A DNA stretch of 36,440 nucleotides from Verrucomicrobiota bacterium. Lineage in GTDB: Bacteria > Verrucomicrobiota > Verrucomicrobiia > Opitutales > UBA2995. Of the stretch, positions 1 through 36,440 are shown piece by piece. Position 1 is the first letter of the stretch; each line of letters begins with the position of its first letter. Location of the stretch: positions 1 through 36,440 of the forward strand of contig JAQBYJ010000056.1 of assembly GCA_027622555.1 (NCBI GenBank), read 5' to 3'. The translations under genes and the position numbers were made by a program. The notes under the pieces were generated by a model that had not been told where the DNA came from, ran no database searches, and was given only the letters and a program-made list of their open reading frames with translations.

Positions 1-22
1 CCGGAGAGTCCTCAAGCCTGAA

Positions 23-403
23 CTACGAACCAAAAAAAAGAAAACCTTCCTTCCGGAAGGCTTTTCGAACAGGGTCTAGATATGGAATTGCTAGATAAAT
101 AGTGCCGAGTAAGCTCTCTATTTTTGTCGAGAATAGCGAGAAAACCGTAGTGTCGTAATTTAGCGAAGATAAGAATATGATCGTTTCTCTTTTGCCTAGT
201 GAACGTTGAAGGTCTTCAAATTGGTCGAAAGGAACTTCGTCGATGTCAGCGATTCTTCGACGTATAGGTGACCCCTTATCCTCAAGAAACTTTATAGTTT
301 CTTCGATTTTCTGAGAGATGGATGAGGGGATCATATTTTCTTTATAGGCTAACAGTATATTTAGTTTACTTATTACGTACGAATATTGATGGATTTCCAA
401 CAT
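23..403 (-). CDS. small hypothetical protein with terminator inside its 3' end
   Basis: I do not recognise this 126-residue protein. It has no signal peptide or clear membrane segment. It mixes charged helical stretches (SQKIEETIKFLEDKG) with a hydrophobic, aromatic C terminus (TIYLAIPYLDP and a last FLFFGS). The final codons are encoded by a T-rich tract directly behind a perfect stem-loop, which reads as an intrinsic terminator on this strand. If it works, most mRNAs end before the stop codon. Either the ORF is not a normal gene or it makes non-stop mRNA. Nothing to its left can be judged because the window starts there. The coding call rests only on ORF length, so it is moderate to weak. 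Confidence 0.4.
   Translation of the reverse strand: MLEIHQYSYVISKLNILLAYKENMIPSSISQKIEETIKFLEDKGSPIRRRIADIDEVPFDQFEDLQRSLGKRETIIFLSSLNYDTTVFSLFSTKIESLLGTIYLAIPYLDPVRKAFRKEGFLFFGS
32..65 (-). terminator. intrinsic terminator overlapping the 3' end of the first ORF
   Basis: Read on the minus strand, the arms CCTTCC (60-55) and GGAAGG (50-45) enclose a GGAA tetraloop. TTTTC and eight more T follow. Flanking AAAA/TTTT can lengthen the stem. The stop codon of the ORF (25-23) lies beyond the T run. Confidence 0.7.
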
Positions 404-541
404 TTTGAGTACTTAGCAAGGCGACAAACGGGGTCAATGTTCATATTTCATATTGGCAAGTTTTCGTGCAAACGCACAACTCGACTCTGCCTCTCGCTGG
501 TAACGGGCGCAGTTCCTGACCCGAATGGCACTCCTTTCCTT

Positions 542-1618
542 TCAAATGTTCCTCAACTCCTCCCACGCGGCACGTTTGGTTAATTGACTCACGGATTGGA
601 GGGCTTCAAGGGAACTTTTGCGCAGATTGAGTAATCCGTGTTTTTGTTCCCAATTGGTTACGGAAAGGGTGCTCACGCCCAGGAGGAGCGCGAACTCAAT
701 CGGTGACATACAAAACTTTTTCCGCAGGGCGGTGATTGCTTGGGCGGTGAATTCCAGGTCTGCTTTTTTAACGCGCCGACCGGGCTTCTTTCGGATGGAA
801 GCCTTTTTCTTTGGAGTTTTCGCGCTGTGCCGGGGAGATTTTTTGGCAGTTGGTTTGCCTCGTTTCTTTGTCGCTTTTTCCTTGGTCGGACCTTGGGGTT
901 TTTGTTCGCTTTCCGATAGCTCAATACCAAACACATCGGCGAGAGATTCATTAGCGATGCGTCTGCCTTTGCCCGGAGCTTTACCTGCCGTTGCCAGGCC
1001 CACATCCGTACTGATGAGTTCCTGATGATCGACTCCACGCAATTTGAAAAGTAGTTCCGGCTGGGTGTCCAGCCTCGCCCCCACGCCGTAGAGAACGGCG
1101 GCGACATGTTTGCACATAACCGCGTAATCGGGGCAGTTGCATTCGAAATCAATTTCTTTAGGCGAGGGAAATAATCCGGTATTTTTGTCAGCGACCACAG
1201 CCATCACGCTTTCGGATAGCTTGCCTTGCAGCAGTTCCAGCAGGGAGCCGACTTGCCCGGCGCATTTGTTTTTTACCTGTGTCCACGCTTCGGTTCCCAG
1301 TGAAGTGATTGTGACGGTGACCTTGTAAATCGAAGAGCCGCTGACCATGGCTTCAATTTCCCCTTGTTTAATATCGAGGTGGCAGACGGAGCCATTGCGT
1401 ACGTAGCTGCGCCCCCTGGGAATACGGTTGGCGAAGTCACTGAAGGATTCCAGGTGGTTGCACCAGCCGGCGCCCCAGAAAGTCTTTGCGATTTTTCTAC
1501 CTTCGATCTCCACAGGCATCACAACCTGTCCCCTTTTTTGCAACTGAAGCATCTTCTTTTTGGCTTTCTCGCGGCGGACAGCCACCGGAATATAGGGGGA
1601 CCAGAAATCTCCTCTCAT
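542..1618 (-). CDS. SWIM zinc-finger protein with C-terminal helix-turn-helix
   Basis: A SWIM zinc finger is visible with C160-x-C162 and C169-x-H171, in the usual spacing for this DNA- or protein-binding module. Residues about 245-285 form a Lys/Arg/Pro-rich linker, like a nucleic-acid-binding tail. Residues about 293-330 (KFCMSPIEFALLLGVSTLSV) look like an XRE-type helix-turn-helix. The gene starts 18 bases after the SNF2 helicase stop, so the two are very probably co-transcribed. SWIM proteins paired with SNF2-type ATPases are a recurrent bacterial arrangement, and the likely role is as a chromatin- or DNA-repair-like partner. The added HTH suggests DNA targeting by this subunit, which is inference. 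No clear Shine-Dalgarno precedes the ATG. Confidence 0.88.
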   Translation of the reverse strand: MRGDFWSPYIPVAVRREKAKKKMLQLQKRGQVVMPVEIEGRKIAKTFWGAGWCNHLESFSDFANRIPRGRSYVRNGSVCHLDIKQGEIEAMVSGSSIYKVTVTITSLGTEAWTQVKNKCAGQVGSLLELLQGKLSESVMAVVADKNTGLFPSPKEIDFECNCPDYAVMCKHVAAVLYGVGARLDTQPELLFKLRGVDHQELISTDVGLATAGKAPGKGRRIANESLADVFGIELSESEQKPQGPTKEKATKKRGKPTAKKSPRHSAKTPKKKASIRKKPGRRVKKADLEFTAQAITALRKKFCMSPIEFALLLGVSTLSVTNWEQKHGLLNLRKSSLEALQSVSQLTKRAAWEELRNI

Positions 1619-1636
1619 TACTGCTTCGTTGGGTGG

Positions 1637-4348
1637 TTAGAATTGAGCTTGATCGATATTCAAGGCTACGGCACTGAGTAGTTCATCGTTGCTCATTTCG
1701 GTCAAGAGGGATTGTGCGCCGTCCTTGAAAATGTCTTCCGCCATGCCGGCTTTTTCCTCGAGCAAGCTGTCGATTTTTTCTTCGATGGTGCCGCGGCAGA
1801 TGAATTTGTGCACCACGACATTGCGATGCTGTCCGATGCGAAAAGCGCGGTCGGTGGCCTGGTTTTCCACTGCCGGATTCCACCAGCGGTCGAAATGTAT
1901 CACATGCGAGGCAGCGGTCAGGTTGAGCCCCGTGCCGCCGGCTTTGAGGGAGAGGATAAAGAATGGCGGCCCCTCATCCTGCTGGAAGGCTTTGACGAGT
2001 TTCTGGCGTTGCTTTACCGGAGTCCCTCCGTGAAGGATGATGCCTTCGCGCCCGAAGGTCCCGGCCAGTGCAAGGGCCAGCGGTTCTGTCATTTCGCGGA
2101 ACTGGGTAAAGACGAGCACTTTCTCCTGACGCGATGCGATTTCCTCGCAGATGCTTTTCAGTCTGGCTATTTTGCCACTGTCCTTGTCGGCGTATTCTCC
2201 GTCGCCGAGGAATTGGCTTGGATGGTTGCATATTTGTTTGAAGCGCATCAGGAAGGCGAGCACGAGTCCGCGTCGCTGCATGCCGTCGAGTTCCTCGAGT
2301 GATTCCGCGAGTGATTCCACGGATTTGGCATAGAGAGCGGCCTGTTTTTTTGTCAGTCCGCAATATGCCTTGATCTCGGTTTTATCGGGGAGGTCGGTGA
2401 TAATGGATTTGTCCGTTTTCAGGCGACGGAGTATGTAGGGGGCAACGAGTTTTCTGAGGGGCGCATATTGGTCGTGTTCGCGTTTTTCCAGGCCTTTGAC
2501 GAATTGTTTGAACTTACCCACCGTGCCGAGCAGTCCGGGGCAAAGAAAATCAAAGAGCGACCAGAGGTCTGAGAGGCGGTTCTCGATAGGAGTGCCCGAG
2601 AGTGCGATACGAGAGTTCGCCTTGAGTTGTTTGACCGCTTTGGTCTGACGGGATCCGGGGTTTTTGACGGCTTGTGCCTCGTCGAGAATGACGAGCTGCC
2701 ATTCCAAATCGAGCAGCCATGGTTGCCGCCGCAGCATGCCGTAGCTGGTGAGCACGATATCGCAGGCCGGGAATGCCTGGTCTGGGGCTTTCGCCATGGT
2801 GGCCAGGGTTGATTGGTCAGTTTCCGATGGATGGACAAAGCGGGTTCTCAGGCTGGGGGCAAAGCGCTTGAGCTCGGCTTTCCAGTTCGCCAGCAATGAG
2901 GCGGGAAGCACCAGGAGGGACGGTTTATTTGTGGCACCCGCCTTTTCTTTGAGAGCCACAAGCAGGGATATTATCTGCACGGTTTTGCCCAGGCCCATGT
3001 CATCCGCGAGGCAGGCGCCCAGCCCGATTGTTGAGAGTAAGTATAGCCAGTCCCGGCCAACTGCCTGATAGGGGCGCAAGATACCGTGGAAATGTTTGTT
3101 TTCCCCGGCTGTGACGAGTCCGTCCGGGTTGCGGAGTCCGGCGAGCATTCCGGAAAGCCAATTACCTGCATCGACAAAGGCCCACTCCTGTTCTGCAATC
3201 TGGGCCGAATCGGCGGTGGACAGATCTGCCTGGGCGCCCGCCAACAGGCGCATTCCTTCAATAAAGGAAATGCCGTTGCCCCCGGCATCGGCTTCAACCT
3301 GTCGCCAATGTGCGAGAGCCTCGTTCAGTTTTTCTTTATCCACCTCGATCCATTGCCCTTTGATGTAAGCAAGCCCATTGTCGGACGCCATGATCTCCCG
3401 CCATTGTTGCTCCGTGAGCTTTTGACCGTCGAAGGTGAGATCGACTTTGAAGTCCAGCAGGGTGTCCATCCCAAAAAGTCCTTTCTTCTTTTCGCCGATG
3501 GTGACCGAGACTTGGGGACGCGGGCGTTTCTTCCACCAATCGGGTAGTCTCACCAGTAGCCCGCTTTCTTCAAGCCGGGGTGAGTTCTTGAGTAACTGGT
3601 ATGCTTCTCCAGGCGTCCAGGCCAGCGGATGAAACACATCGCCGGACTCTACGAGTTCCCGCACAAACTCCACTTGATCCGCCGCCCTTTGCACAGGGGT
3701 GAGTAGTTTGATCAGTGCTTTTTTATTACGGTCCCCGGCGTATTCCTGGAGGGCCTTTCCCAGGGGCTGGTACTGCACGCGGCCTTTTTGGGAAAGTTTG
3801 GGTGCATAGGTTGCGAGGAAGGCGAAGGGAAGCTCCGGATCGCGTTTGTTTTCGGCGAGATGAAAACAGACCCGTCCGACCTGATGCCAAAGGGGTGCGT
3901 TTTTTGCCAGCCATGAATTCAGACTTTCTTTGTGGCGTACGATTTCCTCTCGTACCCAGCCGTCGAGGTCGTTCCATAAATCCACGAAACTATCCGGGCT
4001 CAAATACTCGCCTCCACGCATCGGAGGAGCTGAGAGGAAAAGATCGTTTCGCTCCGAGCTTGTGGGCGGCTCAATCGGATCAAGCCGGGCTCCCTCCGAC
4101 TCGGGTGTGCGGCACAGCTCAGTGAGGTAGAGACTGGCAAAGTCTTGCCAGTATGCAACGGAAGGAGGCAGGGGCGAGCTTGGCTTTGTGGCCGCGAGAG
4201 CAAATAATCCCTCCGCCTGGGACAAGGCGAACGCATCGGATACACGCTCAAACCAGGCGTCGTTGCGGTAAGAAACGTTGGCATCCCCGCCGGAGCCATT
4301 CTGAATACGAAGGCTGGCGCCCGGAGTTAAAAAGAATTCAAAACTCAT
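1637..4348 (-). CDS. SNF2-family DEAD/DEAH-box ATPase (helicase-like)
   Basis: This 903-residue protein has an N-terminal bacterial SNF2-associated region (about 230-350, DUF3670-like) followed by a complete two-lobed SNF2 motor. Visible motifs are Walker A MGLGKT (451-456), Walker B DEAQ (556-559), SGTPIEN (584-590), LKAGGTGLNL (801-810) and QATDRAFRIGQ (830-840, motif VI with the arginine finger). It should be an ATP-driven double-stranded DNA translocase that remodels DNA-protein complexes in the cytoplasm. Length and motif order match bacterial SNF2/HepA-like ATPases. It is the first gene of a two-gene unit with the SWIM protein downstream. No nuclease or methylase gene sits nearby, so a restriction or defence role cannot be argued from context. 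Confidence 0.95.
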   Translation of the reverse strand: MSFEFFLTPGASLRIQNGSGGDANVSYRNDAWFERVSDAFALSQAEGLFALAATKPSSPLPPSVAYWQDFASLYLTELCRTPESEGARLDPIEPPTSSERNDLFLSAPPMRGGEYLSPDSFVDLWNDLDGWVREEIVRHKESLNSWLAKNAPLWHQVGRVCFHLAENKRDPELPFAFLATYAPKLSQKGRVQYQPLGKALQEYAGDRNKKALIKLLTPVQRAADQVEFVRELVESGDVFHPLAWTPGEAYQLLKNSPRLEESGLLVRLPDWWKKRPRPQVSVTIGEKKKGLFGMDTLLDFKVDLTFDGQKLTEQQWREIMASDNGLAYIKGQWIEVDKEKLNEALAHWRQVEADAGGNGISFIEGMRLLAGAQADLSTADSAQIAEQEWAFVDAGNWLSGMLAGLRNPDGLVTAGENKHFHGILRPYQAVGRDWLYLLSTIGLGACLADDMGLGKTVQIISLLVALKEKAGATNKPSLLVLPASLLANWKAELKRFAPSLRTRFVHPSETDQSTLATMAKAPDQAFPACDIVLTSYGMLRRQPWLLDLEWQLVILDEAQAVKNPGSRQTKAVKQLKANSRIALSGTPIENRLSDLWSLFDFLCPGLLGTVGKFKQFVKGLEKREHDQYAPLRKLVAPYILRRLKTDKSIITDLPDKTEIKAYCGLTKKQAALYAKSVESLAESLEELDGMQRRGLVLAFLMRFKQICNHPSQFLGDGEYADKDSGKIARLKSICEEIASRQEKVLVFTQFREMTEPLALALAGTFGREGIILHGGTPVKQRQKLVKAFQQDEGPPFFILSLKAGGTGLNLTAASHVIHFDRWWNPAVENQATDRAFRIGQHRNVVVHKFICRGTIEEKIDSLLEEKAGMAEDIFKDGAQSLLTEMSNDELLSAVALNIDQAQF

Positions 4349-4533
4349 GGGTGAAAAAGGAAAATGAGCTACGCTGGGCTAGGTTGTTTCTTCGGGGGAA
4401 AGCGGATCTTTGATGATGTCTCTATCCACTTTTTCAGGTCGGAAAAATTTAGCCACTTTAAATTGTTAGAGGCTTTTGTCCAGGCAGACGAAGTTGGCGT
4501 TGTCATGGTTTGCTTTAGTTTCTAACAGAACGA

Positions 4534-4564
4534 CAAAAAAGGCCGGGCCCTTGCGAGTCCGGCC
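4534..4564 (-). terminator. intrinsic terminator of glyS
   Basis: On the minus strand the stem GGCCGG (4564-4559) pairs with CCGGCC (4546-4541). The run TTTTTT follows, then GTCG. It lies 19 bases after the glyS stop codon. Confidence 0.85.
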
Positions 4565-4582
4565 GTCAACGGTCTGCCAAAA

Positions 4583-6094
4583 TTAGTTGTAGATCTTTTC
4601 GTCGATGTAGGCCGCTACCTCCGCTTCCGGAATGCGGACCTGTTCCATCGAATCGCGATCGCGCAGAGTAACGGTGCCATCCTCTAGTGAATCGAAGTCC
4701 ACGGTAATGCAGTAGGGAGTTCCGGCTTCGTCCATGCGACGGTAACGGCGACCAATCGCCCCGGCCTGATCGTAGAAGACATTATGGCGGCGACTAAGGT
4801 TCTTATAAATGCGTTTAGACATTTCCACGATCTCTGGCTTGTTTTTCATGAGTGGAAAAACAGCTGCCTTGATCGGCGCAATGCGCGGGGAGAACTTCAA
4901 GACGTTGCGGGTCTCACCTTCCACCTCCTCAACCGTGTATGCTGAACAGAGTACAGCCAGCAATGTGCGGTCCACGCCGAGTGAAGGTTCGATTACGTGT
5001 GGGATGTATTTCTCGCGGGTTGCTTCATCGAAATACTCCATGGACTTTCCCGAGTGTTCCTGGTGCTGGGTCAGGTCGTAGTTGCCGCGAGCAGCAATAC
5101 CTTCGAGCTCCTGTACTCCGAATGGAAATTCGAACATGATGTCGGTGCAGGCGCGGGAGTAGTGAGCCAGCTTGTTTTGCGGGTGCACATGGGTGCTCAA
5201 TCTGGCTTCACTCAAACCGATTGACTTATGCCATTCCATTCGGGTTTGAATCCACTCCTTGTAGTAGTTTTCCCACGCGTCTTCGTCTGCCTCGATAAAG
5301 TATTCGATTTCCATTTGTTCGAACTCACGTGAGCGAAAAATGAAATTCTTGGGAGTAATTTCGTTGCGGAAGGCTTTACCGATCTGGGCAATTCCGAAAG
5401 GGATCTTTACTCGGGCCGTATCCAGCACGGCTTTGAAATTGGCGAAAATGCCCTGTGCTGTTTCCGGACGCAGGTAGGCAACGGACGAATCGTCCTTGAG
5501 TGCTCCTACGAAGGTTTGAAACATCATATTAAACTCCCGTGGAGGAGTCAGCGATCCCGGCTTGCCGGTAGCGGGTGAAGGGATAAGCTCGTAGAGATCG
5601 GGCGTGGCATCGAGGTATTCTTTCAGCTCAATGGGCCCCAGTTCGCCTTGTTTTGCGGCTTTGCGTTTCAGTTCGGCAGCTTTCTTTTCAGCATCTGCCT
5701 GGGCCTCCGGACCTTCGAGTGTCGAGACATAGCCAATGGTTTCGCCATCCACAGTCACAGGTGCCCATAAGAGGTGATCTGCACGGTAGCGCATTTTCGA
5801 TTCCTTACAATCGACCATCGGATCGGAGAAACTGTCTATGTGTCCTGAAGCTTTCCAAACTTTGGGATGCATGATGATGGAAGCGTCTTGTCCAACGATG
5901 TCCTCGCGGCCATGCACCATGTCTTGCCACCACGCGTCCTTGATGTTTTTTCGCAGCTCAACCCCCAACGGGCCATAATCGTAAAATCCATTAATCCCTC
6001 CGTAAATCTCGGAAGATTGAAAAATAAATCCTCTGCGCTTACACAGGGAAATGATGTCATCCATGGTAGGATTTTGTGATGGGTCTGTAGACAT
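4583..6094 (-). CDS. glyS: glycyl-tRNA synthetase, single-chain alpha2 type
   Basis: The 503-residue class II synthetase charges tRNA-Gly with glycine in the cytoplasm. The catalytic core starts with the [13 protein letters not shown] signature (32-44). Motif 2 ([21 protein letters not shown], about 243-263) and motif 3 (EPSLGVDR, 369-376) are present. The anticodon-binding domain spans about 400-495. This is the one-gene type shared with archaea and eukaryotes, not the alpha2beta2 enzyme. The charged insert at about 125-165 ([19 protein letters not shown]) is typical of this subgroup. The chosen ATG starts MSTDPSQNP, 11 residues before the conserved [13 protein letters not shown]. The gene stands alone, divergent from oleC and closed by its own terminator. 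Confidence 0.97.
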
Positions 6095-6421
6095 ATGCGG
6101 GCTAGGCTGCGTTGCTCACGGAGTTGAGATGTCGGAGTTGACGAGCGAGAGGCGAGGGCGCGCACTTTTGTGCGTAACCGAGCCAAGATCGAGGAACACC
6201 CGGCATGTCATCCCGAAGCTGGGCGCAAACCGTAATTTGATAGGCTGATTTTGTAACTAATTCCATTAAAATTCTCTTGTTACCAGATTGACTCCTTTGT
6301 GCCCAGCTGGTGAGAAATGCAGGCTAAGAAGTCACTTTTGTGATGGCCGGTCAAGCTTTCAGCTTTTCCGTTGCCAGCCCTATAGCTGAGGCCTACGACC
6401 ATACTTCTAGTTTCAACCTAC
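6095..6421. promoter_or_regulatory. divergent intergenic region between glyS and oleC
   Basis: This region of about 330 bases must hold both divergent promoters. I cannot place convincing -35/-10 boxes. The palindrome CACTTTTGTG occurs twice, at 6163-6172 and 6333-6342. Each copy forms a small hairpin with a TTTT loop, and the first is extended to CGCAC/GTGCG (6161-6174). No T-box or other tRNA-sensing leader is recognisable in front of glyS. Confidence 0.3.
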
Positions 6422-8035
6422 ATGAGTTTCAACATTGCCAGATTTCTGCCTAAGACAGCCGCTGCCCAGCCGGATGACTGTGCCTTGAAAATTCCTCAAG
6501 GCTGGGAAGGTGAAATGATTCGCTATCGAAGCCTTTCGTTTTCCGAGTTGGAATCCCTGAGTAACGCTTGCGCGAACCTGTTGATTCAACGGGGTATCAA
6601 ACGAGGAACGCGAGTGCAATTGGCTGTTCGCCCAGGACTGGAGCTCATTCTCCTTACGTTCGCTTTGTTTAAAATGGGTGCCGTTCCGGTAGTGATCGAT
6701 CCAGGTATGGGACGGAAACATTTTTTAGCCTGCGTCAAACGAACCCGACCCGAAGTCCTTGTTGGTATCCCGATGGCCATCTGGCTGAGTCGACTCTTTT
6801 GGGGCAGTTTTAAAGGAGTCAAAACGCGGATTTTCGTGGGTGGTGGATTTGAGAAGCAGTTATCTAAATTATCGAGCGATCCGATTATGGAGGAAACGCG
6901 GAGCGATGATCTGGCTGCGATCCTTTTCACTTCGGGTTCTACCGGAGCACCGAAAGGTGTGCTCTATGAACATGGGATGTTTGACGCACAGGTTCGCTTG
7001 ATTGGCGAAACGTACGGAATCGAGCGCGGTGAGATCGATCTACCAATGCTGCCGGTATTCGCTTTATTTAATCCTGCATTCGGAATGACGACCGTAGTCC
7101 CTGAGATGGATCCCAGTCGTCCGGCAACGGTTGATCCGAGAAACATCGTCCAGGCGATTCTGCAAAACGGGGTCACCAGTTCCTTTGGATCTCCGGTGCT
7201 TTGGGGTAAGATCTGTAAATATTGTTCAGAGAAACACATTCAACTTCCCAGTATCAAACGTGTGCTTATGGCTGGGGCACCGGTGCCGCCTTCCCTAATC
7301 GAAGCATTTAAAAAAGTGATTGTGAATGGTGAGATTCATACGCCTTACGGTGCGACCGAATCATTGCCCGTGTGCAGTATATCCGGAACACGAATACTCG
7401 AAGAGACCATGGTCAAAACCAATTTGGAAAAAGGGACTTGTGTCGGGAAGGCCGTATCCGAAATGGAAGTTCGGGTCATTGCCATCTCGGATGACGCTAT
7501 CTCCACGATGGATGATGCGGTGCCTCTACCTATCGGTGAAATAGGTGAACTGGTTGTTAAGGGTCCCGTAGTCACCAAAGGCTATGATCAACTGGGAGAG
7601 GCCACAGCCAAAGCGAAAATAGCAGATGGTGATTCGATATGGCACCGTATGGGTGACACTGGCTACCTCGACGAGCAGGGGGATGTCTGGTTTTGTGGAC
7701 GTGTGGCCGAACGAGTCCAAACTGAGAGCGGTGTTTTATTTACGGATCCTGTGGAAGCTTATTTCAATCAGCAGCCCAAGGTGTTTCGATCTGCTCTGAT
7801 CGGTTTAGGGGAAGCGCCTCACCAAGCGCCAGCTATTGTGATTGAGCCCGAAAAGGATTATTGGACGGATGATTACTCGGACCACCAAGCCTGGGAGAAA
7901 GAGTTGTTGGCAAACGTTCCGCCCGATTCAATTGCTTCCAAAGTTGAAAAGATTTTTTTCTACAAAAACTTTCCAGTGGATGTTCGGCATAATGCAAAGA
8001 TTCACCGTCTGACTTTGGCGAAGAAGTTTTCTTAG
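6422..8035 (+). CDS. oleC: OleC-like AMP-dependent beta-lactone synthetase
   Basis: This 537-residue ANL-superfamily adenylating enzyme has the P-loop TSGSTGAPKG (170-179), YGATESLPV (309-317), HRMGDTGY (408-415) with the ribose-binding Asp, and a C-terminal Lys in NAKIHR (K526). The opening FNIARFLPKTAA, the FALFKMGAVPVVIDPGMGRK stretch and GTCVGKAV fit OleC rather than a classic fatty acyl-CoA ligase. OleC converts long-chain 2-alkyl-3-hydroxy acids to beta-lactones using ATP. OleB then releases the alkene. An OleD-like reductase gene lies about 1.1 kb downstream on the same strand, which supports the assignment. OleA and OleB are not in the window. A general long-chain acyl-CoA ligase is the main alternative. 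Confidence 0.82.
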   Translation: MSFNIARFLPKTAAAQPDDCALKIPQGWEGEMIRYRSLSFSELESLSNACANLLIQRGIKRGTRVQLAVRPGLELILLTFALFKMGAVPVVIDPGMGRKHFLACVKRTRPEVLVGIPMAIWLSRLFWGSFKGVKTRIFVGGGFEKQLSKLSSDPIMEETRSDDLAAILFTSGSTGAPKGVLYEHGMFDAQVRLIGETYGIERGEIDLPMLPVFALFNPAFGMTTVVPEMDPSRPATVDPRNIVQAILQNGVTSSFGSPVLWGKICKYCSEKHIQLPSIKRVLMAGAPVPPSLIEAFKKVIVNGEIHTPYGATESLPVCSISGTRILEETMVKTNLEKGTCVGKAVSEMEVRVIAISDDAISTMDDAVPLPIGEIGELVVKGPVVTKGYDQLGEATAKAKIADGDSIWHRMGDTGYLDEQGDVWFCGRVAERVQTESGVLFTDPVEAYFNQQPKVFRSALIGLGEAPHQAPAIVIEPEKDYWTDDYSDHQAWEKELLANVPPDSIASKVEKIFFYKNFPVDVRHNAKIHRLTLAKKFS

Positions 8036-8050
8036 AAGGGATGAAACAGG

Positions 8051-8117
8051 GTCGCGAATAAATTGGCTCCTACAGCTTACGAATCCGCATTTTTGCAGGA
8101 GCAAACTTGTTCGCGAC
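8051..8117. repeat. REP-like inverted repeat pair
   Basis: The left arm 8051-8075 (GTCGCGAAT...GGCTCCTACAG) is an imperfect reverse complement of the right arm 8095-8117 (GCAGGAGC...TTCGCGAC). The GTAGGAGC...TTCGCGAC style resembles REP sequences scattered between genes in other bacteria. It sits between convergent genes. Confidence 0.6.
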
Positions 8118-8129
8118 TGTTATTGCTTC

Positions 8130-8157
8130 GGTCGTTTCGGCAAAACGACCCTACTTT
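8130..8157 (+). terminator. possible terminator of oleC
   Basis: The perfect stem GGTCGTTT (8130-8137) and AAACGACC (8143-8150) encloses CGGCA. It is followed by CTACTTTTATT, an interrupted T-rich tail. It lies downstream of the REP-like pair. Confidence 0.4.
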
Positions 8158-8986
8158 TATTCATCGGGCAACAACGCGTACGGTGCGATGTAAACCTCAA
8201 CAAGTCCGTTTCCTGCTTCTCCATTTGCAGTAATGTGAACGGAGTAAGGTCCTGGATTCAAATAGGTCACCAGCGCAGATTCATTTTCGTTTTTAGGAGC
8301 CATCTTCCAATATTCGAGGGTGTCTTTTCGTAGTGTATCCTGCCAGTTGTCGTTGCTGATGGAGTTTTCCAGGTCGTCGTTGAAATCATCAAACAAAGGT
8401 TGGTCTGCGTGCAAGGTGATAACGGGGTCTTCGATGTAACCGGATTCAAGATTCATCGATTTACCGATGCCTCGAATGACAACCCAGCTTCCTTCACTTA
8501 ACACAAATCCCGCAATCGCTGGATTTTCTGATGTGACCTCGGCGCGATTGGATGTATTTACCAAGGGTTGGGCACCAGGGGATTCGTATAAAAGAATACT
8601 AGGGGGCGCGACGATATATTGAATCGGGCATGGCATTGATTCGAAGATCCTTCCTTGCCAATGAAAGATAGCGGAAACCGGTTCATCAAATTGATTGACC
8701 GCATCTATATACTCAAACTGCTGACTTAGAATTGGAATGCTTATGTGCTCTTCGAAGTCTACCAAGGCTTGGTGTTGGCCACCTGGAATCTGGGTTTCAA
8801 TGTACCGAACAGTTGCGCACAATCCTTCGGAACTGATGGATTCAACTTCAAATTTATGGCCTCCGTTTTTCCTGTAGTGAACGCGGAAAACGTAGCATGG
8901 GTTGGCTGGGTGACTTGGGCGGAGACTGTTTGAACCAGCCATCCGATTATTACAATGAAGAATGGATATCTTGGAATTAGTTTCAT
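8157..8986 (-). CDS. secreted Verrucomicrobia-type hypothetical protein, probably frameshifted
   Basis: The long frame (8942-8157, 261 codons) ends in a domain seen widely in verrucomicrobial surface proteins: AIAGFVLSEGSWVVIRGIG, then NDNW, then LVEVYIAPY at the C terminus. That frame has no signal peptide. A clear one (MKLIPRYPFFIVIIGWLVQ, cleavage after VSA) starts at 8986 in another frame and overlaps the long frame. The two can be joined by a one-base shift at a run of five A on the coding strand (8866-8870). I therefore read one exported protein broken by an indel, which could be a real mutation or a sequencing error. It does not fit a classic -1 slippery heptamer. The gene is inserted antisense between oleC and oleD. 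Function is unknown. Confidence 0.6.
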
Positions 8987-9112
8987 ATCAGGATGAAAAG
9001 TTGAATTATTAATAAGAATGTGAAAGCTATTACGCCGCTTCCTCAAACACGGATGCACAGGAAATAAAAATTTTTCGTGGCATTCCTCGCAGAAATCGCC
9101 ACACACGTGTAT

Positions 9113-10108
9113 ATGAAGATATTGGTTACCGGCGGCGGCGGATTTCTCGGTCGTTATGTAGTAAAAAAACTTTTGGAAAAAGGGTACGCAGTCAGGGTGC
9201 TTGGAAGGTCAGAACAATCCGACCTGAAAGCTGAAGGTGTCGATGTCATCCAGGGGGATATTCGTGACGCTAAAATTGTGCGAGCGGCGGCGAGGGGTGT
9301 GGATGTAATTCAACACATCGCAGCGAAAGCCGGCGTGTGGGGAAAGTGGGATGACTACTACCAAATCAACGTAATCGGGACTCGAAACGTTTTAAATGCC
9401 TGCAAAGAGCTGGGCACCTCGCGATTAATTTATACAAGTACTCCAAGCGTTGTTTTTAATGGCCATTCCCTTCGGGGGGTTAACGAGTCTCAGCCTTATG
9501 GGAAGAATTGGCTGTGCCACTACGCGTATACGAAAATGTTGGCCGAAAAAGAAGTGCTTTCTGCCAACGATCCTGACGGAAGCGGCCTTCGAACCATCGC
9601 GCTTCGGCCACACCTGATATGGGGAGTGGGCGACAACCATTTGATTCCCAGGGTAGTTGAGCGTGCACGAAAAGGTAAATTGCGCATCGTGGGTGATGGG
9701 TCGAACAAGGTCGATATTGTGCATGTTGAAAATGCGGCCGATGCCCAGATTCGTGCCCAGGTCGCATTGGAACGGGTTGAGAGTTGCGGGCGGCCTTACT
9801 TCATAACCCAGGGAGAACCCGTCGTGCTTTGGGACTGGATCAATGATTTACTGACAAGGCTTGGTATTCCCCAAGTGGAAAAACAAATTTCCCTTCCTGC
9901 GGCCTACCGTATGGGTGCTACGCTGGAAGGAGTTTGGAAAACTTTCCGGTTCGCCGGTGAGCCACCCATGACCCGCTTCCTCGCTACAGAATTGGCCAAG
10001 GATCACTATTTCGACATTACCGCAGCTCGTCATGATCTGGGCTACCACCCATCTGTATCCATCGAGCAAGGACTTTTGGAGTTGGTTGCACATTTGGCAA
10101 AGGTGTAG
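9113..10108 (+). CDS. oleD: OleD-like NAD(P)H-dependent 2-alkyl-3-ketoacid reductase (SDR)
   Basis: This extended short-chain dehydrogenase of 331 residues has the nucleotide-binding TGGGGFLG (6-13), catalytic S/T in YTSTPSVV (107-114) and YxxxK as Y137-AYT-K141. The AAKAGVWG stretch, ALRPHLIWGVGDNHLIPR and VGDGSNKVD are characteristic of OleD and related 3-beta-hydroxysteroid-dehydrogenase-like reductases. OleD reduces the 2-alkyl-3-ketoacid made by OleA, giving the substrate of OleC. I start at the ATG of MKILVTGG, 12 codons inside a longer reading frame, because the Rossmann motif normally begins at residue 1-6. It follows oleC on the same strand after the antisense secreted gene. A sterol-type dehydrogenase is the alternative. 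Confidence 0.82.
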   Translation: MKILVTGGGGFLGRYVVKKLLEKGYAVRVLGRSEQSDLKAEGVDVIQGDIRDAKIVRAAARGVDVIQHIAAKAGVWGKWDDYYQINVIGTRNVLNACKELGTSRLIYTSTPSVVFNGHSLRGVNESQPYGKNWLCHYAYTKMLAEKEVLSANDPDGSGLRTIALRPHLIWGVGDNHLIPRVVERARKGKLRIVGDGSNKVDIVHVENAADAQIRAQVALERVESCGRPYFITQGEPVVLWDWINDLLTRLGIPQVEKQISLPAAYRMGATLEGVWKTFRFAGEPPMTRFLATELAKDHYFDITAARHDLGYHPSVSIEQGLLELVAHLAKV

Positions 10109-10171
10109 GAGCGGGTTTCCCAACTACGCCGAAGCTTCGCTGGGCAGGTGTCTGGGTTCAGGCTTCAAAAA

Positions 10172-10247
10172 GGTAGGAATGGACCGCTGGGCCGTCCGAA
10201 TTCGATTTGAAAATGTTTGACGGACGCCTCGGCGATGCGTCCCTACC
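10172..10247. repeat. nested palindromic element 1
   Basis: The outer inverted repeat GGTAGG (10172-10177)/CCTACC (10242-10247) encloses two hairpins. One has arms GGAC/GTCC (10181-10197). The other has GGACGC/GCGTCC (10222-10242). The layout is that of a small cruciform-forming, non-autonomous intergenic repeat. Confidence 0.55.
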
Positions 10248-10252
10248 AAAAA

Positions 10253-10328
10253 AATCGGCATCGCATGGATGCGATTGCCCTACTACATGATTCCACGGTA
10301 GGGCCACTGCGTCCTCGCAATGCCGATT
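10253..10328. repeat. nested palindromic element 2
   Basis: The outer inverted repeat AATCGGCAT (10253-10261)/ATGCCGATT (10320-10328) encloses two hairpins: ATCGCAT/ATGCGAT (10260-10275) and GCCCTAC/GTAGGGC (10277-10304). It has the same outer-stem-plus-two-hairpins plan as element 1, and lies directly beside it between oleD and the VWA gene. Confidence 0.55.
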
Positions 10329-10366
10329 GCAGCTGACTATTTTTTTGATTCGGAAGTGGTGGAAAC

Positions 10367-12745
10367 TTATTCTTTATCGGGGGTGAGCGTGATGGCTTTT
10401 TCAACGAGCTCGATAAACTCAGAGCGAAGGCCTCCGGAATCTTTTCCTTTAGCTTTGCTTGCAAGGTCGAGCACATCCTTGAGGGTCAGGTTTTCAGTGA
10501 ATTCGGAATTCCGTAAGAGCATGCCGAAACTGGCGACCGCAGTCGCGAAGCGGTAGTCGTCATTGGCCGCTTCTATTTCTGAACCAGAATCAACAAACAC
10601 CTGTTCTATCAGTTGGCTGACATCTTCATCGGGTTGTTTGTAGCGTAGTTTTATGGTGAACGTTTCGGCTGAATCGTCAGCCCTTTCAGAGATGGCGGTC
10701 TTTTGGTATTTGAGGGGATCTACTGAGGGAGTGTCCTTTGATTTAATTCCTGTGGGAATTATTTCGTAAAGGGCGGTGACGGTGTGGTCGGCACCGATTT
10801 CCCCGGCGTCTTTGGTGTCATCGTTAAAATCTTCCTTCGCAAGAATACGGTTTTCGTAGCCGATGAGGCGGTACTGAGCGACCTTGGCAGGGTTGAACTC
10901 CACCTGAATCTTCACGTCCTTGGCAATGGCGTATAATGTTCCGAGCATGTCGTCGACAAACACCTTGCGAGCTTCCTTGAAAGAATCGACGTAACCATAG
11001 TTTCCATTACCCTTGTTGGACAGTTCTTCCATGGAGGCGTCCTGATAGTTGCCCATGCCGAATCCGAGGACGGAGAAGAATACACCGGTTTTGGCTTTCT
11101 CCTCAATCATTCGGGTGAGGCTGCCACGGTCACTGGTGCCTACGTTGAAGTCTCCATCGGTGCAAAGAATTACGCGGTTGATGCCATCCTTCACGAAATG
11201 TTTTTGTGCCACTGAGTAGGCGAGCTCAATACCGGCTCCTCCGTTGGTGGAACCACCGGACTTCAGGTTACTGATCGCGTGCTGAATCGTTTCCTTGTTG
11301 TTGGCGGTAGTGGAGGGAAGTGCCAGGCCAGAGGCTCCTGCATAAACAACGACAGCAATGCTATCCCGCGCTTCCATCTGATCGACCAAGAGATTCAAAG
11401 AACGTTGGACGAGAGGAAGTTTGTTCTGATCGCTCATAGAGCCAGATACATCGATCAGGAAAACCAGATTGGCATCCGGACGTTCGGACAATTCGACCTT
11501 CTTGCCTTGCAGACCAATACGAACGAGGCGGTGCTGGGAATTCCAGGGTGCGTTTGCTGCATCTACATGCAACGCAAACGGTGTTTCGTTCTTCGGCCCA
11601 TCATAATTGTAGGAGAAATAATTAATCATTTCCTCAATCCGAACGGCATCCGCCGGTGGAAGTTGACCGCCGTTCAGGTAGCGCCGGGTGTTCGCATACG
11701 ATGCGGTATCAACATCAATAGAGAATGTGGACAAAGCATGGTCCTTGGGACTTTTGAACGCATTCTCGACAATGCGATCGTAGGCTTCGCGGTTCCAGGG
11801 TTCTTGCCTTGGAACAACAGGTTTTTGAGGGGCTTCGTAGGAAGCTTGAATCCTTAGTGAAGGTTCCGGATTTTGCAAAGCCTCAGTGCGAATAGCTAGC
11901 TTGTCTACGACAAGTTCTTTGTTGTTCCATTGATCGGGTTCCTTTCCGATGATACTCCATGTGGTTGTATCAGCGGTAGAATTTGGGAGATTGCCTTGGG
12001 CATCTTTTGGTTCTGTTGATCCCCGGAAATATTGTAACGCTGCAGCGTCTGTTGCCCCAGTATCTTCTAGGAATTCCTGAGTAAAAACCTGAATTGTCCC
12101 AACAGGATCTTTTAGATTCGTATTAATTCGAGTTCCGGCCAGGGTGGAGCTGGCTTGATAATTTAGGGAATCTTCCTCCTCCACGACGAAAGGAGATAGT
12201 TCGAATATATCGTCCTCAGGATTTCCGGATGCTCGACCCAAGCCGCGACTTGTCTCCGATTCTTTTGGTTCAAACTTGAGTTCTGATACTTCCTCTTGAC
12301 GTGTTCTCTGTGTGTCGGAATTACGATTGGAAGGAGTAACCCCATCAATTGATTTCTGAGGAACCTGGCTCCTGGCTGCTATGGACGGAGGTGGGGGTGC
12401 TACAGCCAATTCATTCTGGAATTCCGGCGTGTTCGATTTTTCCAATACTTTAAAGGACGCGATTCCCACCAACCCCAGCACCATGCACGCTGCGACGGCA
12501 TTGATCCACATAGGAAACTTAAGAACTTTTTGCTGCTGAGGCTCTATCGCTTTGCGGACCCGTTCTTTTTGTTCTTCAGTGAGGGCGTCCTTTTCGTCTT
12601 GTGCGTTGAGCTCTGACTTCAGGGTGCTGGCGAAGGATTGAATCGCTTCGAACTCCTCAACGGCTTCCGGGTTGATGGATTGGGGTTCTTGCTCACCCAG
12701 GGCTTTGGCGGTGAATCGTGGGTCGTTTGGATCTAAATGTTTCAT
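10367..12745 (-). CDS. membrane-anchored VWA (YfbK-type) protein with anti-sigma-like N terminus and TonB-plug-like segment
   Basis: The 792-residue protein starts at an ATG one base after the sigma-factor stop, with a perfect GGAGG eight bases upstream. Order of parts: an acidic cytoplasmic segment (1-75) shaped like an anti-sigma N terminus; one membrane helix (about 79-98); a Pro/Ser/Glu-rich spacer; residues about 181-232, which read like the plug start of verrucomicrobial TonB receptors (ELSPFVV, STLAGTRINT, DTGAT); a YfbK-type N-terminal domain (FSIDVDTASYANTRRYL, 341-357); a VWA domain with intact MIDAS DVSGSMS (432-438); and a C-terminal YfbK/DUF3520-like region (about 620-780). A metal-dependent ligand-binding receptor in the periplasm that controls the adjacent sigma factor is a reasonable inference. 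The ligand is unknown. Confidence 0.9.
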   Translation of the reverse strand: MKHLDPNDPRFTAKALGEQEPQSINPEAVEEFEAIQSFASTLKSELNAQDEKDALTEEQKERVRKAIEPQQQKVLKFPMWINAVAACMVLGLVGIASFKVLEKSNTPEFQNELAVAPPPPSIAARSQVPQKSIDGVTPSNRNSDTQRTRQEEVSELKFEPKESETSRGLGRASGNPEDDIFELSPFVVEEEDSLNYQASSTLAGTRINTNLKDPVGTIQVFTQEFLEDTGATDAAALQYFRGSTEPKDAQGNLPNSTADTTTWSIIGKEPDQWNNKELVVDKLAIRTEALQNPEPSLRIQASYEAPQKPVVPRQEPWNREAYDRIVENAFKSPKDHALSTFSIDVDTASYANTRRYLNGGQLPPADAVRIEEMINYFSYNYDGPKNETPFALHVDAANAPWNSQHRLVRIGLQGKKVELSERPDANLVFLIDVSGSMSDQNKLPLVQRSLNLLVDQMEARDSIAVVVYAGASGLALPSTTANNKETIQHAISNLKSGGSTNGGAGIELAYSVAQKHFVKDGINRVILCTDGDFNVGTSDRGSLTRMIEEKAKTGVFFSVLGFGMGNYQDASMEELSNKGNGNYGYVDSFKEARKVFVDDMLGTLYAIAKDVKIQVEFNPAKVAQYRLIGYENRILAKEDFNDDTKDAGEIGADHTVTALYEIIPTGIKSKDTPSVDPLKYQKTAISERADDSAETFTIKLRYKQPDEDVSQLIEQVFVDSGSEIEAANDDYRFATAVASFGMLLRNSEFTENLTLKDVLDLASKAKGKDSGGLRSEFIELVEKAITLTPDKE

Positions 12746-12746
12746 A

Positions 12747-13292
12747 TTAGTTTCCTCCAATGTTGGCGGTTTCGAGGGCGTGCCACTCTTGTTTGAGGGA
12801 GCGGATGGCTTGGTGCAGGATGAATCCGACATTACTAACCGTGAGGCCGGTTACTTCGCTGATTTCCTGATAGCTGAAGTCCTGCTGAAATTTGAGAAGG
12901 ACAAGTTCGCGTTGGCGGTTGGGTAGGGTGTTAACCAGTTCAAACAGCGAGCTAATGGTTTCCCGTTTTCGCTGTTCGTGGGGGTGGCTTTCGGCCGGAT
13001 TTTCCTGGACGTCTAAGGCGTCCGGACTTTCGAAGTGACTCATGCGTTTTTCCTTTCTTAGCATATTTAGGCACTGATTGCGCACGACGCGAAAGAGCCA
13101 CGGGGCCAGGTGATCGCTGAGTTGCTCGGGAGTCTGTTTACAGAGTTTTATAAACGTTTCCTGTACGGCATCCCTGGCTTGGTCACCATCGTGAAGAATA
13201 CTTTGGGCGTAGCGAATGAGAGCTGACTGATGTTCGTCCATCGCCTTCTGCACCCAGCTCCACCGGCTATCCGTGGCTACCTTCGGCGGCAT
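12747..13292 (-). CDS. ECF-type RNA polymerase sigma factor
   Basis: The 181-residue protein has sigma region 2 (about 20-90: LIRYAQSILHDGDQARDAVQETFIKL then APWLFRVVRNQCLNMLR) and region 4 (about 115-175: LPNRQRELVLLKFQQDFSYQEISEVTGLTVSNVGFILHQAIRSLK), with no region 1 or 3. It should direct RNA polymerase to a small regulon, probably including its own operon. Its stop codon is one base from the start of the VWA protein gene, so the pair looks like a sigma factor with its membrane regulator. Imperfect inverted repeats precede the start. The ligand or stress is not readable from sequence. Confidence 0.94.
   Translation of the reverse strand: MPPKVATDSRWSWVQKAMDEHQSALIRYAQSILHDGDQARDAVQETFIKLCKQTPEQLSDHLAPWLFRVVRNQCLNMLRKEKRMSHFESPDALDVQENPAESHPHEQRKRETISSLFELVNTLPNRQRELVLLKFQQDFSYQEISEVTGLTVSNVGFILHQAIRSLKQEWHALETANIGGN
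12753..12758 (-). promoter_or_regulatory. Shine-Dalgarno site fixing the VWA gene start
   Basis: GGAGGA on the minus strand (12758-12753) lies inside the last codons of the sigma-factor gene, seven bases before the ATG at 12745. It argues for translational coupling and against an upstream in-frame start at 12832. Confidence 0.8.
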
Positions 13293-13400
13293 GTGTTATC
13301 AGTGTTGGGGGTTATCATATACCGAGCTAACACCTGATACGCCCTTTTTCTTAGAAAAAGATGCAACCTTTTTTTGAGACCAACTTAGCAGTACCGACCG
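13293..13400 (-). promoter_or_regulatory. upstream region of the sigma-factor operon with inverted repeats
   Basis: TATCAGTGTT (13297-13306) and AACACCTGATA (13329-13339) form an imperfect inverted repeat just before the sigma-factor start. GTTATCATATA lies between them. A near-perfect palindrome CTTTTTCT-T-AGAAAAAG is at 13344-13360. An operator or autoregulated promoter is plausible but unproven. Confidence 0.35.
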
Positions 13401-14441
13401 CTACCGCTCTTCAGATTCCTGTGGAAGTGGAAATGTTTCCTCTAAAAGCATGATACGATTCTTCAGATCCGGATGAGTAGACATAAGCTCCGGAAGATCC
13501 GCGCCCTCATTTTCTTCATGGATTTTGATAAGAATAGACCTCATTGCTTCGGAGCTTCCATATTTCTCCTGTAACCACTGTCCCGATACGAGGTCGGCTT
13601 CCGTTTCAAATCCACGCGAGTAGCTGTTCTCAATGAGTATGGTCGGTATGGCCGATGCCATGGAAGAAAGGGATGCAAGGTCGCCCAGAAAAGTTGAGAT
13701 AAAAATGAAAATACCTGTATCTCTAAGCACCATTTGCATGGAATGCCGATGGATGATGTGTGCAATTTCGTGAGCGATGACAGCTTGGAATTCTTCCTTT
13801 CCTGAAACAAGGGCTACCAGTGCGTCGGTTGCTACTATGCTCCCATTGGGCAAAGCGAAGGCATTGGCACCTAATTCAGTAGCTCTGAAAAACAAGGTAT
13901 ATGTGTGTTCGCTTTTAAAGTCGTCCGCAATCTCCTCGAACCAGTTTTGATACCTTTCTTGATCTTTTGTCGAAATTTCTGAGGGCTCGAATATGAACCT
14001 ATCCATGGTCTCCAGGGCTCCTTTTCCCAGCTGATCATTCAGTTCAACCGGGATTTTGTGTGCTACTATGAACGCCGCCCACGGAACTCCCCATGTAAAC
14101 AAGGCGGCAGTGAAAGCCACAAGTCCTGACATGCTTGCAATCACCCATCCCCACTTTCTTTCCAGCCAATGAGCCCATTTTAAACCCATTCCGGGATTTA
14201 AGGAATCCTGCAAAGCATCATACGCCTCGAAGTCGTCGGTTTCCAGGCGGCCGTTATCCGGAAGAAGAATTACCCGGCGGGTATTGCCCAGCGGTGCTTC
14301 AAAAATACACGCATTTACGGTATAGGATTTGGTGTCTGTTTGATCCCGGATTTCCAGTTGGATGGCATCTAATATTACGACCTCGACTGTTTTAGCTGCA
14401 GAGGATTGGCCATCATAATACCTGGCTGAAATCCTTGTCAT
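13401..14441 (-). CDS. M48-family membrane metalloprotease
   Basis: The 346-residue protein has a soluble N-terminal domain (1-95), a membrane helix (about 98-127) and an M48 peptidase domain with the zinc motif HEIAH (224-228). A downstream Glu in RGFETEAD (about 276-283) is the expected third ligand. A second hydrophobic stretch (about 242-270) follows the active site. It resembles small membrane Zn proteases of the HtpX/BepA group, which degrade misfolded membrane or envelope proteins. Its start ATG shares a base with the stop of the YjgN-like gene (TAATG), so translation is coupled. The pairing suggests that the two act together, though the substrate is unknown. Confidence 0.9.
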   Translation of the reverse strand: MTRISARYYDGQSSAAKTVEVVILDAIQLEIRDQTDTKSYTVNACIFEAPLGNTRRVILLPDNGRLETDDFEAYDALQDSLNPGMGLKWAHWLERKWGWVIASMSGLVAFTAALFTWGVPWAAFIVAHKIPVELNDQLGKGALETMDRFIFEPSEISTKDQERYQNWFEEIADDFKSEHTYTLFFRATELGANAFALPNGSIVATDALVALVSGKEEFQAVIAHEIAHIIHRHSMQMVLRDTGIFIFISTFLGDLASLSSMASAIPTILIENSYSRGFETEADLVSGQWLQEKYGSSEAMRSILIKIHEENEGADLPELMSTHPDLKNRIMLLEETFPLPQESEER

Positions 14442-15613
14442 TACCCTATATCAAAATCCATATAATCGGCTGCCGCATCGCCCAACGCTCCTTCATTTTC
14501 CATGGCAGCCTGTTCAACTTTTTCGAGTTGATCCTTATCGAGATTAACTAGCAGGTGTGCGACCACATATTTTTTCTTACGGATCGTTGCCCATGGAGTT
14601 GCCAATCCCAAGCTGAAAAATATGGCGAGACCATTAGTGATATCGAGAACAAGAAGTGGCTTCAACTCGTATTCCGATTTGAAGCTGGTCGAAAATCCAA
14701 TATCCGTCACACCCCAGGAGTAGTTTTGGATTCTGGAATAGATCAGCGATTTTCCTATTGCGAATGCCAGGAGCAAAATTAAGTAGCCGATTATCATTGT
14801 ACCAACCATAAACACCTCTCGGATATTCTCCGGAAGTGCGAGGGCTTGGGCCAGCGATATAGGAATAAACACAAAAATGGCCATGGCTATATAACCAAGA
14901 AAACCGATGCCTATGGCTCCCAGGTAGGGCGGATAAAAAGCTCCACCGACTCCTTTAAAATTAAACTTCTGGTTACCAAAGGACAGATTTCGAATTAGAT
15001 ACTCCTTTTTCAAAAACTCGATGTAAGGAACAATGAGTCCAGCGGTAAATGGAATTAAAAGGGCCCAACATAGGTAAAGCACATAGGCCTGTCCCAATTC
15101 TCCCGTAAACTTGAATCGGATATTGCGGAAGGAAGAGTAGCGTGCCCGAAAGCGAATCGCCTTCCAGACCAGGAACGGAAAGGAAAGACCTAGTATGGCG
15201 AGTACCCCTAGCGGAGCAAATGGGTGAATGAAACTACTCAGTCCATAAATAAGTGCTCCTATCACAACGATGATGTACCCTTTGAGGAGCGCGATAGGAT
15301 TGGCGTGAAATCCAAAGTTGTCTTCTCCAAGCCAAGTATTGGCATAGAGGTATTTTCGCTGTCGGACGACTGCCCAGGGAAAGTATATACCAAGAGTTAC
15401 TATGGTTAAAAACAGGTTTACAATCCAGATACGGAAGTATTCTCCAGCATTTCCGGTAAATGACATTCGGAACGTCTCTAGTTCTTTGGGTGGATTGAGG
15501 ACTGTTGGAGGAGTCTGAAGAGGAGGTGGTGTAGCTGGTCGATATTCAGGAGGAGCCCATTTCAAATCATCGTCATCGGGTTCATTGATTGGATCGGTTG
15601 GTTCGTTTGCCAT
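14441..15613 (-). CDS. YjgN/DUF898-family multi-pass membrane protein
   Basis: The 390-residue protein has a proline-rich N-terminal tail (1-45, PPEYRPATPPPLQTPPTV). Repeated DUF898 units follow, each with a membrane helix and a short basic loop: FRIWIVNLFLTIVTLGIYFPWAVVR, then RFRARYSSFRNIRFKFTGELG, and the same plan again further on. About eight hydrophobic segments are visible. DUF898 proteins are uncharacterised inner-membrane proteins. This one is translationally coupled to a membrane M48 protease, an association that may point to envelope quality control. The gene starts 36 bases after the TrmH-type methyltransferase stop. Confidence 0.88.
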   Translation of the reverse strand: MANEPTDPINEPDDDDLKWAPPEYRPATPPPLQTPPTVLNPPKELETFRMSFTGNAGEYFRIWIVNLFLTIVTLGIYFPWAVVRQRKYLYANTWLGEDNFGFHANPIALLKGYIIVVIGALIYGLSSFIHPFAPLGVLAILGLSFPFLVWKAIRFRARYSSFRNIRFKFTGELGQAYVLYLCWALLIPFTAGLIVPYIEFLKKEYLIRNLSFGNQKFNFKGVGGAFYPPYLGAIGIGFLGYIAMAIFVFIPISLAQALALPENIREVFMVGTMIIGYLILLLAFAIGKSLIYSRIQNYSWGVTDIGFSTSFKSEYELKPLLVLDITNGLAIFFSLGLATPWATIRKKKYVVAHLLVNLDKDQLEKVEQAAMENEGALGDAAADYMDFDIG

Positions 15614-15649
15614 ATTTTGAGGGTTTGGGGTGAAAAGAATGGTCTGTGA

Positions 15650-16459
15650 TCAGGCCAATGTCCTTTGTCGGACTGCTTCATACAACATGATTGCTGTAGT
15701 TACACTGACATTCAGGGAATCTGCCCGACCTGACATCGGTAATCTGGTTTTAAGATTCGCTTCATTCAACCAAAAATTACCGAGACCATCCTTTTCACTT
15801 CCCACGAGTATGGCCGACGGTTTGCAGAACGAGACCTCATGGTAGAGTGTTTCCGTATCTGGTGTTGTCGCTACGCTTCGAATACTGTGCTCTTTCAAAA
15901 AATGAAGGGTTTCTTCTTTGGTGGCGATAGCGGTTGGCACATTGAATACAACCCCGGCAGATGCGCGGATTACGTTGGGGTTGAAAATGTCTGTGACCGG
16001 ATCGTTAAGTATTACGGCGTCGACCCCAACAGCATCCGCTGTTCGAAGGATGGTGCCAAGGTTTCCGGGTTTTTCCAAAGACTCTACGATGAGAATCAGA
16101 GGATTGTCGGAAAGTACGAGTTCTTCAAGCGAGCGTCGGAAGGTCTTGCAGATCGCCAGGAATCCATCCGGGTTTTCACGGTAGGAACAGTGTTCAAATA
16201 CCTGTTTGGTTAGGTAAATGACCGGGGTATCGCCTGTAATCAGCTTGTCATGTAACGATTCAGACGCCTTGCCATGTTTAAATAACTCCGGACAAAGCAT
16301 GATTTGGGTGCCTTCAATCCCTGCGTCCAAGCCACGCTCCAATTCGCGCTCTCCCTCAAGTAGGAAAAGGCCTTCGCGGTCCCGCTGTCGTTTCTGGGTA
16401 AGCGCTCTCGCCCGCTTCACGCGTTGATTCTGCAGGCTGTCGATAGTGGTCAAAGGCAT
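15650..16459 (-). CDS. TrmH/SpoU-family RNA 2'-O-methyltransferase
   Basis: This SAM-dependent RNA ribose methyltransferase has a substrate-binding N-terminal domain (about 1-95) and a knotted SPOUT domain. The motifs are NPLILIVESLEKPGNLGTILRTADAVG (motif 1 with N and R), ILVGSEKDGLG (motif 2) and LPMSGRADSLNVSVTTAIMLYE (motif 3). It probably modifies rRNA or tRNA. I start at MPLTTIDSLQNQRV because family members usually begin close to the S-LQN-RVK stretch. A start 15 codons upstream (16504, beginning MNPYLARC) is possible, with a GGAAG close before it. It diverges from the TrmA-like methyltransferase gene. Confidence 0.88.
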   Translation of the reverse strand: MPLTTIDSLQNQRVKRARALTQKRQRDREGLFLLEGERELERGLDAGIEGTQIMLCPELFKHGKASESLHDKLITGDTPVIYLTKQVFEHCSYRENPDGFLAICKTFRRSLEELVLSDNPLILIVESLEKPGNLGTILRTADAVGVDAVILNDPVTDIFNPNVIRASAGVVFNVPTAIATKEETLHFLKEHSIRSVATTPDTETLYHEVSFCKPSAILVGSEKDGLGNFWLNEANLKTRLPMSGRADSLNVSVTTAIMLYEAVRQRTLA

Positions 16460-16525
16460 TAGGGTGTAATCGGGTGTTGAACATCGGGCAAGGTAGGGGT
16501 TCACTTCCGCGTTTTAAAGCATTTT

Positions 16526-17749
16526 ATGGCCAAAGCACCACGAGGATTCCGAGAAGGAAAATTTAGTTATCACGAAGAGGTTGATGTGCGCATCGACAAT
16601 CTGACCAACCTTGGGCAAGGAGTCGGGCGGGTCGATGGCTGGGTCCTGATGGTGCCATTCGCGTTACCCGGTGAAAAGGTGCGTGTCCGGATCTACCGTA
16701 ACCACGCAAATTTTTCAGATGCCGATTTGGTTGAGATTTTGGAGCCCTCGCCTCACCGGATAGAACCCAAGTGCAAGTTATTCGGATTATGCGGAGGTTG
16801 CCAGTACCAGAATTTAAAGTACGAGGAGCAGCTAGCATTCAAAACACGGCATGTGCAGGAACTGGTGGATAGGCAAATCGGGAATACTTATACGGTTCAA
16901 CCTGCTATTGGCTCGCCCAAGCCTTATGGCTATCGCAGTAAACTGACTCCGCATTTCCAGAAACCACGTGAGGGGAAAGATTTTCGTATCGGATTTCTCG
17001 AAGTAGGTCGGCGAAACCGGCTGGTGGATGTCGATCAATGTCCCATTGCTACAAGAAAGATAAATGAGCAGCTTCCAGCTATCCGGCGATCGGTCATTGA
17101 GAACTATAAAAACTATAAGAACGGTTCGACGGTGCTCGTGCGAGATGTGCAAGAAGGTATCGTTACGGATAATAATTCCATCGTTACGGAGGTAGTGGGC
17201 GATGTGGTATTTCGATTTCCGGCGGGAGAATTTTTTCAAAACAATCCGTTCATTTTGCCTTTGCTTGCTGAACACGTCCTTACGCAAGCGCAAGCGGACG
17301 GAGTCCGGTACCTATTGGATGCCTACTGTGGTTCCGGATTATTTGCACTGTATGCTGGCAGGCATTTCGAGCAAGCGGTCGGGATTGAGATCAGCGAGAA
17401 ATCCGTGAAATACGCGCAGGACAACGCGACTATTAACGGGATCACTAATTGTCAGTTCCAAGTCGGGGATGCCGCTCATCTTTTTCAGCAAGTTGAGTTT
17501 CCGGCGGAGGAATCGATAGTGGTACTCGATCCTCCACGAAAAGGGTGCAGCGATGAGTTCCTTCAGCAGTTGTTCGCGTACAATCCAGCCCGGATTGTCT
17601 ATGTGAGTTGCGATCCGGCCACTCAAATGCGTGACTTGAGCAAGTTTATCGAAGCGGGTTATGAAGTAGCTTTGATTCAGCCATTTGACCTATTTCCGCA
17701 AACGAGGCATATCGAGAGTGTGGCAACTTTAACCCGAAAAGTGAATTAA
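16526..17749 (+). CDS. TrmA/RlmD-type RNA (uracil-5-)-methyltransferase with TRAM domain and Fe-S motif
   Basis: The 407-residue enzyme has an N-terminal TRAM domain (about 15-75). A 4Fe-4S motif C83-x5-C89-xx-C92 has the fourth Cys at C172. The Rossmann methyltransferase domain has DAYCGSGLFALYAG (266-279), DPPRKG (335-340) and catalytic Cys in VSCDPAT (C362). It makes 5-methyluridine in 23S rRNA, at U747 or U1939 by homology to RlmC/RlmD/RlmCD, or in tRNA. The sequence does not decide which. It diverges from the other RNA methyltransferase gene across a short gap, so the two may share control. Confidence 0.93.
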   Translation: MAKAPRGFREGKFSYHEEVDVRIDNLTNLGQGVGRVDGWVLMVPFALPGEKVRVRIYRNHANFSDADLVEILEPSPHRIEPKCKLFGLCGGCQYQNLKYEEQLAFKTRHVQELVDRQIGNTYTVQPAIGSPKPYGYRSKLTPHFQKPREGKDFRIGFLEVGRRNRLVDVDQCPIATRKINEQLPAIRRSVIENYKNYKNGSTVLVRDVQEGIVTDNNSIVTEVVGDVVFRFPAGEFFQNNPFILPLLAEHVLTQAQADGVRYLLDAYCGSGLFALYAGRHFEQAVGIEISEKSVKYAQDNATINGITNCQFQVGDAAHLFQQVEFPAEESIVVLDPPRKGCSDEFLQQLFAYNPARIVYVSCDPATQMRDLSKFIEAGYEVALIQPFDLFPQTRHIESVATLTRKVN

Positions 17750-17839
17750 AGCGTAAAAATCGAGTTCAAAAAACCAGAAGAATTCCAAAACGAAATTAGT
17801 TTATCCACGCTTCCTACACAAAGTTAACCCACCATACCT

Positions 17840-18349
17840 ATGAACAAACTAATAACAGTCATTACTCTATTTAGCTCCTATTTACTACTTTCTCCGTCTT
17901 TCGCCGCTGCCGCTGCCTATATGAAATTGGGTGATATCAAGGGCGAAGCCATGGAAGTTCGATCCGTTCGGTGGATGGCTCCCGAAGCGGTAAATAAGAA
18001 AGAATACTCCCGCGCTGCAAAAACGGAAGGGGGTGCTCAGTCCGGAAGTCTTTCTATCACCAAAGAACTGGATAAATCTTCACCCAAGCTTCAGGAAATG
18101 CTCAATTCTGGAGGATCGTTTGGTGAAATTACCATCACTGAAGGAGATAAAAACTTTCTCCTCAAAAATGTAAAAGTGGTCTCCATTGAAAAAAAGGGGA
18201 AACAAGAAGTGGTGAGTTTGCGCTTTTCATACAAACAGGAATTTGGGCCGACACGGGGAGCTGATCATAATACTACGCGATCCAACCGAGCGTCCTCAAC
18301 CAAAGCAACCGACTACAACAGCAGTCGTTCTAACCGAACAACTCAGTAA
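17840..18349 (+). CDS. secreted Hcp-like protein
   Basis: The 169-residue protein has a signal peptide (about 1-25, LITVITLFSSYLLLSPSFAAA). The rest resembles the Hcp tube family: AYMKLGDIKGEAM, SGSLSITKELDKSSPKLQEML, ITITEGDKNFLLKNVKVVSI. Classical T6SS Hcp lacks a signal peptide, and no other T6SS gene is in the window. It is therefore more likely an exported Hcp-fold protein of unknown role than a T6SS part. The C-terminal 30 residues are two diverged copies of a Ser/Asn/Arg-rich unit (ADHNTTRSNRASS and ATDYNSSRSNRTT). Its last 7 bases overlap the convergent reductase gene. Confidence 0.75.
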   Translation: MNKLITVITLFSSYLLLSPSFAAAAAYMKLGDIKGEAMEVRSVRWMAPEAVNKKEYSRAAKTEGGAQSGSLSITKELDKSSPKLQEMLNSGGSFGEITITEGDKNFLLKNVKVVSIEKKGKQEVVSLRFSYKQEFGPTRGADHNTTRSNRASSTKATDYNSSRSNRTTQ

Positions 18350-19233
18350 CCCACGGGAAGCACCAGTTCTTCCAATTGATTTTCAAAAGGCGCTGGTTCT
18401 GTTTGGACCAGCGCCTTTAATTTGGAACTGTCCAAGGTCAAGTTTAGCGGACGGTCTTTAAATTGGGGGAGGTTTCCTGCAAGTGTGCGTTGTAGCAGGT
18501 CTAGTGGTACGTTTAGCTTTTGGGCAATTCTAAGCCCCAGTTCCCAACGATTGAGGCGATCTCTTCCAGCCCAATGGAAGAGTCCGCCAATGTTGCGGTT
18601 CTCAAGTAACTCCTCCACGAGTGCTGCAACATTGGACACAGATACCGGATTTCGCCATTCGTCTTCGAACAGTGGAGTGGCCTTGTTTTGGTTCCAGTTG
18701 TTCCAGAGCGCTTCGTGGACTGAGCGTGTTCCGGATAGACTGTTGCCCATCAGGAGTGGCAGGCGGATGATTCGGGAATTCGGGGCTTCCTTCCGTACCT
18801 GAATTTCGGATTCAAGTTTGTGTTCCCCGTAGAGGTTGGTGGGGTTCGTCGAGCTATCTGTTAAATAATTGCCTTCTTTCCCGTCGAAAACCATATCGGT
18901 GGAGAAGTGGATGAAATCCGAGCCTTGATCGGTAGCAAATCGGGCCAATGCTGTTGGCAATGTGATGTTCAGTACTTTGGACCGTTGAGGATCTTTTTCG
19001 CAATCGGCTGGGACAGACAGCGATGCAGCATTCACGATCGCATCGGGTTTTATAGCTTGGAGGAGCTTGTTCAATTCGCCCGGCTGAGTAAGGTCGACCA
19101 GATGAAGGCGAATACCCTTTGCCAATGGTCTCCGGTGGTGGCTGGTTCCGTGTACTTGCCACGGATTTCCCGCAAACGTGTGTGCCAATGCATTTCCAAG
19201 AAGTCCGGATGCACCTGTTAGAAAAATCGTCAT
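18343..19233 (-). CDS. RmlD-like NAD(P)-dependent sugar-nucleotide reductase (SDR)
   Basis: The 296-residue extended SDR has TGASGLLG (6-13), the FSTDMVFDG stretch with catalytic Thr/Ser, and YxxxK in LYGEHKLESE. RPLNLTLDSSKL near the C terminus is typical of dTDP-4-dehydrorhamnose reductase (RmlD). It would make dTDP-rhamnose for surface polysaccharide, but rmlA, rmlB and rmlC are not here, so another sugar or cofactor substrate is possible. The last codons contain the strong hairpin that ends the convergent Hcp-like gene. The gene is divergent from hisC across 80 bases. Confidence 0.82.
   Translation of the reverse strand: MTIFLTGASGLLGNALAHTFAGNPWQVHGTSHHRRPLAKGIRLHLVDLTQPGELNKLLQAIKPDAIVNAASLSVPADCEKDPQRSKVLNITLPTALARFATDQGSDFIHFSTDMVFDGKEGNYLTDSSTNPTNLYGEHKLESEIQVRKEAPNSRIIRLPLLMGNSLSGTRSVHEALWNNWNQNKATPLFEDEWRNPVSVSNVAALVEELLENRNIGGLFHWAGRDRLNRWELGLRIAQKLNVPLDLLQRTLAGNLPQFKDRPLNLTLDSSKLKALVQTEPAPFENQLEELVLPVGY
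18389..18421 (+). terminator. intrinsic terminator of the Hcp-like gene, inside the convergent coding region
   Basis: The perfect stem GGCGCTGGT (18389-18397)/ACCAGCGCC (18407-18415) has a nine-base loop and is followed by TTTAATTT. The other strand shows TTTT after the same stem, so it may work both ways. It lies within the last 25 codons of the RmlD-like gene. Confidence 0.8.
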
Positions 19234-19313
19234 TAAAATTTCGGAAGCATGTTTTGCATTTGAGTTATGAGATTAATTTCTACCGAATGCGATCGCTATC
19301 CTTTTAGGCGTCC

Positions 19314-20426
19314 ATGTCTACTTTAAATAAAAATTATACCGACCTTGCGAATCCTTCGGTACTCAAGCAACCGATCTACGAACCCGGGAAACCAATCGAT
19401 TTGGTCGCGCGAGAATTTGGGTTGGATCCCAATTCAACCATCAAATTAGCCTCGAACGAAAATCCTTTGGGCGCCTCACCGCGTGCATTGGAGGCGGTAA
19501 AAAACTTTTTAGATCAATCCTATTTGTATCCAGATGGCGGCTGCTATGAATTGCGAAAAGCGTTGTCCAATAAGTTGCAGTTGGATCCCGGGCAATTTGT
19601 GTTTGGAAACGGGTCGAATGAAGTCATTGAGCTGATTGGCCACGCCTTTCTACAACCGGGCGATGAGGTTGTTATGGGCCAGCAGGCTTTTATTGTTTAT
19701 AAACTAATCACGCTGCTATTTCAGGCGACTCCGATTGAGGTGCCTTTGGTAGATTTTACCCATGACCTTGAGGGGATGCGTGCTGCAGTTTCGGATAAAA
19801 CCAAACTCATTTTTCTGCCCTGTCCCAATAATCCTACGGGAACACTGAACCCATCGGATGAGGTGATAGCATTTGCACGGTCTTTACCGGATCATGTGAT
19901 ATTGGTCGTAGACGAAGCCTATGCAGAGTTTTTGGAAAGTCCGCTTGATTTACGACCTTTGATAGCTGAAGGCAGGAAGATTATTGGTACCAGAACCTTT
20001 TCCAAAATATATGGGTTGGCGGGATTCCGGGTAGGGTATGGATACTGCAGTGCGGAGTGTGCAGCGCTTCTCAACCGGGTTCGCGAACCGTTTAATGTAA
20101 ATGCCATCGCTCAAGTAGCTGCAGCTGCAGCCTTAAGTGACGACGACTTTGTTGAGGCCACCCGTGCCTGTAACCACAATGGGTTGACCCAGCTCGTCGA
20201 GTTTTTCAAAGAGCACGGAATACCCTTCGTACCAAGTGTGGGAAATTTTATTCTGGTTAAAGTGGGAGACGGAGCGGGTGTTTTTCTTTCTTTGCAGCGA
20301 TTGGGCGTTATCGTGAGGCCTATGGGAGCCTATGGTTTTCCTGAGTATGTGCGAATTTCAATTGGAACCGTGGAGCATAACAGGCGGTTGATTGAATCGT
20401 TGCAATCCGTCCTCGGGCTTTCTTAG
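19314..20426 (+). CDS. hisC: histidinol-phosphate aminotransferase
   Basis: The 370-residue class II aminotransferase transfers an amino group from glutamate to imidazole acetol-phosphate in histidine synthesis. Motifs visible: ASNENPLGASP (47-57), NPTGT (173-177), VVDEAYAEF (198-206), the PLP-binding lysine K231 in TRTFSKIYGLAG, and the phosphate-binding Arg in FRVGYGY. Length and motif spacing are standard. HisC-like enzymes can also act on aromatic amino acids. No other his gene is adjacent. Confidence 0.93.
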   Translation: MSTLNKNYTDLANPSVLKQPIYEPGKPIDLVAREFGLDPNSTIKLASNENPLGASPRALEAVKNFLDQSYLYPDGGCYELRKALSNKLQLDPGQFVFGNGSNEVIELIGHAFLQPGDEVVMGQQAFIVYKLITLLFQATPIEVPLVDFTHDLEGMRAAVSDKTKLIFLPCPNNPTGTLNPSDEVIAFARSLPDHVILVVDEAYAEFLESPLDLRPLIAEGRKIIGTRTFSKIYGLAGFRVGYGYCSAECAALLNRVREPFNVNAIAQVAAAAALSDDDFVEATRACNHNGLTQLVEFFKEHGIPFVPSVGNFILVKVGDGAGVFLSLQRLGVIVRPMGAYGFPEYVRISIGTVEHNRRLIESLQSVLGLS

Positions 20427-20455
20427 TCTCTGAAAATGAAGAATTTCAAGTTCAA

Positions 20456-21742
20456 GTGAGAGTCGACGACTCGATATATCTGGTAGGTGCAAGTTTGCTG
20501 CTTGTTTTGCTTAACGCTATCTTTGTGGCGAGTGAGTTTAGTCTGCTCAAAATTCGTTACAGCCACTTCAATCCCGATTTGTTGGATGATCTTCGAAAGG
20601 GTAAACGATTTGCCGGGTTGCTGAACGGCGTAGATCGAAGCTTTCGTCTCCTGCGCCTCGGAACGGCAATCTCCACACTTATGCTTGGGGCTGTATTTGT
20701 TCCTATTACCAAGTTGATGGCAGATTCTTTTGGTATTTCCACCGAGGGGCTTGGGGGAGTGATTTTGGCTATGTCCTCTTTTTTAGCCGCGATCGGCATT
20801 CACTCCGTTCTGGGGGATTTGGTTCCCCGAGGAATTGCGCTTCAGCATCCGTTGGAAACTCTAAATATTACAAGTTGGGTTATTCTACCTTTTCAATGGG
20901 TCTTGTCGCCCATTTTAAGACCGCTCGATTTGATTTCTAAATTCTTGCTTCGCCTCTTGCGCCTCGATCCAACCGTGAGTCTTAATCGATTGGACTTAGA
21001 GGCCCAACTAACCAGCTTAAATGAAGAGTCTGATATCCCTGTATTTACTCAACAGGTTTTTAAAAATGTCATTTCCATGCGGGAGCTGGTTGTTCAAGAC
21101 GTGATGCTCCCCAGGAATCAGATCCAGTATTTCGACATTTTTGATGGGAATGAGGTCAATGTTGAGATGTGCATCGAATCGGGGCACACACGTTTCCCAC
21201 TGTGCGAAGGGGATTTGGACAATTGCATTGGGATCATGCACATAAAGGATATTTTTAGAGCAAAAGAAGAAATCCATGGCCTGAATTTCAAAAAGTTAGC
21301 GCGCCCTGTTGTGTACGTTACGCTTGACGATCAATTGGAGTCTGTTTTGGAGAAGTTGCTCGAAGCGAGGTTGCATATGGCTCTTGTTCGGGATGATTTT
21401 GGCGGAACGGTTGGACTTATAACCATCGAGAATATCATGGAGGAACTTGTCGGAAATATTCAGGATGAATTCGATTCTGAAGCTGAACAAATTGAGGAAA
21501 TCCACGAGGATGTGTTCATTATAGATGGCTTAACGCCCATTCATGATGTCGAGGAGAAGCTAAATGTTCAGTTTGATGAAGATGACGTTTCCACGATCGG
21601 AGGACTTATTACCTCGAAGATGGGGAGGATTCCTGAAGTTGGCCAAACGGTTCGTATTGGTAATATCGAGTTGGAAGCTGTCGAGGTGGATGAGAAAAGA
21701 GTTCTCTCCGCTCGGGTTCGCGTCGTTCTCGAAGACGTCTAA
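20456..21742 (+). CDS. CNNM/CorC-family membrane protein with CBS pair
   Basis: The 428-residue protein has an N-terminal DUF21/CNNM domain with about four hydrophobic segments (1-165), a pair of CBS domains (about 195-325, MRELVVQDVMLPRNQIQ and ALVRDDFGGTVGLITIENIMEELVG) and a C-terminal CorC_HlyC domain (about 335-425). Members are linked to magnesium or cobalt efflux and are often mislabelled hemolysins. The start is GTG at 20456, since no in-frame ATG precedes it. The ATG at 20436 opens only an eight-codon frame that ends at the same place. It follows hisC by 29 bases. Its stop overlaps the stop of the convergent TPR gene (CTAA). Confidence 0.9.
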   Translation: MRVDDSIYLVGASLLLVLLNAIFVASEFSLLKIRYSHFNPDLLDDLRKGKRFAGLLNGVDRSFRLLRLGTAISTLMLGAVFVPITKLMADSFGISTEGLGGVILAMSSFLAAIGIHSVLGDLVPRGIALQHPLETLNITSWVILPFQWVLSPILRPLDLISKFLLRLLRLDPTVSLNRLDLEAQLTSLNEESDIPVFTQQVFKNVISMRELVVQDVMLPRNQIQYFDIFDGNEVNVEMCIESGHTRFPLCEGDLDNCIGIMHIKDIFRAKEEIHGLNFKKLARPVVYVTLDDQLESVLEKLLEARLHMALVRDDFGGTVGLITIENIMEELVGNIQDEFDSEAEQIEEIHEDVFIIDGLTPIHDVEEKLNVQFDEDDVSTIGGLITSKMGRIPEVGQTVRIGNIELEAVEVDEKRVLSARVRVVLEDV

Positions 21743-23280
21743 AGAACCTCCAATAATCGCTTCTTTTTTGTAGGCGTCATTGTGTCGAGCAATTGCCGGA
21801 TTAGAGGTGCGACTTCCGTGTGGTAGATTTGCTTGTCCGTAGTCAATCCTTCGACGAGTTCTTTCTTCAATTCGAAGGGCATCGTTCTGTTTATCACCAT
21901 GGTTTGGCTTAGCTTAATAGCCTCTTCGAAATTTCCTGTCCTGAGGTCGATGCGAATCTTTTCTACGAGGGCCGCATGATTCCCAGGATTCTGTTGTAGT
22001 AGAAATTGCAAAACACGTCCTGCTTCTTCCGGTCGTTCTATTTCGATGAGTTTTCTGGTTAGGCGCAACAGTGTTTCCGGTCGGATGTGACCGGAGTTAA
22101 AAAGTTGTTGCATGGAGATCTTGCCTTTACCCGTGTCTCCCACTGCGTAATAAGAAGCCAGGGACAAACTGTTAAATAAAATTCTGTGCAAAGGGATCAG
22201 TTGATTAATTGAACTTGGAGGGGCTTTCAGTAATTCAATCGCTTGATCGTAAGAGCTACCATTTACCAAGGATTCTAATCTGAGGAACCAGATCATGGGA
22301 TCATTTTGGAAATCCGGCTTTGATTGAGTGATGACCTCGTCAAGCTTTTCGTGCATTCCTATTTCCGATAGGAAATTGACCAATAGAAACAAGGCGTCCT
22401 TATTCTCAAAAATTTCCGGGACCCGAGCCAGAAATCGCTCGATTTCGGTTGAGAAATTTTCACCGGTAGTACGGAGGTAGTTCATCGTGGCACCGACCGA
22501 ATAAGGGTTGTTCAAGTAGGTGAATTTTGAGAGTTTTAAGGCTGCATCAATATCGCCGGATTGTTTGTAAAACTTCGTTAACAGGGGAACCACTTCTCTT
22601 TGATTCGGGAGCATCGAATTTAAGGCCTCAAGGTTCTGAATGGCTAAATTCTCCAATCCTTGATCCCAATAAATCTGGGCTCGTAGAAGCTGGTTTGAGA
22701 TCCCAGGTTTTTTTCCAAAAATACTTAGCACTTCCGCGAAATTGGCCTGATGGTAATGGGCTTTTGCCAATGCAGATTCCGCTATCCCAATTTGCTTAGG
22801 CGGGACTCCTCCTTCATCCAGTGCATGTCCCAATATACGGATGATTTCGCGATCAGCATGATAATACTGGAGGAAATTTATAAGCTTGTTCCAGAATTCC
22901 TCGTCTTGAAGAGCGTATTCAATTCCAGTCTCCAGGATATTCACCGCTTGAGCAACGTCATTGGCCTGAAAAAGAAAATCAGCCAAAGCCAAGCGTCCTT
23001 CCAGGTTTGAGGGTGATTTGGAGACTCCGATTCTGATGAAATGATAGGCCTGCTGCCATTCACCCTGTCCTTGATGCTCAATTCCTTTGGTTATGAAATA
23101 ATCGCCCCATTTAGGTTGAACTTCATCCCGGTTCCAAGGGAGTGCGATGTCTGAGAAACGAATCGCTTCGTAACCTTTCTTTTTCTTAATAAATACGACA
23201 AGCGATAGGGATGCGACCAACCATGCCAAGATCAACGAACCAATGAGTATTCCGGCTATCAGTTTCCTGGTTATTTGCAT
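21739..23280 (-). CDS. membrane-anchored TPR protein beside the polysaccharide export genes
   Basis: The 513-residue protein has one N-terminal membrane helix (about 8-31) with the rest probably periplasmic, followed by many tetratricopeptide-like helix pairs. Examples are GEWQQAYHFIRIGVSKSPSN, NDVAQAVNILETGIEYA and GRVLQFLLQQNPGNHAALVEKI. TPR arrays bind proteins, and similar anchored TPR proteins occur in exopolysaccharide and exosortase loci. The gene is divergent from the beta-barrel gene across about 200 bases, which suggests joint control of a surface-export module. The specific partner is not known. Confidence 0.72.
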   Translation of the reverse strand: MQITRKLIAGILIGSLILAWLVASLSLVVFIKKKKGYEAIRFSDIALPWNRDEVQPKWGDYFITKGIEHQGQGEWQQAYHFIRIGVSKSPSNLEGRLALADFLFQANDVAQAVNILETGIEYALQDEEFWNKLINFLQYYHADREIIRILGHALDEGGVPPKQIGIAESALAKAHYHQANFAEVLSIFGKKPGISNQLLRAQIYWDQGLENLAIQNLEALNSMLPNQREVVPLLTKFYKQSGDIDAALKLSKFTYLNNPYSVGATMNYLRTTGENFSTEIERFLARVPEIFENKDALFLLVNFLSEIGMHEKLDEVITQSKPDFQNDPMIWFLRLESLVNGSSYDQAIELLKAPPSSINQLIPLHRILFNSLSLASYYAVGDTGKGKISMQQLFNSGHIRPETLLRLTRKLIEIERPEEAGRVLQFLLQQNPGNHAALVEKIRIDLRTGNFEEAIKLSQTMVINRTMPFELKKELVEGLTTDKQIYHTEVAPLIRQLLDTMTPTKKKRLLEVL

Positions 23281-23476
23281 AATTTAAAAATGGGTTCCCT
23301 TGTTTCGGGCATCAAGGTTTGAATTCAAGTGTAGGCAACAGATACTGACTCCGGCGTCCTCATCAACGGTTGTTTCTTCTCACGCATGTAGCCGGAACTA
23401 TTTTATACTTGTTATAAAAAACAGCATCCTCAATCTCCATTTTTACAATCTATGTTGTGCTTATTTGCATAGAAAA
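23281..23476. promoter_or_regulatory. divergent region between TPR and beta-barrel genes
   Basis: A perfect inverted repeat TTTTATA (23401-23407)/TATAAAA (23413-23419) lies about 60 bases before the barrel-gene start. It could be an AT-rich promoter core or an operator. No other structure is evident. Confidence 0.35.
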
Positions 23477-24652
23477 ATGGCAAAAAAATCTTTTTCTTTC
23501 AGCGTATTGGCAGTCCTCTCTTTTTCGACTTTGTGTACCTATTCTTCTGCGGTTTCAATGGGTGAAAATGGAAATGTTGCTTGGCGCATAGGTGGAGGAA
23601 TTCAATACAACGATAATATTTTTCTCGATTCGATAGATGCTGAAAGCGACCAGATCATAATATTCTCACCGGGGGTTGAGTTGTCGTATGGCCAGGAGCT
23701 ATCCAATGCGAACGTGAAGATTAGCTACGTTCACGATTTTATCACTTATGCTGACAACAGTCGTCTCAATCGGGACAACCCTGATGCCAAGCTAAGCGGC
23801 TTTTATAGGAGCCCTAAGTCGGTCATTAACTACGGCGCCTTCTACAGGGAGAATTCCCAGAACGATGCAGGAAACAATCTCGTAGGTGACTTGGCCCAAA
23901 GAAGTGTTCTTCACCTGGATCTTGGAGGTGAATGGGACTTTTCGCCTAAATCATCCGTTTCTGTCGCTTATAAGTATGATGATGTATCCTACGATAATCC
24001 CCGGTTCTTTGATCGTGATTCAGTTGTAGTCCCAGTAAATTTTTATTGGGCCATTGCACCCAAGTTGGATATGTCCGTTGGCTACCAACATAGAAATACC
24101 TCCTTTGAGCGTGGAGCGGATTTCATCGCCCAGAACCCCGGCGATCCTCTTAATATTCGTCCAGACTATGATGACCAATTTATCAATGTGGGACTACGCG
24201 GTAGCATTGGAGCCAAAACCACGGCCGAAATTAGAATTGGAACTCAAAATCGTGACTTCAATGTCCGCGGTATGAGCACTGAGGATCTTCTTTCCGCGTA
24301 CGCCCGGGTAGTCTGGGCAGCGACAGAAAAATCGGAGGTCTCTTTTGTATATTCCCGAGATTTCAACGCTGATTCTTATGGGACTTCAATTAAATCCGAT
24401 GATTTGCAAATCTCTGGATCTACGGAATTAAGTAAAAATTGGGCTGGATTTGCCAGTTTACGCCTGAGTAGTGACGATTATTCCCTTGGTCGCTCTGACG
24501 ATGGGGTATCTGGGCAAGTAGGCGTTACCTATGCGCCCAACTCGAACACGGCCGTTAGCATTGCGTATATCTTTTATAATAACGACAGCGACTTTGCTCC
24601 AGCGGACTTTGATAACAATGTGATCAACATTTCTGGAACATTGCGCTATTGA
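23477..24652 (+). CDS. outer membrane beta-barrel protein of the polysaccharide export module
   Basis: The 391-residue protein begins with a signal peptide (MAKKSFSFSVLAVLSFSTL, cleavage near SSA). Alternating aromatic/polar strands follow in the style of the BBP2-type barrels next to exopolysaccharide or exosortase genes: WRIGGGIQYNDNIFLDS, SPGVELSYG, ISYVHDFITYADNS, and a terminal NVINISGTLRY ending in an aromatic, as OMPs do. I start at ATG 23477, since the 59 upstream in-frame codons are Cys-rich and would hide the signal peptide. It likely forms the outer membrane part of a polysaccharide export machine with the Wza- and Wzc-like proteins downstream. Confidence 0.82.
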   Translation: MAKKSFSFSVLAVLSFSTLCTYSSAVSMGENGNVAWRIGGGIQYNDNIFLDSIDAESDQIIIFSPGVELSYGQELSNANVKISYVHDFITYADNSRLNRDNPDAKLSGFYRSPKSVINYGAFYRENSQNDAGNNLVGDLAQRSVLHLDLGGEWDFSPKSSVSVAYKYDDVSYDNPRFFDRDSVVVPVNFYWAIAPKLDMSVGYQHRNTSFERGADFIAQNPGDPLNIRPDYDDQFINVGLRGSIGAKTTAEIRIGTQNRDFNVRGMSTEDLLSAYARVVWAATEKSEVSFVYSRDFNADSYGTSIKSDDLQISGSTELSKNWAGFASLRLSSDDYSLGRSDDGVSGQVGVTYAPNSNTAVSIAYIFYNNDSDFAPADFDNNVINISGTLRY

Positions 24653-24673
24653 GATTTTTTTAATTTTACTTTG

Positions 24674-24706
24674 AAAAGGAGGCGCTCTGATGCCTCCTTT
24701 TTTGTT
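24674..24706 (+). terminator. hairpin acting as terminator and covering the wza-like ribosome site
   Basis: AAAAGGAGGC (24674-24683) and GCCTCCTTTT (24692-24701) make a perfect 10-bp stem with an eight-base loop, ending in T's. It has terminator form, yet AAAAGGAGG in the left arm is an ideal Shine-Dalgarno and the ATG at 24690 overlaps the loop and right arm. Confidence 0.7.
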
Positions 24707-25322
24707 AGAACATAAAATGAAATATTTTTCTCAGTCTTCATCCCTTTTGTTTCTCGTTTTCCTGTACCTCCAAACAGTGAACCAGGATGTTGCTGCTCAG
24801 TCGGCCAGCAATTCACAAGGGAACTACCTTTTGAATCCGTCTGATTTACTGCGCGTGGAAGTTTTCCAGGAACAGGAACTTTTTCGTGAAGTGCGGGTTT
24901 CGGGCGATGGAAGCATTGTTCTGCCCCTGATCGGAAAAATATATGTTGGCGGAAGGTCTATTTTCGACGCTGAAAAATTGATCACTGAACTCTACGATCG
25001 CGACTATTTGGTTAACCCCCAAATCAATGTGACCGTTACTGAATATGCTCTTAAGCGAGTCAATGTAATCGGTCAGGTCAACAAACCCGGCATTGTTATT
25101 TTTCCACCTGAAGAGGAGATGGTCCTGCTTGAAGCCATTTCTTTGGCCGGTGGGTTTAATCGCTTGGCCGATAAAGCGAAGGTAACCTTAACGCGCACCC
25201 TTGTATCAGGAAAGACAGAAACATTTCAGATCGATACGAGAAAGCTCATCAGCGGCGATGAAGCCGCTACCTGGAATTTGCAGAAGGATGATGTGATTTT
25301 TGTACCCGAGCGTGTTTTCTAA
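24690..25322 (+). CDS. Wza-like polysaccharide export protein (Poly_export plus SLBB)
   Basis: The 210-residue protein has a hydrophobic export signal (about 13-35, SSSLLFLVFLYLQTVNQDVAA) without a lipobox Cys. The Poly_export domain follows (YLLNPSDLLRVEVFQEQELFREVRVSGDGSIVLPLIGKIYVGG), then a SLBB-like domain (VNVIGQVNKPGIVIFP...LLEAISLAGGF) and a final KDDVIFVPERVF. It is short for Wza (about 380 in E. coli), like compact GumB/EpsE types. ATG 24690 has a perfect GGAGG seven bases upstream. ATG 24717, which lies outside the hairpin and has no ribosome site, is the alternative. The Wzc-like gene starts three bases after the stop. Confidence 0.88.
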   Translation: MPPFLLEHKMKYFSQSSSLLFLVFLYLQTVNQDVAAQSASNSQGNYLLNPSDLLRVEVFQEQELFREVRVSGDGSIVLPLIGKIYVGGRSIFDAEKLITELYDRDYLVNPQINVTVTEYALKRVNVIGQVNKPGIVIFPPEEEMVLLEAISLAGGFNRLADKAKVTLTRTLVSGKTETFQIDTRKLISGDEAATWNLQKDDVIFVPERVF

Positions 25323-25325
25323 ACC

Positions 25326-27515
25326 ATGGATCGATCCATCAAAAAAGAAAGTCCTGACGGGCGTGGTTATTACAACTACGACTCAGGCTACCATCAAGGT
25401 GGTTATGGTGGAGACTCGGGTCATCAAAGAAGTCTTCAGGATTACCTGCTGATTATACGTGAGCGTATCTGGTGGATTCTGGTCATATTTGTGTTAGTTC
25501 AGATCGTCACTACCCTGGTCATACTAAGCCAGACGCAGCGCTACAAATCCATCTCCACTGTAGAGGTTAAGCGTGAAGCAAATCGAGTCGTTCAGTTCGA
25601 GCAAGTCGACAATCAAGACATGCGTGGGACAGAGGATTTTAATACTCAGGTCGGTATACTGGAAAGTAACGCCATCATTGAACAGGTAAGTAATCGCCTC
25701 AAAGGAAATGAACGTGAACGATTCATTCAACCGTACTTAAAAAATAAAGATCCGAGTGAGATTTCCATTGGGGTAATTCTATTTGAAAACCGAAAGATAA
25801 TTCCGAAGCGATTGACCCGAATAATTGCCGTTGAATTCGTCCACCCGGATCCAGAGCTGGCAGCCAAGGTTGCCAATTTATTTGTTGATGAATATATTGG
25901 CTTCAATCAACGCAAACAACTGGAGGCCTCATTGAAGGCTGTTGAAGATCTTCGCATTCGTGCTGATCAACAACGAAGCAAGCTGGAGGAACTTGAATTT
26001 AAGCTTCAAGAGTATCGCGAGAAACATCATACCGTTTCATTTGACGAACGTTCGGTCATAGAGAACGAAAAGTTGCGCGTACTAAATCTCAAGAGTGCCG
26101 AAGCGGAGGCCTTTCTTTATGAGATTGAATCGAGGTGGAGTCTCGTTGAGCAGTACAGGTCCGAAAAGAAAGACCTTCTCAGCCTGAGCTTTATCTCCAA
26201 CAACCCCTTGGTCCAAAAGCTCAATAGTGATCTATCCACGGCGACGGTTGAAGTGGCATTACTCTCCAAACGTTATCGAGAAAAGCATCCGACCATGATC
26301 GGGGCGATGCGGTCGTTTCAGGAAGTGCAGGACGAATTGGCCAAAGCGCTTCAAACGGAGGTGGATAAAGTCTATTCCGATTTACTCCAGGCCCGAACCC
26401 GAGACCAAGAAGCAAAATCAGCTGTGGAAAGTCAGGAGACCCTGCTTTTGGGAATTGACCGATTGAGTGTGGATTACGAGACCATTCAACGGGAAGCTGA
26501 AGTGAATACTGTCATGTATCAGACCCTGGTTTCTCGCATGCGTGAGACAAATATTTCCTCTAGTCTGGACAATGCCAATGCTCGGGTATTGGACCGTGCT
26601 GGTATGGCGTTGGAGCCCTACTGGCCAAACTATTTCCTGTTTTTTGGTGCCGGAATTATCGGTGGTTGTATTTTGGGACTCGGAGTCGCATTCATTATTT
26701 CCTTTTTGGATGACCGGGTAAAATCAATTTTTGATATCGAATCAGTAATCGGTGTGCCGCTACTGGGTATCATTTCAGAGGTGAAAAATTTGCCTACCGT
26801 GGAAAAGGCGAAGATGGTGAACTCCTCGATAGAGAATCAGGCCTCCGAAGGATTCAGGGCACTGCATTCGAGTCTAAAATTAAAGGCAATTAGTAAAGAA
26901 GCTCAGTGCTTCATGATCACTTCTACTATTCCGAGCGAAGGTAAAACCTTCATTTCTACCAATCTCGCCTTTACATTTGCATCCCATGGAGACCGAACCT
27001 TGCTCATCGATTGTGACATGCGTCTTCCGAATGTGGCAAAGTCTTTAGGGCTCAATAACGAGTTAGGCGTTATCGATTACTGCTATGAAAAGGCCACGTT
27101 CGATGAGATTGTAAAATCCGATACCGAAACAGGTTTGGATTTGATCACCACCGGAGGTCGGGCGAATAATCCGTCTCAAATCTTGAGTTCTTCAAAATTT
27201 GAAGAGTTTCTTCAAATCGCTCGCTCGCGCTACGAGCGGATAATTATTGATACACCTCCTCTCTCAGCGGTGAGTGACTCCCTCCTGATACTTCCCTTGG
27301 TGGATGGTGTCCTTTATACCATCAAATTTAACGCGGTTAATCGAAAAGCGATTTTGGTAAACATGCGCCGGCTTGTGGATTCGGAGGTCCCGGTTTTTGG
27401 TAGCGTTCTGAATAGCCTGAAACTATCCGTTTCAGGGTACTATTATTCGTACCAATATCATAGATATAAAGATTACTATCATCACCAGGTCCCCAAGCAG
27501 GGTGAAAGGGTTTAA
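25326..27515 (+). CDS. Wzc-like polysaccharide co-polymerase / BY-kinase
   Basis: The 729-residue inner-membrane protein has a Gly/Tyr-rich N-terminal tail (about 12-32), membrane helix 1 (48-68), a Wzz domain with long coiled coil (about 200-380) and helix 2 (about 436-458). A cytoplasmic tyrosine-kinase domain follows, with Walker A STIPSEGKT (533-541), Walker A' LLIDCDMR (559-566) and Walker B IIIDTPP (639-645). The C terminus carries a Tyr cluster (GYYYSYQYHRYKDYYHH, 704-720), the usual autophosphorylation tail. Wzc controls chain length and export of capsule or exopolysaccharide. It is the last gene of the module, with no glycosyltransferase, flippase or polymerase following. Confidence 0.95.
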   Translation: MDRSIKKESPDGRGYYNYDSGYHQGGYGGDSGHQRSLQDYLLIIRERIWWILVIFVLVQIVTTLVILSQTQRYKSISTVEVKREANRVVQFEQVDNQDMRGTEDFNTQVGILESNAIIEQVSNRLKGNERERFIQPYLKNKDPSEISIGVILFENRKIIPKRLTRIIAVEFVHPDPELAAKVANLFVDEYIGFNQRKQLEASLKAVEDLRIRADQQRSKLEELEFKLQEYREKHHTVSFDERSVIENEKLRVLNLKSAEAEAFLYEIESRWSLVEQYRSEKKDLLSLSFISNNPLVQKLNSDLSTATVEVALLSKRYREKHPTMIGAMRSFQEVQDELAKALQTEVDKVYSDLLQARTRDQEAKSAVESQETLLLGIDRLSVDYETIQREAEVNTVMYQTLVSRMRETNISSSLDNANARVLDRAGMALEPYWPNYFLFFGAGIIGGCILGLGVAFIISFLDDRVKSIFDIESVIGVPLLGIISEVKNLPTVEKAKMVNSSIENQASEGFRALHSSLKLKAISKEAQCFMITSTIPSEGKTFISTNLAFTFASHGDRTLLIDCDMRLPNVAKSLGLNNELGVIDYCYEKATFDEIVKSDTETGLDLITTGGRANNPSQILSSSKFEEFLQIARSRYERIIIDTPPLSAVSDSLLILPLVDGVLYTIKFNAVNRKAILVNMRRLVDSEVPVFGSVLNSLKLSVSGYYYSYQYHRYKDYYHHQVPKQGERV

Positions 27516-27538
27516 CGCACGTTCCAGGTGTCGTTTTC

Positions 27539-27564
27539 CCCCGCTCCTTTCGGGGACTTTTATT
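27539..27564 (+). terminator. weak terminator after the Wzc-like gene
   Basis: The stem CCCCG (27539-27543)/CGGGG (27551-27555) with a seven-base loop is followed by ACTTTTATT. It lies between convergent genes. Confidence 0.4.
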
Positions 27565-27569
27565 ACCTG

Positions 27570-28541
27570 CTAGTCCTGTGCTGCTGCTCTGCACAATCTA
27601 TCCCGAATCGCCTGGCCGATTCCAATAGTTGCAGGGATTTGAAAATGGATCCGGGCAAACCCTTTCTTATCCAGTCTTTGAAGTATATCGTAAAGGTTGT
27701 GAGCTATTTCTGTTAGGTCTCCTTTCTTGGAAAGGGAAAACTCATCCTCACCACTGCAATCACCCGCGTTGAGAAATACAATAGCTTCATTTTCACCGAC
27801 TTTCGGAGCACAGCCTTCAAAGAGTCGAATCTCAGTGTGAGGGCTATAATGACGTCTCAATAGCCCAGGCGAAAGGAGAGCTTCATCAGAAACTTCGGCC
27901 ACTATAGTCTTGGAGATAATTTTCGTGTTTAGCACAGCTTCCAGTTCTTGAATGGATATGCCTCCATGCCTCAAAAGGACAGGGGCCTTCGGGTCTACCA
28001 AGGAAATGATGGTTGATTCCAGGCCTCCTTCGCAATCGCCTCCATCAAGAATCCATTCCACTGAATCACCCATGTTTTGTTCTACATGCTCTGCTTTGGT
28101 TGGGCTGACATAACCAAACGGGTTGGCGCTTGGTGCGGCTAAAGGAAAGGGACATCGCTTGGCCAATTCTCTGAACACCGGATGAGAAGGCATTCGGACA
28201 GCCACCGTAGAAGTGCCGGCTGTCACCTCGTTGGGGATGATGGGGCACTTTGGAAGAATAAGTGTCAATGGACCTGGCCAAAAGGACTTGATTAACTGTT
28301 CGGACGCTTCTGAGGTTTCGGCGATTTCAGCCAAATTTTCCAATCCGCCTATGTGAACTATCAGGGGATTCTTGGATGGCCTTTGTTTGGCTTTGTAAAC
28401 TTTTGCGACAGCGGCGGGATCGAGGGCATTACAGGCCAAGCCATAAACGGTCTCAGTGGGGATAGCTACAATGTCGCCTTGGGCTAGTATGCTAGCCAGC
28501 TGGTCGAGATTTGAAGGAGTAGGCTGAAGAACTTGGGCCAT
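27570..28541 (-). CDS. L-threonylcarbamoyladenylate synthase (Sua5/TsaC type)
   Basis: The 323-residue protein makes threonylcarbamoyl-AMP from threonine, bicarbonate and ATP, the first step of tRNA t6A modification. The YrdC domain (about 10-200) shows PTETVYGLACNALDP, KAKQRPSKNPLIVHI, and AAPSANPFGYVSPTKAEHV. The C-terminal Sua5 extension (about 225-320) distinguishes it from short TsaC. It is the gene after rpsR on the same strand, 29 bases on, so a translation-linked unit is likely. Confidence 0.94.
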   Translation of the reverse strand: MAQVLQPTPSNLDQLASILAQGDIVAIPTETVYGLACNALDPAAVAKVYKAKQRPSKNPLIVHIGGLENLAEIAETSEASEQLIKSFWPGPLTLILPKCPIIPNEVTAGTSTVAVRMPSHPVFRELAKRCPFPLAAPSANPFGYVSPTKAEHVEQNMGDSVEWILDGGDCEGGLESTIISLVDPKAPVLLRHGGISIQELEAVLNTKIISKTIVAEVSDEALLSPGLLRRHYSPHTEIRLFEGCAPKVGENEAIVFLNAGDCSGEDEFSLSKKGDLTEIAHNLYDILQRLDKKGFARIHFQIPATIGIGQAIRDRLCRAAAQD

Positions 28542-28570
28542 TGTGGACCCTTAAAGCGGAAGAGCCACAC

Positions 28571-28771
28571 TTACAACATCAGAAGCATGTTGCGTGAGCG
28601 CTTGATTGCTTTCGTTACATGGCGTTGTTGCCGGGTAGAAAGCTTGGTCATCCGTTTAGGAAGGATCTTTCCCGTCTCTGTAACGTAACGAGCCAAAATG
28701 TCTGCATCCGTGAAATCCAGGTCCAGTGGATTCCATGAGCGCTTGTTTTCTTCTGTGATTTCTTCTGCCAT
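28571..28771 (-). CDS. rpsR: 30S ribosomal protein bS18
   Basis: The 66-residue protein has the bS18 core: SWNPLDLDFTDADILARYV, GKILPKRMTKLSTRQQRHVTKAIKRSRNMLLM. It binds bS6 and the platform of the small subunit. I start at ATG of MAEEITEENKR. An upstream TTG (28810) in the same frame has no support. Oddly, the eight bases directly before ATG read CACCTCCT, the same as the 16S anti-Shine-Dalgarno core rather than its complement. No rpsF, ssb or rplI is adjacent, so it is separated from its usual partners. Confidence 0.95.
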   Translation of the reverse strand: MAEEITEENKRSWNPLDLDFTDADILARYVTETGKILPKRMTKLSTRQQRHVTKAIKRSRNMLLML

Positions 28772-28980
28772 AGGAGGTGCGTAGGAAAGCCGATAAATTT
28801 TCCAAAGCAAGCTAAAAAATGCGGTTCGTTGATTAGATATCTCAATGGTAAACTGGTTTTGCCTCCCCGTTGTGTCAGGCTCACTGATTCCACCAGTAAT
28901 TTGGTGCCAGAACTCATTTTCCGGCAGTGCCCCGGATTTCGAGTGCTGGACCGTATAGCACTAGACTCAAACGATGGAAT

Positions 28981-29556
28981 TTATTTGCGCTTTCGAATAT
29001 CGAGCAGGTTGGTGGTCGAAGCAGACATGGGTGGTCCGAAACGGCGGACGCGAGTCGGTGTTTCACACACGTAAAAAATCTCCGGATCAATGGTCTGCAC
29101 CAGGTTAAGAGCCTTGGTCAGCAAACGTCGCTCACAAACGACGTGCAATTCATTGACGGGGCCGCTTGCTCCCTCTCCCGTATAGCTGGTTACCCGAAAA
29201 CCGTTTTCACGCAGTGTCGAGCCGATTAGTTGACCGTGCTTTCCGGTGAAGATGCGCAGGATACTATGGCCCAACGCTAGCTTACGTTCGAGCACAATAC
29301 CCACTACATTCCCGGTGGAAAATCCCAGGGCATAGAAGATAAGCAGCCACGGACGTTCCATCACGGTATTCACTACGGTGGCTATAACCACCAGCCAGAT
29401 GGAAACTTCGAACAAACCCAGCACAAATGCCAGCACCATGCGTCCCTGGATGGTGGAGATCGTGCGGATTGTACCGATCGATACATCCAACACTCGCGAA
29501 AAAAACACTACCACCGCCAGTACTCCGACGGGTAATTGATTCAAATCCAATTCCAT
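28981..29556 (-). CDS. UPF0316/DUF2179-type membrane protein
   Basis: The 191-residue protein has three hydrophobic segments (about 10-30, 38-62, 70-90) with VVFFSRVLDVSIGTIRTISTIQGR between and around them, typical of the DUF5698/UPF0316 family. A soluble DUF2179 domain follows (about 110-180: LRENGFRVTSYTGEGASGPVNELHVVCERR). Its function is unknown. DUF2179 is thought to be a ligand- or nucleotide-sensing domain. It is on the same strand as rpsR but about 210 bases upstream of it. Those bases hold no gene I can support. Confidence 0.88.
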   Translation of the reverse strand: MELDLNQLPVGVLAVVVFFSRVLDVSIGTIRTISTIQGRMVLAFVLGLFEVSIWLVVIATVVNTVMERPWLLIFYALGFSTGNVVGIVLERKLALGHSILRIFTGKHGQLIGSTLRENGFRVTSYTGEGASGPVNELHVVCERRLLTKALNLVQTIDPEIFYVCETPTRVRRFGPPMSASTTNLLDIRKRK

Positions 29557-29681
29557 TGGGCGCGAAAATGCGGATGTCCCGGATTGGAATCAAGCTCCTT
29601 GTGGATTTCTTGTTAAGATCCAGGCTGCTCGCCGTAGACCTCGGGCGTAAGCGGATGAACTCCTTTGGTTCGGTAGCCGGT

Positions 29682-30863
29682 CTACCTTCTGCGGCTTCTC
29701 AAAAACTTTCCAATCTCGGCTCCGGTTGCGATGCCGTCGTTGTCCTCGTCTGCCTGCGTAAAGAATTCCCACTCCTTGGCTTCTTCGGCGGTGAGCTGTT
29801 CGTCACCATTGGTATCCATCGCGCGCAGTCGAGCCAGGTTCTCGTTGGCCTGGTCCGGCGCGGCTGCTACCGGATCGGGTCGGCCTGTTTCATTGTCGAA
29901 TTCCGTGCCGGGCTTACTAAAGAATCTATCGAGGAAATCCTTTTCGCCGTAGCCTTGGGCTTCCGCCAACTGAACGATGAGCAAATCTTCTGAAGGTATC
30001 ATATACAATTTCTGTTTCCCTTTTCCAGCGGCCATCACCAGGTCGCCGGGCATATCATCCCATCGGCTCAGCCAGAATGTTAATCCATAATTGGGATTCG
30101 CTTCGCTGCTCTCGAAGCATTGCTTCAATCCCTTCCGGGAAACCAGCCTTTCTCCGTTCCACTCACCTCCCGCCAGAACGAATAATCCGAATTTCGCCCA
30201 TTCCCGAGCGGTTATAAACGCTCCGGCCGGAAACTGAATGGCACCGTCTTCATCTTTGCGCCAGTATTCAACCTTCAATTCGATGGGGTCCATCAAGCGC
30301 CGTTGCATATACTCCTCGACCGTCTCGCCTTTAGGTTCCAACTTTCGCCGCAGTAGGTCTCCCCAGACTTGAAACGGAATCGGACCATAGGAAAACGAAG
30401 CCCCCGGTTCCGTTGTGGAGCTCGCCATCGCAATAGCCTCTTTGCCACTCGGCGTGTTGCCATTGTCTCCACCGTCGATCCCGCCGGATAAACTGATCAG
30501 TTGCCGGATGGTGATTCTTGATTTCTGCGGATCGTCTTTCCACTCGGTGATTGTTTTCGAAACAGCCTCATCCAGATCGAGCAGCCCGTCTTCCATCGCC
30601 ATGACCGCAAGCACACCGGAAAAGCTTTTGGTGCCGCTGGCCAGCCGATGCGCTTTATCCGCCGTATGACCGTTGAAATACGCTTCAAAGACCCGGTCGC
30701 CCTTGTGGTACACCAGCAGGGCGTGCCCATTGCGGGACTCCAGGTAATCCGCGGCCGCCTGAATGTTAAAGTGGCTGGCCCGCGATTCTGAGTCCGCTGC
30801 TCCTCCGGCGGCCGCACTCAGGGCGCCTGTCATTAACGCCAGCAAAAATAGAATTCGTTTCAT
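29682..30863 (-). CDS. secreted serine hydrolase (beta-lactamase/DAC fold) with C-terminal EF-hands
   Basis: The 393-residue protein starts with a signal peptide (KRILFLLALMTGALSAAAG). The beta-lactamase-like domain has the nucleophile motif S76-GT-K79 (LASGTKSF). The usual YxN is not clear: Y159 is followed by GP. The C terminus has an EF-hand pair, DTNGDEQLTAEE (350-361) and DEDNDGIATGAE (about 372-383), which should bind calcium. It is probably an esterase or peptidase at the cell surface rather than a drug-resistance enzyme. I start at MKRILF, as the six codons upstream (MFMVHD) add nothing to the signal peptide. Confidence 0.88.
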   Translation of the reverse strand: MKRILFLLALMTGALSAAAGGAADSESRASHFNIQAAADYLESRNGHALLVYHKGDRVFEAYFNGHTADKAHRLASGTKSFSGVLAVMAMEDGLLDLDEAVSKTITEWKDDPQKSRITIRQLISLSGGIDGGDNGNTPSGKEAIAMASSTTEPGASFSYGPIPFQVWGDLLRRKLEPKGETVEEYMQRRLMDPIELKVEYWRKDEDGAIQFPAGAFITAREWAKFGLFVLAGGEWNGERLVSRKGLKQCFESSEANPNYGLTFWLSRWDDMPGDLVMAAGKGKQKLYMIPSEDLLIVQLAEAQGYGEKDFLDRFFSKPGTEFDNETGRPDPVAAAPDQANENLARLRAMDTNGDEQLTAEEAKEWEFFTQADEDNDGIATGAEIGKFLRSRRR

Positions 30864-31114
30864 GTCGTGCACCATGAACACTTTTCAGCCCATTGGCCAG
30901 ACCGGAGATTTTCATTAACTTCTTGGAAAATAAACGGTACGAGTAACTCTTTACCGGAGAAACAGCCGGGTTACTGCGCAATGAAACAGGGGAAGGAAAA
31001 GGGGTTCGGCATTGAAATTAATTTGATTCCAAAATCTGATCCCTTGCTCTGGATTCTTATTTCCTTTGCTATTGACCTCAATTACCCCAACGCCATTGAT
31101 TTTGCCTTTTGTGG

Positions 31115-31150
31115 GTCCCTGTAGTTCAATTGGATAGAACCGTGGTTTCT
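31115..31150 (+). other. 5' half of an Arg-like tRNA, candidate attachment site
   Basis: The order fits a tRNA: acceptor strand GTCCCTG, TA, D-stem GTTC (31124-31127)/GAAC (31137-31140) with loop AATTGGATA, and anticodon 5' stem GTGGT followed by TTCT. Similarity stops in the anticodon loop, and no 3' stem, T-arm or CCA end follows. The break at the anticodon loop, next to an integrase, matches tyrosine-recombinase integration sites. Confidence 0.55.
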
Positions 31151-31170
31151 GTCTACTCCTCAATTTAACA

Positions 31171-31251
31171 CCTATAATTGCCTATAATAGAGGAACTTAT
31201 ACGATAACAAACATTGACAAACATCCTCGCATTTTGGCAAAATTCTTGGCA
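31171..31251. repeat. short tandem repeats upstream of integrase
   Basis: CCTATAATTG/CCTATAATAG (31171-31190) and ACAAACATTG/ACAAACATCC (31207-31226) are 10-bp tandem pairs. TTGGCA recurs at 31234-31239 and 31246-31251. Paired short repeats beside attP are typical arm-binding sites for tyrosine recombinases or Xis. Confidence 0.45.
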
Positions 31252-31270
31252 TAAACCAGGTTTTTAAGTT

Positions 31271-32431
31271 ATGGGACATCTTCGCCAAAGAGGAAACAAA
31301 GGAAATTGGAAAGCTATCTTCAAAGATGGCAATGGGAGGTTTGTTGAGCGGACTACCAAGACCAATAACCTAAAAGAAGCTCAGGAAATTTTAGCTGAAT
31401 GGGAAAAGGCTGCGCGCAAGGCGATACGGGGAGAACTTACACAGGCCCAAGTCATGAAAGTGATGAGCGAGTTGGTTCTTGCCTCGTCTGGAGAAAAGAT
31501 GGCGCGGGAATCGACGAAGGACTTTTTTACTCGTTGGTTGAGAGGCAAGGAAACTCGAAGAGGCCGTTCCACAATCAAACGCTACAAGCCAATTTTAGAT
31601 GGATTTATAGACTCCCTATCGGAACGGCGAGCAAATGCCATTATCGGAAGTGTTTCAGCCATGGAAGTTGCCAAATACATTGAGGAGCAAATCAAGCAGG
31701 GGAAGAGCTACAATACCGCCGACCTTCATCTGAAAGTAATCTCAAGCGTATTTCGAGCAGCGGTAAAGGAGGGTCTAGCCATAGTGAATCCAGCCGATGC
31801 CGTTGAAAGATTTGACCGACCTGCCGAAGAGAGAATCCCGTTCACGGATGAGCAAGTTAGACAATTATTATCTGCCGCAAACGATGAGTGGTATGGCATG
31901 GTGATTCATGCCTATCATATAGGAATCCGCTTGCACGATTGTGCAAACTTGCTCCACCAAAATATCAATTTTGAAGCCCAAAGCCTAACCTTCATCGAAA
32001 GCAAGACAGCAAGCCGGAAGAAAACCCAAAGTCCAGAGACCACAGTATACTTGCACGGGGAAGTCCTCCAATGGCTCAAGAACCGACCGGCTGGCGTTGG
32101 CATGGCTCCACTCTTCCCTTCCCTCCACGGAAAGGCTTCAGGCAGCGCAGGAGGACTATCAAACGCCTTCAACAGACTTATGGATGATGCTGGAGTCGTT
32201 GTGCCGCTAGGTGACAAGAAGGAGGGGAAAGGCCGACAGTTCCGTAAGCTAGGGTTTCACTCACTAAGGCATACTTTTATCAGCCGGCTGGCCAATTCCG
32301 ATGTCTCTATGGATGTTCGGAAAGCTATGGTAGGCCATTCGTCCGATGAAATTCACCGTCGATATACACATTTAGACCTTTCAACTCAAGCGGCTGCTGT
32401 AAACAGGTTGCCCGGGATTCTGGGAAATTAA
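31271..32431 (+). CDS. int: tyrosine-type site-specific recombinase (integrase)
   Basis: The 386-residue protein has an N-terminal arm-binding-like part (1-50), a SAM-like core-binding domain (about 80-175) and a catalytic domain. The catalytic set is R220 (GIRLHD), H330-xx-R333 (HSLRH), H356 (VGHSS) and Y365 (RRYTHLD). It should integrate and excise a mobile element. It sits about 120 bases from the truncated tRNA, at the left end of the element, and reads into it. I see no frameshift or missing residue, so it is likely active. Confidence 0.93.
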   Translation: MGHLRQRGNKGNWKAIFKDGNGRFVERTTKTNNLKEAQEILAEWEKAARKAIRGELTQAQVMKVMSELVLASSGEKMARESTKDFFTRWLRGKETRRGRSTIKRYKPILDGFIDSLSERRANAIIGSVSAMEVAKYIEEQIKQGKSYNTADLHLKVISSVFRAAVKEGLAIVNPADAVERFDRPAEERIPFTDEQVRQLLSAANDEWYGMVIHAYHIGIRLHDCANLLHQNINFEAQSLTFIESKTASRKKTQSPETTVYLHGEVLQWLKNRPAGVGMAPLFPSLHGKASGSAGGLSNAFNRLMDDAGVVVPLGDKKEGKGRQFRKLGFHSLRHTFISRLANSDVSMDVRKAMVGHSSDEIHRRYTHLDLSTQAAAVNRLPGILGN

Positions 32432-32497
32432 CAACCCCTATACTCATATTGATATGGATACCAAACGGTCAGCTCTTGGAAAGCTATCAGAGATTCA

Positions 32498-33265
32498 ATG
32501 AAGAAAAAGAAACCAGACCTTCCACCTGAGGAATGGGCCTTTTTCGTGAAGAAAAAGGAATGGTTGGTGGAAAGCTGCAAACATTGTTGGATTCCAGAGG
32601 AAGAGCTCCTTGCTGCAACACAATTTGAATACACTCGTGTTGCTTATCAGAGAGGTCTTCACCCTTTTACATTTGTTGAGTTTAAAGAGTTTATCACAAC
32701 CCCATATGTTAGTCTTTTGCCAAAGGATAAAAACCTAATTATTCAACGGGTCCAAGGAAAGTGGTCTTCTAGCTACCCGCAGGAACCGGTTAGAATCTTT
32801 GATCCTTATTACTATGATCCTGAGAATGACGAGGAGGTATTTGAGATTTTAATTGATTGGTCCAAGACGCCCGAACAGTTGAAGTTAGCATTTGAAAACC
32901 TAATTGAAAAAATAAAGCCGACAGATGTGAAACCGGAGGGAGGAAGTGGAAATCGGAGATCAGAGCGTGATCTTCTGAGCTTTTTGGCAGCCCTGAGATT
33001 GAAAGAACGATATGGCCCCAGCATTGCACTGTCCAAAATTCACAAAATTCTATCAGTGGAAATACCTGAACGGGTATTTTACGGAAGTTCCGCAACTCTA
33101 ATTAATGCAGCAAATAAAGCGGAAGACTATTTCCAAAAGCGCTTTGCGAAGACACAGATCGTAGACAGACTGGAAAGCATGGATTCAACAAGAGAAAGCA
33201 TTTTTGACAAAAATCCAGAAGATGCTCGTCGAGAATTGCGAAGGATCGGGTTGCTACCACCATAG
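32498..33265 (+). CDS. hypothetical element protein
   Basis: I do not recognise this 255-residue protein. It begins with a Lys-rich stretch (MKKKKPDLP). An N-terminal half rich in Trp, Phe and Tyr holds KHCWIPEEELL and YYYDPENDEEVFEILIDW. A Gly/Ser/Arg linker (about 146-156) precedes a helical C-terminal half (LLSFLAALRLKERYG, IHKILSVEIPERVFYGSSATLINAANKAEDYF). No membrane segment or signal is seen. It lies between int and an AlpA-like gene, a position often held by accessory or regulatory cargo. An inverted repeat follows it (33278-33307). Confidence 0.7.
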   Translation: MKKKKPDLPPEEWAFFVKKKEWLVESCKHCWIPEEELLAATQFEYTRVAYQRGLHPFTFVEFKEFITTPYVSLLPKDKNLIIQRVQGKWSSSYPQEPVRIFDPYYYDPENDEEVFEILIDWSKTPEQLKLAFENLIEKIKPTDVKPEGGSGNRRSERDLLSFLAALRLKERYGPSIALSKIHKILSVEIPERVFYGSSATLINAANKAEDYFQKRFAKTQIVDRLESMDSTRESIFDKNPEDARRELRRIGLLPP

Positions 33266-33277
33266 GATAGTCGGGAG

Positions 33278-33307
33278 ATTCACCGCATAAAAATTATTAT
33301 CCGGTGA
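33278..33307. promoter_or_regulatory. inverted repeat upstream of the AlpA-like gene
   Basis: TTCACCG (33278-33284) and CGGTGAA (33301-33307) are perfect reverse complements around a 16-base AT-rich centre, about 40 bases before the AlpA-like start. This is a candidate operator or Xis site. Confidence 0.45.
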
Positions 33308-33345
33308 ACATAATCGTGGATTTTCTGCGCTTTATATAGTCAGAA

Positions 33346-33693
33346 ATGACGATAACTAACATTAGAAAACATACGCCGGAGATTAACCGGGTTCAAAAAT
33401 CAGGGGAGCAAAACCCTTACACCGGTTTGGCTCAAATTGCCAAACAAGTACCGTCCTTTATACGGCTTCCGAAATCTGGACAACAATGCCCGCACTCAGG
33501 TTACACGAGAAGCGGACTAAATGAATTGATTCTTCCAACTGCAGAGAATCCCAATCCACCCGTCAGGTCCGTGTTGATACGTAAACGAGGAGCGATGCGG
33601 GGAGTACGATTGATTGTGTACGACAGTCTGATGAATTATCTCAACAGCTTCGATGCTCATGGGGAAAAAGTAGTAGAGGAGGTGGCGTTGTGA
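33346..33693 (+). CDS. AlpA/Xis-like DNA-binding protein
   Basis: The 115-residue protein's central part RLPKSGQQCPHSGYTRSGLNELI is a winged-helix-like motif (about 45-67). It is followed by NPPVRSVLIRKRGAMRGVRLIVYDSLMNYL (about 80-109), as in AlpA/excisionase-like regulators of integrated elements. An earlier stretch (NPYTGLAQIAKQVPSFIRL) resembles it weakly, perhaps a degenerate first copy. It probably controls int or excision. Its stop overlaps the next gene's GTG start, so the two are translated together. Confidence 0.7.
   Translation: MTITNIRKHTPEINRVQKSGEQNPYTGLAQIAKQVPSFIRLPKSGQQCPHSGYTRSGLNELILPTAENPNPPVRSVLIRKRGAMRGVRLIVYDSLMNYLNSFDAHGEKVVEEVAL
33677..33684 (+). promoter_or_regulatory. 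strong Shine-Dalgarno deciding the GTG start at 33690
   Basis: AGGAGGTG is a full match to the 16S anti-Shine-Dalgarno core. It lies five bases before the GTG, inside the end of the AlpA-like gene. Confidence 0.75.
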
Positions 33694-34184
33694 AAACTTT
33701 GAAAATCAATAACGATCCTGCCCTAGAAGCTGCCAACATCAGACCAGTCCCAAAGGTATTTGAACGAGAAGGATCATTCCTCCATGAACTAGTCTGGAAA
33801 GATGGACCCTGGGCTATTTACCGCTATCGGTTTATAAAATCTGAGAAGGCAGAACCTCATTGGAAATACGAGGCTGTCATAGTCAGGATTTCGGAACCCC
33901 ATCCAAGAAGCGAAGACCGGAGACTACGTGAAGCCATGCCTTCGAATAGCGACTGGGGGAATTTTGCCTGGTCACTGAACACCATGGAGAAGGCTCAGGA
34001 GCAGATTGCCGACCAACGAATCAATAGAGGTGAAGTAATCGAGTCTAACTACTACTCACACTTCAGGAACAGTGTCGAAAACTCCAAGAACACTGGAGAT
34101 CTAAGTCAAAAGACGACTATACCCCCTTGTGAAGGTATTAAACCCCGTAGCGACAACGCTAATCTAGAAAGGGTTCAGTCATGA
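33690..34184 (+). CDS. hypothetical element protein, coupled
   Basis: I do not recognise this 164-residue protein. The GTG start is chosen by a perfect Shine-Dalgarno. The middle is compact and aromatic (FLHELVWKDGPWAIYRYRF, HWKYEAVIVRI, WGNFAWSLNTMEKAQEQI). The last 40 residues are polar and probably disordered. It shares GTGA with the gene before it and ATGA with the gene after, so the three genes form one coupled operon. The compact middle could bind DNA or a partner, but no family is clear. Confidence 0.75.
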   Translation: MKTLKINNDPALEAANIRPVPKVFEREGSFLHELVWKDGPWAIYRYRFIKSEKAEPHWKYEAVIVRISEPHPRSEDRRLREAMPSNSDWGNFAWSLNTMEKAQEQIADQRINRGEVIESNYYSHFRNSVENSKNTGDLSQKTTIPPCEGIKPRSDNANLERVQS

Positions 34185-34777
34185 TGTTTCCAACTGGCTA
34201 CCGAGGACTAAGCACGTTTCGCACTTTCGCAGAAATGTCAGGATTAGCTCATCCACTTGAAAACGTATTCTCTTTGTATGAGGAGATTCAAATCTCCAAA
34301 TCTGACACGATTCATATCAAAGAACCTGACGACTGGCTGATGCTGCTTGGTGTTACCGAAGAAGAGGTAACGGGTGAACAAATACAGAAGGCCTTACTGC
34401 GTTCCAGAATGATTGAGGCAACTGAAGATCCTCATGCCTTTAAGGCTAAGGAGTTCTGGAAGTTAAACGCAGGCCTAAAAGCTAACAGAACCAATGGCAA
34501 ACTTGGAGGAGCTAAGAAACATAAGAAAAGAACTCATGAAGAAACAAAGGAATCTACAAAAGAAATAAAGAAGGAACTTACAGAAGAACCTATCAATAGA
34601 CAAAGAGATGAAGGAAGTAATGAACTAACAAAAGAAGGAAGGAATGGATTAACAAATGAAGGAATTAATGAACGAATGAATGGACGGGTAACCAACGGGC
34701 AATCTACGGGTAACCCATGGGTAACCCATGGGAATGAACCATTCGTTCCGACTGATTGGGAAAAATATTCTCGGTAA
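34181..34777 (+). CDS. hypothetical element protein with octapeptide repeats
   Basis: The N-terminal half of this 198-residue protein (FSLYEEIQISKSDTIHIKEPDDWLMLLGV, ALLRSRMIEATEDPHAFKAKEFWKLNAGLKANRTNGKLGG) looks helical and is reminiscent of small phage or element replication-associated proteins, which is a weak analogy. A Lys/Arg-rich segment (about 112-118) follows, then a Glu/Lys/Thr-rich tail with three diverged eight-residue units (SNELTKEG, RNGLTNEG, INERMNGR). The start overlaps the previous stop (ATGA). A second in-frame ATG at 34184 is equally possible. The ParB-domain gene follows within 20 bases. Confidence 0.72.
   Translation: MMFPTGYRGLSTFRTFAEMSGLAHPLENVFSLYEEIQISKSDTIHIKEPDDWLMLLGVTEEEVTGEQIQKALLRSRMIEATEDPHAFKAKEFWKLNAGLKANRTNGKLGGAKKHKKRTHEETKESTKEIKKELTEEPINRQRDEGSNELTKEGRNGLTNEGINERMNGRVTNGQSTGNPWVTHGNEPFVPTDWEKYSR
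34616..34687 (+). repeat. three 24-bp tandem units encoding octapeptides
   Basis: The first two units share AACAAA and GAAGGA at the same places. The third is more diverged. The period keeps the reading frame. Confidence 0.6.
34711..34732 (+). repeat. 11-bp tandem direct repeat
   Basis: TAACCCATGGG occurs at 34711-34721 and again at 34722-34732. Each copy contains the palindrome CCCATGGG. The period of 11 does not keep the reading frame. Confidence 0.7.
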
Positions 34778-34795
34778 GCTCCTAACCCACGAACA

Positions 34796-35674
34796 ATGAA
34801 ATTTGTTGTACGCAAAGAATTTAAAGACCTGATACCACCGTCATCAGATGATGAGTCGGCTGGACTTGAGAAAAGTATTCTTAATGAAGGTTGTAGAGAT
34901 CCTCTTGTCCTCTGGTTTGATGAGGAGGAGGGGGAGCACTTCCTGATTGATGGCCATCAACGTTACGAGATAATTCAGAGGCTCGGTTTAAAGCATTATC
35001 AGACAAAAGTAATAAAACTACCCAAGGGTATGGAGCCCGAAGAGTGGATTGTGGAGAATCAATTCTCTCGTCGTAATCTGGATACCTATCAGCGGGCGAA
35101 TCTGTTTTTGAAACTGAAACCAGTATTGGCGGCTAAGGCAGAATTTAGACGAGCCACAGGATATTTTGGCTCTAAGAATGAGAAGCCTCCTACGGTGTTG
35201 ATGAATTCATCTACTCCTGCAAACACTGGGCTAGAGGCCGATTCACAGGATTTGTCCGTTCCTGCTGAAGAGGTGGGTGCTACCCGTAAGATGATTGCTC
35301 AAAAAGCGGGTGTCTCGGAAGACTCTGTAAGAAAGGCCGAGATTATCAATAACTCTGGAGACGAGGAGATAATCGCAAAGGCGAACGCTGGAGAAATTAG
35401 CCTGAATAAAGCCTACAAGGCGGTTACTAAACCTGAACAGCTCTCGATGGTGGACAGGTGGAAACCGGATACCTTCAAGCCTAAGATACTCGGAGAGGAA
35501 AAAGATAAGATCTGGTATGAAAAGTTCCGTAATTATCTTAGTAGTAAGATAGCCACGGCAAAGAATCGGAGAGATAACGAGATGTTGAAAAGAGAGGAAC
35601 AGATAGAGGCCGAACTCACCTTGTTTGTTTTGCGGGATGTCATACGGAAGCTAACCGAATTCAAACCGAAATAA
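34796..35674 (+). CDS. ParB-like DNA-binding protein
   Basis: The 292-residue protein has a ParB N-terminal domain (about 5-95) with IDGHQRYEI (51-59, the DGxxR nucleotide-binding signature) and ENQFSRRNLDTYQRAN (87-102). A KorB-like helix-turn-helix follows (about 163-210, MIAQKAGVSEDSVRKAEII then AGEISLNKAYKAV), then a charged C-terminal helix. ParB proteins bind parS and aid segregation, and related element proteins act as regulators. No ParA is seen in the window, so partition by this gene alone is uncertain. The DNA downstream is rich in inverted repeats that could be its binding sites. Confidence 0.86.
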   Translation: MKFVVRKEFKDLIPPSSDDESAGLEKSILNEGCRDPLVLWFDEEEGEHFLIDGHQRYEIIQRLGLKHYQTKVIKLPKGMEPEEWIVENQFSRRNLDTYQRANLFLKLKPVLAAKAEFRRATGYFGSKNEKPPTVLMNSSTPANTGLEADSQDLSVPAEEVGATRKMIAQKAGVSEDSVRKAEIINNSGDEEIIAKANAGEISLNKAYKAVTKPEQLSMVDRWKPDTFKPKILGEEKDKIWYEKFRNYLSSKIATAKNRRDNEMLKREEQIEAELTLFVLRDVIRKLTEFKPK

Positions 35675-35754
35675 AGGTTATGCAAGGTCTTGAACGAAAC
35701 TAACTTAATATACTTTTCAGCTTGGTAGGGCCATCACTGAACGTGGGACAAAAA

Positions 35755-35772
35755 TACAGTGAATCTACTGTA
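35755..35772. promoter_or_regulatory. inverted repeat, candidate operator or parS
   Basis: TACAGT (35755-35760) and ACTGTA (35767-35772) are perfect arms around GAATCT, about 80 bases after the ParB-like gene. Confidence 0.4.
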
Positions 35773-35781
35773 ATTAATAAG

Positions 35782-35812
35782 GTGTTAATACTATAATATG
35801 AGCGATTAACAC
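35782..35812. promoter_or_regulatory. inverted repeat, candidate operator or parS
   Basis: GTGTTAAT (35782-35789) and ATTAACAC (35805-35812) are perfect eight-base arms around an AT-rich centre. Confidence 0.4.
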
Positions 35813-35894
35813 TCTACTTAAATCAGGGTAATCCAACGTATCTCCAATCGAGTCATGGAGTTGCTAAGTATAATATTTTAAGTGCCCTCAGAAG

Positions 35895-36203
35895 GCCCCT
35901 TTTGAACTACGAGGTATATGTTCTAATGCATTACTGAGTGCAACGACCCTGGCCTGGGTTAAGGACAGACCAGCTCTTTAAGCACAGTCTGAAAATGATA
36001 TAAGCGCTCAGGATTGGTGAGCTGAATCTCCTGCTAGTTTGTATAGCTTCCGGTTGCAATTACCTACCTAATTGATAGGGTACAGAGGTGTTAAATCCAT
36101 AGCCCTTAATTGGGCTGAGAAGAGTGAGGGTTGCTGATTGAGGAATTGCAACCAACACATTAGCCCCAAGTGACAAGGGGTAGTTGCTTGGGGCGTTTCT
36201 TTG
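35895..36203 (+). ncRNA. candidate structured RNA with intrinsic terminator
   Basis: The plus strand can form a chain of stems: CAGAC/GTCTG (35966-35991), GCTCA/TGAGC (36006-36022), a long-range perfect GGTTGCAATT/AATTGCAACC (36052-36061 with 36144-36153), and AGCCC/GGGCT inside it (36101-36116). Last comes GCCCCAAG/CTTGGGGC (36163-36194). The 5' boundary is a guess. No known RNA family is recognised. Confidence 0.4.
36163..36203 (+). terminator. intrinsic terminator of the candidate RNA
   Basis: The perfect eight-base stem GCCCCAAG (36163-36170)/CTTGGGGC (36187-36194) is followed by GTTTCTTTG. The loop of 16 bases is long but contains AAGGGG, which may compete for pairing. Confidence 0.55.
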
Positions 36204-36209
36204 CCGGAG

Positions 36210-36233
36210 CCAATATACCAATATACCAATATA
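36210..36233. repeat. three 8-bp tandem repeats
   Basis: CCAATATA occurs three times head to tail (36210-36217, 36218-36225, 36226-36233). It is followed by CTGATA, a possible decayed fourth copy. Confidence 0.8.
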
Positions 36234-36294
36234 CTGATACGGGATAATTTCCTTGCCCATAAGTCACATACAATTAATCTTCTAGTGTAGTGCG

Positions 36295-36440
36295 TCAAGC
36301 AGTCTGTAACATATCAAGCTTTGCTCGAGCACGCTTTACTTTTTCCAGAATGTCCTTCGCGCTGGCGGTCCAGACGAAGGGTTTGGGGGCTGCGTTGTGT
36401 TGCTCAATGTAGTTGTTGATTGTGTCGATGAGTTCTGGAA
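36295..36440 (-). CDS. IS630-type transposase, C-terminal part
   Basis: The frame runs off the right edge and ends at TGA (36297-36295). The visible 47 residues include IDTINNYIEQHNAAPKPFVW, then TASAKDILEKVKRARAKLD. This is the characteristic end of IS630-family DDE transposases (xxHNxxPKPFVWTxxAxxIL). The catalytic D/D/E residues are outside the window. It faces into the integrated element from the right. Whether the IS sits inside the element or marks its decay cannot be told. I cannot place the terminal inverted repeat. Confidence 0.82.
   Translation of the reverse strand, partial: PELIDTINNYIEQHNAAPKPFVWTASAKDILEKVKRARAKLDMLQTA

Follow-up and report, generated by a model that had tools for sequence, protein, structure and literature searches.

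A putative small RNA gene with two sibling copies, near a ParB-like gene on a probable integrative element in a Verrucomicrobiota genome

The plus-strand segment 36050-36205 of the window (the whole 36,440-nt stretch analysed here, contig C56 of a 6.0-Mb genome) is probably the gene of a small non-coding RNA, with a putative promoter of its own, an intrinsic terminator and two chromosomal sister genes, the present copy being carried on an element integrated at a tRNA-Arg(CCT) gene. A probability of roughly two in three is attached to this reading, which is built on the observed copies, pairing, strand and terminator of the RNA, and which would imply that the RNA is transcribed, stable and active as a regulatory RNA. 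The three copies would probably form a new family of a conventional kind, that of multi-copy sRNAs ending at an intrinsic terminator. To our knowledge, small RNAs have been little mapped in this bacterial group. A family of three, one of them carried by a mobile element, is a testable candidate for mobile DNA that shares or borrows the RNA regulators of its host; apart from this aspect the gene is of a conventional kind.

The structured core

A preliminary description, made from the sequence alone, had treated the whole of 35675-36203 as an inverted-repeat-rich segment with a possible structured RNA. The perfect stems that it listed are present, and perfect inverted repeats (arms ≥6, spacers ≤20) are well above chance in this segment, with six seen against a shuffled mean of 1.8, a count matched in none of 60 dinucleotide shuffles. 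The excess sits in 36050-36203 and is not spread over the segment. Within 36050-36203 the number of 8-bp arms (with spacers ≤100) and the presence of a 10-bp arm were reached by no shuffle; the counts for 35675-36049 were equalled in 13-46 of 100 shuffles and are not unusual. Fold z-scores against shuffles were -2.2 for 35675-36203, -0.68 for 35675-36049 and -3.46 for 36050-36205, and only 1 of 200 shuffles folded as well as the last of these. The structured core is about 155 nt long (36050-36205) and is preceded by ordinary AT-rich intergenic DNA (35675-36049), which extends from the ParB-like gene to the RNA. The proposal of a structured RNA survives for the core, where it is supported by the paralogues, compensatory changes, strand-specific U-G pairs and conserved terminator described below, and fails for the 529-nt extent originally given. 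No similarity to 35675-36049 was detected in 53 related genomes, phages or plasmids, and a DNA similarity search against phages and plasmids returned no matches. No convincing coding frame was found in 35675-36203, as had been claimed.

Three hairpins make up the core, whose outer limits are 36050 and 36205 and whose 5' end was placed between about 36050 and 36098. Hairpin P1 (36101-36116, AGCCC-TTAATT-GGGCT) is followed by P2 (36124-36158), in which the arms GGTTGC/GCAACC and GATT/AATT with outer GTG/CAC pairs form part of the centroid fold. The third hairpin (36163-36203), identified by a terminator scan, resembles an intrinsic terminator; it contains the eight-base stem noted in the preliminary description (36163-36170/36187-36194), which extends to 12 pairs when U-G pairs are included and is followed by the T-rich tail GTTTCTTTG. 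The perfect 10-bp stem closing a 102-base domain was also confirmed, at 36052-36061/36144-36153. This long-range stem (spanning 36052-36153 on the plus strand) is an alternative that rivals P2 for residues 36144-36153. In one of the two paralogous copies (C44) it retains nine pairs with one compensatory change, whereas the other (C144) keeps only about half of its pairs, and the stem would for this reason appear to be optional at best.

Sibling copies, pairing and strand

A DNA search of the window's own genome showed that the 3' third of the segment occurs twice more, at C144:3863-4000 (minus strand) and C44:3235-3344 (plus strand), with about 75% identity and E values of 8e-17 and 9e-10. The three copies align from GGTTGCAAT, which lies at a steady 49-51 nt from P1, to TTTCTTTGC, and all of them contain the box GCCCTTAATTGGGCTGRGA, P2 and a terminator hairpin that runs into the TTTCTTTGC tail. 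The 19-base box (36102-36120) overlaps P1 and is 95-100% identical between copies, which differ there at a single variable base; the five pairs of P1 are kept in 3/3 copies. Across six genomes of the genus, and with up to two mismatches allowed, the box occurs exactly three times, each time in this genome. Among the copies of this genome, similarity takes in at least 60 nt ahead of the terminator, the box included, and reaches the last base of the T-rich tail; past 36205 identity drops to 0-29%, which is background.

In the three-copy alignment, standard pairs occupy 89-90% of cells, compared with 27-51% when the partners are slid; for the structure made of P1, P2 and the terminator the figures are 89% and 34-48%. 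The terminator hairpin, which is kept with its tail in all three copies, shows three compensatory changes, and P2 shows one (C-G to U-A) together with several one-sided changes. Covariation had been proposed in the preliminary description as a check on the RNA. Changes on both sides were observed at four pairs and exceed the slid controls, but shuffling of the 3' letters gave as many in 13-68 of 500 trials, a modest result that reflects the presence of only three sequences; the covariation among the copies is suggestive and not decisive alone. The U-G pairs of the terminator and P2 (for example, alignment columns 189/206 and 190/205) would become A-C mismatches on the opposite strand and fit the plus strand only.

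The contexts of the three copies are unrelated. The C144 copy follows an nrdA-like gene (a name judged by eye from the translation) whose own terminator-like hairpin precedes the RNA by about 100 nt, and the C44 copy comes after the start of a gene that is transcribed divergently. Both neighbourhoods lack an integrase and a ParB-like gene. With its two closest relatives chromosomal and without such neighbours, the earlier suggestion that the RNA controls copy number, incompatibility or excision is not supported. C144 and C44 also share a block of ~185 bp, located 390-725 bp downstream of the RNA, with 81% identity; in C44 this block is the leader of a DUF6090-type gene.

The surrounding element and relatives in other genomes

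The 5' half of a tRNA-Arg(CCT) gene, matching the intact tRNA-Arg(cct) of two sister genomes (G003 and G004), lies at 31115-31149 on the plus strand and constitutes the left attachment site. It is the sole such 5' half in this genome; no intact tRNA-Arg(CCT) copy was found in the assembly, and ARAGORN called no tRNA in the window. The same gene is similarly split in another genome of the genus (G002, L038). Intact in sister genomes and split both here and in G002, tRNA-Arg(CCT) is thus a repeated integration target in the genus. A tyrosine integrase gene (31271-32431, plus strand; Pfam Phage_integrase, E 5e-19) begins 120 bp from the 5' half, the arrangement of a tRNA-targeted integrative element. 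It is followed on the same strand by genes for four element proteins of 255, 115, 164 and 198 aa (32498-34777), none of which was convincingly matched in Pfam, PHROGs or NCBIfam, and by the ParB-like gene (34796-35674, plus strand; PHROG ParB-like partition nuclease, E 3e-11). Relatives of the ParB-like protein are plasmid or phage proteins described as 'replication/partition related protein', with 24-38% identity; none was found in 177 genomes of the order or in viral contigs, which leaves no homologous elements in which the 5' part of the segment could be tested. No prophage structural genes were seen.

Beyond the RNA, the 3' end of an insertion sequence (36286-36440, minus strand), assigned by eye to a DDE-type transposase, runs into the contig break. 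Its 47-aa transposase fragment has no Pfam match, and eight other partial copies in the genome start at or just before the base corresponding to 36286. The right end of the element (attR) is absent from the contig, and no tRNA-Arg 3' half was found in the genome. Because the integrase gene and the split tRNA both lie to its left, the RNA is most likely situated inside the integrative element, as had been proposed; with attR absent from the contig, its position supports this placement and does not prove it.

Sister genomes G001 and G002 carry similar terminators. The G001 relative scored 44 bits with a model built without it and is oriented away from its neighbour gene. It has AAATTGATAGAATTTTA upstream in common with C44, and in G001 this sequence forms TTGATA-N17-TATAGA ahead of the RNA; the locus is a probable homologue. 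Neither the C44 nor the G001 copy has a same-strand upstream gene able to supply its transcript. The G002 relative (37 bits) is short, comes immediately after a gene of the same strand and could be just a terminator. Terminators of unrelated bacteria, ordinary GCCCC..GGGGC-TTTCTTTG hairpins picked by pattern, reached 31-34 bits with the same model, and weaker matches were for that reason left uncounted. These comprised a second locus in G001 and loci in G005 and G002 (C61, C500, C626), all no better than the unrelated terminators.

Full-length copies were found in this genome alone, a covariance search of 177 genomes of the order included, and selection on the RNA therefore has no long record. 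Beyond the genus that search gave only weak matches at three loci (E 0.03-0.04), two of which are self-complementary at the match. Pattern scans of GTDB and IMG/VR returned mainly terminators of unrelated bacteria. At the gathering cut-off, Rfam, whose families include 6S, tmRNA, SRP, RNase P and riboswitches, had no match to the window or the related loci, and up to E 5 only a chance match (E 4).

Several other features were observed at the loci examined. DUF6090-type membrane protein genes are frequent among those of the genus (L027, L028, L029, L021, L025). Such a gene or its leader lies downstream of the RNA at three of five loci, but genes of this type are found at other places in these loci too, and no link with the RNA is proposed. 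In G002 (L024, L025, L026), a near-identical sequence of 100-220 bp with a terminator-like hairpin is found at or near several contig ends; it is another multi-copy structured repeat, for which kinship to the RNA is not claimed. In G001 and G005, a syntenic block with 80% identity has at its edge an orthologous hairpin between genes (GCCTCAAGAGGTTAGGGGTAGCCTCTTGAGGC; L022 8063-8156, L023 11089-11199), which is possibly another RNA or a terminator.

The proposed RNA and its alternatives

The small RNA gene would produce a transcript of ~110-155 nt that starts at a putative promoter of its own, forms hairpins P1 and P2 besides that of the terminator, and ends at the terminator (36163-36203). A start near 36090 would give a three-hairpin molecule of ~110 nt, corresponding to the centroid fold; a start near 36050 might allow the long stem to rival P2. 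No convincing -35/-10 or sigma-70 consensus was found before the window copy. The invariant P1 loop and the purine-rich linker (UUAAUUGGGCUGRGA) may contact a target mRNA or protein, and the diverged arm of P2 may give each copy its own specificity. No significant antisense target was found in the window, the best duplex with a start region (14441-15613) being one of which 0.12 are expected by chance. A more specific and rather doubtful proposal is that the element uses its own diverged version of a host regulatory RNA to compete with or imitate the two chromosomal siblings, the shared P1 box denoting a common partner and the altered P2 its own targets. Such a molecule might also act as an RNA switch, with 36144-36153 pairing alternatively with 36052-36061 or with the P2 arm.

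The RNA shares its strand with the gene row 32498-35674, whose last gene is the ParB-like one, and the core could be only the terminator and structured 3' untranslated region of that row, its resemblance to the other copies reflecting a terminator style of the genus. The ordinary terminators of unrelated bacteria that score 31-34 bits, and the short G002 relative straight behind a same-strand gene, are compatible with this explanation, which is nevertheless considered unlikely. The likeness between copies begins at least 60 nt before the terminator and takes in the near-invariant 19-base box, 375 nt separate the ParB-like stop codon from the RNA, and none of the C44, C144 and G001 copies forms the 3' end of a gene on its own strand. 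Moreover, the style is rare, with only six sites in six genomes of the genus when two mismatches are allowed. It is considerably less probable that the segment acts as DNA, as the partition or origin region suggested in the preliminary description, even though its neighbour encodes a ParB-like protein. The two palindromes described earlier, on which such a parS-like or replication site might depend, are present (TACAGTGAATCTACTGTA at 35755-35772 and GTGTTAAT..ATTAACAC at 35782-35812) but do not exceed the level expected from shuffles; they are possible operators, in a position that would suit regulation of the intergenic region. No iterons were found and no parA was seen among the element proteins, whereas a plasmid partition site has repeated palindromic or iteron boxes beside parA-parB. 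The two palindromes lie outside the conserved part, and the paralogues have no ParB-like gene nearby.

Three diverged copies within one genome might also be expected of an old non-autonomous DNA repeat of the MITE or REP type with incidental hairpins. This is a highly improbable origin, given that no terminal inverted repeats were seen, similarity stops at the terminator tail, the copies number only three, and compensatory changes and strand-specific U-G pairs are present. Hardly any credence is given to a short coding sequence or leader peptide such as the TTG-initiated MLIEELQPTH ahead of the terminator: in-frame 10-codon ORFs occur in two of the three copies, but a one-base deletion in the third removes the stop codon, the differences are mainly non-synonymous and there is no consistent ribosome-binding site.

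Some known RNAs resemble the proposed small RNA in part. The CI RNA of satellite phage P4 is an element-encoded immunity RNA that arises by processing of its operon's leader. It is likewise a small structured RNA from an integrative element; unlike it, the window RNA has chromosomal siblings, which argue against a role in immunity only. Sponges of the CsrB/RsmY type are similarly small and hairpin-rich, with some GGA motifs in loops, whereas the window copy has only one GGA. CsrA/RsmA was found in none of six genomes of the genus, this one included, with search controls giving signal, and because of this a CsrB-type sponge of CsrA seems unlikely. The sibling sRNAs OmrA and OmrB are encoded by adjacent genes and are Hfq-dependent. 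They differ in sequence from the window RNA and resemble it in being paralogous sRNAs of one genome with conserved and diverged parts and an intrinsic terminator (PMC12692685). The prophage Pas sRNAs of Escherichia coli are likewise encoded on mobile DNA, vary in copy number and have kin at other places (PMC13192938). They belong to another phylum and show no sequence link to the window RNA, which has chromosomal genes as its closest relatives and around which no prophage structural genes were seen.
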